The notes below the pieces were generated by a model. That model searched no databases, was not told the DNA's origin, and saw only the letters and a list, made by a program, of their open reading frames with translations. Below, piece by piece: positions 1-64,000 of a stretch of DNA of 64,000 nucleotides; position 1 is the first letter of the stretch; each line of letters starts with the position of its first letter. Source of the stretch: Hyphomicrobiales bacterium. Its GTDB lineage: Bacteria; Pseudomonadota; Alphaproteobacteria; Rhizobiales; Rhizobiaceae. The stretch spans positions 1 through 64,000 of the forward strand of contig UCKS01000010.1 of NCBI GenBank assembly GCA_900473045.1. Direction: 5' to 3'. Made by a program: the position numbers and the translations under genes.

Positions 1-30
1 GCCGGCATCGTCGCCTCGATTGTTGAATAA
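1..30 (+). CDS. tuf: Elongation factor Tu, 3' end only
   Basis: The first ten codons read AGIVASIVE followed by TAA, which is the conserved C-terminus of bacterial EF-Tu. EF-Tu delivers aminoacyl-tRNA to the ribosome as a GTP complex. The gene enters from the left edge, so only the tail is visible. Placement directly before rpsJ matches the usual rpsL-rpsG-fusA-tuf-rpsJ order of alphaproteobacteria, which supports the call despite the short fragment. Confidence 0.9.
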   Translation, partial: AGIVASIVE

Positions 31-70
31 CAATCGTTAGACTAGGCCGAAAGCTGCCGACGCAGAAAAG

Positions 71-104
71 GGCTACAAATGGTGCGCAAGCGCGATTTGT
101 AGCC
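71..104 (+). other. Stem-loop after tuf
   Basis: GGCTACAAAT (71-80) is perfectly complementary to ATTTGTAGCC (95-104), and the intervening bases contain a smaller GCGC/GCGC pairing (84-87 with 90-93). The result is one long, nearly continuous stem. No T-run follows, so it is not a standard intrinsic terminator; it may be an RNA processing or 3'-end stabilising element of the tuf message. Its right arm overlaps the tuf-like tail at 102-137. Confidence 0.6.
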
Positions 105-137
105 GGCGCCGGCATCGCAGCCTCCATCGTCGAGTGA
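102..137 (+). pseudogene. Second, diverged copy of the EF-Tu C-terminal tail
   Basis: Read in frame from 102, this stretch gives AGAGIAASIVE and then TGA. Nine of the ten last codons and the stop position match the real tuf end at 1-30; the peptide differs only by V to A. At the DNA level most differences are at third codon positions (tcg/tcc, att/atc, gtt/gtc, gaa/gag, taa/tga), so the two copies diverged while coding. No start codon, ribosome-binding site or upstream EF-Tu sequence is attached. It looks like the remains of a second tuf gene after deletion or recombination. Confidence 0.6.
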
Positions 138-428
138 TTGACTCGGTTGGGGAGCGGCGTTTTACAACGCCGCTTCCTTGAATATTTGCTGGTCGAAGCC
201 TGCGCCTCTAGGTGTATGCCTCTCGAATTGACGGAAGCGCGAAAAAACGTGCTTTCGTGGGCGTTCGGTCATTGTGTCGGACGCCGATTCCGTATATGTG
301 CGGGTCGAATTGCAGAAACGGACAGAGAGTGATTTGCTCTTTGTGCTCTTTGAAGCATCAGCACCCGGAAACGAATAACGAAATGCCTCACCCTGGGGCT
401 TTCGCTTACAACAACAAGGATAACTCGA
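138..428 (+). other. rpsJ upstream region (leader), no gene
   Basis: This 291-base stretch separates the tuf remnant from rpsJ. I find no convincing coding region in either direction; short open frames here have no ribosome-binding site or family resemblance. A weak promoter-like pair is visible (TTGTGT at 272-277 and TATATG at 293-298), but the 15-base spacer is too short for confidence. The S10 gene set may carry its promoter and leader regulation here. Confidence 0.4.
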
Positions 429-737
429 ATGAACGGCCAGAATATCCGTATCCGCCTCAAGGCGTTTGATCACCGGATTCTTGATGCCTCCACGCGGGAA
501 ATCGTTTCGACGGCCAAGCGCACAGGCGCTTCGGTTCGTGGTCCGGTGCCGCTTCCTACGCGGATTGAAAAGTTTACTGTCAACCGCTCGCCCCACGTGG
601 ACAAGAAGAGCCGTGAACAGTTCGAGATGCGCACCCACAAGCGCCTCCTCGATATCGTCGATCCTACGCCCCAGACTGTTGACGCGCTGATGAAGCTCGA
701 CCTCGCTGCCGGCGTAGACGTGGAAATCAAGCTTTAA
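429..737 (+). CDS. rpsJ: 30S ribosomal protein S10
   Basis: The 102-residue product ([19 protein letters not shown]...) matches S10 over its full length. S10 sits in the head of the 30S subunit and, as NusE, also takes part in transcription antitermination with NusB. AAGGA at 416-420 is the ribosome-binding site. This is the first gene of the S10 set; 151 bases separate it from rplC, a wider gap than elsewhere in the set, with no gene in it. Confidence 0.98.
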
Positions 738-888
738 AAACAAGGAAGGTACGTGGATTTCGGTCCAACGGCTTCCAAAAACGGGCGACCCCAATTTTCC
801 GGCCTTTTGGGCGGGTGATCAGGGGAGACCTTAAACCAGAGATGCAACGGGGTTCTCTCCGTGGCTAACTCTTAAGAGGAATGAACCA

Positions 889-1569
889 ATGCGTTCAGGT
901 GTGATTGCACAGAAGATTGGGATGACCCGCGTCTATAACGACGCTGGTGAGCACATCCCAGTTACAGTATTGCGGATGGAAAATGTACAAGTCGTTGCCC
1001 ATCGCACAGAAGACAAGAATGGCTACACCGCAGTTCAGCTCGGTGCAGGCCAGGCTAAAGTCAAGAACACGAGCAAGCCGTTGCGTGGTCAGTTCGCTGC
1101 CGCCAATGTAGAGCCGAAGGCCAAGGTCATCGAGTTCCGCGTATCGTCGGACAACCTGATCGATGTCGGCGCCGAGCTCACTGCAAACCATTTCGTCGCC
1201 GGCCAGCTGGTTGACGTCACCGGTACATCGTCCGGTAAGGGTTTTGCCGGTGCTATGAAGCGCCACAACTTCGGCGGTCTGCGTGCAACGCACGGCGTGT
1301 CCGTATCGCACCGTTCGCATGGTTCGACTGGTTCCAACCAGGATCCGGGCCGCGTCTGGAAGGGTAAGCGCATGGCTGGCCACATGGGTCAGACACGCAT
1401 CACCACCCAGAACCTGGAAGTGGTCTCCACCGATGAAGACCGCGGTCTGATCCTCGTCAAGGGCGCCGTACCCGGCTCCAAGGGCGCATGGATCGTCGTT
1501 CGCGACGCCATCAAGTCCGGCACTCCGGCTGACGCTCCGCGTCCTGCCGCTGTGCGCGCAGCCAAGTAA
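889..1569 (+). CDS. rplC: 50S ribosomal protein L3
   Basis: A 226-residue L3 with the expected N-terminal [16 protein letters not shown] and the central loop that reaches the peptidyl transferase centre. The residue aligned with E. coli Gln150, which PrmB methylates, is present as Gln151 in [12 protein letters not shown] short Ala/Pro-rich tail makes it somewhat longer than E. coli L3 (209). AGAGGA lies about 10 bases upstream of the ATG. L3 is an early-assembly protein of the 50S subunit. Confidence 0.98.
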
Positions 1570-1581
1570 GGGGGCCAGATC

Positions 1582-2202
1582 ATGGATCTCAACGTCACCA
1601 CACTCGAGGGCAAAGAGGCCGGTAAGGTTTCCCTGTCCGACGCGATTTTCGGCCTAGAGCCGCGCGAAGATATCATTGCCCGCGTCGTTCGCTGGCAGCT
1701 TGCCAAGAAGCAGCAGGGTACGCACAAGGCAAAGGGCCGTGCAGAAATCGCACGCACCGGCGCCAAGATGTTCAAGCAGAAGGGTACGGGCCGCGCTCGT
1801 CACCATTCGGCTCGTGCTCCGCAGTTCCGCGGCGGTGGTAAGGCTCACGGCCCGGTTGTTCGCAGCCACGCCCATGACCTGCCCAAGAAGGTTCGTGCCC
1901 TCGGCCTGCGCCATGCGCTGTCCGCTAAGCTTCGTGCCGAAGAGCTGATCATCGTTGACAACCTGGTTGCTGCTGAAGCCAAGACGAAGGTGCTGACCGG
2001 CGCATTCGCAACGCTCGGCCTGACCAACGTGTTGTTCATCGGCGGCGCCGAACTGGACAGCAATTTCAAGCTCGCAGCTCAGAACATCCCGAATGTGGAC
2101 GTTCTGCCGGTGCAGGGCATCAACGTTTACGACATTCTGCGCCGCGGCAAGCTCGTGCTTTCCAAAGCTGCAGTTGAAGCTCTTGAGGAGCGGTTCAAAT
2201 GA
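1582..2202 (+). CDS. rplD: 50S ribosomal protein L4
   Basis: The 206-residue protein carries the basic L4 loop ([23 protein letters not shown], residues about 63-86) that lines the exit tunnel. In E. coli L4 also represses its own operon; whether that holds here cannot be seen. The stop overlaps the start of rplW by four bases (ATGA), implying coupled translation. Confidence 0.98.
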
Positions 2203-2492
2203 CTGACCTTCGCCACTACGATGTGATCCTCGCTCCGTCGATCACCGAAAAGTCGACGCTGGTTTCTGAACAGAACCAGATCATCTTCAACGTCGCCAAG
2301 GATGCCTCGAAGCCTGAAATCAAGGCTGCAATCGAAGCACTGTTCGGCGTCAAGGTTACGGCTGTCAACACGCTGGTCCGCAAGGGCAAGCTGAAGCGCT
2401 TCCGTGGCTTCGCCGGCCGGCAAAAGGACGTCAAGAAGGCTATCGTCACGCTCGCTGACGGTCAGACCATCGACGTCTCAACCGGACTCTGA
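2199..2492 (+). CDS. rplW: 50S ribosomal protein L23
   Basis: A 97-residue L23 ([19 protein letters not shown]...) with the typical long loop containing [17 protein letters not shown]23 lies at the tunnel exit and docks trigger factor and SRP. The ATG overlaps the rplD stop, so it is translationally coupled. Confidence 0.98.
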
Positions 2493-2503
2493 GGAATAGA
2501 ACA

Positions 2504-3340
2504 ATGGCATTGAAAAGTTTCAATCCGACCACCCCGAGCCAGCGCCAGCTGGTCATCGTCGACCGGTCCGGCCTGCACAAGGGCAAGCCCGTCAAGTCGC
2601 TGACCGAAGGCCTGTCCTCCAAGGGCGGCCGCAACAACACTGGCCGCATCACCGTGCGTTACCAGGGTGGCGGTCACAAGCGGACCTACCGCCTGATCGA
2701 CTTCAAGCGTCGCAAGTTCGACGTTGAAGGCACGGTCGAGCGTCTGGAATACGACCCGAACCGCACGGCGTTCATCGCGCTGATCAACTATGCGGACGGC
2801 CAGCAGGCTTACATCATCGCTCCGCAGCGTCTTGCTGCCGGCGACAAGGTGATCGCCTCGGAAAAGCAGGTTGACGTGAAGCCAGGCAACACCATGCCGC
2901 TTCAGTACATGCCGGTTGGTTCGATCGTTCACAACGTCGAGATGAAGCCAGGCAAGGGCGGTCAGATCGCTCGCTCCGCTGGCGCCTATGTTCAGCTGGT
3001 CGGTCGCGACCAGGGCATGGCGATCCTTCGCCTGTCGTCTGGCGAACAGCGCCTGGTGCACGGCTCCTGCCTTGCAACGGTCGGTGCAGTCTCCAACCCT
3101 GACCACGGCAACATCAACGACGGCAAGGCCGGTCGTTCGGTGTGGCGTGGCAAGCGTCCGCACGTTCGCGGCGTCGTCATGAACCCTGTTGACCATCCGC
3201 ACGGCGGTGGTGAAGGCCGCACCTCGGGTGGCCGTCATCCGGTTTCGCCTTGGGGTAAGCCCACCAAGGGCAAGCGTACGCGCTCGAACAAGTCGACAGA
3301 CAAGTTCATCATGCGCTCGCGTCATCAGCGTAAGAAGTAA
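2504..3340 (+). CDS. rplB: 50S ribosomal protein L2
   Basis: The full-length 278-residue L2 carries the highly conserved [15 protein letters not shown] segment near residues 225-239; the His in this region lies close to the peptidyl transferase centre. L2 is needed for subunit joining. GAGG precedes the ATG, 11 bases after rplW. Confidence 0.98.
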
Positions 3341-3355
3341 GAGAGGAAGTCTCCA

Positions 3356-3634
3356 ATGACTCGTTCAGTATGGAAAGGTCCGTTTGTTGACGGCTATCTT
3401 CTCAAGAAGGCTGAGAAGGTTCGTGAAGGCGGCCGCAACGAAGTGATCAAGATGTGGAGCCGTCGCTCCACCATCCTGCCGCAGTTCGTCGGTCTCACGT
3501 TCGGCGTCTACAACGGCAGCAAGCATGTTCCGGTCAGTGTCAACGAAGACATGATCGGTCACAAGTTCGGTGAATTCTCTCCGACCCGGACCTATTACGG
3601 TCACGGTGCGGACAAGAAGGCAAAGAGGAAGTAA
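3356..3634 (+). CDS. rpsS: 30S ribosomal protein S19
   Basis: A 92-residue S19 ([20 protein letters not shown]) with the conserved [17 protein letters not shown]-terminal part. It forms a complex with S13 in the 30S head near the A site. AGAGGAAG lies upstream of the ATG, and only two bases separate its stop from rplV. Confidence 0.98.
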
Positions 3635-3636
3635 TT

Positions 3637-4026
3637 ATGGGCAAGGCAAAAGCCGAACGCCGGCTGAAGGATAACGAGGCGCAGGCAATCGCGCGCACGA
3701 TCCGCGTCAGCCCCCAGAAGCTCAACCTGGTGGCTGCGATGATCCGCGGCAAGAAGGTCGACCGGGCTCTGGCCGAACTCGAGTTCTCGCGCAAGCGGAT
3801 CTCGGACACTGTCAAGAAGACGTTGGAATCTGCGATCGCAAACGCAGAGAACAACCACGATCTCGACGTCGACAGCCTGATCGTTGCCGAAGCTTACGTT
3901 GGCAAGTCCATCGTCATGAAGCGTTTCCACGCTCGTGGCCGTGGCCGTGCATCGCGCATCGAAAAGCCTTTCGCGCATCTGACGATCGTTGTTCGCGAAG
4001 TCGAAGCTAAAGGGGAGGCCGCATAA
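3637..4026 (+). CDS. rplV: 50S ribosomal protein L22
   Basis: A 129-residue L22 with the long beta-hairpin ([21 protein letters not shown]) that narrows the exit tunnel and is a known site of macrolide-resistance changes. The stop and the rpsC start share one base (TAATG). Confidence 0.98.
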
Positions 4027-4739
4027 TGGGTCAGAAGATCAATCCAGTCGGCTTCCGCCTCGGCATCAACCGTACCTGGGATAGCCGCTGGTTCGCGGAC
4101 AACGCAGAATACGGTCAGCTTCTTCACGAAGACCTGAAGATCCGTGCCTACATCATGGAAGAGCTGAAGCAGGCCGGTATCGCCAAGGTGGTTATCGAGC
4201 GTCCGCACAAGAAGTGCCGCGTCACGATCCACTCGGCTCGCCCGGGCCTGATCATCGGCAAGAAGGGCGCAGACATCGAAAAGCTGCGCAAGAAGATCGG
4301 CGAGATGACCAAGTCGGAAACGCACCTCAACATTGTTGAAGTGCGCAAGCCGGAAGTTGACTCGACGCTCGTCGCCCAGTCGATCGCTCAGCAGCTCGAA
4401 CGCCGCGTGGCTTTCCGCCGTGCGATGAAGCGTGCCGTTCAGTCCGCAATGCGTCTTGGCGCCGAAGGCATCAAGATCACCTGCGGTGGCCGTCTCGGCG
4501 GTGCTGAAATCGCGCGTACCGAATGGTACCGTGAAGGCCGCGTGCCGTTGCACACGCTTCGCGCCGACATCGACTACGGTGTGGCTGAAGCCAAGACCGC
4601 GTTCGGTATTTGCGGCATCAAGGTCTGGATTTTCAAGGGCGAAATCCTCGAACACGATCCGATGGCTTCCGAGCGTCGTTCGTCCGAGGCAGATGCCCAG
4701 GGCCCCAGCAGCAACAACCGTCGTCGCGAAAACGCGTAA
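4026..4739 (+). CDS. rpsC: 30S ribosomal protein S3
   Basis: A 237-residue S3 with the KH domain signature [18 protein letters not shown] (about residues 75-92) and the C-terminal RNA-binding domain. S3 lies at the mRNA entry channel and contributes to the ribosomal helicase activity. A basic, Asn/Arg-rich tail (SSNNRRREN) closes the protein. It overlaps rplV by one base. Confidence 0.98.
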
Positions 4740-4777
4740 CAGTCGTTCCTGGCAGCTAATATCGGAGAATTAAAAAA

Positions 4778-5191
4778 ATGTTGCAGCCAAAGCGCACTAA
4801 GTACCGCAAGCAGTTCAAGGGACGCATCAAGGGCGTTGCCAAGGGCGGTTCCGACCTTGCTTTCGGTGAATTCGGCCTGAAGTCTCAGGAGCCGAACCGC
4901 GTAAACGCACGCGAGATCGAAGCGGCCCGCCGCGCGATCACCCGTCACATGAAACGTGCCGGCCGCGTATGGATCCGCGTATTCCCAGACGTACCGGTCA
5001 CGGCGAAGCCGACCGAAGTCCGCATGGGTAAAGGTAAGGGTTCGGTTGAATATTGGGCTTGCAAGGTCAAGCCCGGCCGAATGATGTTCGAAATCGACGG
5101 CGTCAGCGAAGAACTCGCCCGCGAGGCGCTTCGCCTTGGTGCTGCGAAACTCTCTGTCAAGACGCGCTTCGTTCAGCGCATTGCAGAGTAA
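4778..5191 (+). CDS. rplP: 50S ribosomal protein L16
   Basis: A 137-residue L16 beginning [16 protein letters not shown]. The Arg hydroxylated by YcfD in E. coli falls in the conserved segment [23 protein letters not shown]16 helps shape the A site. GGAGAA lies upstream of the start. Confidence 0.98.
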
Positions 5192-5204
5192 GGAGTAAAG
5201 CCCA

Positions 5205-5405
5205 ATGAAAGCCGATACCATCCGCGCGCTCAGCGCCGATCAGCTCAACGAAGAGCTCGCCAAGCTGAAGAAAGAGCAGTTCAACCTGCGCTTCCAGAAG
5301 GCCACAGGCCAGCTCGAAAAGTCGTCGCGCATCAATGAAGTCCGCAAGGGCATTGCGCGCGTCAAAACCATTGCCCGCCAGAAGGCGGCAGAAGCCAAGG
5401 CTTAA
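5205..5405 (+). CDS. rpmC: 50S ribosomal protein L29
   Basis: A 66-residue, almost entirely alpha-helical protein ([23 protein letters not shown]) typical of L29, which sits by the tunnel exit next to L23. AAGGAG precedes the ATG. It is 13 bases from rplP. Confidence 0.97.
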
Positions 5406-5417
5406 GGATCTAAGAAT

Positions 5418-5654
5418 ATGCCAAAACGCATTCTGCAGGGCACAGTCGTCAGCGACAAGAACGATAAGACCGTCGTGGTCCGTGTCGAGCGTCGTTTCGC
5501 GCACCCGATCTTCCAGAAGACCGTTCGCCGGTCCAAGAAGTACAAGGCGCATGACGAGAACAACCAGTACAAGGTCGGCGATCAGGTTTCCATCGAGGAA
5601 TGCGCGCCGATTTCCAAGGACAAGACCTGGACGGTGGTTGCCGTACAGGCCTAA
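5418..5654 (+). CDS. rpsQ: 30S ribosomal protein S17
   Basis: A 78-residue S17 ([21 protein letters not shown]) with an OB-fold core that binds 16S rRNA early in assembly. It is the last gene of the S10 set; a 239-base gap with a terminator-like stem-loop follows before rplN. Confidence 0.97.
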
Positions 5655-5714
5655 TTCTTAAGAGTTTCGCATCCGGCCCTTGCGTCGGCTGCGGAAATCT
5701 GTATGAAGCAGCGC

Positions 5715-5747
5715 AAGGACGCTCGACTACGAGCGTTCTTTTGCTTT
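5715..5747 (+). terminator. Terminator-like stem-loop between rpsQ and rplN
   Basis: AAGGACGCTCG (5715-5725) pairs with CGAGCGTTCTT (5730-5740) around a 4-base loop, with one G-T wobble, and TTGCTTT follows. This is an intrinsic-terminator architecture at the junction of the S10 and spc sets. The rest of the 239-base gap (5655-5893) shows no gene. Confidence 0.6.
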
Positions 5748-5893
5748 GAGCGCACGGAAGGTCCTGTTTCGGGAAACCACCCTGGCAATGATCGATCCCG
5801 CGCGAGAACAGAAATTTAGAAGCTGGAACAGGGGGCCCTCAATCTGATGAGGTTGGCCCAACCGGTCCGGTCACAACAAGAAGGCGACCTGAC

Positions 5894-6262
5894 ATGATTC
5901 AGATGCAAACAAACCTCGACGTGGCGGATAATTCCGGCGCACGTCGTGTCATGTGCATCAAGGTGCTGGGCGGCTCCAAGCGCAAGTACGCTTCGGTCGG
6001 CGACATTATCGTCGTTTCGATCAAGGAAGCTATTCCGCGCGGCCGCGTCAAGAAGGGTGATGTGATGAAGGCGGTTGTCGTTCGCACAGCCAAGGACATC
6101 CGTCGTCCAGACGGCAGCGTCATCCGGTTCGATAACAACGCAGCTGTTCTTATCGACAACAAGAAAGAGCCGATCGGCACCCGTATCTTCGGACCGGTTC
6201 CGCGCGAACTTCGCGCCAAGAACCACATGAAGATCATCTCGCTGGCTCCAGAAGTGCTGTAA
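5894..6262 (+). CDS. rplN: 50S ribosomal protein L14
   Basis: A 122-residue L14 starting [16 protein letters not shown], one of the most conserved ribosomal proteins; it forms an inter-subunit bridge and is the docking site of the silencing factor RsfS. It is the first gene of the spc set and is preceded by a long gap, so it may have its own promoter. Confidence 0.98.
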
Positions 6263-6274
6263 GGAGCGATTGAG

Positions 6275-6586
6275 ATGCAAAAGATTCGCAAGGGCGACAA
6301 AGTCGTCGTATTGACCGGCAAAGACAAGGGTCGTTCTGGGGAAGTTCTCCAGGTTCTGCCTAAGGAAGACCGGGCCGTTGTGCGTGGCGTAAACATGGTG
6401 AAGCGTCACCAGCGCCAGACCCAGGCCCAGGAAGCCGGTATCATCAACAAGGAAGCGTCGATTCATCTGTCGAATCTCGCGATCGCCGATCCGCAGGACG
6501 GCAAGCCGACCCGCGTCGGTTTCAAGATCGACGGCGACAAGAAGGTTCGCGTTGCAAAGCGTTCGGGAGTGTCGATCGATGGCTGA
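6275..6586 (+). CDS. rplX: 50S ribosomal protein L24
   Basis: A 103-residue L24 with the N-terminal KOW motif ([22 protein letters not shown], residues about 6-27). It starts 50S assembly by binding the 5' domain of 23S rRNA. Its end overlaps the start of rplE by eight bases. Confidence 0.98.
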
Positions 6587-7139
6587 CGCTAAGAAGTACG
6601 AGCCGCGGCTCAAGGTCGATTACGTCGAGCGAATCACCAAGGCGATGCAGGAGAAGTTCTCCTATGCAAACGTCATGCAGATCCCGCGCCTCGACAAGAT
6701 CGTGATCAACATGGGTGTTGGCGAATCGACGGCTGACTCGAAGAAGCCAACGGTTGCTGCAGCAGACCTCGCAGCGATTGCCGGCCAGAAGCCGGTCATC
6801 ACTAAGGCCCGCACCTCCATCGCCGGCTTCAAGCTGCGCGAAGGTATGCCGATCGGCGCAAAGGTTACCCTGCGCGGCGTTCGCATGTACGAATTCCTGG
6901 ACCGCCTGATCAACATCGCGCTTCCGCGCGTTCGAGATTTCCGCGGCCTGAATCCGAAGAGCTTTGACGGCCGTGGCAACTTCGCCATGGGTGTCAAGGA
7001 ACACATTGTGTTCCCGGAGATCAACTACGACAAGGTTGATCAGATGTGGGGCATGGACATCATCGTTTGCACGACGGCAACGAACGACGACGAAGCACGC
7101 GCTCTGCTCACAGAGTTCAACTTCCCGTTTCGCCAGTAA
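6579..7139 (+). CDS. rplE: 50S ribosomal protein L5
   Basis: The start was placed at ATG 6579 ([15 protein letters not shown]), giving 186 residues. An in-frame ATG further upstream at 6552 would only add residues overlapping L24. L5 binds 5S rRNA and contacts the P-site tRNA. The eight-base overlap with rplX points to coupled translation. Confidence 0.97.
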
Positions 7140-7170
7140 GCCGTAACGACAAGCAGAAGGATTAAGTTGA

Positions 7171-7476
7171 ATGGCGAAGACGAGCGCAATTGAAAAGAAC
7201 AATCGCCGCCGTAAGTCGGTTGCCCAGGAAGCGTCCAAGCGCGCTGCCCTGAAGGCAACCATCATGAACCAGTCTCTTCCGATCGAAGAGCGTTTCAAGG
7301 CTACTCTGAAGCTGGCCAGCCTCCCGCGTGACGGCTCCAAGACCCGCGTTCGCAACCGTTGCGAAGTCACGGGTCGTCCGCGCGCATATTATCGCAAACT
7401 CAAGATGTCGCGTATTGCGCTTCGTGAACTTGGCAATTTCGGCAAGGTGCCGGGTATTGTTAAGTCGAGCTGGTAA
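7171..7476 (+). CDS. rpsN: 30S ribosomal protein S14 (zinc-free form)
   Basis: A 101-residue S14. There are no CxxC pairs, so it is the longer, zinc-independent type; the conserved C-terminus [19 protein letters not shown] is intact. It sits in the 30S head. AGAAGGA lies upstream of the ATG. Confidence 0.98.
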
Positions 7477-7488
7477 GGAGACGGGTAC

Positions 7489-7887
7489 ATGGCAATGACT
7501 GATCCGCTGGGCGATATGCTCACACGTATCCGCAACGGTGCTGCCCGCCGCAAGTCGAGTGTTTCCACTCCGGCTTCCAAGCTGCGCGCACGCGTCCTCG
7601 ATGTCCTTCAGGCTGAAGGCTACATCCGCGGCTATTCTGAAACCGAATTTGGTAACGGCAAGGCCGAGATCAACATCGAACTGAAATACTACGAAGGTGC
7701 GTCGGTGATCCGTGAGATCGGCCGCGTATCGAAGCCGGGCCGCCGAGTTTATGTCTCGGTCAAGTCCATTCCGCAGGTCGCGAACGGTCTCGGTATCACT
7801 ATCCTTTCGACTCCGAAGGGTGTGATGGCCGATCATCAGGCACGCGAACAGAACGTTGGTGGCGAGGTTCTCTGCTCCGTATTCTAA
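7489..7887 (+). CDS. rpsH: 30S ribosomal protein S8
   Basis: A 132-residue S8 ([25 protein letters not shown]) with the conserved C-terminal [13 protein letters not shown]. It binds the 16S central domain and in E. coli represses the spc operon through rplE mRNA; no equivalent site can be recognised here by eye. Confidence 0.98.
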
Positions 7888-7930
7888 TACGGTAGCAGTG
7901 ATCTCCATAACGGACAGACAGGTTTGAAAT

Positions 7931-8467
7931 ATGTCTCGTATCGGTAAAAAGCCCGTTCCGGTTCCTGCAGGTGTCACAGCCACGGTTAATGGCCAGACAG
8001 TGACTGCAAAGGGCCCGAAAGGCGAACTCTTCTTCGTTGCTAACGACGAAGTCGTCGTAAAGCTGGAAGACAACAACGCGGTGTCGGTGACCCCCGTTGA
8101 TCAGTCCAAGGATGCTCGTTCCAAGTGGGGCATGTCCCGCACGATGATCGAAAACATCTTCAAGGGCGTCAAGGACGGTTACGAGCGCAAGCTCGAAATC
8201 AACGGCGTTGGTTATCGCGCGTCGCTTCAGGGCAAGAACCTGCAGCTGGCACTCGGTTTCAGCCACGACGTGGTCTATCAGACTCCTGAAGGCATCTCGA
8301 TTGCTGTGCCGAAGCCGACGGAAATCGTCGTCACCGGCATCAACAAGCAGCAGGTCGGCCAGGTCGCGGCAGAAATCCGCGAATACCGTGGCCCCGAGCC
8401 CTACAAGGGCAAGGGCGTCAAGTATGCTGGTGAGCGGATTGTCCGCAAAGAAGGCAAGAAGAAGTAA
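7931..8467 (+). CDS. rplF: 50S ribosomal protein L6
   Basis: A 178-residue L6 with the two repeated alpha/beta domains and the C-terminal signature [14 protein letters not shown]. It sits near the factor-binding site. The start MSRIGKKPV is the family standard. Confidence 0.98.
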
Positions 8468-8479
8468 GGATCACGCGAA

Positions 8480-8842
8480 ATGGCTACAAGGAAAGATACA
8501 CTTGTGCGCCGCGCCAGCCGCGTGCGCCGTCAAGTCAAGGCAGTGGCCAATGGCCGTCTGCGCCTGTCCGTTCATCGCTCGTCGAAGAACATCTACGCAC
8601 AGGTTATCGATGATGTTGCTGGCAAGACCGTTGCGTCTGCCTCGACACTCGACACGGATCTGCGTCCGTCCCTTAAGACGGGCGCTGACACGGCAGCAGC
8701 TGCTGCCGTTGGCAAGCTCCTTGCAGAGCGCGCCTCGAAGGCTGGTGTCAAGGACGTTGTCTTTGACCGTGGCGCCTTCATCTATCACGGCCGCGTCAAG
8801 GCGCTCGCCGAGGCAGCCCGCGAGGGTGGCCTGAACTTCTAA
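8480..8842 (+). CDS. rplR: 50S ribosomal protein L18
   Basis: A 120-residue L18 that binds 5S rRNA together with L5. Conserved features are [18 protein letters not shown] and the C-terminal [25 protein letters not shown] strong terminator-type stem-loop lies in the 140 bases before rpsE. Confidence 0.98.
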
Positions 8843-8899
8843 GATGATATCCGTCCGGGCTTGCCTGGGCGGATCATCGAACCGCTTTTCATAAAGCGC

Positions 8900-8938
8900 G
8901 TCGCTTCCGCTCCCTCGAAGGGGCGGGGCGACTTTTTT
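8900..8938 (+). terminator. Strong intrinsic terminator between rplR and rpsE
   Basis: GTCGC (8900-8904) pairs with GCGAC (8928-8932), and inside it CCGCTCC (8907-8913) pairs with GGGGCGG (8920-8926, one G-T), leaving a 6-base loop. TTTTTT (8933-8938) follows at once. This is a textbook intrinsic terminator placed inside the spc gene set. A second stem-loop (GATGAT...ATCATC, about 8843-8879) precedes it. Confidence 0.7.
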
Positions 8939-8982
8939 GTCAATCTGCCGATTGCACCCGGAAAAGAAAAAGGAAAAGGACA

Positions 8983-9552
8983 ATGGCACAAGAAAAAAGA
9001 GGTTCTCGCGATGATCGCCAGAACCGCGAGGAGCGCGACAGCGAATTCGTTGACAAGCTCGTAGCAATCAACCGCGTCGCAAAAGTCGTCAAGGGCGGCC
9101 GTCGTTTCGGCTTTGCTGCTCTCGTCGTCGTCGGCGACCAGAAGGGCCGCGTTGGCTTCGGTCATGGCAAGGCACGTGAAGTGCCTGAAGCCATCCGCAA
9201 GGCCACCGAAGCTGCCAAGCGCGAACTGATTTTCGTTCCGCTGCGCTCGGGTCGTACGCTTCATCACGACGTTCATGGCCGTCACGGCGCAGGCAAGGTT
9301 CTGCTGCGTGCTGCCAAGGCCGGTACCGGTATCATTGCCGGTGGTCCGATGCGCGCCGTTTTCGAAACGCTCGGCATGCACGACGTTGTTGCGAAGTCGA
9401 CTGGTTCTTCGAACCCGTACAACATGATTCGCGCCACGTTCGACGCCCTGAAGAGCCAGATGCACCCGAAGGATATCGCAGCTCAGCGCGGCATGAAGTA
9501 TGCCACTCTGCAGAGCCGCCGCGTATCCGCCGGCGTTGCTTCCGAAGAATAA
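8983..9552 (+). CDS. rpsE: 30S ribosomal protein S5
   Basis: A 189-residue S5 with the N-terminal double-stranded-RNA-binding-like domain ([23 protein letters not shown]) and the C-terminal domain. It acts in decoding accuracy and mRNA unwinding. AAAGGAAAAGGA upstream of the ATG is a strong ribosome-binding site, which fits independent translation after the terminator-like stem-loop. Confidence 0.98.
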
Positions 9553-9565
9553 GGGAGCCTGAACA

Positions 9566-9769
9566 ATGGCTAAGAAAGAAGTTGCAAAGAAGACGGTTGC
9601 GGTCGAACAGATCGGTAGCCCCATTCGCCGCCCAGCCGTACAGCGTGCAACGCTGATCGGTCTCGGTCTCAACAAGATGCACCGGGTTAGCGTTCTGGAA
9701 GACACTCCTTCCGTTCGTGGCATGATCCGGGCCGTCCAGCACCTCGTTCGCGTCGTCGAAGAGAAGTGA
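9566..9769 (+). CDS. rpmD: 50S ribosomal protein L30
   Basis: A 67-residue L30. The core [25 protein letters not shown] is conserved. It is a small 50S surface protein. It lies 13 bases from both its neighbours, rpsE and rplO. Confidence 0.96.
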
Positions 9770-9782
9770 GGGGGATACCATC

Positions 9783-10253
9783 ATGAAACTGAATGAAATC
9801 AAAGACAACGAAGGTTCGACAAAGAACCGCAAGCGTCTCGGCCGTGGTATCGGCTCCGGATCCGGCAAGACTGCCGGCCGCGGTGTCAAGGGTCAGAAGG
9901 CTCGTTCGGGCGTTGCCATCAACGGCTTCGAAGGCGGCCAGATGCCAATCTACCGCCGTCTGCCGAAGCGCGGCTTCAACAACATCTTCCGTTCGGATTT
10001 TGTTGTCGTGTCGCTCGGCCGTATCCAGATCGCTATCGATGCCAAGAAGCTTGACGCTTCCAAGGCCATCGATGCTGCTGCTCTGACGGCGGCTGGCGTC
10101 ATCCGTCGCGCCAAGGACGGCGTCCGGGTTCTCGCCGATGGCGAACTGACGGCAAAGGTAACGATCGAAGTTGCCGGCGCTTCCAAGCCTGCGATCGAAA
10201 AGATCGAAAAGGCTGGCGGTTCGATCAAGCTGCTTTCGGGCGCTGCCGAATAA
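9783..10253 (+). CDS. rplO: 50S ribosomal protein L15
   Basis: A 156-residue L15 with the glycine/basic-rich N-terminal extension ([27 protein letters not shown], split here around residues 18-42) that threads into 23S rRNA. It is followed by a strong terminator-like stem-loop before secY. Confidence 0.98.
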
Positions 10254-10266
10254 TTAGTTGCTGATG

Positions 10267-10299
10267 AACCGCCCGGGGTGCTTCACACCGGGCGGTTTT
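10267..10299 (+). terminator. Intrinsic terminator-like stem-loop between rplO and secY
   Basis: AACCGCCCGG (10267-10276) pairs with CCGGGCGGTT (10288-10297), with an extra GGTG/CACC-type pairing near the loop, and the T-run 10296-10299 closes it. The stem is long and GC-rich. The gap to secY is 235 bases, enough for a separate promoter. Confidence 0.65.
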
Positions 10300-10488
10300 G
10301 CTCCCATATGAGAGCCTCACAGATGCGCGGCCGGATTCGTCTGGCGCAGAATATTGATCGGGAACCACGGTGAGGCGCGTGATTGCAGTAGCAGTCGTTT
10401 GCAAGCCGGTTTTCATAAAAAGAAGATAGCCTTTCCGGATCTGACCGGGTTTTCCCGCGGGTTCCGAACTGGCTACGCGGAGAATTGC

Positions 10489-11829
10489 ATGGCTTCTGCA
10501 GCGGAACAGCTCGCCTCCAACCTGAATTTTGCGACGTTCGCAAAAGCCGAAGATCTGAAACGCCGCCTCTGGTTCACCCTGGGCGCGCTTCTGGTGTATC
10601 GCCTTGGTACCTACATTCCGCTGCCAGGCCTGAACCCGGAAGCTTTTGCACAGGCGTTTGCCGGGCAGAGCGGTGGCATCCTTGGCCTTTTCAACATGTT
10701 TTCCGGCGGCGCCGTCGAGCGCATGGCGATCTTCGCCCTCGGCATCATGCCTTACATTTCCGCCTCCATCATCGTTCAGCTGATGACCTCCGTGGTTCCG
10801 TCGCTTGAACAGTTGAAGAAGGAAGGCGAGCAGGGCCGCAAGGTCATCAACCAGTACACCCGCTACGGCACGGTGCTGCTCGGCACGCTGCAGGCCTATG
10901 GCATCGCGGTCGGCCTCGAGAGCGGCAACGGCCTTGTCGTCGATGCGGGCTGGTTCTTCCGGATCTCGACGGTCATTTCGCTGCTCGGCGGCACGATGTT
11001 CCTGATGTGGCTCGGTGAGCAGATCACCTCGCGCGGCATCGGTAACGGTATTTCGCTGATCATCTTCGCCGGTATCGTCGCGCATCTGCCGACGGCTCTG
11101 GCCGGCACGCTCGAACTTGGCCGAACCGGCGCCCTGTCGACGCCGCTTATCCTCGCCATCATCGTCATGGTCGTTGGCGTTATCGCGCTGATCGTCTTCG
11201 TCGAGCGCGCCCAGCGCCGGCTTCTGATCCAGTATCCGAAGCGACAAGTGGGCAACAAGATGTTCCAGGGTGACACCTCGCATCTGCCGCTGAAGCTCAA
11301 CACTGCCGGCGTTATCCCTGCCATCTTCGCCTCGTCGCTGCTGCTGCTTCCGGCAACGCTTGCAGGCTTTGCCAACAGCGCGGCACTGCCAGGCTGGGCA
11401 ACGACCATCGTTGCAGCACTTGGCCACGGCAAGCCGCTCTACATGGTGCTCTATGGGGCCATGATCGCATTCTTTGCCTTCTTCTACACGGCCATCGTGT
11501 TCAATCCGAAGGACACGGCCGACAATCTGAAGAAGCATGGCGGCTTCATCCTCGGTATTCGCCCAGGCGAGCGCACTGCAGAATACATCGATTACGTGCT
11601 GACCCGCATCACCGTGCTCGGCGCGCTCTACCTGATGTTCGTCTGCATTCTGCCGGAAGTCGTGATCGCGCAGACCGGTATGCCGTTCTACCTTGGTGGT
11701 ACGTCGCTTTTGATTGTTGTCAGCGTGACCCTTGATACTGTAGCACAGGTGCAGGGTCACCTGATTGCCCAGCAGTATGAGGGGCTGATCAAGAAATCGA
11801 AGCTGCGTGGAGGAAAGAGGGGCCGATGA
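10489..11829 (+). CDS. secY: Protein translocase subunit SecY
   Basis: The start was placed at ATG 10489 ([17 protein letters not shown]...), preceded by CGGAG; this gives 446 residues. SecY is the ten-helix channel of the Sec translocon in the inner membrane. Conserved parts are the plug region after helix 1, the cytoplasmic loop [21 protein letters not shown], and the C-terminal loop around [17 protein letters not shown] that contacts SecA and the ribosome. The stop overlaps adk by four bases (ATGA). Confidence 0.98.
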
Positions 11830-12422
11830 GACTAATATTTTTAGGACCGCCGGGAGCAGGCAAGGGAACACAGGCCAAGCTTCTGACGGAAAAATACGGT
11901 ATTCCGCAGCTTTCCACAGGCGATATGCTGCGGGCCGCCGTGCAGGCCCAGACGGAAGTTGGAAAACGTGCCAAGGCTGTCATGGATGCCGGTCAGTTGG
12001 TGTCCGACGAGATCGTCAATGAAATCGTTTCCGACCGGATCGATTCGGCCGATTGTGTGAATGGCTTTATTCTGGATGGCTATCCGCGCACCGTTCCGCA
12101 GGCCGTTGCCCTTGGCAAGATGCTTGCCGGCAAGGGACTGCGGCTTGATTCGGTTATTGAATTGAAGGTGGATGAAGATGCGCTTGTACGGCGCATCGAG
12201 AATCGCGTAGCAGAAACCGTTGCCGCTGGCGGTACGGTTCGTTCCGACGATAATCCGGAAGCATTCAAGAAGCGTCTTGTCGAGTATCGCGAGAAGACGG
12301 CGCCGCTGTCGCAGCACTACGCTGTAACGGGCGAGTTGAAGACAGTTGATGGAATGGCGCCGGTTGAGACCGTCACCTCCCAGATCAACGCAATTCTGGC
12401 ATCGGCTTCCGCCGACGCCTAA
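11826..12422 (+). CDS. adk: Adenylate kinase, short-LID form
   Basis: Adenylate kinase converts ATP + AMP to 2 ADP. The P-loop GPPGAGKGT is at residues 7-15 and DGYPRT follows near 85. At 198 residues it is shorter than E. coli Adk (214), and the region after RIENRV lacks the roughly 27-residue LID insertion and any zinc cysteines, so it is the short-LID form. Overlap with secY indicates coupled expression, as in many bacteria. No infA or rpmJ lies between adk and rpsM. Confidence 0.97.
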
Positions 12423-12650
12423 ATGGCCGTTCTTGAAAAAGGACTGCCGGGGAGTTGACTTTTGCGGTCGATTCCTTCAAAGACCGCGCTAACTCGCAGC
12501 ATGCTAGGGATCGGCGCGGATTTCAAAGACGAAGTCCGGGCGCGATTCTTTTGACGTGTTCCGAACAGAACTTTCACAGTCGGCCTCTTAAACGGGCTGA
12601 ATAACGAAGCACCTATTGCCGGATGGCAACTGGAAGCAAGGAGAACAGGC

Positions 12651-13019
12651 GTGGCACGTATCGCTGGCGTCAACATCCCGACGAGCAAGCGCGTAGTAAT
12701 CGCGCTTCGTTACATTCACGGGATCGGAGCGAAGTTCGCACAGGAAATCGTCGAGAAGGTCGGTATCCCGGCTGAACGTCGTGTGCACCAATTGACGGAT
12801 GCTGAAGTTCTTCAGATCCGCGAAGCAATCGACCGTGATTATCAGGTTGAAGGCGACCTGCGTCGCGAAACCTCGATGAACATCAAGCGTCTGATGGACC
12901 TGGGCTGCTACCGCGGTCTGCGTCACCGTCGTTCGCTGCCTGTTCGCGGTCAGCGCACGCACACCAATGCTCGTACCCGCAAGGGCCCGGCAAAGGCGAT
13001 TGCAGGTAAGAAGAAGTAA
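12651..13019 (+). CDS. rpsM: 30S ribosomal protein S13
   Basis: A 122-residue S13. The reading frame starts with GTG ([14 protein letters not shown]), with AAGGAG 7 bases upstream, and the N-terminal sequence matches the family exactly. S13 contacts the P-site tRNA and forms subunit bridges. A 228-base gap separates it from adk; it contains a small stem-loop (GCGGTC/GACCGC, about 12463-12487) and a TTGACT hexamer but no recognisable gene. Confidence 0.97.
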
Positions 13020-13040
13020 TTTCCCAGAAATGGGAAGTGC

Positions 13041-13070
13041 AGAGGCTGGCGCTTGGCGCCGGCCTCTTTT
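13041..13070 (+). terminator. Intrinsic terminator-like stem-loop between rpsM and rpsK
   Basis: AGAGGCTGGCG (13041-13051) pairs with CGCCGGCCTCT (13057-13067, one G-T), and T-run 13067-13070 follows. A small TTCCCA/TGGGAA stem-loop (13021-13036) lies just before it. The 237-base rpsM-rpsK gap is unusual for two genes that usually lie close together. Confidence 0.65.
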
Positions 13071-13101
13071 GTGGTTTCGGAAGGGCGCGCTTCGCGTCCC
13101 T

Positions 13102-13130
13102 CCGGTGGAGCTGCTGGAACTACGGCAGTG
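13102..13130 (+). repeat. Imperfect direct repeat, copy 1
   Basis: Twenty-nine bases that recur at 13205-13233 with three differences. In the + frame both copies can be read GGAAGTTAV, with all three differences at third codon positions; alternatively two of the differences (T to C and A to G) preserve pairing between CTGC (13111-13114) and GCAG (13125-13128). It lies in the rpsM-rpsK gap. Confidence 0.6.
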
Positions 13131-13204
13131 ACGATATCGCCGCGCAGACCGGATTTTTCCGTTCGCGCATGACTTGAAAATTCAGGGCAGGGGTTAGCCT
13201 CCGC

Positions 13205-13233
13205 CCGGTGGAGCCGCTGGTACTACGGCGGTG
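13205..13233 (+). repeat. Imperfect direct repeat, copy 2
   Basis: Second copy of the element at 13102-13130, 103 bases downstream and ending 23 bases before the rpsK start. Here the short stem reads CCGC/GCGG instead of CTGC/GCAG. Its position would put it in the rpsK leader. Confidence 0.6.
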
Positions 13234-13256
13234 CAGAGATCAACGAAAGGTATACC

Positions 13257-13646
13257 ATGGCCAAGGAAGCCACACGCGTTCGCCGTCGCGAGCGGAAAAA
13301 CATTTCTACGGGCGTTGCGCACGTCAACTCGTCGTTCAACAACACGATGATCACCATCACCGACGCACAGGGCAACGCAATTGCCTGGTCTTCGGCTGGT
13401 TCGAAGGGCTTCAAGGGCTCGCGTAAGTCGACCCCGTTCGCAGCCCAGATGGCTGCTGAAGATGCGGCCAAGAAGGCCCAGGAACACGGCATGAAGACGC
13501 TCGAAGTCGAAGTTTGCGGCCCGGGTTCCGGCCGTGAATCGGCTCTGCGTGCGCTTCAGGCTGCTGGCTTCATGATCACCTCGATCCGTGATGTCACGCC
13601 GATCCCGCACAACGGTTGCCGTCCGCGCAAGAAGCGCCGCGTTTAA
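13257..13646 (+). CDS. rpsK: 30S ribosomal protein S11
   Basis: A 129-residue S11 with the conserved [20 protein letters not shown] and C-terminal [13 protein letters not shown]. It lies on the 30S platform near the mRNA exit. AAAGG lies upstream of ATG 13257. The rpsD gene usually next in other phyla is absent; rpoA follows directly. Confidence 0.98.
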
Positions 13647-13746
13647 GTTTACGCATTCATCCAGCCGGTGAGGGGGTTACCTCTGCCGGCGCTTCAAGGC
13701 TCGGTTGCCACGATTGAATGGTGGCAACGAACGGAAGGCAAAACAT

Positions 13747-14757
13747 ATGATTCAGAAAAACTGGCAGGAACTGATCAAGCCGAACAAGGTTGAGTTCTCG
13801 TCCACCGGCCGTACCAAGGTTAGCCTTGTTGCCGAGCCGCTGGAGCGCGGCTTTGGCCTCACCCTCGGCAACGCGCTTCGCCGCGTTCTTTTGTCGTCGC
13901 TTCGCGGCGCTGCTGTGACCGCAGTGCAGATCGACGGCGTCCTGCACGAGTTCTCCTCGATCCCGGGTGTCCGGGAAGACGTGACGGACATCGTGCTCAA
14001 CATCAAGGAAATCGCCATCAAGATGGATGGCGACGACGCAAAGCGCATGGTCGTGCGCAAGCAGGGCCCGGGCGTTGTAACTGCCGGTGACATCCAGACG
14101 GTTGGCGATATCGAAATCCTCAACCCGAACCATGTGATCTGCACCCTCGACGAGGGCGCCGAAATCCGCATGGAGTTCACCGTCAACAACGGCAAGGGCT
14201 ACGTGCCTGCAGACCGCAACCGTTCGGAAGATGCACCGATCGGCCTCATCCCGGTCGACAGCCTGTATTCGCCGGTCAAGAAAGTGTCCTACAAGGTGGA
14301 AAACACCCGTGAAGGCCAGGTTCTCGACTACGACAAGCTGTCGATGCAGATCGAGACCGATGGTTCCGTCACCGGTGAAGATGCAGTCGCTTTCGCGGCC
14401 CGCATCCTTCAGGACCAGCTCGGCGTTTTCGTCAACTTCGACGAACCGCAGAAGGAAGCCGAAGAAGAAGCCGTTACCGAACTGGCGTTCAACCCGGCAC
14501 TGCTCAAGAAGGTCGACGAACTGGAACTTTCCGTCCGTTCGGCCAACTGCCTGAAGAACGACAACATCGTCTATATCGGCGACCTCATTCAGAAGACCGA
14601 AGCCGAAATGCTTCGCACTCCGAACTTTGGCCGCAAGTCGCTGAACGAAATCAAGGAAGTTCTCGCTTCCATGGGCCTGCACCTCGGTATGGAAGTACCC
14701 GCATGGCCGCCCGAGAATATCGAAGATCTCGCCAAGCGCTACGAAGACCAATATTAA
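13747..14757 (+). CDS. rpoA: RNA polymerase alpha subunit
   Basis: The start was placed at ATG 13747 ([17 protein letters not shown]), giving 336 residues. The N-terminal domain (to about residue 235) has the assembly signature [18 protein letters not shown]; the acidic linker is [11 protein letters not shown]; the C-terminal domain (about 250-325) carries [19 protein letters not shown] and [13 protein letters not shown], which contact UP-element DNA and activators. Confidence 0.98.
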
Positions 14758-14764
14758 CAAGAAA

Positions 14765-14787
14765 AAAGGCAGGTTTTGACTGCCTTT
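14765..14787 (+). terminator. Weak terminator-like stem-loop after rpoA
   Basis: AAAGGCAG (14765-14772) pairs with CTGCCTTT (14780-14787) around a 7-base loop; the T-run is only three bases. A second compact stem GCAGGC/GCCTGC with an AAAA loop lies at 14800-14815. Both are in the 119-base gap before rplQ, so they may be attenuating or processing signals. Confidence 0.4.
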
Positions 14788-14876
14788 CCCCGTCAAACAG
14801 CAGGCAAAAGCCTGCATGTGCCAGGAAACGGCAGGCCCATACGCAAGAGGGAACCTGCAATTAAAGGAGAATAGCA

Positions 14877-15302
14877 ATGCGCCATGGTGTAGCCGGCCGC
14901 AAGCTGAATAGAACTGCAAGCCACCGTAAGGCAATGTTTGCCAATATGGCTGCTTCGCTCATCGAACATGAGCAGATCATCACCACCCTGCCGAAGGCAA
15001 AGGAAATCCGCCCGATCGTCGAGAAGCTCGTCACGCTCGGCAAGAAGGGTGACCTTCACGCGCGTCGTCAGGCCATCTCGCAGATCCGTGACGTCGCTGT
15101 CGTCGGCAAGCTGTTCGATGCCATCGCAACACGTTACGCAACCCGCAACGGCGGCTACCTGCGCATCATGAAGGCTGGCTACCGTCACGGCGACAATGCG
15201 GCTCTGGCCGTTATTGAATTCGTCGATCGCGACACCTCGGCCAAGGGCGCCAAGGACATCGCACGCGTTGCTGCCGAAGCAGAAGCTGCAGACGCCGCTT
15301 AA
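14877..15302 (+). CDS. rplQ: 50S ribosomal protein L17
   Basis: A 141-residue L17 ([28 protein letters not shown]) with an Ala/Glu-rich C-terminal tail. It lies near the tunnel exit. AAAGGAG precedes the start. It is the last gene of the ribosomal cluster and is followed by a good terminator. Confidence 0.98.
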
Positions 15303-15328
15303 GTTTTTCGTTTGATCGGAAGATTGAG

Positions 15329-15358
15329 ACAGCCGGGCCAAAAGCCCGGCTGTTTTGC
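15329..15358 (+). terminator. Terminator of the ribosomal protein cluster
   Basis: ACAGCCGGGC (15329-15338) pairs perfectly with GCCCGGCTGT (15344-15353) around CAAAA, followed by TTTTG. This marks the end of the alpha gene set. Confidence 0.85.
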
Positions 15359-15464
15359 GTTTAGGCTGTTGTTGATCGTGTTTTCACGGTTCCGCCGCCT
15401 TTGCTTTTTATGCCTCGGCGTCCTATCTGTCTTACCCAACAACCATTTCGCCAGGATGCCCCGT

Positions 15465-16937
15465 ATGATCCGTTCCCCCGCTACTCTCGTCCTGTCAACC
15501 ATCGCCGGACTGGCGCTTTTCGCTGGCGTCGTGCATTTCGGATATGCTGGCACGCAGCCGGCCGATGGCGTGGAAAACATCCAAACAGGTGCTGTAGTCG
15601 CGCAGGCGGAGACGCCTAAGGTTCTGCCGCAGAGCAAGACGGAAATGCAGCTTTCCTTTGCGCCGCTGGTCAAGCAGACGGCTAATGCCGTCGTCAACGT
15701 CTATGCAGAAAAGACCGTTCAGAACCGCTCGCCGTTTGCCGACGATCCGTTTTTCGAGCAGTTCTTCGGCCAGCGCATGCCCAACCGCTCCGAAAAGCAG
15801 TCCTCGCTCGGGTCAGGCGTCATCGTTGACAAGAGTGGCATCGTGGTCACCAACTATCATGTCATCACCGATGCTGATGAGATCAAGATTGCGCTCGCCG
15901 ACGGCCGTGAGTTCGAGACCAGTGTGATGCTCAAGGACGAGCGGCTGGACCTCGCCGTGCTGAAGATCAAATCGGACGGTCCGTTCGATACCGTGCCGCT
16001 CGGCGATTCGGATGCCGTCGAGGTCGGCGATCTGGTTCTGGCGATCGGCAACCCGTTCGGCGTCGGTCAGACGGTGACCAGCGGCATCGTCTCGGCGCTG
16101 GCCCGTAACCAGGTGATTTCAGGCGATTTCGGCTTCTTCATCCAGACCGATGCGGCGATCAACCCCGGAAATTCCGGTGGCGGCCTGATCGACATGAACG
16201 GCCAGTTGATCGGCATCAACACCGCGATCTTTTCGCGCGGCGGCGGCTCAAACGGCGTCGGCTTTGCCATTCCGGCCAATCTTGTGAAAGTCTTCGTCGC
16301 TTCGGCCGAAGGCGGCAATGGCAGCTTCACCCGGCCATTCATCGGGGCAAGCTTTGAACCGGTGACCTCGGAAGTTGCCGATGCGCTTGGGCTCGACCGG
16401 GCGCGGGGTGCGCTGGTCAGCTCCGTCATCGAAGGCGGGCCGGCGGAGAAAGCTGGCATCAAGCCAGGGCAGGTGATCGTTGCCGTCAATGGCATTCCGG
16501 TCGAGCATCCAGATGCGCTGGGCTATCGTCTCACCACAGTCGGCATCGGTCATGTCGCCAAGGTCACGATCAGTGAAAACGGCAAGACCCGTGATATCGA
16601 TCTCGCACTGGCCGAAGCCCCGGAAACATCGCCCCGCGATGAGCGGCTGATCGAGGGGCGCAATCCCTTCTCGGGCGCTGTGGTCGGCAATCTGTCGCCG
16701 CGTCTCGCCGACGAACTGCGGATGCCGGCGTCCTCGCAAGGCGTGGTGATCACGCAGATCAATCGCGGATCGCCTGCGGCCCGTGTCGGTTTCAAGCCGA
16801 AGGATATCATCATCGCCGTCAACGGAACGCCGGTCGACAAGTCCACCACGCTTGAAACCATCGCCAAGGATGACCCATCGCTGTGGCGCGTCGAGATCGA
16901 ACGTGACGGTCAACGCATTCGCCAGTTCTTCCGGTGA
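15465..16937 (+). CDS. Deg/HtrA-type periplasmic serine protease
   Basis: A 490-residue Do-like protease. A signal-anchor or signal peptide covers residues about 1-29 (MIRSPATLVLSTIAGLALFAG). The catalytic triad is His132 (TNYHVITDADE), Asp162 (ERLDLAVLKI) and Ser237 (NPGNSGGGLID). Two PDZ domains follow (about 265-360 and 395-490). It should degrade or hold misfolded envelope proteins. The start at 15465 has CAGGA 8 bases upstream; ATG 15456 would add three residues. Location right after rplQ is common in this group. Confidence 0.93.
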   Translation: MIRSPATLVLSTIAGLALFAGVVHFGYAGTQPADGVENIQTGAVVAQAETPKVLPQSKTEMQLSFAPLVKQTANAVVNVYAEKTVQNRSPFADDPFFEQFFGQRMPNRSEKQSSLGSGVIVDKSGIVVTNYHVITDADEIKIALADGREFETSVMLKDERLDLAVLKIKSDGPFDTVPLGDSDAVEVGDLVLAIGNPFGVGQTVTSGIVSALARNQVISGDFGFFIQTDAAINPGNSGGGLIDMNGQLIGINTAIFSRGGGSNGVGFAIPANLVKVFVASAEGGNGSFTRPFIGASFEPVTSEVADALGLDRARGALVSSVIEGGPAEKAGIKPGQVIVAVNGIPVEHPDALGYRLTTVGIGHVAKVTISENGKTRDIDLALAEAPETSPRDERLIEGRNPFSGAVVGNLSPRLADELRMPASSQGVVITQINRGSPAARVGFKPKDIIIAVNGTPVDKSTTLETIAKDDPSLWRVEIERDGQRIRQFFR

Positions 16938-16941
16938 TCGT

Positions 16942-16971
16942 TTGCCGGTTTCAGGGTAAACTAGGGCTATA
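16942..16971 (+). promoter_or_regulatory. Possible sigma-70 promoter for rarA
   Basis: TTGCCG (16942-16947) and GCTATA (16966-16971) are 18 bases apart, resembling rhizobial housekeeping promoters, and would start transcription about 50 bases before the proposed GTG of rarA. Seen by eye only. Confidence 0.35.
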
Positions 16972-17025
16972 AGCATCTTGCTCCGGCCGGTCATGGGATC
17001 GGCCGTTCCGGATGGGGAGTTGCAT

Positions 17026-18324
17026 GTGACGCTGTTCGATGAGGCTACCCACCGGCCGCTTGCCGACGCCCTTCGTCCCGAAAAGCTGGAAGAGGTGATC
17101 GGCCAGGATCACCTTCTGGGTGAGAGTGGGCCGATTGCCCGCATGCTTGCGGGAGGTACGGTCGGATCGTTCATCCTCTGGGGGCCGCCGGGCGTCGGAA
17201 AGACCACGATCGCGCGCCTTGTCGCCACCTCGGCAAAGATGGAGTTCGTCCAGCTTTCCGCCGTGATGTCCGGCATCGCCGACCTGCGCAAGGTGTTCGA
17301 CACGGCAAAAAACAATCGAACCATCGGCCGCCAGACCATTCTCTTTGTCGACGAGTTTCACCGCTTCAATCGCAGCACGCAGGATGCTCTCCTGCCGCAT
17401 GTCGAAAACGGCACCGTCATCCTGATCGGCGCCACGACCGAAAACCCGAGTTTCAGCCTTGTCGCGGCATTGCTGTCACGCTTGAAGGTTTTCACCCTCA
17501 ATCCCTTCGACGCAGCCTCGTCCGAACTGCTTTTGGCGCGGGTGGAGAGTTTTGTTGGAAAGCGCTTGCCGCTGACGGACGATGCGCGGACCGCCCTGAT
17601 CAACATGGCCGATGGGGATGGGCGCTATCTGGTGGGCTTGGCTGACGATGTCCTGTCACTTGGCGAAGAGGGTGATCTCGATATCGGACGCCTGTCCAAA
17701 GCCCTGCAAAAGCGTTTGCCGATCTACGACAAGGCGCAGGACGGTCACTACAATCTGCTCAGCTGCTTTCACAAAAGCCTGCGGGGCAGCGATGTCGATG
17801 CGGCGCTCTATTGGGGCGCGCGCATGGTGGATGCAGGAGAGGACCCGACGACGCTGTTCCGGCGGCTCGCCTGCGCTGCCAGCGAGGATGTCGGCATGGC
17901 CGACCCCAACGCGATGCCACAGGTGATTGCCGCCTGGACCGCCTTCGAGCGGATCGGCTGGCCGGAGGGCAGGCTGTTTATCGCGCAGGCGATCGTCTAT
18001 GTCGCGACTGCGCCGAAATCCAATGCCAGTTACCGGTCTTTCGACGCCGCACTTGAGATGGCCCGCCAGACCGGCTCGATTCCGCCGCCGAAGAGTATTC
18101 TCAACGCCCCGACGAAGCTGATGAAGGATCTCGGCTATCACGAGGGTTACAAATACGATCACGACTACCCGGATGCCTATTCCGGTCAGGATTTCTTTCC
18201 GGAAGAGTTGCGCAGCAAGGACACGCGATTTTACAAGCCACAGGAACGCGGCTTCGAGCGCGAGACGCTGAAACGCCTGGAGTTCTGGCATCGCCTGAAG
18301 CGGGAACGCTCAGCTAAGGAGTAG
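17026..18324 (+). CDS. rarA: Replication-associated recombination protein A (AAA+ ATPase)
   Basis: RarA (MgsA) acts at stalled replication forks with SSB and DnaB and is related to clamp-loader subunits and eukaryotic WRNIP1. Walker A is GPPGVGKTT (residues 53-61), Walker B TILFVDEFHRFN (104-115); GATTENPSF is the sensor-1 region. GTG 17026 was chosen because GGGGAG lies 6 bases upstream and the product then begins MTLFDEATHRPLADALRP, as in relatives; TTG 16978 and ATG 16993 are in frame upstream. Length is 432 residues. Confidence 0.95.
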   Translation: MTLFDEATHRPLADALRPEKLEEVIGQDHLLGESGPIARMLAGGTVGSFILWGPPGVGKTTIARLVATSAKMEFVQLSAVMSGIADLRKVFDTAKNNRTIGRQTILFVDEFHRFNRSTQDALLPHVENGTVILIGATTENPSFSLVAALLSRLKVFTLNPFDAASSELLLARVESFVGKRLPLTDDARTALINMADGDGRYLVGLADDVLSLGEEGDLDIGRLSKALQKRLPIYDKAQDGHYNLLSCFHKSLRGSDVDAALYWGARMVDAGEDPTTLFRRLACAASEDVGMADPNAMPQVIAAWTAFERIGWPEGRLFIAQAIVYVATAPKSNASYRSFDAALEMARQTGSIPPPKSILNAPTKLMKDLGYHEGYKYDHDYPDAYSGQDFFPEELRSKDTRFYKPQERGFERETLKRLEFWHRLKRERSAKE

Positions 18325-18346
18325 GTGGGACGGGTTTGTAAGCAGC

Positions 18347-18724
18347 CTATTCGGGAATCTTGAAAAATGCCTCAAGGCGATAGCCGTCGGGATCGACGAG
18401 AAAGCCGGCATAATAGAACTGGCTGTATTCCGGCCGCAGGCCCGGCACCCCGTTGTCTTCACCGCCGTTTGACATGCCGGCTGCGTGGAAGGCATCGACT
18501 GCAGCGGCATCGGGCGCGATAAAGCAGAAATGCAGGCCGGAACTCCGGTCGGCGGGTACGGGGCTTTCGACCTTGGCGATCCACAGGCTGATCCGGTCCG
18601 AACCATAACCAATCACCGTATCCGTTTTCGACAGCCGCTCGTAACCGAGCGGCGTCAGGATGGCATCGTAGAAACGCAGCGAACGATCGAGGTCTTTTAC
18701 GCCAATCGACACATGGTCAAACAT
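18347..18724 (-). CDS. VOC (glyoxalase-fold) family protein
   Basis: A 125-residue single-module vicinal-oxygen-chelate protein: MFDHVSIGVKDLDRSLRFYDAILTPLGYERL at the N-terminus and YAGFLVDPDGYRLEAFFK at the C-terminus, the two halves of the usual beta-alpha-beta-beta-beta repeat. His4 and the C-terminal Glu are likely metal ligands. Substrate cannot be told from sequence. It is convergent with rarA, 22 bases apart. Confidence 0.85.
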   Translation of the reverse strand: MFDHVSIGVKDLDRSLRFYDAILTPLGYERLSKTDTVIGYGSDRISLWIAKVESPVPADRSSGLHFCFIAPDAAAVDAFHAAGMSNGGEDNGVPGLRPEYSQFYYAGFLVDPDGYRLEAFFKIPE

Positions 18725-18858
18725 TGCGGAACACTCCCTGTTTCGCTTCCATCTTCCCCGTTCGAAATCATCCGCACAAGGGGAAAACCGCATGTCATGC
18801 GGATTGTCTTGCGCCGTCGGAGGGCCGCGCTGCGAAGGTTCGGTACGATAGCAACCTC

Positions 18859-18887
18859 TTGTCACCGCCGAAGCGGGATGGCATAGA
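18859..18887 (+). promoter_or_regulatory. Promoter for the riboswitch-gdx transcript
   Basis: TTGTCA (18859-18864) and CATAGA (18882-18887) are exactly 17 bases apart. Transcription would start near 18894, directly at the first stem of the putative guanidine-II element, which supports both predictions. Confidence 0.5.
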
Positions 18888-18894
18888 GTGCCTA

Positions 18895-18959
18895 TGCAGA
18901 CGGCTGCACGGGATGGGCATTGATCGCCCAGCCCCGAACATCCGCGAGGACGGCCTCGC
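18895..18959 (+). promoter_or_regulatory. Guanidine-II (mini-ykkC) riboswitch
   Basis: Two short stem-loops each carry the diagnostic ACGG tetraloop: TGCAG-ACGG-CTGCA (18895-18908) and GCGAGG-ACGG-CCTCGC (18944-18959). They are separated by a 35-base linker. Twin hairpins with ACGR loops are the defining feature of the mini-ykkC class, which binds guanidinium. The second hairpin ends nine bases before the CGGAG ribosome-binding site of a SugE/Gdx-type exporter, the classic downstream gene. Probable action is translational: ligand binding exposes the ribosome-binding site. Confidence 0.85.
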
Positions 18960-18979
18960 TCCTTGAGACGGAGACAGTG

Positions 18980-19294
18980 ATGGCCTGGATGATCCTTTTC
19001 CTTGCAGGAATTCTTGAGATCGGTTGGGCGATCGGCCTGAAATACACCGAGGGTTTTACCAGGATTCTGCCGACGGTCCTGACCGGTGCCTCGATGGTGG
19101 CGAGCGTCGTTCTGTTGGGCATCGCCGTGCGCACATTGCCGCTCGGAACGGCCTATGCCGTCTGGACCGGCATCGGCACGGTGGGGACGGTGATCCTGGG
19201 CATCCTGCTGTTTGCCGAACCTGCAACGGCTGTTCGGATCGGCTGTATCGCGCTGATCATAGCCGGCATCGCCGGGCTGAAGCTGACCGCCTGA
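18980..19294 (+). CDS. gdx: Guanidinium exporter of the small multidrug resistance family
   Basis: A 104-residue, four-helix SMR protein starting MAWMILFLAGILEIGWAIGLKYTEGFTR. Residues known to form the guanidinium site of Gdx proteins are present at the same positions: Glu13, Trp16, Ser42, Tyr59 and Trp62. Such proteins work as antiparallel dimers exchanging guanidinium for protons; older databases call them SugE, a quaternary ammonium pump. CGGAG lies 6 bases before the ATG. The upstream guanidine-II element supports guanidinium as the physiological substrate. Confidence 0.93.
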   Translation: MAWMILFLAGILEIGWAIGLKYTEGFTRILPTVLTGASMVASVVLLGIAVRTLPLGTAYAVWTGIGTVGTVILGILLFAEPATAVRIGCIALIIAGIAGLKLTA

Positions 19295-19310
19295 AAATTA
19301 CGCTGAATTG

Positions 19311-19348
19311 AAAACACCCCCGTGCAGAGCGCTGCTCGGGGGTGTTTT
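19311..19348. terminator. Bidirectional terminator between gdx and the ATP12 gene
   Basis: AAAACACCCCCG (19311-19322) and CGGGGGTGTTTT (19337-19348) form a perfect 12-bp stem with a T-run on either strand, so it can end both convergent transcripts. Confidence 0.85.
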
Positions 19349-19375
19349 GTATCGGCCGGCTTGGAGCCTTAAAAA

Positions 19376-20161
19376 TCAGCGCAGGGCGTCGAGTGTCGCC
19401 GTTGCGGCCTGCATTTCCCGCCAGCGGTTTTCGCGGCGCTGGAAGGCTTCGTGATCGGTGCCCCAATGCTCGATCTGCCAGTCCTCGTCGAGATGGGCAA
19501 GCGCCCAGGCCTCGTCTGCGGACAGCTGCTTTTCGGCAAAGGCGATGGCGAGCAGGGCGGAGCCGGTGAGCGTGGTGATCGTGTGCAGGCAGGCAAGACC
19601 AAGCGGCGTCGCATAGGCACGCAACGCTTCGGCAACACCGTTGATGGCGGCACGCGGCTGGGCCTGATGCACAATGCCTTCGACGAGAATGAAGCGGGCG
19701 CCGAGCTTTTCCGCAGCCCAGGTGATCACCGGATCCCAACGCTCGGACTGGAGAGCGGCCAGACCTTCGGCATCGCTTGCGCGGTAGCAGAGAAGATCGG
19801 TGCCGGCAAAATTGAGGATGTCGTCGAAAACGGCGCGGATATCCTTGGAGACGCCGTCGATCGCCGTGTTGGCAAGCCGGGTGACCGGCATGGTGGCCGG
19901 GTTGATCACTTCCGTCTGCGCATCCCATTCGGCTGCCAGCAGAGTGGCTGCGGCCTGCGTCGGAACGGTCAGGTATTGTTTTGCCGGTGTGCGGACCGTG
20001 CGGCCGTCGAGAAGGATGGCGTGACCGCCGTCTTCCGCCGGGCCGATGCTGACAACTTTATAGAAACGCTTCGGCAGTGGCTTGTGCATCTGTATCTGCG
20101 CGCGGCGTACGGGATCCGGGTCGCTCAGCGCCTGATGCAGATCGTCGCGAATATCAGGCAT
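19376..20161 (-). CDS. ATP12 family F1-ATPase assembly chaperone
   Basis: A 261-residue protein (MPDIRDDLHQALSDPDPVRRAQIQMHKPLPKRFYKVVSIG) of the ATP12 family, which assists assembly of the alpha subunit of F1-ATPase in mitochondria and alphaproteobacteria. Conserved stretches include LLDGRTVRTPAKQYL and AEWDAQTEVINPATMPVTRLANTAID. It overlaps the upstream HAD gene by eight bases, and this crcB-rluA-HAD-ATP12 order is widespread in rhizobia. Confidence 0.92.
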   Translation of the reverse strand: MPDIRDDLHQALSDPDPVRRAQIQMHKPLPKRFYKVVSIGPAEDGGHAILLDGRTVRTPAKQYLTVPTQAAATLLAAEWDAQTEVINPATMPVTRLANTAIDGVSKDIRAVFDDILNFAGTDLLCYRASDAEGLAALQSERWDPVITWAAEKLGARFILVEGIVHQAQPRAAINGVAEALRAYATPLGLACLHTITTLTGSALLAIAFAEKQLSADEAWALAHLDEDWQIEHWGTDHEAFQRRENRWREMQAATATLDALR

Positions 20162-20819
20162 GATGTGTCTCCATCCAGTCCAGAATATCATGCGGGGTGC
20201 GGGCGATGTAATCCGCACCGGCCTCGATGAGTTCGGGAACTGACGCATATCCCCAGGCAACGCCGATGGCGGAAGCGCCAGCGCTCTTGGCCATCTGCAT
20301 GTCATAGATCGCATCGCCGATAACGACCGTGTCCTTGGCGTCGATTCCAGCCTCGGAGCAGCACTCCGTCACCATGGCCGGGTGCGGCTTGGACGGGCAG
20401 TCGTCGGCCGTCCGCGAAACGAAGAAAGTCTTTTCATAACCGTGGCTTGCGCAGATTTGATCAAGTCCGCGCCGGGATTTTCCCGTAACGGCACCCAAAA
20501 GCAGTTCGTCGCGGCTCATCAGGGTAGCGATCAGCGGCGCGATGCCGTCGAACAGCGGTTCGCGAAAGTTCATTTCAGTGCGGACGCCGCCGTAGATCTT
20601 CTTGTAATGCGCCGTCATCGCCTGGGCGCGATCGTCGACATGCGGCTGGTGCATGAGCCGGGCGATGGCGATATCGAGCGTCAGGCCGATGATGCTTTTG
20701 GTGGCCTCCAGCGAGATGCGTTCGAGACCAAAATCCTCGAACGTGCGGGCCATGACTTCGTGGATGAGCCCGGCGCTATCGACCAGAGTACCGTCACAAT
20801 CAAAAAGAGCGAGTTTCAT
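20154..20819 (-). CDS. HAD-IA family phosphatase (phosphoglycolate-phosphatase-like)
   Basis: A 221-residue haloacid-dehalogenase hydrolase. Motif I is FDCDGTLVDS with nucleophile Asp7 and acid/base Asp9; the four-helix cap follows; motif II is the Thr of GAVTGKSRRGL, motif III the Lys of PSKPHPAM, and motif IV GDAIYDMQMAKSAG. The substrate is unknown. The start ATG overlaps the rluA-family stop by one base, so the two are translationally coupled. Confidence 0.9.
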   Translation of the reverse strand: MKLALFDCDGTLVDSAGLIHEVMARTFEDFGLERISLEATKSIIGLTLDIAIARLMHQPHVDDRAQAMTAHYKKIYGGVRTEMNFREPLFDGIAPLIATLMSRDELLLGAVTGKSRRGLDQICASHGYEKTFFVSRTADDCPSKPHPAMVTECCSEAGIDAKDTVVIGDAIYDMQMAKSAGASAIGVAWGYASVPELIEAGADYIARTPHDILDWMETHHA

Positions 20820-21811
20820 CAGTCGTCGGCTTCCTCGGCGCTGGCCATGTCGAAGCCGATCAGGTTCCAGCTCTGGACCATATGCTGCGGCATCGGCGCG
20901 GTGACGATCAGGCGTCCACCGTCCGGATGGGGAACGTCGATGCGCCGCGCATGCAGATGCAGCTTGTTTTGAACACCGCCGGGGAAGGCCCAATTGAATT
21001 CGGCGCCGAAATATTTCGGGTCGCCGATGATCGGGTGGCCGATATGGGCGGCGTGGACACGCAGCTGGTGGGTCCGGCCGGTATAGGGTTCCATTTCCAG
21101 CCAGGTGAGGTTCTGGCCTGCCGTCTCGATGATGCGGTAGTAGGACACCGCATGATCGGCGCCATCTTCACCGTGCTTGGCGATGCGCATGCGGTCGCCG
21201 TCCGGCGTCTGTTCCTTGACCAGCCAGGTCGAGATCTTGTCTTCCCGCTTGCGCGGTACACCCTTGACCATCGCCCAGTAGGTTTTCTTGGTATCGCGTT
21301 CGCGAAAGGCTGCCGTCAGCTTCTGGGCAGCGCCACGGGTGCGGGCAATGACCAGAACGCCGGACGTATCGCGGTCGAGACGGTGCACGAGCCGCGGCTT
21401 TTCGCCCCTGGGGCTGGTCCAGGCTTCGAGCATGTCGTCGATATGGCGGTTGATACCCGAGCCGCCTTGAACAGCGATGCCCGGCGGCTTGTTGAGGACA
21501 ATCACCTTGGCGTCTTCATGCAGCAGCATACGCGACAAAAGTTCATGGTCGGATGCGTGGCGCAGATCGCGGCCGGCGATCGGGCCTGTCCTGGTCTTCG
21601 GATCGACTTCCATCGGCGGTATGCGCACGACCTGACCGGGTTGGACGCGCATGTCCGATTTGACGCGGCCGCCATCGACGCGGACCTGGCCGGAGCGCAG
21701 CAGCTTCTGCAGCGGACCGAAGCCGAGGCCCGGATAATGCACCTTGAACCAGCGATCAAGGCGCATGCCTGCTTCGTCGGATTCGACTTGTTTGTGTTCA
21801 ATGCCCGCCAT
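20819..21811 (-). CDS. rluC: RluA/RluC-family rRNA pseudouridine synthase
   Basis: A 330-residue RluA-family enzyme. An S4 RNA-binding domain lies at about 15-75 (MRLDRWFKVHYPGLGFGPLQKLLRSGQVRVDG) and the catalytic motif HRLDRDTSG at 143-151 with Asp146 as the active residue. It isomerises uridines in structured RNA, probably 23S rRNA as for RluC, though the exact sites are not deducible. The start at 21811 (MAGIEHKQVES) gives the expected length. Confidence 0.9.
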   Translation of the reverse strand: MAGIEHKQVESDEAGMRLDRWFKVHYPGLGFGPLQKLLRSGQVRVDGGRVKSDMRVQPGQVVRIPPMEVDPKTRTGPIAGRDLRHASDHELLSRMLLHEDAKVIVLNKPPGIAVQGGSGINRHIDDMLEAWTSPRGEKPRLVHRLDRDTSGVLVIARTRGAAQKLTAAFRERDTKKTYWAMVKGVPRKREDKISTWLVKEQTPDGDRMRIAKHGEDGADHAVSYYRIIETAGQNLTWLEMEPYTGRTHQLRVHAAHIGHPIIGDPKYFGAEFNWAFPGGVQNKLHLHARRIDVPHPDGGRLIVTAPMPQHMVQSWNLIGFDMASAEEADD

Positions 21812-21936
21812 TTTATTTCTACCTGCATCCAATTGCCATAGCGCCCCGACAATGGTGCCGACCGGAAATCCGTGCGCAAACTGATATGACAGAGCAGGCC
21901 GGTCCAATTGGACGCGCGGCGCTCTGAGAGGTCCCT

Positions 21937-22314
21937 TTAGACTATTGCGCGCATAAGGGCCAGCCCGGCAAACACCGCGAGTGCCGAAAGAACGACGCTG
22001 GAAGCCACATAAATCAATGCCGTGACCGGTTCGCCGCGTTCGACCAGGGTGATCGCGTCCAGCGAGAAGGCGGAAAAAGTGGTGTAGCCGCCCAGAACGC
22101 CGGTGATCAGGAAGACGCGCATCTCCGCCGAGGCGCCAAATTTGCGCGCGATCACCTCGGCAAAGACGCCGATCAGGAAGGATCCGGTGATGTTGACGGT
22201 CAATGTTCCCCAAGGAAACGAAGGGCCGAAGCTGCGCAGTGTCCAGAGCCCGACGAGATAGCGGAGCACGGAACCGACAGCGCCACCGGCGGCAACGAGA
22301 AAGATATGTGTCAT
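21937..22314 (-). CDS. crcB: Fluoride ion channel CrcB/Fluc
   Basis: A 125-residue, four-helix membrane protein with the CrcB signatures GGAVGSVLRYLVG, GTLTVNITGSFLIG (the fluoride-coordinating Asn region) and GVLGGYTTFSAFSLDAI (the Phe-box region). Fluc channels work as antiparallel dimers that export fluoride passively. The start at MTHIFLVAAGG was chosen over an upstream in-frame ATG at 22377. I looked for a fluoride riboswitch in the leader and did not find one. Confidence 0.93.
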   Translation of the reverse strand: MTHIFLVAAGGAVGSVLRYLVGLWTLRSFGPSFPWGTLTVNITGSFLIGVFAEVIARKFGASAEMRVFLITGVLGGYTTFSAFSLDAITLVERGEPVTALIYVASSVVLSALAVFAGLALMRAIV

Positions 22315-22478
22315 CCCAAATGCCATAGCCGAAACCAGCGGCGCGGAAAAGATAGCCTTCCATTTTGGTGCATCCAAGTCTGGTCACTGTCATCTGGCAG
22401 GCCAGTGGAAAACCATTTTTTAACACGCAATCGCTAATATTCCCGTCTCTGGCCAGGCTGTTTTCAAGCGGACGTGCA

Positions 22479-22790
22479 ATGACAAAACTGAAGTTCAGCT
22501 TCACCCATTATGACCTCAGGCAACAGCGCGCCGGCGTGACCATCGAGATCACACTGTCGGCCGTCGCCAATGTCCGGCTGATGACCGCGAACAATTTCCA
22601 GCTCTATACGGAAACGCTGAAGCATCAGTTCGTCGGCGGCGTGGCGCGCAAGTCACCGATCCGCCTGACCATCCCGCAATCCGGTCACTGGCATCTGGTT
22701 GTCGATATGGAAGGTCATCACGGCCAATGCGAATCGAGCATCTGCATCGTTGAATCCACCACGCCGCCGCGTTTCCAGTACGCATCCTGA
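22479..22790 (+). CDS. DUF1883 domain protein
   Basis: A 103-residue protein (MTKLKFSFTHYDLRQQRAGVTIEITLSAVANVRLMT...) of the DUF1883 family, known to me from an Agrobacterium structural-genomics target; function is unknown. The residues QSGHWHLVVDMEG suggest a small beta-rich fold. It is divergent from crcB and has no clear operon partner. Confidence 0.8.
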   Translation: MTKLKFSFTHYDLRQQRAGVTIEITLSAVANVRLMTANNFQLYTETLKHQFVGGVARKSPIRLTIPQSGHWHLVVDMEGHHGQCESSICIVESTTPPRFQYAS

Positions 22791-22842
22791 GACAGGCAAA
22801 ACCACGCCTTGTCAGAAGGGGCGGTTCAACGATGCCTGTTGA

Positions 22843-23676
22843 TCAGGCCAACCGTTCGGCATGCCATTTCAGGTGATCGTCCATGAACGACGAGATGAAA
22901 TAATAGGAATGGTCGTAACGCTCGTGCATGCGCAACGTCAGCCCTATGCCGGTGCCATTGATGGCGTCCTCGAACAGCCAGGGCCGCAGGCCCGTTTCGA
23001 GGAAGTTGTCGGCCTTGCCCTGGTCGATCAGGAATTCTGGGAAGCGCGCGCCGTCTTTCACCAGCGCACAGGCGTCGTATGCCCGCCAGCTTGCCTTGTC
23101 CTCGCCGAGATATTTTTCAAACGCACCGATCGACCAGTCTGCCGTCGATGGCTCGACGATCGGCGCAAAGGCCGAGCAGCTCTTGAACCGCTCCGGGTTC
23201 TTCAGCGCGATTGTCATGGCGCCGTGGCCGCCCATGGAGTGGCCGAAAATGCTCTGGCGGGCCATGTCGGCGCGAAAATGCTGGGCGATGACCGCCGGCA
23301 GTTCCCCGGTAATATAGGTATACATCTGATAGTTCTCGGCCCAGGGCGCTTGTGTGGCATCGAGATAGAAGCCGGCACCCTTGCCCATCTGCCAGTTGGT
23401 CAGCTCGTCGGGAACGTCGGCACCGCGCGGGCTGGTGTCGGGGCAGACGATGATGAGGCCGAGTTCGGCGGCCATCCGGCGATATTCGCCTTTTTCCATC
23501 ATGTTGGCATGCGTGCAGGTAAGACCGGATAGATACCAGACGACCGGGCAGGGCGCTGTGATCGCCTGTGGCGGGATATAGACCGCAAAGGTCATCTCGA
23601 CCCCGCAGGCTTGCGAATCGTGCGCAAAGACGCCCTGCATGCCGCCAAACGCGGTGTTCTGGGAAAGGACTTTCAA
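22843..23676 (-). CDS. fghA: S-formylglutathione hydrolase
   Basis: A 277-residue esterase of the FGH family that releases formate from S-formylglutathione, the last step of glutathione-dependent formaldehyde oxidation. The catalytic triad is Ser147 (GHSMGG), Asp223 and His256; the conserved Cys54 (LTCTH) is present. The only start fitting the family N-terminus is TTG 23676 (product MKVLSQNTAFGG), with AAGGAG six bases upstream, so translation probably begins at TTG. Confidence 0.93.
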   Translation of the reverse strand: MKVLSQNTAFGGMQGVFAHDSQACGVEMTFAVYIPPQAITAPCPVVWYLSGLTCTHANMMEKGEYRRMAAELGLIIVCPDTSPRGADVPDELTNWQMGKGAGFYLDATQAPWAENYQMYTYITGELPAVIAQHFRADMARQSIFGHSMGGHGAMTIALKNPERFKSCSAFAPIVEPSTADWSIGAFEKYLGEDKASWRAYDACALVKDGARFPEFLIDQGKADNFLETGLRPWLFEDAINGTGIGLTLRMHERYDHSYYFISSFMDDHLKWHAERLA

Positions 23677-23704
23677 GCTGTGCTCCTTGAAGCTGAAAAC
23701 AACA

Positions 23705-24358
23705 CTAGGCCAGCGACACCGCCGCGTTGACCGCAGCCGCCACCAGCACCGTGTTGAAGAAGAACGAAACGACCGCATGCACAAGATTGATCTTGCGCAT
23801 GGCGGTCGAGGTGATGACGATATCCGAGGTTTGCGCCGTCATGCCGATGACGAAGGAGAAATAGAGAAAGTCAAAGCCCCCCGGGTCCTTCGTGCCTGGA
23901 AACTCGAGGCCGCGATCGTCGCCGTCGCTTCCTGCCGCCTGCAGGCTCCAGTAGCTATGGGCATAGTGCATCGCCGCCATTGTGTGGACCGTCAGCCAGC
24001 CAAGGGTGACGGAGGAGAATGCCAGCACCAGTTCGAGCGCGGTCTCCTTGCCGCCGGTGTTAAGCGCCATGAACAGCGAGACAAGCGAAATCGCTGCTGT
24101 TGCCAGCGTCACGGCAAAGATGATGACCGCCGGTTCATCGGTACGGGCAGCATGGTGTTTCAGGTATGCGCCGGTCAGTTTTGGAAGGCGCCAGGCGATC
24201 ATCAGCAGATAGATGAGGAAGAAGACCACAGCGGCCAGGTTAACGGCCAAACTCGGCTTGGCAAAAAGACAGATGGCAAATGTGATCGCAGCGCAGATGC
24301 CGCCGGCGTAGAACGGGGTATGACGGCGATGGGTGATCTTCCTGTCCGGCATGCTCAT
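23705..24358 (-). CDS. DUF1345 family membrane protein
   Basis: A 217-residue integral membrane protein with about six hydrophobic segments and the DUF1345 features FCFAK-like early loop, LLMIAWRLPKLTGAYLKHHAARTDEPAV (split over about 60-87) and HTMAAMHYAHSYW. Function unknown. ATG 24358 has GGGAG five bases upstream. It separates the two formaldehyde genes; nothing in it suggests a role in that pathway. Confidence 0.8.
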   Translation of the reverse strand: MSMPDRKITHRRHTPFYAGGICAAITFAICLFAKPSLAVNLAAVVFFLIYLLMIAWRLPKLTGAYLKHHAARTDEPAVIIFAVTLATAAISLVSLFMALNTGGKETALELVLAFSSVTLGWLTVHTMAAMHYAHSYWSLQAAGSDGDDRGLEFPGTKDPGGFDFLYFSFVIGMTAQTSDIVITSTAMRKINLVHAVVSFFFNTVLVAAAVNAAVSLA

Positions 24359-24380
24359 GAGCGCTCCCGATCCCGCTGTT

Positions 24381-24851
24381 CTAGCGTTGTTTGACGCGGC
24401 GGCAAAGCCGGTCGAGCGTTTCGAGAAAGGCCGACCGGTCGCGCGGCGAAAAGGCAGCGTTGTAACCCTTGCTTTCACCGGTCTCACGCAAATGCGCACC
24501 GAGATCCCGCATCGCCGTTGCCATGCCGATATTGGCTTTATCAAAGACGCGACCCGTCGGTCCGGTCACCTGCGCACCGGCGGCAACGCAGCGGCCGGCC
24601 AGCGGCACGTCGGCCGTAATCACGATATCGCCGTCATGGGCACGTTCGGCAATCCAGTCATCAGCGGCGTCGAAACCGGACGAGACGATCACATTGCGCA
24701 CCATCGGATCACGCGACGGTCTGAGTCCGGAATTGGCGACCAGCACGACAGGCAGGCCGTGGCGCTCTGCGACCTTGAGGATCTCCGGCTTGACCGGACA
24801 GGCGTCGGCATCGACATAGATGGTGCTTGCTGGCTCCGTTGCCTCTGACAT
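24381..24851 (-). CDS. yaiI: YaiI/YqxD family (DUF188) protein
   Basis: A 156-residue protein with the family start IYVDADACPVKPEILKVAERHGLPVVLVAN and the acidic motif DIVITADVPLAGRCVAAGA. The family has a PIN-like arrangement of acidic residues and is often annotated as a nuclease-like protein, but no activity is established. Its ATG overlaps by one base the stop of a 74-codon upstream open frame (24851-25075). Confidence 0.88.
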   Translation of the reverse strand: MSEATEPASTIYVDADACPVKPEILKVAERHGLPVVLVANSGLRPSRDPMVRNVIVSSGFDAADDWIAERAHDGDIVITADVPLAGRCVAAGAQVTGPTGRVFDKANIGMATAMRDLGAHLRETGESKGYNAAFSPRDRSAFLETLDRLCRRVKQR

Positions 24852-25075
24852 CACTGCTCGTACCGCTTCACTGTTATCATGGCTGGACGGCCGGACACAT
24901 CGGCCATGGAAAAACTGCGCCTGATCATTCCGTCCGTCATGCTGTTCATTACCGGACCGTTTTCGGCCGCCGTCTTTCGACGCATAGTCCTCCGGCTGTT
25001 CGAAATCCAGAACCATATCAACCGAGCAGATATCTCAGACACGATCGCCGCACCTAAAACAGAGGCGGCGCCCAT
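24851..25075 (-). CDS. Possible small gene upstream of yaiI (undecided)
   Basis: A 74-codon frame whose TGA overlaps the yaiI ATG by one base (ATGA), an arrangement typical of coupled genes. Its product (MGAASVLGAAIVSEISARLIWFW...) resembles nothing I know. An opposing + frame of 68 codons (24879-25085, MAGRPDTSAMEKLRLIIPSVMLF...) covers the same bases. At most one is real, and neither has a good ribosome-binding site. The remainder of the 275-base gap is empty. Confidence 0.2.
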   Translation of the reverse strand: MGAASVLGAAIVSEISARLIWFWISNSRRTMRRKTAAENGPVMNSMTDGMIRRSFSMADVSGRPAMITVKRYEQ

Positions 25076-25126
25076 GGAACTGTAGTCTGGATGACCCGGA
25101 AACCGGAGTCGAAGCCATAGATCCAG

Positions 25127-26254
25127 TTAGTAGATCACCACGCTGCGAATGCTTTCGCCGCGGTGCATCAGGTCAAAACCCTTGTTGATGTCTTCGAGCG
25201 GCATCGTGTGGGTGATCATCGGGTCGATCTGGATCTTGCCGTCCATGTACCACTCGACGATCTTCGGCACATCGGTGCGGCCGCGCGCGCCACCGAAGGC
25301 GGTGCCCATCCAGTTGCGGCCGGTGACCAGCTGGAACGGACGGGTGGAGATTTCCTGGCCGGCACCGGCAACGCCGATGATGACCGATTTTCCCCAGCCG
25401 CGATGCGACGATTCCAATGCCTGGCGCATCACCTTGGTGTTGCCGGTGCAGTCGAACGTGTAGTCGGCGCCGCCGATCGTGTCGCCGTTGCGCTTGGTCA
25501 GGTTGACCAGATAGGGCACGATATCGTCGCCGACTTCCTTCGGATTGACGAAATGCGTCATGCCGAATTTTTCGCCCCAGGCCTTGCGGTCATTGTTGAT
25601 ATCGACGCCGATGATCATGTCGGCACCGGCAAGGCGCAAGCCCTGAAGCACGTTCAGACCAATGCCGCCGAGACCGAAGACGATGGCCGTCGAGCCGACT
25701 TCGACCTTGGCCGTGTTGATGACGGCGCCGATGCCGGTGGTAACGCCACAGCCGATATAGCAGATCTTGTCGAACGGCGCGTCCGGGTTGACCTTGGCCA
25801 GCGCGATTTCAGGCAGAACCGTGAAATTGGCGAAGGTCGAGCAGCCCATATAGTGGAAGATCTTGTCCTTGCCGATGGAAAAGCGGCTCGTGCCATCCGG
25901 CATCAGGCCCTGTCCCTGCGTTGAGCGGATCGAGGTGCACAGGTTGGTCTTGCGTGACAGGCAGGAATAACATTCGCGGCATTCCGGCGTGTAGAGGGGA
26001 ATGACGTGATCGCCCTTCTTCAGCGAGGTGACGCCCGGGCCGACATCGACGACGATACCGGCACCTTCATGGCCGAGGATGGCCGGAAACAGGCCTTCCG
26101 GATCGGCGCCCGACAACGTGAACTCGTCGGTGTGGCAGATGCCCGTCGCCTTGACCTCGACCAGCACTTCGCCGGCGCGCGGGCCGTCAAGCTGAACGGT
26201 CATGATTTCGAGTGGCTTGCCTGCCTGCACGGCAACGGCGGCGCGTACGTCCAT
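25127..26254 (-). CDS. frmA: S-(hydroxymethyl)glutathione dehydrogenase / class III alcohol dehydrogenase
   Basis: A 375-residue zinc alcohol dehydrogenase of class III that oxidises S-hydroxymethylglutathione to S-formylglutathione with NAD. Catalytic zinc ligands include Cys40 and His62; structural zinc cysteines are 92, 95, 98 and 106 (CRECYSCLSRKTNLC). The GLGGIGLN Rossmann motif binds NAD, and the class III hallmark stretch YMGCSTFANFTV is present. It works with fghA 1.4 kb away. Start chosen at MDVRAAVAVQAGKPL; the gene is also called adhC or flhA. Confidence 0.95.
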   Translation of the reverse strand: MDVRAAVAVQAGKPLEIMTVQLDGPRAGEVLVEVKATGICHTDEFTLSGADPEGLFPAILGHEGAGIVVDVGPGVTSLKKGDHVIPLYTPECRECYSCLSRKTNLCTSIRSTQGQGLMPDGTSRFSIGKDKIFHYMGCSTFANFTVLPEIALAKVNPDAPFDKICYIGCGVTTGIGAVINTAKVEVGSTAIVFGLGGIGLNVLQGLRLAGADMIIGVDINNDRKAWGEKFGMTHFVNPKEVGDDIVPYLVNLTKRNGDTIGGADYTFDCTGNTKVMRQALESSHRGWGKSVIIGVAGAGQEISTRPFQLVTGRNWMGTAFGGARGRTDVPKIVEWYMDGKIQIDPMITHTMPLEDINKGFDLMHRGESIRSVVIY

Positions 26255-26343
26255 AATTCGTCTCCCTGAAATGAATGCGCGCCACAATCGCAGAGTGGCT
26301 GGTGGCGCTCAAGCCGGAATCGGCTGAGAATCGGTCATAAATC

Positions 26344-26739
26344 TTACATGTCCTGTAGGACGCGGTTGATCTCCATCTCAAGCGCGGAGATCGCCTTTCC
26401 CGTTTGTTCATGCAGTTTCTTCACCTGCGCCAGCTGATCGCGTAACTGGCCGGACACCGTATTGGAAAGATCGTCCTTCGGCGCTTCGCCGATACCGGCG
26501 ATCAACCAGGCGGGTGTGACCCCCAGCACCCCGGCCAGCATGAACAGCCGGTTGGTGCGGGGCTCGGAGCGGTCGCGCTCCCAGGCCGAGATCGTGTCGC
26601 CGCGGACGCCGAGCTGGTTGGCAAGGTCCTTGACCGAGAGGTTCATCGCATCGCGCGCCCGCCAGATGCGGCCTCCCAGTGTGTCGTTGTCGCTTGGCCT
26701 GCGTAACATTGCCAGGGCGGTTTCGGTCGATAGACGCAT
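26344..26739 (-). CDS. XRE-family transcriptional regulator
   Basis: A 131-residue regulator: helix-turn-helix at about 24-80 (LGGRIWRARDAMNLSVKDLANQLGV...ISAWERDRSEP) and a C-terminal amphipathic stretch at 97-129 (LRDQLAQVKKLHEQTGKAISALEMEI) likely to form a dimerising coiled coil. AAGGAGAG precedes ATG 26739. It is divergent from the DMT transporter gene, which is a plausible target, as may be itself. Confidence 0.85.
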   Translation of the reverse strand: MRLSTETALAMLRRPSDNDTLGGRIWRARDAMNLSVKDLANQLGVRGDTISAWERDRSEPRTNRLFMLAGVLGVTPAWLIAGIGEAPKDDLSNTVSGQLRDQLAQVKKLHEQTGKAISALEMEINRVLQDM

Positions 26740-26930
26740 CGGTCTCTCCTTGTGCCTTATGGGCTTGGGTGGGTCGAGTTCCGGGGCGGCCGCGCTTGCG
26801 GTCGAAGACTTCACTGTTGCAATTTATAGAACCTGCTGCGAAATTGGACACCCTTCCACGTCAAAAATGCCGCCAAAAGCGTCTTCTGTGCGCGTCCTTT
26901 CCGGACGGCGTCTAAAATCGGATTTCTCCC

Positions 26931-27872
26931 GTGAACACATCCATGCCGACTGCCGCCGCGCCTGCGCATACCGTCATGCAAGGACTTGCGATCATGCTGG
27001 TGGCGATGATCATTTTGCCCTGCATGGATGCGATCGCCAAATATATGGCGGTCTATCAGGGCATGTCGCCGGCGCAGGTGACGTTCTACCGGTTCTTCTT
27101 CCAGCTGGTCTCTATCCTGCCGATGCTTCTGTCGACCGGTGGCCTGCGGGCGCTGAAGCCAAAGCGCCTGTGGTTCAACCTGTTGCGCGGTGTGCTCCTG
27201 GCCGGTGCCGCCTTGCTGTTTTTCGTCTCGGTCAAATACATGCCGCTGGCCGATGTCTTCGCCATCTATTTCGTCGAACCGTTCATCCTCACCTGCCTTT
27301 CGGCTCTGATCCTGCGCGAAAAAGTCGGCTGGCGGCGCTGGCTCGCCATCTTCATCGGCTTTGGAGGGGCGATGATCGTCATCCAGCCGAGTTTCGAAAT
27401 CTTCGGGCTGAAGTCGTTGATGCCGGTTTTCTGCGCCTTCCTGTTCGCCTGCTATCTGCTGCTCAACCGGGTTGTCGGCAATGCCGATACGCCTTTGACG
27501 ATGCAGACCATTGCCGGTATCGGCGGCTCGCTGTTCATGATCGTCGTCATCGCGGTCGGTTATAGTGCGGGGTTGGAGGATTTCGTACCGTCACTGCCGC
27601 ACTCGACCCTTGGCTGGGTTCTGGTCATCGCGCTGGGCACCATCTCCGGCTATGGCCATCTTCTCGTCGTCAAGGCATTTCAGGCCGCCCCCGTGTCGCT
27701 TCTGGCGCCATTCCATTATCTGGAAATCATCACCGGCACGGCGCTCGGCTTCCTGATATTCGGTGAATTCCCCACGTGGTCGAAATGGCTGGGTATCGCC
27801 ATCATTGTTGGCTCCGGCCTGTTCATGATCTGGCGGGAGCGTCGGGCAGGCCTAATGATAAAAACTGACTGA
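26931..27872 (+). CDS. DMT-superfamily (EamA) transporter
   Basis: A 313-residue protein with ten predicted membrane helices arranged as two EamA repeats (about 18-145 and 165-300). Features include LPCMDAIAKYMAVYQGMSPAQVTFYRF in the first repeat and FQAAPVSLLAPFHYLEIITGTALGFLIFGEFP in the second. Such carriers export metabolites or take up cofactors; the substrate cannot be inferred. The frame opens with GTG 26931; ATG 26943 is an equally good start, and neither has a clear ribosome-binding site. Confidence 0.85.
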   Translation: MNTSMPTAAAPAHTVMQGLAIMLVAMIILPCMDAIAKYMAVYQGMSPAQVTFYRFFFQLVSILPMLLSTGGLRALKPKRLWFNLLRGVLLAGAALLFFVSVKYMPLADVFAIYFVEPFILTCLSALILREKVGWRRWLAIFIGFGGAMIVIQPSFEIFGLKSLMPVFCAFLFACYLLLNRVVGNADTPLTMQTIAGIGGSLFMIVVIAVGYSAGLEDFVPSLPHSTLGWVLVIALGTISGYGHLLVVKAFQAAPVSLLAPFHYLEIITGTALGFLIFGEFPTWSKWLGIAIIVGSGLFMIWRERRAGLMIKTD

Positions 27873-27968
27873 ATCCATCAAGTCTCTGCTAACACTCATT
27901 CTTTCCGGATTGGAAACTGCTCTCGGTCTAGTTTCTCTCCAGTTTCATGATGAAACGGGAGAGAAGCG

Positions 27969-28571
27969 ATGGGTGAACTTCGTCTTTCTTATCCGGCATG
28001 TGTCATCGCCGGGAAGACGCGCTTGACGGTCGATGATATCGCCATTCTGCGCGAACATGTTTTCGTTCCAGGGATTACCGCATCGCAAGACGCGGTAATC
28101 CTTTTGGCGATCAACGGCTCGTGCAGCGAAAAATGCCCGGAATGGCACCACTATTTCATCAATACCATGACCGAATTCATCGTCCGCACCAGCTATCCGC
28201 AAGGCGCCATGGATGAATGGAATGCCGATTGGCTGATTGCGATGATTTCGACGCGCGGCGTGGTGAATTCGCGGATCGAGCTCGATCTGTTGTTTCACAT
28301 CATCGATATCTCCACGCACATTCCAGACAGCCTGTCGATCTTTGCGCTGGAACAGATCCGCATTGCGATGACCGGGGATGCCGGTGCCTGGGCCGTGTTG
28401 CGCGGTAGCCGCAAAAATGGGCTGGAGAAAGCCGATATTCTGCTGATCGCCCGGGTGATGAGCGCCATCGCCCGCTCGCGCGGCAGTCAGTTGACGTCAC
28501 GTGAACGCCGGATGCTGGAGCAGATCGGTATCCTGACCGGCCTTTCGAGCGAGCGTACCAAAGCAGCATAG
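27969..28571 (+). CDS. Conserved-looking hypothetical protein
   Basis: A 200-residue soluble protein (MGELRLSYPACVIAGKTRLTVDDIAILREHVFVPGITASQ...) that I cannot place in a family. Notable are NGSCSEKCPEWHHYFINTMTEFIV at about 49-72 and a C-terminal helical half ending SQLTSRERRMLEQIGILTGLS. The middle segment EFIVRTSYPQGAMDEWNADWL is TerB-like in rhythm, but I would not assign it. AGAGAAGCG before the ATG and normal codon use indicate a real gene. Confidence 0.75.
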   Translation: MGELRLSYPACVIAGKTRLTVDDIAILREHVFVPGITASQDAVILLAINGSCSEKCPEWHHYFINTMTEFIVRTSYPQGAMDEWNADWLIAMISTRGVVNSRIELDLLFHIIDISTHIPDSLSIFALEQIRIAMTGDAGAWAVLRGSRKNGLEKADILLIARVMSAIARSRGSQLTSRERRMLEQIGILTGLSSERTKAA

Positions 28572-28671
28572 CGCTGCAAAAGCACGGAAGCCGGCGGATG
28601 CCGGCCTCCCGCACGATTTGTTCACGCTCTACAGCTAGCCTTGGCTGACGATCAATGGGAGAGCGCAGATA

Positions 28672-29925
28672 GTGACGCATGCACCGGCGATCGCGCTGCT
28701 TGTCATCAATGTCGGGCTTTTGTGGCTTCTGCTGGCGGTGCCGCTCGGATTGCGCACGGTGCGTGTGAAGGGCTCGTTCCGTGCGAGCCGGGCCAAGGTC
28801 TGGAGTGCGATCTTTCCGCTCGGAACGTCCGCCGACTGGCATCATTCCGTGCTCGCCAGCCACCTCGTGCCAGACGCGCCCACCCGGGTACAGCAGACCT
28901 ATACGCATCTCGACCGGCACGGAGAGCCGATTAAAAGGTCGCTGGAGATTACCGAAACGCAGGCCGGGGTCGAATATGACGCCCGGGTCCTGGAGGACAG
29001 TGCACTCGACGCCGCGTTCTGGAAGGATTTTGGCGAACGCCGGCGGCTCGTCGAAGACGGTGACAGGGTGCACCTGACGATCGAGCAGACGGACCGCTAT
29101 CGCGGCCTGGCGTTTCTGATCTTTCGCTTCTTTGCCCTGCGGCGCGAGATCAGGGCTTTGCAGCAATGGCTTGAGACCGGCCAGAGCAAACCCGCACGGG
29201 TCGCCTTCGAACATCCGCTTGTTCAATGTGGATTGGCGGTTTTATCGACTCTGCTTCTCTGGCCATTCTTCGGTCTGACCCGCACCGGCCTGCTGCTGTC
29301 GTCGCTGTTGACGCTGGTCATCGTGCTGCACGAACTGGGCCACATGGCAGCCTACCGCGCCTTCGGTCACAAGACGGTCCGGATGATCTTCGTGCCGTTG
29401 CTCGGTGGTGTGGCCATCGGTGGCAGGCCTTACAACTCCGTCTTCGAGGTTGCCACCTGCGCGCTGATGGGGGCAGGCATGTCGGCTTTCCTCATCCCGG
29501 TCGCCATCTTTCTACACAAGGCGGCCAGCAACGACATGTTCGCCTCGGGACCGGCGGTTCTGATTTTTCTGCTGATTCTCGGTGCGTTCAACCTGCTCAA
29601 CCTGTTGCCGATGAACCGCTTCGACGGCGGCCAGGTGTTACGCCAGGTTTTTTATTCACCCATTGGCCGCGTGGCAGGAAGCTTCCTCATCACTCTGATC
29701 ATTGCCGGTGTCGGCTGGCGCATCGGCGTGTCAACGCCAGCCTTGCTGGCAGGGCTCGCGGTGTTCGCACTGCTCAGCATGATGGGGAGTGGCGGCGTCA
29801 AACCGCGCCATCGCCTTGACGAGATGACGGGGGGCCAGCGCATCCTCAGTGGCCTGGGGCTTTACTCTGCTGTGGCTCTGCATGGCTATGCCATCGTCTA
29901 TGCCACCGACAGGCTGTTTTCCTGA
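28672..29925 (+). CDS. Membrane site-2-type metalloprotease with N-terminal SRPBCC-like domain
   Basis: A 417-residue protein. After a first hydrophobic segment (6-30) comes an SRPBCC/START-like region, about 32-165 ([28 protein letters not shown]). The C-terminal half is an M50-type membrane protease core: HELGH at 220-224 in a hydrophobic helix and [11 protein letters not shown] at 310-320, whose Asp318 would be the third zinc ligand. Substrate unknown. The GTG start 28672 has GGGAGAG upstream. Its last 28 bases overlap the end of lipB on the other strand. Confidence 0.85.
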
Positions 29926-30656
29926 CCGGACCGCAGACAGTTGGCGTCATTGACCGCCGGACCGAAGATATCCTCGAATGCCTCTCGAAGTTTGATATCG
30001 ACATCGGTCATCATCACCGGCAAGCCGAGGTCGACCAGGCTGGTGACGCCGTAGCCGCGAATACCGCAAGGCACGATGCCGTCGAAATGTTCCAGTTCCG
30101 GATCGACGTTGAGCGACATGCCGTGAAAGCTCACCCATCGGCGCAGGCGAATGCCGATCGCGGCGATCTTGTCCTCCGCCATCGAGCCATCGGGGAGGGA
30201 TGGCCGTTCCGGACGCCGGACCCAGACGCCGACGCGGTCCTCCCGCCGTTCGCCCCTGACATTCATGCTGGAAAGCGTTTCGATCACCAGGCTCTCGAGT
30301 GCCGCGACAAAGGCGCGAACATCCTGCTTGCGCCGCTTCAGATCGAGCATGACGTAAACGACGCGCTGTCCAGGGCCATGATAGGTATATTCGCCGCCAC
30401 GGCCGGTCTGAAACACCGGAAAGCGGCCGGGCATGACGAGGTCGGCTGCGTTTGCGCTGGTTCCGGCGGTATAAAGCGGTGGGTGTTCGACGAGCCAGAC
30501 GAGTTCGTCCGCTTCGCCGGCGGCAATGGCTGCGGCCTCGCGCTCCATCGTTTCGATTGCGTCGGCATATTCGACCAATGAGGGTGCGATTCTCCACCGC
30601 ACCGGCGGACAGCCATCGGCTGCGAAGAACGTTTTTTCCAGATTTTCGCGCTGCAT
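29898..30656 (-). CDS. lipB: Octanoyltransferase (lipoate biosynthesis)
   Basis: LipB moves octanoyl from acyl carrier protein to lipoyl domains, before LipA adds sulfur. The 252-residue protein has the [12 protein letters not shown] segment, [19 protein letters not shown], catalytic Lys163 and catalytic Cys197 ([15 protein letters not shown]). A basic/Pro insert around 147-160 ([13 protein letters not shown]) is longer than in E. coli. ATG 30656 is used. The gene converges with and overlaps the S2P-like gene by 28 bases. Confidence 0.95.
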
Positions 30657-30787
30657 GACCAAAGCAATCCCGTTGATTTGTTTTTCTAAATGGTACGCCA
30701 GAGGTCAAGAGTCCAGCATTCTCAGGGGCGCACGAACCAGCCTGTTGAAATAGTTGATGTTGCCGTCAACTTTCTGTCATCCTGCCC

Positions 30788-30816
30788 TTGTGCACCCCAA
30801 ATGCTTTTGCTACATG
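30788..30816 (+). promoter_or_regulatory. Possible promoter for tRNA-Leu
   Basis: TTGTGC (30788-30793) and TACATG (30811-30816) with a 17-base spacer lie about 36 bases before the mature tRNA. Seen by eye; moderate at best. Confidence 0.4.
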
Positions 30817-30851
30817 CAGCCCCGCCGGAGCAGTTCGGCATCTACCACGAT

Positions 30852-30936
30852 GCGGTCGTGGCGGAATTGGTAGACGCGCAGCGTTGAGGTCGCTGTGGGG
30901 CAACCCGTGGAAGTTCGAGTCTTCTCGACCGCACCA
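30852..30936 (+). tRNA. tRNA-Leu (anticodon GAG)
   Basis: An 85-base class II tRNA. The 7-bp acceptor stem pairs GCGGTCG with CGACCGC; the D-arm contains GGCGGAATTGGTAGACGC; the anticodon stem CAGCG/CGCTG frames the loop TTGAGGT, giving anticodon GAG (leucine codons CTC/CTT). The long variable arm TGGGGCAACCCGTGG and T-loop TTCGAGT are typical of leucine tRNAs. The 3' CCA is encoded. A terminator follows 25 bases later. Confidence 0.97.
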
Positions 30937-30960
30937 TCTGGCTCTCGGGCCAAACAAGAA

Positions 30961-30983
30961 GCCCGCTTTTAGCGGGTTTTTTT
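30961..30983 (+). terminator. Terminator of tRNA-Leu
   Basis: CCCGCT (30962-30967) and AGCGGG (30971-30976) form a short stem with a TTT loop followed by seven T's, a standard intrinsic terminator. Confidence 0.85.
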
Positions 30984-31020
30984 GTGTCTTCAGCACGGAT
31001 TAAGCTTTGCTTTCTCGTAC

Positions 31021-31524
31021 TTATCCTGCAGTTTTCTCCTGCTTTGCAAAGCGCTTGATCGCCCGCTCGCGCTTCAGGCGCGACAATCTCTGAAGCCAGA
31101 AGATGCCGTCGAGCTGATCGATTTCGTGCTGCATGCAGATGGACAGAAGGCCGTCGGCGCGGTCTTCCTTCTCCTCCCCAAGCAGCGTCTGATAGCGGAC
31201 CCGCATCTGGCTCGGCCGGGTGACGTCTTCGGTTATGCCCGGCATCGAGACGCTGCCTTCGGCATGTGTCGTCGTTTCAGCCGATGACCAGATGATTTCC
31301 GGATTGACGTAGATTTTTGTGCCGGACTGAGCGTCGATCTCGATGACGGTCAGGCGTCGCAGCACGCCGATATGCGGTGCCGTGATGCCGATCCCGGGCG
31401 CTGCCCGCATGGTGTCGAGTAGGTCTCCCGCCAGTGCGGCTAGATCGGCGTCGAATTGTTCCACCTTGCTGGTGGGCATGGAGAGAATGGGATCGGGAAA
31501 ACGCAGGATCGGTTGGACGGGCAA
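31021..31524 (-). CDS. Peptide-deformylase-like protein lacking two metal ligands
   Basis: A 167-residue protein with the deformylase fold but a degraded active site. Motif 1 is GIGITAPHIG (44-53) with His in place of the conserved Gln; motif 2 is EGSVS (89-93) with Ser91 where the metal-binding Cys should be; motif 3 is HEIDQLDG (133-140) with Gln137 where the second metal-binding His should be. Only His133 and catalytic Glu134 remain. It is probably not an active deformylase. TTG 31524 (MPVQPILRFPDP) has GGAG seven bases upstream; ATG 31563 would add 13 residues. Confidence 0.85.
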   Translation of the reverse strand: MPVQPILRFPDPILSMPTSKVEQFDADLAALAGDLLDTMRAAPGIGITAPHIGVLRRLTVIEIDAQSGTKIYVNPEIIWSSAETTTHAEGSVSMPGITEDVTRPSQMRVRYQTLLGEEKEDRADGLLSICMQHEIDQLDGIFWLQRLSRLKRERAIKRFAKQEKTAG

Positions 31525-31776
31525 GGGCTGACTCCATGGCTTTTCTCCGCAAGAGCTAAACATTTCATATGAATTTGCAACAGCTTGCACAAAAACGGCG
31601 ATACGATCGGATTGGCAGCGTATCGGGTGGTGGACCTCGTCTGTTTGTTGAGCTAGCAGGACAGAGGGGTTCGCTTTCAAGGCGCGCCGCAGTCACCAGT
31701 CTAGGACATTGCCTTCCTGCTCCCGTCCGGTTCAGCCGGCGTCTTGGATGGCTGCAATTCTTTTGAGGGCGGGCAC

Positions 31777-33204
31777 ATGAGCAGTACCGGCGACCAGGAC
31801 AAAGACCGCAACTCCCCGGACGCCGATGTTTATGACGGCTCGGATATCTATGCCGAGGATGGATCGGTCCGTTCCGACTACCTGATGCATGTCGGTGCAG
31901 CCATCGCCGACCGCGATCTCCTCTATCTGCGCCAGCACGTTGCTCGCCTGCACGCCTCCGAAATGGGCGATCTGCTGGAGGCGATACAGCAGGACCAGCG
32001 CCGGGCGCTGGTTTCACTTCTCGGCGACGATTTCGATCTGTCGTCGCTGACCGAGGTGGATGAGGCGATCCGTCTCGATATCGTCGAGCACCTGCCGAAC
32101 GAGCAGATTGCCGCCGCTCTTGGCGAAATGGATTCCGACGACGCCGTCTACATCCTGGAAGACCTTGATCAGGAGGACCAGGAAGAGATCCTGTCAAAAC
32201 TGCCGTTCACCGAGCGGGTGCGGCTAAGGCGTTCGCTGGATTATCCCGAAAGCACGGCCGGACGCCGCATGCAGACGGAATTCGTTGCCGTGCCGCCGTT
32301 CTGGACTGTGGGCCAGACCATCGACTACATGCGCGAAGACGAAAACCTTCCGGAAAGCTTTACCCAGATCTTCGTCATCGATCCGACCTTCAAGCTGCTC
32401 GGCGCGCTTGACCTCGACCGTGTGCTGCGCACCAAGCGTTCGGTCAAGATCGAGACGATCATGCGCGAGACCAACCATCCGGTGCCGGCCGAGATGGACC
32501 AGGAAGAGGCGGCGCAGCTGTTTGAACAGTATGACCTTCTGTCCGCCGCCGTGGTCGATGAGAACAACAGGCTGGTCGGCGTGCTGACCATTGATGACGT
32601 CGTCGACGTTATCCAGGAAGAAGCCGAAGAAGATTTGATGCGGCTGGGCGGTGTCGGTGACGAAGAACTGTCCGATTCGATCGGCAGCACGTCGCGGTCG
32701 CGCGTGCCATGGCTTCTGGTCAATCTGTTGACGGCATTTTTGGCGGCATCGGTGATCGGGCTGTTCGAGGCGACAATTCAGCAGATCGTTGCGCTTGCCG
32801 TCTTGATGCCGATCGTTGCCGGGATGGGCGGGAATGCCGGGTCGCAGACGATGACGGTGACCGTGCGTGCGCTCGCCACCCGCGATCTCGATATTCACAA
32901 TGCCTGGCGCATTGTTCGTCGTGAAGCCGGTGTCGGCCTGTTGAACGGGCTGTTGTTCGGCGTCCTGATCGGTGTCGTCGCCGGCGCCTGGTTCCAGGAC
33001 TATAATATTGGCGGTATCATTGCGGCTGCGATGCTGATCAACATGATTGCTGCGGCGCTTGCCGGCATCATGATCCCACTGCTGCTTGACCGGTTTGGCG
33101 CCGATCCTGCGGTTTCTTCTGCTGTTTTCGTCACGACGGTTACGGATGTCACCGGCTTTTTCGCGTTTCTGGGGCTTGCCACGTGGTGGTTTCGGGTCAG
33201 TTGA
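31777..33204 (+). CDS. mgtE: Magnesium transporter MgtE
   Basis: A 475-residue MgtE: acidic N-terminal helical domain (about 40-155, with repeated DLLEAIQQDQRRAL- and LPNEQIAAAL-type segments), a CBS pair (about 160-280) and a five-helix membrane domain (about 310-475) with the pore signature AGMGGNAGSQTMTV and PLLLDRFGADPAVSSAVFVTTVTDVTGF. The N-domain and CBS pair sense cytosolic magnesium and close the channel. Start MSSTGDQDKDR with GAGGG upstream. I saw no magnesium riboswitch in the leader. Confidence 0.96.
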   Translation: MSSTGDQDKDRNSPDADVYDGSDIYAEDGSVRSDYLMHVGAAIADRDLLYLRQHVARLHASEMGDLLEAIQQDQRRALVSLLGDDFDLSSLTEVDEAIRLDIVEHLPNEQIAAALGEMDSDDAVYILEDLDQEDQEEILSKLPFTERVRLRRSLDYPESTAGRRMQTEFVAVPPFWTVGQTIDYMREDENLPESFTQIFVIDPTFKLLGALDLDRVLRTKRSVKIETIMRETNHPVPAEMDQEEAAQLFEQYDLLSAAVVDENNRLVGVLTIDDVVDVIQEEAEEDLMRLGGVGDEELSDSIGSTSRSRVPWLLVNLLTAFLAASVIGLFEATIQQIVALAVLMPIVAGMGGNAGSQTMTVTVRALATRDLDIHNAWRIVRREAGVGLLNGLLFGVLIGVVAGAWFQDYNIGGIIAAAMLINMIAAALAGIMIPLLLDRFGADPAVSSAVFVTTVTDVTGFFAFLGLATWWFRVS

Positions 33205-33370
33205 TGCGTGCGCCAAAATTTGACTTTTACGTCAAAGTCAATAAGACTGCCTTTAGACATCGTAGCGGCCTCATATCAGGCGTGTTGGCCGGTGCGACAC
33301 TTCAACCGCAGCGGGATCGTCCGGCGCCTGTCGCCTGATTTTTCCGATTGCGGCGTAAGGCGAGGCAGGC

Positions 33371-33757
33371 GTGAACAAGTATTATACCATTACGGAGCTG
33401 ACACGGGAATTCGGAGTTTCGACCCGCACCCTGCGCTTCTATGAGGACGAGGGGCTTATTCACCCGGAGCGGCGCGGCAGGACGCGATTGTTCCGTTCGG
33501 CAGACCGTCGCCTGATCATGGAAATCCTGCGCGGCCGCCGTATCGGTTTCACCATCGCCGAAATCCGCGAGATCATCCAGGTCTACAGGGACCCGCCGGG
33601 CGAGGCCGGCCAATTGCGCCTGTTGATGAAGCGTGTCGAAGAAAAGCGCGACGAGCTCCACCAGAAGCGCAAGGACATCGAGGAAACGCTGGAAGAACTC
33701 GGCAATGTCGAGGAGGCCTGCCTGACGCGGCTGGCAGAAATCGGCGTCGGCACCTGA
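33371..33757 (+). CDS. MerR-family transcriptional regulator
   Basis: A 128-residue MerR protein: winged helix at about 5-75 (YTITELTREFGVSTRTLRFYEDEGLIHPERRGRTRLF) and a C-terminal coiled coil (LLMKRVEEKRDELHQKRKDIEETLEELG). There are no cysteines arranged for metal sensing, and the RRGRTRLFRSADRRLIMEILRGRRIGF region resembles the LiuR type that controls branched-chain amino acid or acyl-CoA catabolism, but no such genes are adjacent. GTG start 33371. Confidence 0.85.
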   Translation: MNKYYTITELTREFGVSTRTLRFYEDEGLIHPERRGRTRLFRSADRRLIMEILRGRRIGFTIAEIREIIQVYRDPPGEAGQLRLLMKRVEEKRDELHQKRKDIEETLEELGNVEEACLTRLAEIGVGT

Positions 33758-33872
33758 GCCACGCTCTCCGATCTTTCATCTGAAATCGCCATATTCAAAC
33801 CCCTTCATGTGCGTCACAGCACATTCACGGCCGCATGCCATATCGCCTTCGTCACAGAAATCGGAGGCATGC

Positions 33873-35846
33873 ATGTCAGATCGCCAGAAAACCCGCGCCC
33901 GGCCGAACCCACGCCGCGCGTTTTCGTCATCCTACGGTGAAATTCTCGCCGAGGGCGTCAACCGCCGCACGGTGCTCAAAGGCCTGTTTGGCTCGGCCGC
34001 TATAGCCGCCATTGGCCACGGCTTTTCGGCACAGCGGGTTCAAGCCGCAGCTCAATCGACATTGACGTTCAAGGAATTGCAGCGGGTTCGCGATACCGCC
34101 GACCATTGGCCGGAGGGCTATGGCCGCCAGGTTCTTGCCCGCTGGGGCGATGCGCTGTTTCCCGATAGCCCCGCCTTCAACATTGCCAGTCTCAACGGCA
34201 AGGCGGCGGAGCGGCAGTTCGGCTATAACAACGACTTCACCCAGTTCCTGTCTTTACCGCAGGGCTCGGCATCCTCTGACCGTGGCCTGATGGTCGTCAG
34301 CCACGAATATGCCTCGCCGTTCCTGATGTTTCCGGGGCTGACTGATGAGGATTACCGCGAAAAACTGACCGACGACCAGATCCGCGCCTTGATGGGCTGT
34401 CTTGGCGTCAGTGTCTTCGAAGTGGAAAAGACCGGCAGGGACTGGAAGATCGTTCTCGACAGCAAGCACAATCGCCGTATCCATATGGGCACGGAGATGG
34501 ATATCTCCGGCCCGGCCGCCGGCGACGACCGACTGAACACCAAGGCCGATCCGACCGGCAAAAAAGTATTAGGGACGATCTCCAACTGCAATGGCGGCAT
34601 CACGCCTTGGGGCACCATGCTGTCCGGCGAAGAAGGTGCGATGGACGTCTTTGCCGGTGATTACAAGACGCTGCCCAACCAGGAACTGGTCGCGCGGCAG
34701 GGCTGGGACGAGGAGGAGAACGACATCTATTCGATCAGCCGCGTCGACCCGCGTTTCAAGTTCGAGGAAGAGCCGAACGAGTGGATGCGGTTTGACTGGG
34801 TGGTCGAGATCGACCCGTTCGATCCGGAGGCAAAACCGGTCAAACGCACGTCACTTGGCCGCATGACGCATGAGGGTGCGCAGGTGACGGTGGCGCCGGA
34901 TGGCCGCGTCGTCGTTTTCATGGGTGATGACGACGATTTCGAATATCTCTACCGTTTCGTCACCCGCGATCCCTGGAACCCGGCAGACCGGTCGGCCAAC
35001 AAGGACCTGCTCGACAATGGAACCCTGTCCGTTGCCAAATTCGCCAGCGACGGAACCATGGTCTGGTTGCCGCTCACCGCAGGACAGGGGCCGCTGACGG
35101 CGGATGCCGGTTTTGCCACGCAGGCAGATGTCGTGCTCAATACCCGCGCTGCAGCCGATCTGGTTGGCGCCACGCCGATGGATGCTCCGGAAGGTTTTGT
35201 GCCGCATCATGGTACGGGAAAGCTCTACGTTGCCATGACCGAGAACGAGGACCGGCTGGCCGCGGGCAAGGGCAGCGAGCGCGAAACCGTCAATATCGCC
35301 AATCCGCGCGGCCCGAACCCGCATGGTCACCTGCTTGAACTGGTTCCGCCCGGTGCGCCGGACAAGCCGGATCATGCCGCCGACACGTTCACGTGGGATG
35401 TCTTCGTGCTCTGTGGCGACCCGGCCAAGCCGGAGGACGAGGCGATGTTTAATCCCGCAACGACGGCGTCGGGCTGGTTCACCGATCCGGACAATCTCGG
35501 TGTCGATCCGGCCGGCCGGCTTTGGGTGACCACCGATGGCCCGCCGCCGGAAGGCATCGCCGATTCGATGTATGTGATGGACACCGAGGGACCGGGCAGG
35601 GCCTTGCCAAAGCTGTTCTATATCGCGCCGGTCGGCTCTGAGTGCTGTTCACCGACGTTCACGCCGGATGGCACCAATGTCTTCGTCTCGATTCAGCACC
35701 CGGGTGAGTTGCGGCTGGCTGATAATGAAGATGCAACGACGATCGCCGATGCCGGGACCACCTGGCCGGATTTTGCCGATGGTATGCCGGCACGTCCGTC
35801 TCTGGTTGTGATCACGCGCGGCGACAAGGGTGTGGTTGGAAACTGA
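33873..35846 (+). CDS. phoX: PhoX-family alkaline phosphatase, Tat-exported
   Basis: A 657-residue PhoX/DUF839 protein. The twin-arginine signal NRRTVLKGLFGSAAIAAIGHG is at about 30-50. PhoX enzymes hydrolyse phosphate monoesters in the periplasm using calcium and iron; acidic clusters such as NCNGGITPWGTMLSGEE, RMTHEGAQV and FMGDDDDFEYLYRFVTRD are typical of the family. CGGAGG is six bases before ATG 33873. It may belong to the phosphate-starvation response, but no convincing Pho box was seen upstream. Confidence 0.9.
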   Translation: MSDRQKTRARPNPRRAFSSSYGEILAEGVNRRTVLKGLFGSAAIAAIGHGFSAQRVQAAAQSTLTFKELQRVRDTADHWPEGYGRQVLARWGDALFPDSPAFNIASLNGKAAERQFGYNNDFTQFLSLPQGSASSDRGLMVVSHEYASPFLMFPGLTDEDYREKLTDDQIRALMGCLGVSVFEVEKTGRDWKIVLDSKHNRRIHMGTEMDISGPAAGDDRLNTKADPTGKKVLGTISNCNGGITPWGTMLSGEEGAMDVFAGDYKTLPNQELVARQGWDEEENDIYSISRVDPRFKFEEEPNEWMRFDWVVEIDPFDPEAKPVKRTSLGRMTHEGAQVTVAPDGRVVVFMGDDDDFEYLYRFVTRDPWNPADRSANKDLLDNGTLSVAKFASDGTMVWLPLTAGQGPLTADAGFATQADVVLNTRAAADLVGATPMDAPEGFVPHHGTGKLYVAMTENEDRLAAGKGSERETVNIANPRGPNPHGHLLELVPPGAPDKPDHAADTFTWDVFVLCGDPAKPEDEAMFNPATTASGWFTDPDNLGVDPAGRLWVTTDGPPPEGIADSMYVMDTEGPGRALPKLFYIAPVGSECCSPTFTPDGTNVFVSIQHPGELRLADNEDATTIADAGTTWPDFADGMPARPSLVVITRGDKGVVGN

Positions 35847-35872
35847 AGCCGTAAGTCTCAAGGCCGGTGGGT

Positions 35873-36346
35873 TCAGATCCACCGGCTGGTGGCGCGGCAG
35901 TAGCGTTCGAATTCGAAACCGAAGCGCGACAGGAGATGCCGCTCTTCGTTACGGACGGCAAACAGCGTCATGATCACAACGGCAGCGCTGGCCATGATGA
36001 AGAACCAAGGATTGAGCGTGATCAGGCCGAAACCGACCATCATCAGGGTGTAGCCGAGATAGATCGGATTGCGGGTGAAATAGAACGGTCCGCAGGTGAC
36101 CAGATGGGACGAACAACGATGCGGCATGACCGCCGTGCGCCGTTCGATCAAGGTCTTTACCGCCCAGACATCCAGACAGACGGCAAGGATGATCAACAGC
36201 GAGCCAGACAGCCAAGGTATCCATCCATGGCCGTGCATGACCGCGATCGGCAAAGTCCGCCCCAAGCTGACCGCCCCCGCAAAGGCTGCCATATAGAGAA
36301 ATGGAGGCCAGGGGTAGGTCAACGGTTTGGCGCGATAGGCGTTCAT
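35873..36346 (-). CDS. Isoprenylcysteine carboxyl methyltransferase-like membrane protein
   Basis: A 157-residue membrane protein with four hydrophobic segments and the family motif HLVTCGPFYFTRNPIYLGYTLMMVGFGL followed by RNEERHLLSRFGFEFERYC, the SAM-binding Glu-Glu-rich end of ICMT/PEMT-like enzymes. The substrate in bacteria is unknown. Only three bases separate it from the upstream DUF1624 gene, so the two are one operon. AAGGA lies upstream of the ATG. Confidence 0.85.
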   Translation of the reverse strand: MNAYRAKPLTYPWPPFLYMAAFAGAVSLGRTLPIAVMHGHGWIPWLSGSLLIILAVCLDVWAVKTLIERRTAVMPHRCSSHLVTCGPFYFTRNPIYLGYTLMMVGFGLITLNPWFFIMASAAVVIMTLFAVRNEERHLLSRFGFEFERYCRATSRWI

Positions 36347-36349
36347 ATC

Positions 36350-37357
36350 CTATTCCTTGGGTTGTGACTCCATGGTGCACTGTCCGGCGATTCGCGCAAT
36401 GCGTTCATCCGTCTTGACGTCGATTTTACCGTCGTTCAGCGCCTCGAAGAGGTTTTCTTCCATCAACTTGTCCAGCGTGCAGCCGCAGAAGGTCGTGCAG
36501 AGCGCTGCGCCTTCCTGCAGGCTGCAGGAGGCGACGCAATTGGTCTGATAGGTCTCGACCGGGTCGGGTTTGGCCGCCGGGAAACCCAGCGAATAGGCAT
36601 AGACCAGCGCAAACAACAGCGGCTGATGCACGAGGTAGATGATCAGGCTGTGACGGCCGGCCGCAGTGAGGATCATCTTCCACCGCGCGCTGCCATCGGT
36701 GCGCAGTTTCTCCAGCCATCCGAAGCGGAGCGTAATGCGGGCGATGGCGATACCAACAAGAAACGGTGCCAGCCAGGGAAGCAGCGGCACGTAATCGTTG
36801 GAGCGCGGCAGTGTTTGCGACAGCCCCACCCACCAGAGTGCCGGTGTGTCGAACATCGCCGAGCGCAGGTAGAACGGTGCCGCAAAGACAGCCACGGCAG
36901 CGAGAAGCGTCAGGATGACCGGCAGGCGCAGGAAGAGAAGACCGATCAGGCTTGCCACCGCAATCGAATGCAGGATGCCGAAGAAGATGAAGCTGTCGGG
37001 AAAGGCAAACCAGGTGGCGGCGGTGATGAGCAGCGCCGCGGCAGCGATCTTGGCGAAACGGATCGCAAAGGAACGCAGCTGGAAGACTGGATAATGGCCA
37101 AGCACAAGCCCGACGCCTGCCAGAAACAGGAAACTGCTGGCGATCATCCGTGCGTAGATCTTGAACGCACCGCTGCCGACCGTTCCCGGGTCGAGATAGC
37201 CGAAATATTCCAGATCCCAGGAGAAGTGATAGGTCGCCATGGCGATCAGCGCGAACCCGCGCAGCGCATCAATCGCCCAGATACGGCCACGCCGTTCTGC
37301 GGCTACCGGCGGTGCCGTCCCGTTGTCGGTTTCGGTGACTGCATTGGGTATCGACAT
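36350..37357 (-). CDS. DUF1624 / heparan-alpha-glucosaminide N-acetyltransferase-like membrane protein
   Basis: A 335-residue polytopic membrane protein starting with the family motif RIWAIDALRGFALIAMATYHFSWDLEYFG (about 23-52), where a His in the first helix region is likely catalytic. About seven to eight helices follow. After the last helix (HSLIIYLVHQPLLFALVYAYSLG) there is a soluble tail with cysteines 274, 278, 287, 291, 293 and 327 (CVASCS...CTTFCGC), suggesting a small disulfide- or metal-stabilised module. Probably transfers an acyl group to an envelope sugar. Confidence 0.85.
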   Translation of the reverse strand: MSIPNAVTETDNGTAPPVAAERRGRIWAIDALRGFALIAMATYHFSWDLEYFGYLDPGTVGSGAFKIYARMIASSFLFLAGVGLVLGHYPVFQLRSFAIRFAKIAAAALLITAATWFAFPDSFIFFGILHSIAVASLIGLLFLRLPVILTLLAAVAVFAAPFYLRSAMFDTPALWWVGLSQTLPRSNDYVPLLPWLAPFLVGIAIARITLRFGWLEKLRTDGSARWKMILTAAGRHSLIIYLVHQPLLFALVYAYSLGFPAAKPDPVETYQTNCVASCSLQEGAALCTTFCGCTLDKLMEENLFEALNDGKIDVKTDERIARIAGQCTMESQPKE

Positions 37358-37441
37358 GGCTCTATCTTTTCGAATGGCGGGATCGTAACGCGGCGAGCTT
37401 GCGTCAGGCGCAACGCGTTGCAAGGCTCGCTGCCATGAATT

Positions 37442-38134
37442 TCAGGCGTTTGTGTCGTCAAGAAGGGCTTCGCGCGCTTCCGAATAAAATTGCCGGCGCG
37501 TCAACACGAAAATGACGAAGACCGTCAATGCGATGAAGACATAGGGGCTGATGAACCAGCCGAGATAGCCGATCGACAGGAAGACGCTGCGCAGGCCGGC
37601 ATTGAAGTGCTTGGCGGCCAGAATGTTCATCTTGGCGGCCCGTCCGGCGGCCCGTTCGGCTCCGGCGCGATCCTGCAGGATGTCCGACATCATCGGAATG
37701 CCGCCGACGAGAATGGAGCAGTAATTGAACAGGCGGTAGGACCAGGCGAACTTGAAGAAGGCGTAGGCGAACAGGCAGGCCAGGCCACCGACCTTCAGTT
37801 CGAAGGCGGTACGCCCGCCATGGAAGACATAGGGCAAGTCGGCCATGATCGCCTGGACCTGGTCGGTGGCGCCTAAAAGTGCAAAGCAGCCGCCGAGCGC
37901 AAAGATCGTCGTTGAGGCGAAGAACGCGGTTCCCGCCTGCAGTCCGGCGACGATTTGGGTGTCGATCATCTTCAGGTCGCGGTTGAGCGAATTCAGCAGC
38001 CAGCGCCGCCGGTTCTCCATCATCAGGCGCGTCAAGGAGATGCGCTTGAGGTGCACCTTGCCGTCCGTGGCCCAGTTGTAACTGGTCCACAGCAGCGCAA
38101 AGACCGCCAGTGCGATATAGTCTGTCAGTGTCAT
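37442..38134 (-). CDS. DUF599 family membrane protein
   Basis: A 230-residue protein with about four to five hydrophobic segments (MTLTDYIALAVFALLWTSYNWATDGK at the start) and the DUF599 features RLMMENRRRWLLNSLNRDLKMIDTQIVAGLQ and FFKFAWSYRLFNYCSILVGG. Function is unknown. An upstream ATG at 38173 would extend it by 13 residues. Confidence 0.82.
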   Translation of the reverse strand: MTLTDYIALAVFALLWTSYNWATDGKVHLKRISLTRLMMENRRRWLLNSLNRDLKMIDTQIVAGLQAGTAFFASTTIFALGGCFALLGATDQVQAIMADLPYVFHGGRTAFELKVGGLACLFAYAFFKFAWSYRLFNYCSILVGGIPMMSDILQDRAGAERAAGRAAKMNILAAKHFNAGLRSVFLSIGYLGWFISPYVFIALTVFVIFVLTRRQFYSEAREALLDDTNA

Positions 38135-38389
38135 GCCTCGTTTTTGGCATGCTTTGGCGAAATTGCAAGGCATCGCGAAAGTTTACCCCACCCCTTGAAA
38201 TCCATGGCCGGGCATGGCGACTTATGCACGAGGAATCGTGCTACAGCCACCCGGCAGCCACTCGTGTCGCACGCACGGGAGTGGATGTCGGTTGATCGCC
38301 TGATGGCAGGCACAGGATGGCCTAGTTTCGATGCAATGATCGTGGTCCGGCAATCTTGTCCGGGCCAGCAATCCCGGGGCGGAGTTCGC

Positions 38390-39790
38390 ATGTTTCTTTC
38401 GGTTTTTGATGTCTTCAAGATTGGTATCGGCCCCTCCAGTTCACACACGATGGGCCCGATGTCGGCCGCCAACCGCTTTCTCGACCTGATCCTGTCGAGC
38501 GACTGGCCACGCCCGGCCAATGCCAGCGTTGCGTCGATCAAGTCGAGCCTGCACGGGTCGCTGGCCTTTACCGGTATCGGTCACGGCACGGGCAGGGCGG
38601 TGATCCTCGGTCTGATGGGTGAGCGCCCGGACCGGGTCGATCCCGACCGGATGGATCCGATCATCGAGGAAGTCGAGCGCACGGGTCGCATTACGCCTGC
38701 CGGGCATCCCTCTTACGAATTCCAGCCAAAGACCGATCTTGTCTTTGACAAGAAGGTGCCACTGCCCGGCCATGCCAACGGCATGTCCTTCTCCGCCTTC
38801 GACAAGGATGGCCGCCTCCTGCTGAAGCGCGTCTATTATTCGATCGGCGGCGGTTTTGTTGTCACCGATACCGAACTCGAGGCCATGAAGTCGAGCAAGA
38901 CCAAGCCCGGCGGTGTCAAGGTTCCCTATCCCTTCTCGACGGCCAGGCAGATGCTCGATATGGCACAGCATTCCGGCCTGTCGATCGCCCAGATGAAGCG
39001 GGCGAACGAGGAATGCTCGATGCCGGGCGAAGAGCTCGACGAGGGGCTGGACCGCATCTGGACGGCGATGAAGAGCTGTATCGACCGTGGGCTGACCGGT
39101 TCCGGCATCTTGCCCGGTGGTCTGAAGGTGCGCCGCCGCGCCGGCATGATTCACGACAAGCTGCAGGACGAGTGGCGCTCCAACAAGATCAACCCCTTGC
39201 TCGCCAACGACTGGTTGAGTGTCTACGCCATGGCCGTCAACGAGGAAAATGCGGCTGGCGGCCGCGTCGTCACCTCGCCGACCAACGGGGCTGCCGGCGT
39301 GGTTCCGGCGACGATCCGCTATTATCTGCATTTCCATGAGGACGCCGATCATCACGGCATTCGCGACTATCTGCTGACGGCAGCCGCCATCGGCGGCATC
39401 ATCAAGTTCAATGCCTCGATCTCCGGCGCCGAAGTCGGTTGTCAGGGTGAGGTCGGTTCTGCCTCTGCCATGGCGGCAGCGGGCCTTGCCGCCGTCATGG
39501 GTGGAACGCCGGAGCAGATCGAAAATGCCGCCGAAATCGCGCTGGAACATCATCTCGGCATGACCTGCGATCCAATCGCCGGTCTCGTCCAGGTTCCGTG
39601 TATCGAGCGCAACGCGCTGGGGGCGGTCAAAGCCGTTACCGCGGCTTCCCTGGCGCTCAAAGGCGACGGCCAGCATTTCGTGCCGCTCGACGCCTGCATC
39701 GAGACGATGCGCCAGACCGGCGTCGACATGCACGATAAATACAAAGAAACGTCGACCGGTGGCCTTGCCGTCAACGTTGTCGAGTGCTGA
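38390..39790 (+). CDS. sdaA: L-serine dehydratase, single-chain iron-sulfur type
   Basis: A 466-residue enzyme that converts L-serine to pyruvate and ammonia with an oxygen-sensitive [4Fe-4S] cluster. The domain order is beta (from SSSHTMGPM at 17-25) then alpha. Cluster cysteines are 351, 393 and 404, and the protein ends in Cys466; spacing is identical to the Legionella enzyme, in which the terminal Cys reaches into the active site as fourth ligand. ATG 38390 has GGAG upstream. No glycine or other riboswitch was recognised in the 255-base leader. Confidence 0.96.
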
Positions 39791-39861
39791 GGGGCACCCT
39801 TCTGTGGAGCGGTCGAGAACAGGCTTGACCGCGACCGCTTTGCGGGTGTTCAACTCCGGCC

Positions 39862-40299
39862 ATGGCCTTGCATCTCATCAAGCTCTGCGTCGGCGCAGAC
39901 TCCATTGACGACCTTCGCGAATGGGTGTCGCGCAAAGCACTGACGGCCGTTGCCGCCGGTCTTGAGCCGCATTCCTACCATACGACGCGCATGGTGCCGA
40001 AGCGTGTCGATGAGCTGCTGGACGGCGGATCGCTCTATTGGGTGATCAAGGGGCAGGTTCAGGCACGGCAGCAGCTGACGGGCATCGAGACCTTCACCGA
40101 CGGTGAGGGCATCGGCCGCTGCAACCTGATTCTTGGCCCTGAGGTCATCGAAACCACCTACCAGCCGCGCCGGGCGTTTCAGGGCTGGCGCTATCTCCTC
40201 GACAATGAAGCGCCGCGCGATCTGTCCGCATTGGGCGCCGGAACCGCAGAAATGCCGCTCGACCTGCGCCGCGAGCTGGCCGAACTCGGCCTTCTTTGA
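39862..40299 (+). CDS. DUF1489 family protein
   Basis: A 145-residue protein ([22 protein letters not shown]...) with the conserved core [29 protein letters not shown] and [15 protein letters not shown] of DUF1489, a family confined largely to alphaproteobacteria; function unknown. It lies 71 bases after sdaA and is followed by a terminator, so it may share the sdaA transcript. Confidence 0.88.
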
Positions 40300-40318
40300 G
40301 ATGAGATGACGGCATGAA

Positions 40319-40341
40319 AAAGCCCGGCGGTGCCGGGCTTT
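40319..40341. terminator. Bidirectional terminator after the DUF1489 gene
   Basis: AAAGCCCGGC (40319-40328) and GCCGGGCTTT (40332-40341) form a perfect stem with a 3-base loop between two convergent genes. Confidence 0.75.
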
Positions 40342-40362
40342 GATGGTTGTTCAATACTCGTT

Positions 40363-40629
40363 TTACCGGATCCGCAGCCTGATCGGGTAACGCCCGGATG
40401 GCGACGTCACATGCACGTGGATTTGTGCATCCGGCTGCGTCGAGCGCCACGCCCGTGCCCCATGCGTCAGAAGCAGCGTCACCAGATCCTTGGTCTTCGA
40501 CCGGGGGCGGCTGCCGAGTTCGGCGATCCGCATGGCGGCTTCATGCAAGGGGTGCAGACCGGACCGGGGAGACTTCCGCTTCTTGTCCGGCGCGGGCGTC
40601 ATGCCCGATCCATTCTCATTCATTCCCAT
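40363..40629 (-). CDS. Small hypothetical protein
   Basis: An 88-residue basic protein (MGMNENGSGMTPAPDKKRKSPRSGLHPLHEAAMRIAELGSRPRSKTKDLVTLLLTHGARAWRS...). A disordered, basic N-terminus precedes a short helical region. I do not recognise a family. GAGG lies six to seven bases before ATG 40629; ATG 40623 is also possible. Position between two terminators or gene ends favours a real single-gene unit. Confidence 0.6.
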   Translation of the reverse strand: MGMNENGSGMTPAPDKKRKSPRSGLHPLHEAAMRIAELGSRPRSKTKDLVTLLLTHGARAWRSTQPDAQIHVHVTSPSGRYPIRLRIR

Positions 40630-40713
40630 AACTAACCTCGTTACGCAAAACCAAATCCGAGGAGGATCAGCGGTAAACACAACACGCCGCTGATCGAAAC
40701 TTGTGTGCTGCTG

Positions 40714-42204
40714 TTACTGCAGGCTGGCCCAGCAGGCGAAGCCCTTGCTCTTCAACGTCTTGCAGGCGGAGAGAGCCTTGTTCTGGTCGGAGAAACCGCC
40801 GAAGCGTGCCCGGTAGAGATGGCCGTCGCCGCTGGCAAAGGCCACCGTGAAGGGAGTTGCGCCACGCAGGGCCTTGCCGCCCTTGTCCTTGGCGTTGTCG
40901 AGCAACGTCATGGCCTGGCCCTTGTCCGGCGTCGCTCCGATCTGAATCACCCAGCCGGCCGGCGCGTTGTCGGCGGCCGTTTCGGTTGCCGGCTTGGCAA
41001 CGGAATTGGTGATCTGATTGTCGACATCGGCAGCCGGGACCGGGGCGGCCTTGGCAAGCTTGCGGCTCTGCGCGTCAAGCGTATTCGGCATGACTTTCTG
41101 GGTCAGTAGCGAATTGGTGCTGGCTCTGACCGGTGCCGCATAGGCAACTTCGATGCTCTTTGTGGTTTCGCCGCTGTAGCGGACCTCCGGAACCGGGCCA
41201 TTGTTCGGAAGATTGAAGCTTCCACCGGTGGCGGCCACCACTGTTTCGGACTGCACCGCTTCGGCTGGTTGGGCCGCGGCCTGCGCCTGCATGGTTGGTG
41301 CATCTGCGGTTTCGGCAACGAGATTGCCGCCGCCACGGCGCGAAGCCGATGGCATGTACTTGGCGACGAGAGCGCGCATCTGTGCGTCGCGAGCGCCGCC
41401 GGACTTGCCGCCCAAAACGACGCCAACGATGCTGCGTCCGTCAGCCTGAGCCGACGTCACCAGATTGAAGCCGGCAGCCCGGGTGTAACCGGTCTTGATG
41501 CCGTCAACGCCGCGCACATTGCCGAGCAAACGGTTGTGGTTGCCGATCGTCTGCTTGCCGAAGCGGAAGCTGCGAGTGGAGAAATAGGAATAATACTGCG
41601 GAAAATGCTGGCGGAGCGCCATGCCGAGCCGCGCCTGGTCGCGCGCCGTCGTCATCTGCGCGTCGTTCGGCAGGCCGTTGGCATTGCGATAGGTGGTACG
41701 GGTCATGCCAAGCGCACGCGCCTTGTTGGTCATGATGCGGGCAAAACGGTCTTCGGAACCGCCGAGCAATTCGCCGAGTGCGGTCGAGGAATCATTGGCC
41801 GAGCGCGTGACCATGGACAGGATGGCCTGTTCGACGGTGATCGTGTTACCGGAACGCACACCAAGTTTCGATGGCGGTTCAGCCGATGCGTTCTTGGAGA
41901 ACGGAACGGGCGTGTTCTTGTTGATCTTGCCGGCTTCCAGGGCCTCGAAGGTCAAATAGAGCGTCATCATCTTTGTCAGCGAGGCTGGATAGCGCAGACT
42001 GTCGGCGTCTTCACTGTAGAGAACCTTGCCGGTCTTCGCATCGACCACGATACCCGCATATTGCGCCGAGTAGGCGACCGGGATTGCCGTGAACGAGGCG
42101 GCCAGCGATACGAGCAAAACCCGGCACGCCTTCTTGAAAAATAGCACAGGCGTGTATGGAGCGGAGCCGTTGAATATGGATTTGGACACTACACTACTCT
42201 TCAT
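40714..42204 (-). CDS. D-alanyl-D-alanine carboxypeptidase with SPOR domain
   Basis: A 496-residue penicillin-binding protein of the DacA type. After an export signal (about 20-46), the active-site motifs are SLTK (Ser75, Lys78), SAN (135-137) and KTG (237-239). A Pro/Ala-rich linker leads to a C-terminal SPOR domain (about 415-496), which binds denuded septal peptidoglycan. It should trim peptide side chains and act at the division site. This combination is common in rhizobia. Confidence 0.94.
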   Translation of the reverse strand: MKSSVVSKSIFNGSAPYTPVLFFKKACRVLLVSLAASFTAIPVAYSAQYAGIVVDAKTGKVLYSEDADSLRYPASLTKMMTLYLTFEALEAGKINKNTPVPFSKNASAEPPSKLGVRSGNTITVEQAILSMVTRSANDSSTALGELLGGSEDRFARIMTNKARALGMTRTTYRNANGLPNDAQMTTARDQARLGMALRQHFPQYYSYFSTRSFRFGKQTIGNHNRLLGNVRGVDGIKTGYTRAAGFNLVTSAQADGRSIVGVVLGGKSGGARDAQMRALVAKYMPSASRRGGGNLVAETADAPTMQAQAAAQPAEAVQSETVVAATGGSFNLPNNGPVPEVRYSGETTKSIEVAYAAPVRASTNSLLTQKVMPNTLDAQSRKLAKAAPVPAADVDNQITNSVAKPATETAADNAPAGWVIQIGATPDKGQAMTLLDNAKDKGGKALRGATPFTVAFASGDGHLYRARFGGFSDQNKALSACKTLKSKGFACWASLQ

Positions 42205-42399
42205 TCTATTTTCACAGATGCCGTCCGGGCGTGGCCTGCCGAAAACGACCGTTCTCGAAACTCTACCGCGATAGCGTTACCAATCGGTTTATGATGAATG
42301 ATTGGTTTCTGCTGTCTGACGTCTTCTTTTGCATTTCGGTACAGTGATGCGCTGGTGCTGAGTTCGGGAAATGAGGCCCAGGCGAAGGGCCGATGACAT

Positions 42400-43134
42400 T
42401 CAACGTACCAGTCGTTTGTTCAGGAATGTCGTGACGGCGGTGTCGATGGCTTGCCATTGTGGCAGCAATTGGCTGGAAAACCGGTAAAGCACAACAAGAT
42501 CGCTGCCGATGTGAATATCGCGCTGGCAATCGGCGCTGGTCGATAGGGCAGGTGTGGCCGGCATCATGCAGCGGACCGCGTAAAGCGTGTCGCCATCCCG
42601 GTTTGTCGTGAAGAAAACTTCCTGACCGTAGCCGGAATTTTGTTTCATCTCGTGACGCACCAGGCCCGCCGGGCCGGGCAGGATTTTGCCGCTGAAGAGA
42701 TGCTGGTAGATCGGCTCGATCCGTCCCGACATGTCGCGTGACATTGTGCTCTGGGAAATGTCGAGGAAAAGCAGCGAGGCCGGCTGGTTGATGTCGTTGA
42801 ACAGAGCGCGTGTCTCGTCGCTATAGCCCTGCAGTCCCGGCCAGGTCAGATAGAGATCGACACGCTCGGCGCGGCCGGTGACGCGCTGCTGTTCGAAGCG
42901 GATGACATTGGACGGAAACCGCAGATGATCCTGACCGATGAGGATATCGGTGGGCTCGGTGCTGGTCGTGTGCCCGGCCAGTGCCAGGTTTTGTCCGTAC
43001 CAGCGCCCGGCAAGGCTGATCGTTGCCGTCAAGGCAGCCAGTCCGACCACCGCAGCCGTCAGCATCGTGACGAAGCGCGAGGAGATCAGCGGAGCGTGAT
43101 CGTCATGGCCGGCAGTGGTTGAATGGGCTGTCAT
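42400..43134 (-). CDS. Membrane-anchored hypothetical protein
   Basis: A 244-residue protein with one N-terminal membrane helix (about 23-46, MLTAAVVGLAALTATISLAGRW) and a large periplasmic part containing NVIRFEQQRVTGRAERVDLYLTWPGLQGYS. Two cysteines near the end (CMMPATPALSTSADCQRD) could form a disulfide. I cannot assign a family; the sequence has the character of a conserved rhizobial protein of unknown function. Confidence 0.72.
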   Translation of the reverse strand: MTAHSTTAGHDDHAPLISSRFVTMLTAAVVGLAALTATISLAGRWYGQNLALAGHTTSTEPTDILIGQDHLRFPSNVIRFEQQRVTGRAERVDLYLTWPGLQGYSDETRALFNDINQPASLLFLDISQSTMSRDMSGRIEPIYQHLFSGKILPGPAGLVRHEMKQNSGYGQEVFFTTNRDGDTLYAVRCMMPATPALSTSADCQRDIHIGSDLVVLYRFSSQLLPQWQAIDTAVTTFLNKRLVR

Positions 43135-43274
43135 CGATGGTTTGCGGTCTTATCGTCGTTAACGGGAGGTATCGTCACTGGCCAAGCTTGTGCCGGAATG
43201 GAGCAGGGCTTTGCGGCACGGAACTTGCTGGTGGAAGAAACACGGTAACGGTGGCCCAACATGGTTAATTTTAG

Positions 43275-43610
43275 ATGAATATCGCGATACTCCTGTTTCT
43301 GCTTGTTACCGGCTTCGGCACCTCCTTCCTCGTGCTGGATATCAGCCGTATCGCCGCTCGCGGGCACTGGCCGATGGCCGATGGAATTGCTGAGAGGTTT
43401 CGGGTCTTTCCGGTGTTTCTGGCGTTGTTCGCTGGTCCGGCCTTGTTTGCCGGTTCGACGGTGCGGATGCGGATGTCCGGCGCCCTGTCTCTGGTCGAAG
43501 TCGCTGTTGCTTGTGTGATCGCCTTTGCATGGGCGTGTTGCTACGGTCTGGTCGTTGCCCAGAGTGCCTGGCTATTGCTTTCGGGCAGCCCGTTGGGCGT
43601 CGGACAATAG
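43275..43610 (+). CDS. Small integral membrane protein of unknown function
   Basis: A 111-residue protein with three hydrophobic helices (MNIAILLFLLVTGFGTSFLVL; FPVFLALFAGPALFAG; VAVACVIAFAWACCYGLVVAQSAWLLL). No catalytic motif is visible. It is divergent from the 42400-43134 gene with a 140-base shared upstream region. Confidence 0.68.
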   Translation: MNIAILLFLLVTGFGTSFLVLDISRIAARGHWPMADGIAERFRVFPVFLALFAGPALFAGSTVRMRMSGALSLVEVAVACVIAFAWACCYGLVVAQSAWLLLSGSPLGVGQ

Positions 43611-43644
43611 AAAAAGGCCGGTTCCGGGGACAGCGGAACCGGCC
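43611..43644 (-). terminator. Terminator of the BTLCP gene
   Basis: On the minus strand GGCCGGTTCCG pairs with CGGAACCGGCC (43634-43644 with 43616-43626), followed by TTTTT (43611-43615 complement). This is a strong intrinsic terminator for the gene at 43749-44357, and it may also end the opposing gene. Confidence 0.8.
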
Positions 43645-43748
43645 AGCAGGGCCTTGGTCTGGGACGGGGATTGGGGACTGACCGAGGCCTTTTTTATCCG
43701 CAGCCCTGGCATCCTGAGCCGGGCTGCGCATATCTCTGTTCGTCTGCC

Positions 43749-44357
43749 TTACTGGCTGACGCTGCCGACAGCCACGGCGCGGCCATCCTGGAGTTTCACC
43801 CAGCGCCCGGAATGCTGTTCCGACTGGCGCTTGAGATAGGTGTATTCGGTTTCCGACCACAGCAGCACCTTGTTGCGCATGTTGTCGAGAACGAAGTCAC
43901 CACGATCGGTGCGCACGGTCAGTACGGCATGGCCATCGCCGTTCGGCTGCAGCACCACCGTGATCAACAGATCCGACGGCGAGAAGCCGGCCTGCATCAG
44001 GCGCTTGCGCTTCAGGAGCACATAGTCTTCGCAATCGCCGACCTTGTCGGGATAGGCCCAATATTCTTCGACACCGTAGATTTCCTTGTCGGTCAGCGGC
44101 GCCACGGATTCGTTGACGTCGTAGTTGACCTCGAGGATTTTCTTCCACCCTTCGCGCGTGAGTGTCAGCGGTGCGGTGCTGCCGGGGTTGGCGCGGCATT
44201 CCTGCGGCAGGGTCCGGCAGAATTCATAATGTCCGACAGGCGGGTTTGTAGCGCCGCTGGTGATCATGTTGGCGGGCAGGGCAAAAACCGATTGTGCCGC
44301 CACTGCAGAAAGAAATGCGCCGATGATACCGGCCTTCAGGAATGATTTCGTTGTCAT
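43749..44357 (-). CDS. Transglutaminase-like cysteine protease (BTLCP), exported
   Basis: A 202-residue secreted protein: signal peptide 1-27 (MTTKSFLKAGIIGAFLSAVAAQSVFA) and a BTLCP domain with catalytic Cys109 (KVGDCEDYV), His143 (GHAVL) and Asp158 (VLDNM). BTLCP proteases include LapG, which cleaves adhesins under c-di-GMP control, but no LapD or adhesin partner is adjacent. A long AT-rich upstream region follows. Confidence 0.9.
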   Translation of the reverse strand: MTTKSFLKAGIIGAFLSAVAAQSVFALPANMITSGATNPPVGHYEFCRTLPQECRANPGSTAPLTLTREGWKKILEVNYDVNESVAPLTDKEIYGVEEYWAYPDKVGDCEDYVLLKRKRLMQAGFSPSDLLITVVLQPNGDGHAVLTVRTDRGDFVLDNMRNKVLLWSETEYTYLKRQSEQHSGRWVKLQDGRAVAVGSVSQ

Positions 44358-44902
44358 GCTTGTCTCCCCGTTCTGGAGTGACAATGACACCGAGTTTTTT
44401 ACTGCTCGCGAAAATTGGAAGTAAAATAAAGTACAAAACAAATTGAAATAAGTAGAAAACTCAAACTAAACTTGAATAAAGATTGAGATATGTTTGATTC
44501 AAATTCGCATAAAATTTGAGACATTCCCGTATTGGCTCACTGCCGTTAAGCAGAGCGAAACCATCTATCTCGCGGAGAACACATTGGTTTCCGGGGAAAA
44601 ACTACGTTCTGCGCTGGGCGATCGCGGTGGCAATGCGGAATGGACCGCATGCCGGAAGTGAGGAGAAACCGGCTGTTTGCACTTCGTTTACCAAAGTAAT
44701 CGCCGATTTATACCGAAAAGTGCCGGGAAATCGGCCCAAAATATTTTCTGTTTCGGCACGAAAAATTGCGGCTGGATTGCGTTTTCACCGAAACGGCACT
44801 GATCTGCGCCAGGATTTGTATCATATTGGGTCGTATCGACGCGAAGCGAGGCTGGCAATCCCGCTTGTTTGCCACCAGCCGAACAGACGGAAGACATGTA
44901 CC
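44358..44902. other. 545-base intergenic region with an AT-rich block
   Basis: No gene is supported here. Bases about 44396-44520 are strikingly A+T-rich compared with everything around them, with A-tracts and repeats of TTGA/TTTGA type; the rest returns to normal composition. The block lies upstream of the BTLCP gene and may serve as an UP-element or protein-binding region, or be an older insertion. The + frame running through 44516-44902 into the next gene has no family resemblance before 44903. Confidence 0.5.
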
Positions 44903-45289
44903 ATGCTGAAAAACGAGCTTTCGGATCTTTACAGAGGCTACATCGCCTGCCTGAACAAGAAGGATTGGCCGGATTTGGGGCGGTTCGTTGGTGATGAGGC
45001 ATCCCATAACGGCAGGCGGATCGGATTGGCCGGTTACCGCAGCATGCTCGAACAGGATTATCTTGATATTCCCGATCTCCAGTTCAACATTCAACTGCTG
45101 ATCTCGGATCCGCCCTTCATCGCCAGCCGGCTGGTGTTCGACTGTACGCCGGCGGGTTTGTTCCTGGGGCTTGCCGTCAACGGCAGGAGAATCGTCTTCA
45201 CCGAGAATGTGTTTTACGAATTTCAAGGCGGCAAGATTGCCAATGTCTGGTCGGTCATCGACAAGCCGGCGATCGAAGCCCAGCTCTGA
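44903..45289 (+). CDS. SnoaL-like / NTF2-fold protein
   Basis: A 128-residue protein beginning MLKNELSDLYRGYIACLNKKDWPDLGRFVGDEASHNGRRIG, with the ester-cyclase-type pattern (N-terminal helices, then QLLISDPPFIASRLVFDCTPAG and GKIANVWSVIDK). SnoaL-like proteins are small cone-shaped enzymes or binding proteins; substrate unknown. The ATG at 44903 matches the family N-terminus although the open frame extends upstream. Confidence 0.82.
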   Translation: MLKNELSDLYRGYIACLNKKDWPDLGRFVGDEASHNGRRIGLAGYRSMLEQDYLDIPDLQFNIQLLISDPPFIASRLVFDCTPAGLFLGLAVNGRRIVFTENVFYEFQGGKIANVWSVIDKPAIEAQL

Positions 45290-45357
45290 CCGGCGTTGTC
45301 GGCGTGCGCGTGCACCGATAGAATGGCACTACGGGAACCAGCCGAGGCAGGAAATCG

Positions 45358-45771
45358 ATGACACCAACGGAAAGCATTGATGCACTGATTGACGGTCTCA
45401 CCGACTGGCGGGGCGCAACGCTCGCCAGCCTGCGCAAGGCCATTCTTGCAGCTGATCCGGACATCATCGAGGAATGGAAATGGATGGGAAGCCCGGTCTG
45501 GTGTTGCGACGGCAATATGGTGGTCGGCAATGCCCATAAGGACAAGGTGAAGCTGACCTTTTCCCATGGCGCCAGCCTTCCGGATCCGGACAAGCTGTTC
45601 AACAACGGTTTTGGAGGCAAGGTCTGGCGGTCGATCGATGTTTTCGAGGGCGATACGATCGATCCGCAGGCGCTGAAGGAGCTCGTCCGTTCGGCGGTCG
45701 CTTATAATCAAGCCAAAAAGAAGAAAAAAGCCGACGCTGCATCGCATGCGAAAAAGACCAGGGAGGTTTGA
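45358..45771 (+). CDS. DUF1801 domain protein
   Basis: A 137-residue protein with the DUF1801/YdhG-like core (LRKAILAADPDIIEEWKWMGSPVWCCDGNMVVGNAHKDKVKLTF) and a Lys-rich tail (QAKKKKKADAASHAKK) that suggests nucleic-acid or ribosome contact. Function unknown. It lies 68 bases after the SnoaL-like gene on the same strand. Confidence 0.85.
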   Translation: MTPTESIDALIDGLTDWRGATLASLRKAILAADPDIIEEWKWMGSPVWCCDGNMVVGNAHKDKVKLTFSHGASLPDPDKLFNNGFGGKVWRSIDVFEGDTIDPQALKELVRSAVAYNQAKKKKKADAASHAKKTREV

Positions 45772-45859
45772 CGCTACTGCGTCATCCTGTGTCTTCTATT
45801 GCTTTGGGGTTGATGGCGTACCCGATGCAACGCCGGCCGTTCCGGTGACGGCGCGGGGC

Positions 45860-46468
45860 CTAAAGAAACTCGCGCAGAGCCTCACGCGATTGAATTCCGA
45901 GAAACTCGATCGCCACGCCTTCCTGGAAGTGACGCACCACGCGGCCCTTCATGCTGCCCAGCAAAATGGCGGTGCCGAGCGGTAGGCGTGTTTCCATATC
46001 GACGGCGGCGCCGGAGAGCGAAAGGTCGATGATCCGGCAGACATATTTGCTGCCGTCTTCCAGGGTGATTTCGGTGCGGGTCTTGCGGGGAGCCAGACGG
46101 TCGTGACGCCGGTCCTCCGGCAGGCCGAGTTCATGCTTGTTGGCAATCCAGGTCAGCTGTGCCGCCAGCTTTTCGCGCTTGCGGTCGGTGGCATTGATCT
46201 GAATGACGAAGGCATTTTCCGCAAGGCGCGAAACCGTGCCTTCGAGGCGGCCGACATGATCGACATAGGCGATGATACGCTCGCCGGCGCGGGGCCGGGC
46301 GTCGCAGGTGAACAGCACGTCTCCTGGCGACATATCGATGGCTGTGCATTCGAATTCGTCATGATTGGCAAGCATGAGGCGGCCGGTCAGGTTCACCGAA
46401 ACGCGCTGGAACGCGCCTTCGTTGTGCTGCTTGGGGCCGGCCGTCTGTGCTTGCTGAAACGAATACAT
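45860..46468 (-). CDS. Tandem PilZ-domain protein
   Basis: A 202-residue protein with two PilZ-like domains. The C-terminal one has the c-di-GMP signature: RRHDRLAPR near residue 114 and DLSLSGAAVDM near 144. The N-terminal one (AFQRVSVNLTGRLML...AIDMSPGDVLF) has a poor (D/N)xSxxG motif and may not bind nucleotide. It probably acts as a c-di-GMP effector; the partner is unknown. The start is at MYSFQQAQTAG. Confidence 0.87.
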   Translation of the reverse strand: MYSFQQAQTAGPKQHNEGAFQRVSVNLTGRLMLANHDEFECTAIDMSPGDVLFTCDARPRAGERIIAYVDHVGRLEGTVSRLAENAFVIQINATDRKREKLAAQLTWIANKHELGLPEDRRHDRLAPRKTRTEITLEDGSKYVCRIIDLSLSGAAVDMETRLPLGTAILLGSMKGRVVRHFQEGVAIEFLGIQSREALREFL

Positions 46469-46559
46469 GACCACACTTGTGCGATGTCCATCCAAGCCAC
46501 AGCTTTACCCTGATCCGGTTAACATAAGGTTTTTCCGCGGGGCCGGGCGGGCACCGGCG

Positions 46560-47189
46560 TTAATCTTGCCTTCCGCCTTCGAGAACCCGAAGATGCAGGA
46601 CGCGGCGGATCGCTCCGGCTATTCCATGATCGGCAAGGTGCGGCGCGGTCGCGGGCAGGGGCTTTTCCGGGCGGTTGTGCAGGAACAGATTGGTCTTTTC
46701 GATATCGAGGACGCGGATGCCGCCAAGGTCGAGGTAATTGACCGGCGTGGCCTCCAGCCACAGCGGTCGCGACAGCGGCACCAATGCACCGATGATCCGG
46801 TCAACGCCGCCATCCGGCGAGCGCAACGGCAAAAGGATGATTTCGGTCGGCAGGCGATCGGCGGTGCCGGCAAGCGAGGATGCTGAAAGAACGACCGGCG
46901 TTTTCTGCATCATCACATCCTCGGCGATGCGCGCCAGGCGCCCGGTTTGGTCGGCAAGCCAGAGCGCATCGAATGTCGAGCCGCGCAATTCGCGAGCAAA
47001 CAGTGAACAGATGCGCGTGCCGGCAAGCCGGAAGCGGATGTCGCCGCGCGGAGTTTTTTCGAGAATGAAGAGATCCGGCAGGATATTGCGAATATGACCA
47101 GGCTCGATCTGACTGCGGGCCGGCACCTCGCGATGCCCGCGCAATTCGTCCCAATAGGCGTAGATCTCGATTGCTGTCTTGCTGCGCAT
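46560..47189 (-). CDS. PAS_5 (DUF1457) domain protein
   Basis: A 209-residue protein (MRSKTAIEIYAYWDELRGHREVPARSQIEPGHIRNILPDLFILEK...) of the alphaproteobacterial PAS_5 family, with GDIRFRLAGTRICSLFARELRG in the ligand-pocket region. Such proteins are stand-alone PAS sensors without an output domain. It lies on the same strand as the PilZ gene, 91 bases upstream of that gene's start, and the two may be co-transcribed. Confidence 0.87.
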   Translation of the reverse strand: MRSKTAIEIYAYWDELRGHREVPARSQIEPGHIRNILPDLFILEKTPRGDIRFRLAGTRICSLFARELRGSTFDALWLADQTGRLARIAEDVMMQKTPVVLSASSLAGTADRLPTEIILLPLRSPDGGVDRIIGALVPLSRPLWLEATPVNYLDLGGIRVLDIEKTNLFLHNRPEKPLPATAPHLADHGIAGAIRRVLHLRVLEGGRQD

Positions 47190-47279
47190 GCTTTCATTCC
47201 ATTCGAAACATATGTGTGCTGCTTTGGCACATCCGGCACGAAAAACGCGCCCGTAGGGATGACAGTGCGATTTCCGTGC

Positions 47280-47443
47280 CACCGCGATATTAAGGTTAAT
47301 GTTTGGTTTAGATTGAAAGCGCCCGGCTCTGATGGCATGAAAGGACATCACTTCACGAAGGGTTGCCTTCGGCACACTGACTTAAGGGCTCGTTTTTTGA
47401 GGGGCTCAACGGCCGTTCAGTTTTTGACTGGACGGCCTTTTTT
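47280..47443 (+). ncRNA. Candidate small RNA ending at an orphan terminator
   Basis: A + strand transcript starting somewhere after about 47280 (AT-rich stretch GGTTAATGTTTGGTTTAGATTG, 47293-47316) would end at the strong terminator at 47411-47443. The 3' boundary is well supported; the 5' end is a guess. No known RNA family was recognised. Confidence 0.35.
47411..47443 (+). terminator. Strong orphan terminator
   Basis: GGCCGTTCAG (47411-47420) pairs with CTGGACGGCC (47428-47437, one T-G) around a 7-base loop, followed by six T's. The only gene upstream (PAS_5) points the other way. Confidence 0.75.
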
Positions 47444-47602
47444 GTCGGTCAATCTGCGCTCGAATGGGCGCAGCCTTTCGATTTGATCTCTTGCCGTAGG
47501 GTGTGTGAAAAAGTGCCGCGCATCTCGCCGCTTTTGAAGGGACCATGAATCGTATAGAGCGAGGCGTGAGAGCCGGTTGAAGATGAGCAGGCGGAAGGAA
47601 AC

Positions 47603-48346
47603 GTGATCAGCATGACAGACCAAACCGACGGTGCGCCGCCGCCGCAGGGCACGGAAGCAGACACTGCAACGCGGGTGAGCGAACCGGCGTTCAACCTGCC
47701 GTCAGGTCTTGTCGCCGTGCTGGCATTGCTGGTGGCTATCCATGTCCTGCGCACCTATCTGCTGTCGGCCGCCGTTGACAGCGAAGTGATCCTGAATTTC
47801 GCATTCTGGCCGGCCCGCTATGATCATCCTTTGGTAGATCAGAATCTTGCCTGGCTCTGGAGCCCCCTGACATATTCCCTGCTGCACGGCTCGTGGGAAC
47901 ATCTGATTTTCAACGGGTTCTGGATGGTGGCGTTCGGCGCCCCGGTGATTCGCCGGATCGGTCCGGGACGTTTCCTGCTTTTCTGGTGCCTTTCGGCTGT
48001 CGCAGCAGTCGCGTTGCACGTGACTTTCCATTGGGGCGAAACGATCTTCGTGGTTGGTGCCTCGGGTGTGGTCGCTGGTCTGATGGGGGCCGCAGCGCGG
48101 TTCGTCTTTTCTCCTAGCGGCCGCATCAGCCGTCAGTTTGCCCATCTCAACCGCCGGCTGACCGTCGGCGAGGCGCTGTCGAACCGCTCGGTCGTGGTCT
48201 TTACCGGCATCTGGTTCCTGACCAATCTCCTGATTGGCCTTGGTGTCTTTGCCTTTGGCGGGGCGGGCGGCATTGCCTGGGAAGCGCATATTGGCGGTTT
48301 CCTGTTCGGCTTCCTTCTGTTTGGCCTTTTTGACCCACGCCAGTGA
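47603..48346 (+). CDS. Rhomboid family intramembrane serine protease
   Basis: A 247-residue protein with about six membrane helices. The catalytic dyad is Ser154 (GASG, 152-155) and His229 (EAHIGGFLFG), and the oxyanion/structural HGSWEHLIFNGFW segment (95-107) is intact. Rhomboids cleave transmembrane substrates; the target is unknown. GTG 47603 has GGAAGGA just upstream; ATG 47612 is the alternative start. Confidence 0.92.
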   Translation: MISMTDQTDGAPPPQGTEADTATRVSEPAFNLPSGLVAVLALLVAIHVLRTYLLSAAVDSEVILNFAFWPARYDHPLVDQNLAWLWSPLTYSLLHGSWEHLIFNGFWMVAFGAPVIRRIGPGRFLLFWCLSAVAAVALHVTFHWGETIFVVGASGVVAGLMGAAARFVFSPSGRISRQFAHLNRRLTVGEALSNRSVVVFTGIWFLTNLLIGLGVFAFGGAGGIAWEAHIGGFLFGFLLFGLFDPRQ

Positions 48347-48426
48347 GCTTCGGAAGCCCGTTATTGCCTTTCGAAAGATCGATGATCTCACCGACAACGC
48401 TTGATTTTCGCCGGTCCGTAGCGCAC

Positions 48427-48499
48427 CATTCCTGTCCGAAGGCATTGGACCGGGGGGAGCTCGGTTTGCTGCCAATGGGCAGATAACGCGACAGGAATG
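48427..48499 (+). repeat. Long nested palindrome before the CBS gene
   Basis: CATTCCTGTC (48427-48436) is the exact reverse complement of GACAGGAATG (48490-48499), and inside it CATTGG (48443-48448) pairs with CCAATG (48472-48477). The apex contains GGGAGCTCGG. The element could be an intergenic palindromic repeat of the rhizobial type or a structured leader of the CBS gene. The 255-base gap it lies in has no gene. Confidence 0.55.
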
Positions 48500-48601
48500 A
48501 TGTCTGTCTTGCGAATTGGTCCATAACCGCAGCGCGAGGAGCGCCTATGCGGTTCGCCAATATCCCTGTCAGATTCAGGTCGATGAAACGGGAGGGTTTG
48601 A

Positions 48602-49030
48602 ATGTCTGTTAAGGCAATATTGAATGAAAAAGGCCGTCAGGTGGTGACGGTCGATCCGCAGGCAAAAGTGCGCCAGGCGGTGGCCTTGCTGAGTGAAAAC
48701 CGCATCGGCGCCGTCATCATCGTCAAGCCCGGCGACAAGATTGCCGGCATCTTGACGGAACGCGATGTCGTTGCCGCGATGGCCAAGTTCGGCGCCGAAT
48801 GTCTCGACAAGCCGGTATCCGCCGTCATGTGGGCAAAGGTCTACTGCTGTAACGAGGATATGACCATCGACGACATCATGGAAATCATGAACAACATGCG
48901 CTCTCGCCATCTTCCAGTCGAAAAGAATGGCCGTCTTGTCGGTATCGTCTCGATCGGCGACGCGGTGCGCCACCACATCCGGGCGATCGAACACGAAGCC
49001 GAACAGATCAAGGCGTATATCGCAGGTTAA
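48602..49030 (+). CDS. CBS-domain protein
   Basis: A 142-residue protein made of a single CBS pair: VDPQAKVRQAVALLSENRIGAVIIVKPGDKIAGILTERDVV and MTIDDIMEIMNNMRSRHLPVEKNGRLVGIVSIGDAVRHHI. CBS pairs bind adenine nucleotides and act as energy sensors. No enzyme domain is attached, so it probably regulates a partner protein. GGGAGGG precedes the ATG, 4-8 bases upstream. Confidence 0.92.
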   Translation: MSVKAILNEKGRQVVTVDPQAKVRQAVALLSENRIGAVIIVKPGDKIAGILTERDVVAAMAKFGAECLDKPVSAVMWAKVYCCNEDMTIDDIMEIMNNMRSRHLPVEKNGRLVGIVSIGDAVRHHIRAIEHEAEQIKAYIAG

Positions 49031-49045
49031 TCTACTCGTAGCGCA

Positions 49046-49080
49046 TAAAAATGCCGCGCTGCCTTCTGGGCCGCGCGGCA
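49046..49080 (-). terminator. Terminator of the patatin gene
   Basis: TGCCGCGC (49052-49059) pairs with GCGCGGCA (49073-49080). On the minus strand the stem is followed by TTTTTATG, which fits an intrinsic terminator for the gene ending at 49105; it may also serve the CBS gene. Confidence 0.6.
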
Positions 49081-49104
49081 GAGCGTGCCGGTATCAACCC
49101 GGTA

Positions 49105-50076
49105 TTATCGCAGCATCACATCCTGAAGTCGCTGCAACTCGCTGAGCTTCGACTTGGTTTCGTAATAGCCACGGTCGATTGCTTCGCCGGCGCGATGAAA
49201 CTCCGACAGGCCGATATCGTTGAGCTTGGGATGCAGCGCCAGGTCTGGTGGATCTCCGGCGAGGCGCGCGCGAGAAATGCGGTCCTGGATGATGTTGAAG
49301 GCCTGGACCATGACGCTGGTCATTCCCATCCGCCCGGCATGGCCTTCCGGCTGTTTCGGCATCGGCGGCTGCTCGGCCGCATGGCTTCCCGCATTGTGCT
49401 TGATGACGGCGGAACGGCCATAGAGATCGTAGTTGAGGTTGACGGCAACGACCAGTTGCTGCTCGTGGGCGCGGCAAACCGATACCGGAACCGGATTGAC
49501 CAGCGCGCCGTCCATCAATGTGCGATTGTTGCATTTGACCGGCTCGAAGATGCCGGGCAGCGCGTAGGAAGCGCGGATCGCGGTGATCAGAGAACCCTGG
49601 CCGATCCAGACTTCGTGGCCGGAATTGACCTCGGTTGCGACAGCGACGAACGTCCGGTCGAGGTCTTCGATCGACATGTCCTGCAGGTGTTCCTGCATGC
49701 GCTTGGTCAGGCGCAAGCCACCGAACAGGCCGCCGCCGCCGATGACGAAATCAAGCAGGCCGGCGATGCGGCGCATGGTCAGCGAGCGGGCGAAGGTTTC
49801 GAGCTCGTCGAGCTTTCCGGCCAGATAGCAGCCGCCGACCAGCGCACCGATCGAGGTGCCGGCAATCATCCCGACTTCGATGCCTTCCTCGTCCAGCGCT
49901 TTCAGCACGCCGATATGAGCCCAGCCGCGTGCAGCGCCGCCGCCCAAGGCAAGCGCGATCTTGGATTTGGGCGGTTTGATCTTTTCAGGGGGAGGAGACG
50001 CCAGAGCGTGAGAAGGTCCGCCGGGCACGGAAGCATCTGCGGTGATACCGCTGCGATTGAATGTCCAGTTCAACAT
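49105..50076 (-). CDS. Patatin-like phospholipase family protein
   Basis: A 323-residue lipolytic protein with the patatin features: oxyanion loop GGGAARG (45-51), nucleophile Ser75 in GTSIG, and catalytic Asp189 in DGA. It resembles the RssA/NTE group and probably hydrolyses phospholipid or lysophospholipid acyl esters; location cannot be told, as no signal peptide is evident. Start chosen at MLNWTFNRSG. Confidence 0.92.
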   Translation of the reverse strand: MLNWTFNRSGITADASVPGGPSHALASPPPEKIKPPKSKIALALGGGAARGWAHIGVLKALDEEGIEVGMIAGTSIGALVGGCYLAGKLDELETFARSLTMRRIAGLLDFVIGGGGLFGGLRLTKRMQEHLQDMSIEDLDRTFVAVATEVNSGHEVWIGQGSLITAIRASYALPGIFEPVKCNNRTLMDGALVNPVPVSVCRAHEQQLVVAVNLNYDLYGRSAVIKHNAGSHAAEQPPMPKQPEGHAGRMGMTSVMVQAFNIIQDRISRARLAGDPPDLALHPKLNDIGLSEFHRAGEAIDRGYYETKSKLSELQRLQDVMLR

Positions 50077-50285
50077 CCGGCACCTCCATGCCGCAGAACA
50101 CACTGTTACAGGCCGTCACGTCTCGCTTTACTGCTTTGCAAGCGCATGCCGTAAGAACTCAATCTACTGGAGGGCGTCCCGCGCGGGTGTTCCCGGCGGA
50201 ACGCATCCTTTTTTGGGATTACGCTCCCAGTCTGGTTGCGAAATCGTGAATTAGCGAAAAACTTGCGCCAAAAAGTGCCAGATGA

Positions 50286-50738
50286 TTAATTTTTGCCGTA
50301 GATCTCGTCCGGATGGAAATGAATTTCGGTATCAATGACGTTAAGTGACGTGACACCGTCCTTGGCGCCAACGGCACGATAAAAACAGGAGCGCCGGCCG
50401 GTGTGGCAGGTTGCGTCATGGCCAGCCACACGGACTTTCAGCCACAGTGCATCCTGATCGCAGTCGGTGCGAATTTCTTCGACTGTTTGCAGGTTACCGG
50501 ACGTTTCGCCCTTTTTCCAGAGACTCTGGCGCGAACGGCTATAATAGTGGGCAATGCCGGTGTCGATGGTCAGCGCCAAGGCTTCGGCGTTCATGTGCGC
50601 CACCATCAACAGAACGCCGTCTCCGGCGTCGGTGACGACGGCGGTGATCAGTCCGTTGCTGTCGAAGCGAGGCGTAAAAGCGGAACCGGATTCCAGTTCC
50701 GCCTTGTCGGTGGACGGGCGGTCAAATTCAAATGTCAT
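50286..50738 (-). CDS. hisI: Phosphoribosyl-AMP cyclohydrolase
   Basis: A 150-residue HisI, the third step of histidine synthesis (opening the adenine ring of PR-AMP). Conserved residues are VAHMNAEAL, the W-x-KGETSGN segment, [11 protein letters not shown] and the zinc/metal site [15 protein letters not shown]. It is separate from the other his genes and has no HisE fusion. It lies 24 bases downstream of folE on the same strand, so the two purine-ring-opening type enzymes may be co-transcribed. Confidence 0.96.
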
Positions 50739-50762
50739 CGGAAGGGCTCCGGTTGACGGAGC

Positions 50763-51380
50763 TTACTTGAAGCCCCGCAGCATGGTCATGAAGCGGGCCT
50801 GCTCTGCAGGCTCGGTCTTGAAGACGCCGGTGAAGGTGGTGGTCAATGTCGTCGAGCCCTGCTTCTGGACGCCACGCATCGCCATGCACATATGCTCGGC
50901 TTCGATCATCACGGCAACGCCGCGCGGCTGCAGCGTATCGTCGATCGCCTTGGCGATCTGCGCCGTCATGGTTTCCTGCGTCTGCAGGCGGCGGCCGAAG
51001 ATATCGACGACGCGGGCGATTTTCGACAGGCCAAGCACCTTGCCATCCGGCAGATAGGCGACATGCGCCTTGCCGATGATCGGAACCATGTGGTGTTCGC
51101 AGTGCGAGTAGAAATCGAGATTTCTGACGAGCACCATATCGTCGAAACCGCCAACTTCCTCGAAGGTGCGGCCCAGAACGTCCTCGGCGGCAAGGTCATA
51201 ACCGGAAAACAGTTCCTTGTAGGCCTTGGCGACGCGGGCAGGCGTATCGAGAAGCCCTTCACGGGCCGGATCGTCGCCGGCCCAGCGCAAAAGAACGCGC
51301 ACGGCGTCCTCGGCTTCCTTCTGGCTCGGCCGGCCATCAGTGGCGGGCACGGCAGGAAAATTCTTGACTATGGCGTCCAT
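50763..51380 (-). CDS. folE: GTP cyclohydrolase I
   Basis: A 205-residue FolE that converts GTP to dihydroneopterin triphosphate at the start of folate synthesis. Zinc ligands Cys94 and His97 (SHCEHHMVP) and Cys165 ([10 protein letters not shown]) are all present, so it is the zinc-dependent type IA. Start placed at [14 protein letters not shown] 51401 is in frame upstream. Organised with hisI downstream. Confidence 0.97.
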
Positions 51381-51459
51381 AATGGCCTCTTGGCGTAACA
51401 CGCGTTACTTGACGTTTATCTTTTCGGACAACTCGCCACTGGCCATTGACCTGACGTTT

Positions 51460-51675
51460 TCAGGCCTGGTTTCCGTCGGCGGGCTCCGGGGCTTTTTGAT
51501 TTGCAGAGGTTAAGGGCTCTGGATCATCCGGCACGGTTTCCCAAACAACAGGCGACTGTTCGCTCTTGCGAACCTGTCGCCCCCACACGACATACCATAT
51601 AATATGCCGGGATACATGGGGAAGGGGCGCAAATGGAGACAGTGTGTTTTTTTCCGAGATACGATAGAAAATCAT
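51460..51675 (-). CDS. Possible small protein between folE and the scaffold gene
   Basis: A 71-codon frame (MIFYRISEKNTLSPFAPLPHVSRHIIWYVVWGRQVRKSEQSPVVWETVPDD...) ending in a Pro/Glu/Asp/Asn-rich tail. The composition looks protein-like, but no family is recognised and the ribosome-binding site is weak. It fills most of an otherwise geneless 340-base divergent region (51381-51720). Confidence 0.35.
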   Translation of the reverse strand: MIFYRISEKNTLSPFAPLPHVSRHIIWYVVWGRQVRKSEQSPVVWETVPDDPEPLTSANQKAPEPADGNQA

Positions 51676-51720
51676 GCGCCGTTTGCCTGAAAACGCGCAA
51701 AAACAAGCGGATCGCGCCGA

Positions 51721-52170
51721 ATGATGGATGAAATCTATAACAGCAGGATTCTCGAGTTCGCCGGCAATATCCCCAAAAGCGGCACGCTTGCCGATGCGGA
51801 TGCCGAGGCAAGCGCCCATTCCAAGCTGTGCGGCTCGAAGGTTCGCGTCTATCTGAAAATGGATGGAGACACGGTTGCCGACTTCGCCCACGAGGTCAAA
51901 GCCTGCGCTCTCGGACAAGCCTCGTCCTCGATCATGGCTCGTCATGTCGTCGGTGCGACGTCGGCTGAAATCCGCCAGGCGCGGGAAGATATGCTGGCCA
52001 TGCTGAAGGCGGACGGCGAGGGGCCATCCGGCCGTTTCGAGGACATGCGGTTCCTCAAACCCGTCAAGGATTACAAGGCCCGCCACGCATCGACCATGCT
52101 CACTTTTGACGCCGTCGTTGATGCGATCGGCCAGGTCGAGGCTTCGCGTCTGGCAAAGGCTGCCGGCTGA
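51721..52170 (+). CDS. Iron-sulfur cluster assembly scaffold protein (NifU/SufU-like)
   Basis: A 149-residue protein of the IscU/SufU/NifU N-terminal family. Numbered from the second Met (51724), Cys36 (HSKLCGSKV) and Cys61 (VKACALGQASS) are conserved, but the third family cysteine is replaced: RHASTML carries Ser123 where a Cys is expected. Cluster building on only two cysteines is uncertain, and a different role is possible. The yidD gene begins one base after its stop. Confidence 0.88.
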   Translation: MMDEIYNSRILEFAGNIPKSGTLADADAEASAHSKLCGSKVRVYLKMDGDTVADFAHEVKACALGQASSSIMARHVVGATSAEIRQAREDMLAMLKADGEGPSGRFEDMRFLKPVKDYKARHASTMLTFDAVVDAIGQVEASRLAKAAG

Positions 52171-52171
52171 G

Positions 52172-52546
52172 ATGTGCGGAGAACCGGGATGCCACGGCCA
52201 TGAAACCGGCGATGCCAGACGGCCCTATGCTGGCCGCAACTATGCAGGCCCGTTTCGCAAGACGCCGGGGCGGCTGTTCGGCATGGCTTTCATCCGGCTC
52301 TATCAATTGACGCTGTCCGGCTTCATCGGCAATTCCTGCAGGCATATCCCCACCTGTTCCGAATACGGCTACGAGGCCATCGCCCGCCACGGTTTCTGGC
52401 CGGGCGGCTGGATGGTGCTGTTCCGCTTCCTGCGCTGCGGCCCGGGCGGCACGAGCGGGCTTGATCCGGTGCCGGAAAAACTGCCGCCATCGAAGCACTG
52501 GTATACGCCATGGCGTTACTGGCGGCCGGCGGCTGCATCGCAATGA
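52172..52546 (+). CDS. yidD: Membrane protein insertion efficiency factor YidD
   Basis: A 124-residue YidD with the signature SCRHIPTCSEYGYEAIARHG (about 56-75) and the following WPGGWMVLFRFLRCGPGG. An N-terminal extension of about 30 residues contains CGEPGCHGH, not seen in short YidD proteins. YidD aids YidC-dependent membrane insertion. It is coupled to the scaffold gene upstream and overlaps DUF1697 by four bases. Confidence 0.93.
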   Translation: MCGEPGCHGHETGDARRPYAGRNYAGPFRKTPGRLFGMAFIRLYQLTLSGFIGNSCRHIPTCSEYGYEAIARHGFWPGGWMVLFRFLRCGPGGTSGLDPVPEKLPPSKHWYTPWRYWRPAAASQ

Positions 52547-53082
52547 CCGTCTATGTCGCTCTTCTTCACAGCATCGTTCTTGGTGCCGGACGCCGGGTGG
52601 TGATGTCGGATTTGCGCGCGACGGCCGAGCGTATCGGATGCCGTTCGCCGCGAACCTTGGTTGCGACCGGAAATCTGGTCTTCGACGCCGATCACGGCAG
52701 TGTAGTGGAGGTGGAAAAAGCGCTAGAACAGGCCTTTGCCGAGGATTTCGGCAAACCTGTCGATATCATCGCCCGAACGGGAGAGGACTGGCTGGCACTC
52801 GCGGACGGCAACCCGTTTCGCGCGACAAGCGATGCCGAAGCGCAAAACATCGTCGTGCGGGTGATGCGCGCACCGCTGGCTGACGACACTCCATCAACGC
52901 TCCAGCACCGTGGCAGTGGCGGCGAACAGATCCGGCTCGTCAACGGCGACCTCTGGATCCATTTTCCCGGCAAGCCGAGCGAGTCAAAACTGCTCTCGGC
53001 ATTGACCACCAAACGCCTAGGCCCCGGTACATTCCGCAACTGGAATACGGTGCGTGGCCTGACAGATATGATCAAAGCCTGA
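52543..53082 (+). CDS. DUF1697 family protein
   Basis: A 179-residue protein ([50 protein letters not shown]...) of DUF1697, a family with a ferredoxin-like fold and no known activity. ATGA overlap with yidD shows coupled translation. No obvious functional link to its neighbours. Confidence 0.87.
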
Positions 53083-53200
53083 TCAAGCCTGTTCTTTACT
53101 CCGCCACCAAAACGCTCTATCACCCGCGCGTCAATTTGCCGGCCGCGCCGGTCATCAACACCACCCGCATTCGTTGGCGGGACTGGACAAGGAAGAACAC

Positions 53201-55189
53201 ATGTCTGACGCTGTTTCCCTTACATTTCCCGATGGTTCCGTCCGCGGTTATGCCGCTGGCACGACCGGCCGCGAAGTCGCCGAATCGATCTCCAAGTCGC
53301 TTGCAAAGAAGGCCATCGCGATCGCGCTGGATGGCGAGTTGCGCGACCTGTCCGATCCGGTCGTCACCGGCAGGCTCGAGATCGTCACGCGGGAAGATGC
53401 CCGCGCGCTGGAGCTGATCCGCCACGATACCGCCCACGTGATGGCTGAAGCCGTCCAGGAACTGTGGCCCGGCACGCAGGTCACCATCGGCCCGGTGATC
53501 GAAAACGGCTTCTATTACGACTTTGCCAAGAATGAGCCCTTTACGCCCGATGATCTGCCGAAGATCGAGAAGCGGATGAAGGAGATCATCCAGCGCAACA
53601 AGCCCTTCACCAAGGAAATCTGGCCACGCGACAAGGCCCGCCAGGTCTTTGCCGACAAGGGCGAAGCTTACAAGGTCGAGCTGGTCGATGCGATCTCTGC
53701 CGATCAGGACCTGAAGATCTATTATCAGGGCGACTGGTTCGATCTCTGCCGCGGCCCGCATATGGCCTCCACCGGCCAGATCGGCAATGCCTTCAAGCTG
53801 ATGCGGGTGGCTGGTGCCTATTGGCGCGGCGACTCAAACAATCCGATGCTGACACGCATCTACGGTACGGCCTGGCGCACCCAGGAAGAGCTCGACCAGT
53901 ATCTGCACATTCTGGCCGAAGCCGAAAAGCGCGACCACCGCCGCCTTGGCCGCGAAATGGACCTGTTCCATTTCCAGGAAGAAGGCCCGGGCGTCGTCTT
54001 CTGGCATGGCAAGGGCTGGCGCATCTTCCAGACGCTGGTTTCCTATATGCGCCGCCGGCTGGCTGGCACCTACCAGGAAGTCAACGCGCCGCAGGTGCTC
54101 GACAAGTCGCTGTGGGAAACTTCCGGCCACTGGGGCTGGTACCGCGACAACATGTTCAAGGTAACCGTCGCCGGTGACGAGACCGACGACGAGCGGGTTT
54201 TTGCGCTGAAGCCGATGAACTGCCCCGGCCATATCCAGATTTTCAAGCATGGCCTGAAGTCGTACCGCGAATTGCCGATCCGGCTTGCCGAGTTCGGTAA
54301 CGTTCACCGCTACGAGCCTTCGGGCGCGTTGCACGGCCTGATGCGCGTGCGCGGCTTCACGCAAGATGACGCGCATGTGTTCTGCACCGACGAGCAGATG
54401 GCGGCCGAATGCCTGCGCATCAACGACCTCATCCTGTCGGTCTATCAGGACTTCGGCTTCAAGGAAGTCGTCGTCAAACTCTCGACCCGTCCCGAAAAGC
54501 GCGTCGGTGACGATGCCCTGTGGGATCGCGCCGAAAGCGTCATGATGGACGTCTTGAAGACGATCGAGGCGCAGTCGGAAGGCCGCATCAAGACCGGTAT
54601 TCTGCCGGGCGAGGGCGCGTTCTACGGTCCGAAGTTCGAGTATACGCTGAAGGACGCCATCGGCCGTGAATGGCAGTGCGGCACGACGCAGGTCGACTTC
54701 AACCTGCCGGAACGGTTCGGTGCCTTCTACATCGACAGCAATTCGGAAAAAACCCAGCCGGTGATGATCCACCGCGCCATCTGCGGCTCGATGGAACGCT
54801 TCCTCGGTATCCTGATCGAGAACTTCGCCGGTCATATGCCGCTGTGGATTTCGCCGCTGCAGGTCGTCGTCGCCACGATCACCTCGGAAGCCGACGATTA
54901 TGGCCGTGAAGTTGCCGAGCTGTTGCGCGATGCCGGGCTTGAAGTCGAAACCGACTTCCGCAACGAGAAGATCAACTACAAGGTCCGCGAGCATTCGGTG
55001 ACCAAGGTTCCGGTGATCATCGTCTGCGGCATGCGCGAGGCGGAAGAGCGGACGGTGAATATCCGCAGGCTCGGCTCGCAGGCACAGACGCCGATGACAT
55101 TGGACGAGGCAATCGCCTCGCTGGTCTCTGAAGCAACGCCACCGGATGTGAAGCGCAAGGCCGAGCGGCGGAGCAAGGCCAAGGCCTGA
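53201..55189 (+). CDS. thrS: Threonyl-tRNA synthetase
   Basis: A 662-residue class II synthetase: TGS domain (1-60), editing domain with [11 protein letters not shown] (about 77-87) and the SDLCRGPH-type segment [10 protein letters not shown], catalytic core with motif 2 ([22 protein letters not shown]) and motif 3 ([15 protein letters not shown]), and a C-terminal anticodon-binding domain. Zinc-site residues include the Cys of MNCPGH. GGAAG precedes ATG 53201. No leader peptide of Thr codons was seen. Confidence 0.98.
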
Positions 55190-55219
55190 TCACCCGCCAG
55201 ACTGTGTATGAAGAGACAA

Positions 55220-55244
55220 GAAGGTGCGGCAGGCCCGCACCTTC
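55220..55244 (+). terminator. Terminator-like stem-loop after thrS
   Basis: GAAGGTGCGG (55220-55229) pairs with CCGCACCTTC (55235-55244) around a 5-base loop. The T content after it is poor (AGTCTT), so termination may be weak. Confidence 0.5.
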
Positions 55245-55394
55245 AGTCTTATGTCAGAAAACTGTAACATTCGCAGACTATCCGGTTTATGCGTGGTCGG
55301 TGGAATAAACGCCGCCGCTGGAACGCCAATCCGGCAAAACCGAAATGCCTCTGCTGCGTCCCTCCGGGCGCACCTTTTGGAAACGGGGAACACC

Positions 55395-56237
55395 GTGCAG
55401 TTCAAAGAGCTGTCTTACGCCAACGAAAACGATCGACGGCTGAAACGTTGGTTTATCCGTTCCATGGAAGGACTTGCCGGGCGCAATCGTTATGCCCGGC
55501 TCTACACGCAATGGCGCGATACGATCGTCGGCAAGAGCGACCGGATTTTCGGGGACATGCTCGATCTGATCAATGTGCGTGTCCGCGTGCAGGGCGAATG
55601 GCCGCCGCGCCATCTGCCGGATACCCCTGTTGTCATCGTCGCCAATCATCCCTTCGGCATCGGCGACGGCATTGCCGTCCTGTCGCTCGCCGAACAGCTC
55701 GGCCGTCCATTTCGCGTACTGATCAACAACGAACTGCTGAAGGTGCCGGAAATGGCACCTTATTCTCTGCCGATTTCGTTTGAGGAAACCAAGGAAGCGT
55801 TGGCGATCAACATGCAGACGCGCCACGAGGCGGTGCGGCTCCTGAAAGAGGGGGTCACCCTGATCGTCTTTCCGGCCGGCGGTGTTGCCACGGCAAGGAA
55901 GGGTTTTGGCAGGGCCGAGGACCTGCCGTGGAAGATGTTTCCGGCCAAGCTCATCCAGGCGGCCAAAGCAAGCGTCATTCCGATCTATTTCGAAGGACAG
56001 AACGGCAGGCTGTTTCACCTGGCAAGCAAGCTCTCGCTGACCTTGCGCATCTCGCTGTTGATCCGCGAGTTCCGCAGGCTTTCCGGCACCACCATCTCGT
56101 CGCGCATCGGTCAGTTGATTTCCTGGGAAGAGCTGAGCGCCATTGCCGACCGCAAGGATATCCTGACGCGGATCTATGACGGCGTATTCTGCATGGCACC
56201 GCCACGCCGCCGGTTTCTCGAAAGGGTCGCGTCCTAA
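55395..56237 (+). CDS. Lysophospholipid acyltransferase family protein
   Basis: A 280-residue protein with the hemolysin/PlsC-related motif NHPFGIGDG (84-92, catalytic His85) and downstream LLKEGVTLIVFPAGGVATA, corresponding to the EG(x)RS-type block. It may acylate glycerol-phosphate, ornithine or another lipid; the exact substrate is open. GTG 55395 (MQFKELSYANEND) with GGGGAA upstream is preferred; the frame is open further upstream to 55224, but that part has no family resemblance. Confidence 0.87.
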   Translation: MQFKELSYANENDRRLKRWFIRSMEGLAGRNRYARLYTQWRDTIVGKSDRIFGDMLDLINVRVRVQGEWPPRHLPDTPVVIVANHPFGIGDGIAVLSLAEQLGRPFRVLINNELLKVPEMAPYSLPISFEETKEALAINMQTRHEAVRLLKEGVTLIVFPAGGVATARKGFGRAEDLPWKMFPAKLIQAAKASVIPIYFEGQNGRLFHLASKLSLTLRISLLIREFRRLSGTTISSRIGQLISWEELSAIADRKDILTRIYDGVFCMAPPRRRFLERVAS

Positions 56238-56244
56238 TTCTTCC

Positions 56245-56297
56245 GTCCTGTGCGTCCGACGCACCGGCTTCAGTCCTGTGCGTCCGACGCACCGGCT
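56245..56297. repeat. 28-base tandem duplication at the end of the exported-protein gene
   Basis: A 25-base unit at 56245-56269 recurs exactly at 56273-56297 (period 28). On the minus strand the inner copy encodes the last residues AGASDAQD plus the stop, and the outer copy repeats the same codons directly after that stop. Each copy contains the perfect palindrome GTGCGTCCGACGCAC, so slippage at a hairpin is a likely origin. Confidence 0.85.
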
Positions 56298-57277
56298 GCG
56301 GGCTGAGTACCCTTGTCATTGAGCAGCACCTCGACATCAGTATTGACGCCGGCCTTGACGATGAAATCGCGCTGGAAGATCTTCTCATTGTTGCGGGCGA
56401 TAGCCGAATAGTTGCCTTCGGCCAGCACCAGCGTCGGGAAAGCGCCGACGCTTTCGCTGACGACGTCGCCGGATGACGTCAGGATCGACCAGGCCGTATC
56501 GGCAATGGCTTCGCCGCCAGGCTCGGAGACGAGCTTCAGCGTCAGTTTGGCGGCGCGGTGCTGGATCGTCGCTTCCGTCAGCTTGCCGGCTTCCACCTGG
56601 ATATCGGCGCGAATGACGGCATTGACCGAGCCGTAGTTGGAAACGACATGATAGGTGCCGGTGTTCAACCGCACGACCGTGTTCGGTTTGACGTCGGCAA
56701 CAACCAGCGCGCGTTCCCCGTCTTCCTGGGGATCTGCCGAAAAGATCGAAAAGCTCAGTTCGCCTGGTGGGATGCGCACGTCGCTTCCGGATACGGCGTT
56801 CAGCATGACGCCGCCGGCATCCAGTACCAGTACCTGTTTATCGGCAGGGCCAGCTTCGGCCACCAGGATCTTGCGGGTGGCGCCGGCGCGGCCGAAGGCG
56901 ACATTGACGAAATATTCTCCGGGAATGAGCTGGAACGCCGCCGATCCGCCTTCCGACGTTGCCACCAGCGGCAGCTTCCCGTCCGAGCCCGGAATGGGGC
57001 TGAACACACGCCAAGTCAGTCCCTGTTCGACAGACGCACCTTTGTCCGTCAGATGCGCTTCCAGCTGGATATCCTTGGCCGTCGGGCCTTGTGTCGCGGC
57101 GTCCGGAACCGTCGGATTGAAGCTGTTGAGCTTGGGCATTTTCTTCGATGGAGCGGAGATCGCCGGAAAGGCCTTGAAGGGGTCGGCGAGTTCCTGTGCT
57201 TGCGGCGCACGGGTGCCAACTGTTGCAACAACGAGCGCTAGGGTGACAGCGCGAACGTGACCGGCTTTGATGCGCAT
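56270..57277 (-). CDS. Exported protein of unknown function with repeated beta-type modules
   Basis: A 335-residue secreted protein: signal peptide about 1-27 (MRIKAGHVRAVTLALVVATVGTRAPQAQ) and then several similar segments of about 75 residues (LTWRVFSPIPGSDGKLPLVATSEGG...GEYFVNVAFGRAG; LSFSIFSADPQEDGER...TGTYHVVSNYGS; TAWSILTSSGDVVSES...EGNYSAIARN). These repeats suggest a string of beta-sandwich domains for protein or surface contacts. The 3' end is duplicated downstream. Confidence 0.78.
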   Translation of the reverse strand: MRIKAGHVRAVTLALVVATVGTRAPQAQELADPFKAFPAISAPSKKMPKLNSFNPTVPDAATQGPTAKDIQLEAHLTDKGASVEQGLTWRVFSPIPGSDGKLPLVATSEGGSAAFQLIPGEYFVNVAFGRAGATRKILVAEAGPADKQVLVLDAGGVMLNAVSGSDVRIPPGELSFSIFSADPQEDGERALVVADVKPNTVVRLNTGTYHVVSNYGSVNAVIRADIQVEAGKLTEATIQHRAAKLTLKLVSEPGGEAIADTAWSILTSSGDVVSESVGAFPTLVLAEGNYSAIARNNEKIFQRDFIVKAGVNTDVEVLLNDKGTQPAAGASDAQD

Positions 57278-57389
57278 GGGGTGGTTGACATCCTGAGTGT
57301 GTGGCTCCACTTGAAACGCCGATATGGCAATTTCGTGGCTGCCCTCGTGGTAGCGGCGTGCGGTGGCAAACTAGTGGAAACGGACGGCA

Positions 57390-57974
57390 ATGAAAACTGA
57401 AATCGGCCTGCGCGATTATCTGGCAACCCGACGCTCTATCCCAGCCTTTCAGATGGGCGGGCCAGGCCCGGACACGGCTGAAATCGAGGAGATGCTGACG
57501 CTTGCTTCGCGCGTGCCCGATCACGGCAAGCTGGCGCCCTGGCGCTTCATCGTCTATCGCGGCGAGGAGCGGGTTCGCATCAGTGCCGAACTGGCAAAAA
57601 TGGCGCTCGCAGCCAAACCTGATCTTTCCGAAGAGATGATCAAGGTGGAAAACGCCCGGCTGACCCGCGCACCGGTCGTCGTCGCGGTCGTCAGCAAGGC
57701 AGCCCCGCACTTCAAGGTGCCGGAGTGGGAACAGGTGATGTCGGCCGGTGCCGTCTGCCTCAATCTTTTGATGGCTGCCAACGCGCTGGGGTTCTGCTCG
57801 AACTGGCTGACCGAATGGTATGCCTTCGACGAAAAGGCCTATCCGCTGCTCGGCGTCCAATCCGGCGAGAGGGTAGCGGGCTTCATTCACATCGGCACGC
57901 CGCAGGTTCCGCCGACGGAACGGCCGCGGCCTGAGCTTGCCGATATCGTCACCTGGGTCGGCGAGGACGCCTGA
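57390..57974 (+). CDS. Nitroreductase family protein
   Basis: A 194-residue FMN enzyme of the nitroreductase family: RRSIPAF near residue 14 (FMN-phosphate contact), [18 protein letters not shown] and the second FMN region around [13 protein letters not shown]. It resembles the minimal YdjA type. It shares one base with the downstream flavin reductase gene, so the two flavoproteins are co-translated and may form a functional pair. Confidence 0.92.
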
Positions 57975-58576
57975 TGTTTTATGCGACCGCGCAAAACGCC
58001 CATGGCCTTGCCCATGATCCGTTCAAGGCCATCGTCTCGCCGCGGCCGATCGGCTGGATCGGATCGAGGGCGGCTGAGGGCAGCCTCAATCTGGCACCCT
58101 ATTCGTTTTTCAACGCGATCAGCGACGCGCCGAAGCTGGTGATGTTCTCCTCGTCCGGCCGCAAGGATTCGGTTCGCAACATCGAGGAAACCGGCGAGTT
58201 TACCGCCAATTTTGTCAGCTTCGATATCCGCGAGGCAATGAATGTTACCTCCGCTCCCGTTCCACATGGCGAGAGCGAGTTTGCGCTGGCCGGACTGACG
58301 CCAGTCGAAGGCCAGTTCGTTCAGGCGCCTATCGTTGCCGAGGCCTATGCGGCGCTCGAATGCAAGGTCACGGAAATCTTCCAGCCGAAGGCGCTCGATG
58401 GAACGTTCTCCGAAAACCACGTGGTCATCGGCCAGGTCGTCGGCATTCACATTCGCGACGAAGCAATCCGTGACGGCCGGCTCGATATGGCCAAGGTCCG
58501 GCCGGTTGGCCGCATGGGCTATATGGATTACTGCGATGCCGGCGACGTTTTTGAGATGTTCCGGCCCAAACGTTAA
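57974..58576 (+). CDS. Flavin reductase family (FMN-binding) protein
   Basis: A 200-residue split-barrel flavoprotein: PFKAIVSPRPIGWIGSRAAEGSLNLAPYSFFNAISDAPKLVMFSS is the hallmark N-terminal half. Such proteins bind FMN and may reduce it with NAD(P)H or act as FMN-dependent oxidoreductases. Its ATG overlaps the nitroreductase stop (TGATG). The 3' end overlaps the end of the convergent CitE-like gene by four bases. Confidence 0.9.
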   Translation: MFYATAQNAHGLAHDPFKAIVSPRPIGWIGSRAAEGSLNLAPYSFFNAISDAPKLVMFSSSGRKDSVRNIEETGEFTANFVSFDIREAMNVTSAPVPHGESEFALAGLTPVEGQFVQAPIVAEAYAALECKVTEIFQPKALDGTFSENHVVIGQVVGIHIRDEAIRDGRLDMAKVRPVGRMGYMDYCDAGDVFEMFRPKR

Positions 58577-59298
58577 GGACGAACATCGTGACCCGCTGCC
58601 AGCGCCGCCAGTTGCGCGGCGTTGCGCGTGACCACGCCGGAAAAGCCGTCGGCTAAGGCGATCTCGCGCATGGTCCTCGGATCGTTCTCCGTTTCCTGCA
58701 GCAGTTCATAGCAGCCAATGCCTGCCTGCCTTGCCTTGACGACGGCAATGCCCCGGGCAAGGAGAAGCGGTGCGCCGGTCCTGGACGCGGCGGCGTTGAA
58801 CGCCCGGCTGTCCGTCGCCTGCATCAGGCCTCTGCTGTCGAAAATGACAGCTTTCAGGCGCCGGGATACATCTTTCAACGATACCGGAGAGAGAAGGAAC
58901 ACCGCATCCTCTCCAAGCTCGGCAAACAGCGCAATCGACCCCGCCTCGATCCCGTGGATTGCTTCCGCGACCCGCAGCATGGCATCGAATTTCTGGATAT
59001 CGGCGGCACCGCCACAGCCGGAAAGCACGAAACCACACGGCCGCAGCGCCACCAGCCGCTCGATCGCGCCGTGGCCGGTTTCATCGTCCGGCCGGTCAAC
59101 GCGAAACAGCGTGTCGCCTGCCGTCAACTGCCGGTGCGCGAGTATCGGCCGCATCGCGTCGGCTGCGGTCGCGCTTACCCAGTCTTTGCGGATATCGACG
59201 ATCAAGGTCACGGCTCCGGATGCCTCGATCTGCGACAGCAGTGCATCCGGTTTGGCGCAAAGCATCGGCAGCGTGATTTCGAAGCGGTTAACGGACAT
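58573..59298 (-). CDS. HpcH/HpaI aldolase / citrate-lyase-beta-like protein
   Basis: A 241-residue protein that follows the CitE pattern in reduced form: MLRVAEAIHGIEAGSIALFAEL, FLLSPVSLKDV and the late ALADGFSGVVTRNAAQLAALAAG. CitE-like proteins cleave or form 3-hydroxyacyl-CoA type bonds with magnesium, but the metal-binding acidic residues are not clear here, so activity is uncertain. Confidence 0.75.
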   Translation of the reverse strand: MSVNRFEITLPMLCAKPDALLSQIEASGAVTLIVDIRKDWVSATAADAMRPILAHRQLTAGDTLFRVDRPDDETGHGAIERLVALRPCGFVLSGCGGAADIQKFDAMLRVAEAIHGIEAGSIALFAELGEDAVFLLSPVSLKDVSRRLKAVIFDSRGLMQATDSRAFNAAASRTGAPLLLARGIAVVKARQAGIGCYELLQETENDPRTMREIALADGFSGVVTRNAAQLAALAAGHDVRP

Positions 59299-59377
59299 GG
59301 TGAACCAATCTTAAACCTTTGATCGCTAACGTATGAGGCACCATGATTGTGGCTGGTTGGTGTGTAGTGAGGCGTCG

Positions 59378-60517
59378 GTGATCATTCAAGCATTTCTTCG
59401 TTGGGTCGAGACCGCAAAAACCGGCGATCGGGTCCGGGCAGCGCAGGCGTTGGGCCGTGCGTATGTCGCGGCCGAGATGAATACGCTTGACGAACATGCT
59501 GCCGAAATGGCGATGACCTTTCTGCTCGATGATCCCTCGCCAAAAGTCCGGTTGGCCCTGGCCGAAGCCGTCGCCGATTGCGCCCATATTCCCCGGACGA
59601 TCATTCTGTCACTTGCCGAAGACCAGCCCGAAACCGCCTATGCCGTCATTTCGCGTTCTCCCGTGCTCAACGATATGGATCTTGTTGATCTTGCTGCCAA
59701 GGGTACGCCCGAAACCCGCGCAGTCATCGCCGCCCGCCAGGCCATGTCACGGCCGGTTGCCGCGGCTATCGCCGAAATCGGCGGCGAGGAAGAAGTTCTG
59801 ATCCTGCTCGAGAATGAGCATGCGCGGTTTTCCTGCCGGACGCTGAAGCGCCTGAGCGACCGGCTCGGTCATCTCTGGTCGGTCCGCAATACGTTGCTCG
59901 ACCGTGATGATCTGCCGGCCGATGCGCGGCATGCGCTGGTCGAAAAGGTGGGTGCTGCCCTTTCCGGGTTTGGTCTCGTCCAGGCGGCGATCGGTGAACG
60001 CCGCGTTGAGCGGATCACCCGCGAAGCCTGCGACAAGGCTGCCGTCGGCATGGCGGGGGCGGCTCAGGCTGACCAGATCCCCAATCTCGTCGAGCATCTT
60101 CGTATAACCGGACGGTTGACGCCGGCCTTCCTTCTCAACGCATTGTGCTCCGGCAAGATCGATTTTTTCGCAGCCGCCATCGTCAACCTCTCTGATGTCG
60201 CCGACAAGCGGGTGCGCTCGATCCTGTCGGACGGCCGTATCCATGCCATACGGGCTCTGTTCGAAAGCGCCGGCCTCGGCCGCGATGTCAGCACGCTGTT
60301 TGCCGAAGCGGTGTTGATCTGGCGCAAGGAAAACCGCGTTGGTTCACCCACCGTGACCGCGACGATTTCCGCCGCCCTGTTGTCGAAATTGCGCGGCAGA
60401 AGCCAGGTCTCCGATGCCTCCGGCAGCCTTGCTGATCTCATCGAAAAGCTGGCTATTGCCGAGCAGCGCCAGACCGCCCGCGACTATGCGCAACTTGCGA
60501 CACGGGAAGCTGCCTGA
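59378..60517 (+). CDS. DUF2336 domain protein
   Basis: A 379-residue alpha-helical protein of DUF2336 (VIIQAFLRWVETAKTGDRVRAAQALGRAYV... FLLDDPSPKVRLALAEAVADCAHIPRTIILSLAEDQ). HEAT-like helical repeats are visible through the first half. The family is alphaproteobacterial and uncharacterised. GTG 59378 with GAGGCG upstream is preferred over the upstream ATG 59333. Confidence 0.88.
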   Translation: MIIQAFLRWVETAKTGDRVRAAQALGRAYVAAEMNTLDEHAAEMAMTFLLDDPSPKVRLALAEAVADCAHIPRTIILSLAEDQPETAYAVISRSPVLNDMDLVDLAAKGTPETRAVIAARQAMSRPVAAAIAEIGGEEEVLILLENEHARFSCRTLKRLSDRLGHLWSVRNTLLDRDDLPADARHALVEKVGAALSGFGLVQAAIGERRVERITREACDKAAVGMAGAAQADQIPNLVEHLRITGRLTPAFLLNALCSGKIDFFAAAIVNLSDVADKRVRSILSDGRIHAIRALFESAGLGRDVSTLFAEAVLIWRKENRVGSPTVTATISAALLSKLRGRSQVSDASGSLADLIEKLAIAEQRQTARDYAQLATREAA

Positions 60518-60630
60518 GCTCTTGAAACAGCTTTGCTGGGAGGTTAGCGGACCATCCGGATAATGTGCCTTTGACTCGCCGTATCAAACTCACCATGTAG
60601 CTTGTGGATATGAGAGCGGCGGTGCGGGGT

Positions 60631-61659
60631 ATGGCGATGAATAACGATACGACAAGGCTGGTCGCCGTGACCGGCATCGGCGGTTTTCTCGGCCGTCATG
60701 TTGCCGCGCAGTTGCTGCGTGCTGGCTACGAGGTTCGTGGAACTCTGCGGTCGTTGAAGAAGGCAGTATCCGTCGAGGCGGCGATCCGCTCGGTCGATGG
60801 CACAGGTCACGGGAAACTTTCCTTTGTCGTCGCAGACCTGTTGTCGGACAAGGGCTGGGATGCGGCATTTTCCGGCGTAACGGATGTGATCCACACAGCA
60901 TCGCCTTTTCCGTCAAGCGTTCCAAAAGATGAAAATGACCTCATTCTGCCGGCGCGCGCGGGAACGTTGCGGGTGCTGCGGGCCGCAAGAGATGCCGGCG
61001 TTCGCCGTGTGGTGCTGACATCCTCAATCGCCGCCGTCAGCTACGGTCCGGGCAGGGCGCCTTTTACCGAAACCGACTGGACCGATGTCAACGGGCCGCT
61101 GGCCACGCCCTACTACAAGTCGAAGACACTGGCCGAACGGGCCGCCTGGGACTTTGCCCGCGAAAACGGCCTTGATCTGGCTGTCATCAATCCGGGCATG
61201 ATCCTCGGCCCCATCCTCGGCACCGAAACCGGCACGTCGGTGGGGCTCGTGCAAAGCCTGATGAAAGGCCGCTATCCTGCCATGCCGGATTTCAGCGTGC
61301 CGGTCGTCGATGTACGCGATGCAGCGCAGGCGCATGTTCTGGCCATGATGACCCCTGAGGCCGCCGGCGAACGTTTCATCATCGCCGGCGAAGCGCTGTC
61401 GATCAAGGATATCGTCACGGTGCTGAAACGGGACTTCCCGGCCTATGCGAAAAAGCTGCCGAAATTCGTTCTGCCCAATTGGCTCGCGGGTATTGCCTCG
61501 CGCTTCGATCCCGGCCTGAAGCTGATTGCCGGCGAGCTTGGCCGCGACGCGCGCATATCGAACGAAAAGGCCAGGCGTTTGCTGGGCTGGAAACCTCGGC
61601 CGGAGGACGAAGCAATTCGTGCCAGCGCCGAAAGCCTGATTGCTGCCGGGCTGGTGTGA
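60631..61659 (+). CDS. NAD(P)-dependent epimerase/reductase of the extended SDR family
   Basis: A 342-residue extended short-chain dehydrogenase of the dihydroflavonol-reductase-like type: cofactor motif GIGGFLG (15-21), SSIAAVSYG, catalytic YxxxK at Tyr161-Lys165 (PYYKSK), and PGMILGPILG in the substrate region. Probably reduces an aldehyde or ketone; the substrate is unknown. ATG 60637 is an alternative start. Confidence 0.9.
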   Translation: MAMNNDTTRLVAVTGIGGFLGRHVAAQLLRAGYEVRGTLRSLKKAVSVEAAIRSVDGTGHGKLSFVVADLLSDKGWDAAFSGVTDVIHTASPFPSSVPKDENDLILPARAGTLRVLRAARDAGVRRVVLTSSIAAVSYGPGRAPFTETDWTDVNGPLATPYYKSKTLAERAAWDFARENGLDLAVINPGMILGPILGTETGTSVGLVQSLMKGRYPAMPDFSVPVVDVRDAAQAHVLAMMTPEAAGERFIIAGEALSIKDIVTVLKRDFPAYAKKLPKFVLPNWLAGIASRFDPGLKLIAGELGRDARISNEKARRLLGWKPRPEDEAIRASAESLIAAGLV

Positions 61660-61662
61660 GGT

Positions 61663-62109
61663 CTACTTCGTAAACTTCCGCGCCACCCAGGAGTAGCCAT
61701 CTTCGATATAGTGGACGGGCTTGGTGACGGCGCTGCGCAGTGTCGATCCGTCGGGCATGGCACCGGTGATCATCGCCAGCGTCCGGCGCGGCAGGCTTGC
61801 CCGTTTTTGTTCCGTAGTCGGTGGTGCCGGTACGACGTCTGGCGTGATTGCTTGAGACTGATCGAGCGCCGGCTGGGTCTTTGGCTCGGGTGCCGGATCC
61901 TTGGCATTGGCCATCGTGTCGCCGGATGTTTCGCAGACCGCGACGATCACCGGATAGTTGGCGTTGGAGAATTTCGGCAATTGCTTCTGCGATTCCGCAT
62001 CGCAGACGGCAATGCTCTGCCAGGTACCGCTGACCGTCGAGACGTAGTGGCATTGACTGACGCTGTCGTCGCAGCCGAGAATTGTCATGACGATCAGGGC
62101 AGGAACCAT
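61663..62109 (-). CDS. Putative lipoprotein of unknown function
   Basis: A 148-residue protein with a short hydrophobic start ending in a lipobox-like MTILGC (Cys13), then a region with paired cysteines (SQCHYVSTVSGTWQSIAVCDAESQ) and a Pro/Ala/Gln-rich linker (PAPEPKTQPALDQSQAITPDVVPAPP). The C-terminus VHYIEDGYSWVARKFTK is basic. No family recognised; probably attached to the envelope. Confidence 0.7.
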   Translation of the reverse strand: MVPALIVMTILGCDDSVSQCHYVSTVSGTWQSIAVCDAESQKQLPKFSNANYPVIVAVCETSGDTMANAKDPAPEPKTQPALDQSQAITPDVVPAPPTTEQKRASLPRRTLAMITGAMPDGSTLRSAVTKPVHYIEDGYSWVARKFTK

Positions 62110-62363
62110 CGCGGATGTTTCTCCAATTGCTGACGATATCGCTCCGCAGGAGCAACGATTCTAAGTGCGCTGAACTAAGAGCGCGTTTGCTTCGGAAGTA
62201 AGGCGAGATGGGGGAAAGGTTGGAAACAATTTGTTTCTGCCGGTTGCGCTGGGTGACGGACGGTTGTCGAATATAGCGAGATTTGCCGTCTGTCGTTTTC
62301 AGCGCTGAGCTTCTAGTGTTGACTGCGAACGGCATGAATCGACCTGTGAAGGAATAACGCCAA

Positions 62364-62822
62364 GTGACTCTGACCATTGAAAAAGAATCGCCACGCCAAC
62401 CGGGCGTCTTGGACTTGCTCGACCAATCCGATGCCTATGCGCAGTCGCTTTACCCGGCCGAAAGCAATCACCTTGCCGATGTCTCGACGCTGGAGAAACC
62501 GTCCGTCACCTTCTTCGTTGCCCGCCATGAAGGAAACATCGTCGGCTGCTGTGCGCTGGTGGATGCAGGCGACGGCAGCGCCGAGATCAAGCGCATGTTC
62601 GTCGATCCGCAGGCGCGCGGCCTGAAGATCGGCCGCAAGCTGCTGGAGCATATCGAGGGGCACGGCCGTGATAGCGGATTGTCGGCGATCCGGCTTGAGA
62701 CCGGCATCTATCAGCCGGAGGCGATCGGCCTCTACAAGACTGCGGGTTATGTGGAGATCGGGCCATTCGGTTCTTATCAGCCCGACCCGTTCAGCCTGTT
62801 CATGGAAAAGGCAATCGTCTGA
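62364..62822 (+). CDS. GNAT family N-acetyltransferase
   Basis: A 152-residue GNAT enzyme with the acetyl-CoA motif EIKRMFVDPQARGLKIGRKLLEHIEG (about 74-99) and LYKTAGYVEIGPFGSYQPDP, typical of the putative acetyltransferases that modify small amines or amino acids. GTG 62364, with AAGGAATAA upstream. Confidence 0.9.
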   Translation: MTLTIEKESPRQPGVLDLLDQSDAYAQSLYPAESNHLADVSTLEKPSVTFFVARHEGNIVGCCALVDAGDGSAEIKRMFVDPQARGLKIGRKLLEHIEGHGRDSGLSAIRLETGIYQPEAIGLYKTAGYVEIGPFGSYQPDPFSLFMEKAIV

Positions 62823-62852
62823 CGCTTAAGTTAGCCCCCGAAGGGAAAATCC

Positions 62853-62879
62853 TTTCCGCTCCGTCAGTTGGAGCGGAAA
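62853..62879. terminator. Bidirectional stem-loop between the GNAT gene and parE
   Basis: TTTCCGCTCC (62853-62862) is perfectly complementary to GGAGCGGAAA (62870-62879) with a 7-base loop, between two convergent genes. T-runs are short, so strength is uncertain. Confidence 0.55.
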
Positions 62880-62927
62880 CTTGAATCAATTCAATAGCGT
62901 GTTGACTCGGTCTGTGAACGTGCCGAC

Positions 62928-64000
62928 CTAGATATCCAGGTTGTCCGCAAACACGGCGCGTTCCTGGATGAAGCGGAAGCGGGCGTCGGCCTTGGTGCCC
63001 ATCAGGTTGTCGACGGCTTCGCGCGTGCCTTCGAAATCGGTTTCGTCGATGGCGACCTTCAGCAGTGTCCGCTTGGACGGATCCATCGTGGTTTCCTTCA
63101 ACTGCGCCGGCATCATTTCTCCAAGACCCTTGAAGCGGCCGATCTCGACCTTGCCGCGGCCGTTGAATTCCGTCTCCATCAGTTCCACCCGATGGGCGTC
63201 GTCGCGGGCGTAGAGTGTCCTTGCCCCCTGCGTTATGCGGTAGAGCGGCGGCACGGCGAGATAGAGATGGCCGCCACGGACGAGCTCCGGCATTTCCTGG
63301 TAGAAGAAGGTGATCAGCAGCGAGGCGATATGAGCGCCATCGACGTCGGCATCGGTCATGACGATGACGCGCTCGTAGCGCAGATCTTCCTCACGGTACT
63401 TGCTGCGCGTGCCGCAGCCGAGCGCCTGCACGAGATCGCTGATCTGCTGGTTGGCGCCGAGCTTTTCGCGGCCGGCACTGGCAACGTTGAGGATCTTGCC
63501 GCGCAGCGGCAGGATCGCCTGGTTGGAGCGGTTGCGTGCCTGCTTGGCAGAGCCACCGGCCGAATCGCCTTCGACGATGAACAGTTCGGCACCCTCGGCC
63601 GAGTTCTGCGAGCAGTCGGCAAGCTTGCCCGGCAGGCGCAGCTTGCGCACGGCCGATTTGCGGGTGACCTCCTTTTCCTTGCGGCGGCGCACCCGTTCGT
63701 CGGCGCGCTCGATCACCCATTCCAGGAGCTTATGAGCCTCCTGCGGGTTGTCGGCGAGAAAATGGTCGAAAGGATCGCGCAGCGCATTCTCGACGATGCG
63801 CTGGGCTTCGACGGTCGCCAGCTTGTCCTTGGTCTGGCCGACGAATTCCGGCTCGCGGATGAACACTGACAGCATGCCGGCTGCCGAGATCATCACGTCT
63901 TCGGTGGTGACGATCGCAGCGCGCTTGTTCTGTGTCAGTTCGGCGTAGGCCTTCAGGCCCTTGGTCAGCGCGATGCGGAAGCCGGCTTCATGCGTGCCGC
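62928..64000 (-). CDS. parE: DNA topoisomerase IV subunit B, C-terminal part
   Basis: ParE decatenates chromosomes together with ParC. The visible 3' part runs off the right edge; the first residues in the window are GTHEAGFRIALTKGLKAYAELTQNKRAAIVTTEDVMISA. The TOPRIM motifs EGDSAGGSAKQARNR and VIVMTDADVDGAHIASLLITFFYQEMPELV and the segment PLRGKILNVASAGREK identify a type IIA subunit B, and ADVDGAHI plus the ending RFRFIQERAVFADNLDI favour ParE over GyrB. Confidence 0.93.
   Translation of the reverse strand, partial: GTHEAGFRIALTKGLKAYAELTQNKRAAIVTTEDVMISAAGMLSVFIREPEFVGQTKDKLATVEAQRIVENALRDPFDHFLADNPQEAHKLLEWVIERADERVRRRKEKEVTRKSAVRKLRLPGKLADCSQNSAEGAELFIVEGDSAGGSAKQARNRSNQAILPLRGKILNVASAGREKLGANQQISDLVQALGCGTRSKYREEDLRYERVIVMTDADVDGAHIASLLITFFYQEMPELVRGGHLYLAVPPLYRITQGARTLYARDDAHRVELMETEFNGRGKVEIGRFKGLGEMMPAQLKETTMDPSKRTLLKVAIDETDFEGTREAVDNLMGTKADARFRFIQERAVFADNLDI

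Follow-up and report, generated by a model that had tools for sequence, protein, structure and literature searches.

A probable guanidine-II riboswitch with a conserved linker stem upstream of a predicted Gdx exporter gene in Rhizobiaceae

A small exporter gene of a Hyphomicrobiales bacterium (Rhizobiaceae) is preceded by two hairpins with ACGG loops that are separated by an unusually structured linker. The locus raises the question whether this leader is a guanidine-II riboswitch and what part the linker plays in it. The window analysed here is the whole stretch of 64,000 nucleotides of contig UCKS01000010.1 that contains the locus. Published guanidine-II riboswitches, cited throughout from the available parts of the articles, are described as translational ON switches with the anti-Shine-Dalgarno (anti-SD) sequence carried by the linker (PMC9094411, PMC9300104). 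The linker itself is described as flexible and 7-40 nt long (PMC7544219), in most cases 13 nt or longer (PMC5486947).

The gdx gene is a single plus-strand gene located between a glyoxalase-fold gene and an ATP12 chaperone gene. The features of the locus (18859-19348) and of its neighbours are the following:

18347-18724, minus strand: glyoxalase-fold gene, divergent from gdx
18859..18887, plus strand: promoter candidate TTGTCA-17-CATAGA (boxes TTGTCA 18859-18864 and CATAGA 18882-18887), from the sequence and its conserved position
18895..18908, plus strand: P1 hairpin TGCAG-ACGG-CTGCA with A-U as the second pair, from relatives and covariation
18909-18943, plus strand: linker between P1 and P2, 35 nt, by direct reading
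18909..18936, plus strand: linker stem CGGG.TGGGC / GCCCA..CCCG directly abutting P1 (fold z -3.0; 0 of 300 shuffles as low; covarying across relatives)
18937..18943, plus strand: tail AACATCC, 7 nt, from the linker stem to P2 (6-9 nt long in 34 of 37 A-U-P1-type leaders)
18944..18959, plus strand: P2 hairpin GCGAGG-ACGG-CCTCGC, from the sequence and relatives
18959..18962, plus strand: anti-SD candidate CTCC at the foot of P2 (37/37 A-U-P1-type leaders against 15/91 others)
18970..18973, plus strand: Shine-Dalgarno (SD) sequence GGAG, from the sequence
18980..19294, plus strand: gdx (sugE), predicted SMR guanidinium exporter of 104 aa, from protein comparison
19311..19348, plus strand: inverted repeat AAAACACCCCCG/CGGGGGTGTTTT, possible terminator common to gdx and the convergent ATP12 gene, read from the sequence
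from 19376, minus strand: ATP12 chaperone gene, convergent with gdx

The two hairpins and the 35-base linker were found by direct reading exactly where the first-pass annotation had placed them. The third stem, lying within the linker, had been overlooked in it, and the ribosome-binding site, placed there nine bases after P2, is 10 bases away when counted from P2 to GGAG. A pair of ACGR hairpins was unique in the 64 kb, both strands being scanned with at least 4 pairs per stem and a linker of 3-45 nt. The chance expectation in order-1 Markov sequence was 0.10 pairs per strand, and with stems of at least 5 pairs none appeared in 60 such runs. The leader thus presents two GC-rich hairpins with ACGR tetraloops, a linker whose 35 nt fall within the 7-40 nt of the class, and the ribosome-binding site of gdx near P2, all of which are features of guanidine-II riboswitches. 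The inverted repeat behind gdx was not called by the terminator pattern scan, which has a loop limit of 8.

The promoter TTGTCA-17-CATAGA had also been proposed in the first-pass annotation. The boxes are present and their position is conserved: in 29 of the 37 A-U-P1-type leaders the best match to the two boxes shows a spacer of 17 bases and begins 36-40 nt before the P1 core (a count without shuffled control). A generic sigma-70 scan, however, called no promoter at the window leader, so the proposal depends on where the boxes lie and on their conservation. In many leaders of the type, among them L011, L020, L036, L091, L092, L107 and L155, a possible operator, a palindrome like GGCATGGCAGCCATGCC, lies immediately before the -35 box; the mean palindrome score before this box in A-U-P1-type leaders was 4.78, compared with 2.33 in base shuffles. 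An upstream operator was dropped for the window, where no such palindrome was found.

The protein encoded by gdx was colinear over 103 residues (E 1.6e-31) with 6wk5, which we take to be Gdx-Clo (database record: SMR multidrug protein). The alignment confirmed the presence of Glu13, Trp16, Ser42, Tyr59 and Trp62, the residues named earlier as typical of Gdx; the window protein is a diverged homologue of Gdx-Clo which keeps the central Glu13 and the polar stack residues. The roles of these residues in the SMR-Gdx site are described in the available text of PMC9574504. The nearest proteins belong to a Rhizobiales isolate, Sinorhizobium medicae and Ensifer adhaerens, and the window Gdx clusters with them in the tree, from which the source is taken to be Rhizobiaceae. 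An annotation as sugE and a drug pump had been foreseen, and the NCBIfam SugE equivalog model, named for quaternary ammonium efflux, was indeed passed with 127.5 bits against a cut-off of 126. Judged from family membership, guanidinium would be both the ligand of the leader and the substrate of the exporter.

The expected match to the guanidine-II covariance model was not obtained. RF01068 gave no window match at its cut-off of 32 bits, and in a small search with E up to 10 it recognised only P2, with 13.3 bits. The window shares this behaviour with its closest relatives. Leaders in which the second pair of P1 is A-U (the A-U-P1 type, 37 leaders) were compared with those in which it is G-C (the ordinary type, 88 distinct leaders). 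The cut-off was reached by none of the 30 A-U-P1-type leaders scanned directly (the window, nine loci and twenty loci), the best score among the nine named loci being 29.7 bits. In a filtered whole-genome search, compared by eye, an over-cut-off match at gdx was found in none of 28 family members of the type. By comparison, 14 of 20 ordinary-P1 leaders chosen for this purpose passed. The A-U-P1 type differs from the ordinary one in P1, which is mostly GCAG-ACGR-CUGC, and in the linker, either of which may lower the score. RF01068 was dropped as the sole arbiter since relatives with plain hairpin pairs also score below its cut-off. The miss is the curated score of one model, and it weakens the case for RF01068 membership while leaving untouched the proposal that the leader works like a guanidine-II riboswitch. 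Because the whole A-U-P1 type lies below the cut-off where scanned, more weight was given to the ACGR loops of the relatives in judging the identity of the window.

For this comparison, 80 loci of named records (wider relatives) and 110 family leaders (30 loci and 80 stretches, out of 142 rows) were used. Paired ACGR hairpins were present before gdx in at least 77 of the 110 family leaders and at least 51 of the 80 wider relatives, both counts being lower bounds of a scan that allows no mismatch. Single hairpins were found in 12 and 6 leaders, respectively, and the mismatch-free scan detected no hairpin in 21 and 23. The 33 family leaders without a pair in the scan include L168 and L172, which are nevertheless matched by the subtype model described below, and 13 SMR leaders (L184-L189, L192-L198) with proteins of 53-58% identity to the window Gdx. 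The conservation of ACGR loops in related strains was thereby borne out. Relatives share with the window both ACGR loops and their closing G-C pairs, the placement ahead of the ribosome-binding site and gdx itself, and a guanidine-II riboswitch with a Gdx exporter, as first proposed, is the best reading of the locus.

The element that is new at this locus is the covarying linker stem; the remainder of the finding is mostly ordinary. In the A-U-P1 type the linkers are 19-40 nt long and their mean energy was -8.8 kcal/mol (n=37). Leaders of Bradyrhizobium, Devosia, Chelativorans and others with the ordinary P1 resemble the window in gdx, in the two hairpins and in a similar distance to the start codon, whereas their P1 is GG-ACGR-CC and their linkers have means of 18.5 nt and -1.9 kcal/mol over 88 distinct leaders. 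In 35 of the 37 A-U-P1-type leaders the linker folds into a stem of less than -3 kcal/mol. In 34 of them it begins 0-1 nt past P1 and stops 6-9 nt short of P2; the 35th stem is that of L093. In the same folding L190 and L191 showed the A-U pair of P1 without a linker stem.

Taken singly, many linkers do not stand out (mean z -2.09; 22 of 37 beat their shuffles at p < 0.05 and 15 do not), and the case for the stem therefore rests on covariation and geometry. The modest z values and the 15 failing linkers, together with a G-C type that is mostly without the stem, would suit a guanidine-II riboswitch in which the linker stem is unselected, a passive spacer or relic that arises because long linkers rich in G and C fold back on themselves. 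This is unlikely in view of the linker helix in the model-fitted alignment A2 (38 rows, with L058, L190 and L191 included), where two-sided changes occurred at 7 of 7 pairs and 84.3% of the cells were paired. The covariation score of the whole structure in A2 was 0.443 against 0.136 for shuffled alignments, and none of 500 shuffles scored as high. The pair counts share the bias of a structure-fitted alignment, of which the chimera test is free: when the 3' halves of linkers were exchanged the pairing was lost, folding becoming weaker on average, from -10.2 in native linkers to -5.09 (sd 0.40), with -6.39 as the lowest value in 300 runs. The geometry is also fixed on both sides of the stem despite the varying sequence and length of the linkers. 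A linker stem conserved as part of the riboswitch is accordingly the preferred reading.

Two further alternatives concern the ligand. Both loops of the window are ACGG, and this combination was found in 21 of the 37 A-U-P1-type leaders, followed by ACGA/ACGG in 14 and ACGA/ACGA in 2; among all leaders with a pair, ACGG/ACGG accounts for 24 of 77 in the family and 7 of 51 in the wider relatives. In the available text of PMC9300104, G in both loops is rated rare and the ACGA loop is the stronger site. Together with the A-U second pair of P1, these loops could mean that the variant P1 has changed its ligand, for example to an alkyl- or amino-guanidine, with an exporter to match. This is nonetheless very improbable since neither loop departs from the published ACGR consensus and the gene, with its guanidinium-site residues, is an ordinary Gdx. 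The structured linker may, as a guess, compensate for the weaker ACGG/ACGG loops. The older idea about mini-ykkC, suggested by its small repeated hairpins (PMC2864571), is that the hairpins bind a protein and not guanidinium. It is hardly credible here, as later papers report that such hairpins bind guanidinium directly and give crystal structures of them (PMC5486947), and both the ACGR loop letters and the closing G-C pairs are kept in the window.

From sequence comparison, the conserved covarying linker stem defines a putative guanidine-II subtype that lies below the cut-off of the standard model. The window has its proposed features, namely the A-U pair of P1, the abutting stem, the 6-9 nt tail and the CTC(C/T/A) foot of P2. 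A hold-out model of 20 leaders, from which the own-genus L088, L090 and L091 were left out and in which named loci such as L008 and L009 were kept irrespective of their GTDB genus, found the window with 60.0 bits (E 1.3e-10). On 25 loci of other kinds its top score was 40.8 bits with L096, L095 being the next, and neither has a linker stem; L058, with a G-C pair in P1, was also scored near 40 bits by a subtype model. Because these stemless and G-C-P1 leaders score there, values of about 40 bits do not tell the subtype.

The first subtype model, built from 23 sequences with the window included, matched 30 of 247 family genomes, from 13 of 109 genera, at one place per genome and always just before gdx. 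Among the 30 are G169 and G229, which are the stemless L096 and L095 and score near 40 bits here as well, and G215 and G153, which are L168 and L172. In the latter two, from another genus (g70), the P1 core is GCAGACGGCTGC, an inverted repeat directly adjoins it and P2 is imperfect; their scores were 45.4 and 35.2 bits. In an order-wide search the model matched 3 of 297 genomes, all of the same family, as determined with a filter by which weak matches may be lost. In the tree of 109 Gdx proteins the A-U-P1 type requires 6 changes compared with 26.5 when shuffled, and the subtype seems to be a lineage trait found in part of the family, passed on along with gdx and lost at times. The gdx leaders L014, L053 and L128 have no P1-P2 pair; L053 and L128 end in what seems to be the remnant of a P2, and L014 has a single, dissimilar ACGG hairpin. 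As L014 and L053 fall in a Rhizobium clade with good support that is otherwise of the A-U-P1 type, the switch was probably lost in them while gdx was kept.

A published linker hairpin or rhizobial guanidine-II RNA was not found in the literature covered, outside of which lie figures and most subscription papers; PMC12335538, a consensus update of 2025 of which a part was available, may show variable linkers in a figure. The leader resembles the guanidine-II riboswitches of the E. coli sugE/gdx type (mini-ykkC, RF01068) in its two GC-rich ACGR-loop hairpins before the ribosome-binding site of a Gdx gene and in its presumed action as a translational ON switch. It differs from them in the A-U second pair of P1, in the anti-SD candidate at the foot of P2 and in scoring below the RF01068 cut-off. 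Where the published linker is flexible and carries the anti-SD (PMC7544219, PMC9094411, PMC9300104), the window has a conserved linker stem and a 7-nt tail.

It is highly likely that gdx is controlled by a translational ON riboswitch of the guanidine-II class that includes the covarying linker stem; its ligand response, its direction of switching and the role of the stem are what we infer. Transcription would start near P1. Without guanidinium, the 3' arm and the foot of P2 (GGCCUCGCUCC) would pair with GGAG and AUGGCC and translation would be held down. With guanidinium bound, one per loop and, as is usual for the class, cooperatively, P1 and P2 would form a kissing complex in which P2 stays folded and the start site is free, and the Gdx exporter would then remove guanidinium, as expected of SMR-Gdx proteins in exchange for H+. 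The linker stem probably stacks on P1 and absorbs the extra linker length, so that the short tether of 7-8 nt alone would span the kissing complex, by which pairing within one RNA molecule would be favoured. The anti-SD would act from the 3' side of P2 and not from the linker as in the published models.

The placement of the anti-SD is consistent with the distribution of SD complements. A CTCC, CTCT, TCCT or CTCA between the P2 end and position +6 was present in all 37 A-U-P1-type leaders and in 15 of 91 ordinary ones, whereas inside the linker an anti-SD 4-mer was equally frequent in both types (15 of 37 and 37 of 91); none was found in the window linker. The tail is near-constant at 7-8 nt, 7 nt being the lower end of the published linker lengths. 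The two states are close in computed energy (medians 0.9 and 1.3 kcal/mol), as a switch needs. In the 37 leaders the openness of the SD was 0.30 with P2 formed and 0.18 with P2 blocked, and it was more open in 29 of them; the corresponding values for the window were 0.297 and 0.266. With 88 ordinary leaders (0.29 against 0.30) there was no gain and the published mechanism was not recovered. In the minimum-energy folds at least 3 nt of the SD were paired in 27 of 37 ON and 29 of 37 OFF states. Folding energies were rejected as proof of the switch, since they do not settle the matter for the window and fare no better with ordinary leaders; as model results they weakly support an OFF/ON switch. 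Since the gain in openness is modest and absent in the ordinary type, the ON direction is taken from the guanidine-II class and not from the calculation.

Tentatively, the linker stem may act as a scaffold by which kissing is kept within one molecule, with P1 and the stem stacked into a single coaxial rod and the tail of 7-8 nt serving as the shortest spanning tether; we regard this role as possible rather than probable. If true, ACGG/ACGG loop pairs would be workable, the linker would belong to the aptamer with the expression platform on the 3' side of P2, and structural studies would have a well-suited guanidine-II RNA that is both natural and of full length.

Other guanidine-II sites were observed in the same genome, on contig C26. 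The strongest RF01068 match of the genome, 45.2 bits at 1569-1615 (L001, L211), precedes a Ca2+/H+ antiporter-like gene (PF01699). That gene adjoins an extra gene for ATP synthase F0 subunit a (PF00119; atpB), an order repeated in L210. The extra gene (3036-3782, L204), 64% identical to the other copy of the genome, is itself preceded at 2843-2885 by a canonical guanidine-II riboswitch (36.1 bits with RF01068). The hairpin pair before the atpB paralogue was found at 7 of 7 loci (L204-L210), all of which were chosen for their RF01068 match, and in L205 a Gdx-like SMR gene (55%) directly follows the extra atpB. One idea is a spare a-subunit that tolerates guanidinium; no link between a guanidine-II riboswitch and an extra atpB was found in the accessible portions of the literature. 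A short frame of 38 codons with a GTG start (L204 217-333, C26 2916-3032) sits some 30 nt past P2, between this second switch and the extra atpB, so the L204 switch may control a leader peptide to which atpB is coupled.

Whether P1 and P2 pair within one RNA or between molecules is the question in the title of PMC7544219. Dimers and larger species have been observed (PMC9300104), and an intrastrand kissing state is described for the E. coli RNA (PMC9094411), as far as the available text of these articles goes. A natural variant with a structured linker makes the question of intra- versus intermolecular kissing more directly testable. In the leaders examined from Sinorhizobium/Ensifer and Rhizobium, this gdx riboswitch is missed by the curated model, and guanidine control of gdx is therefore under-annotated in these soil and nodule bacteria, in which gdx is labelled as a quaternary-ammonium pump.
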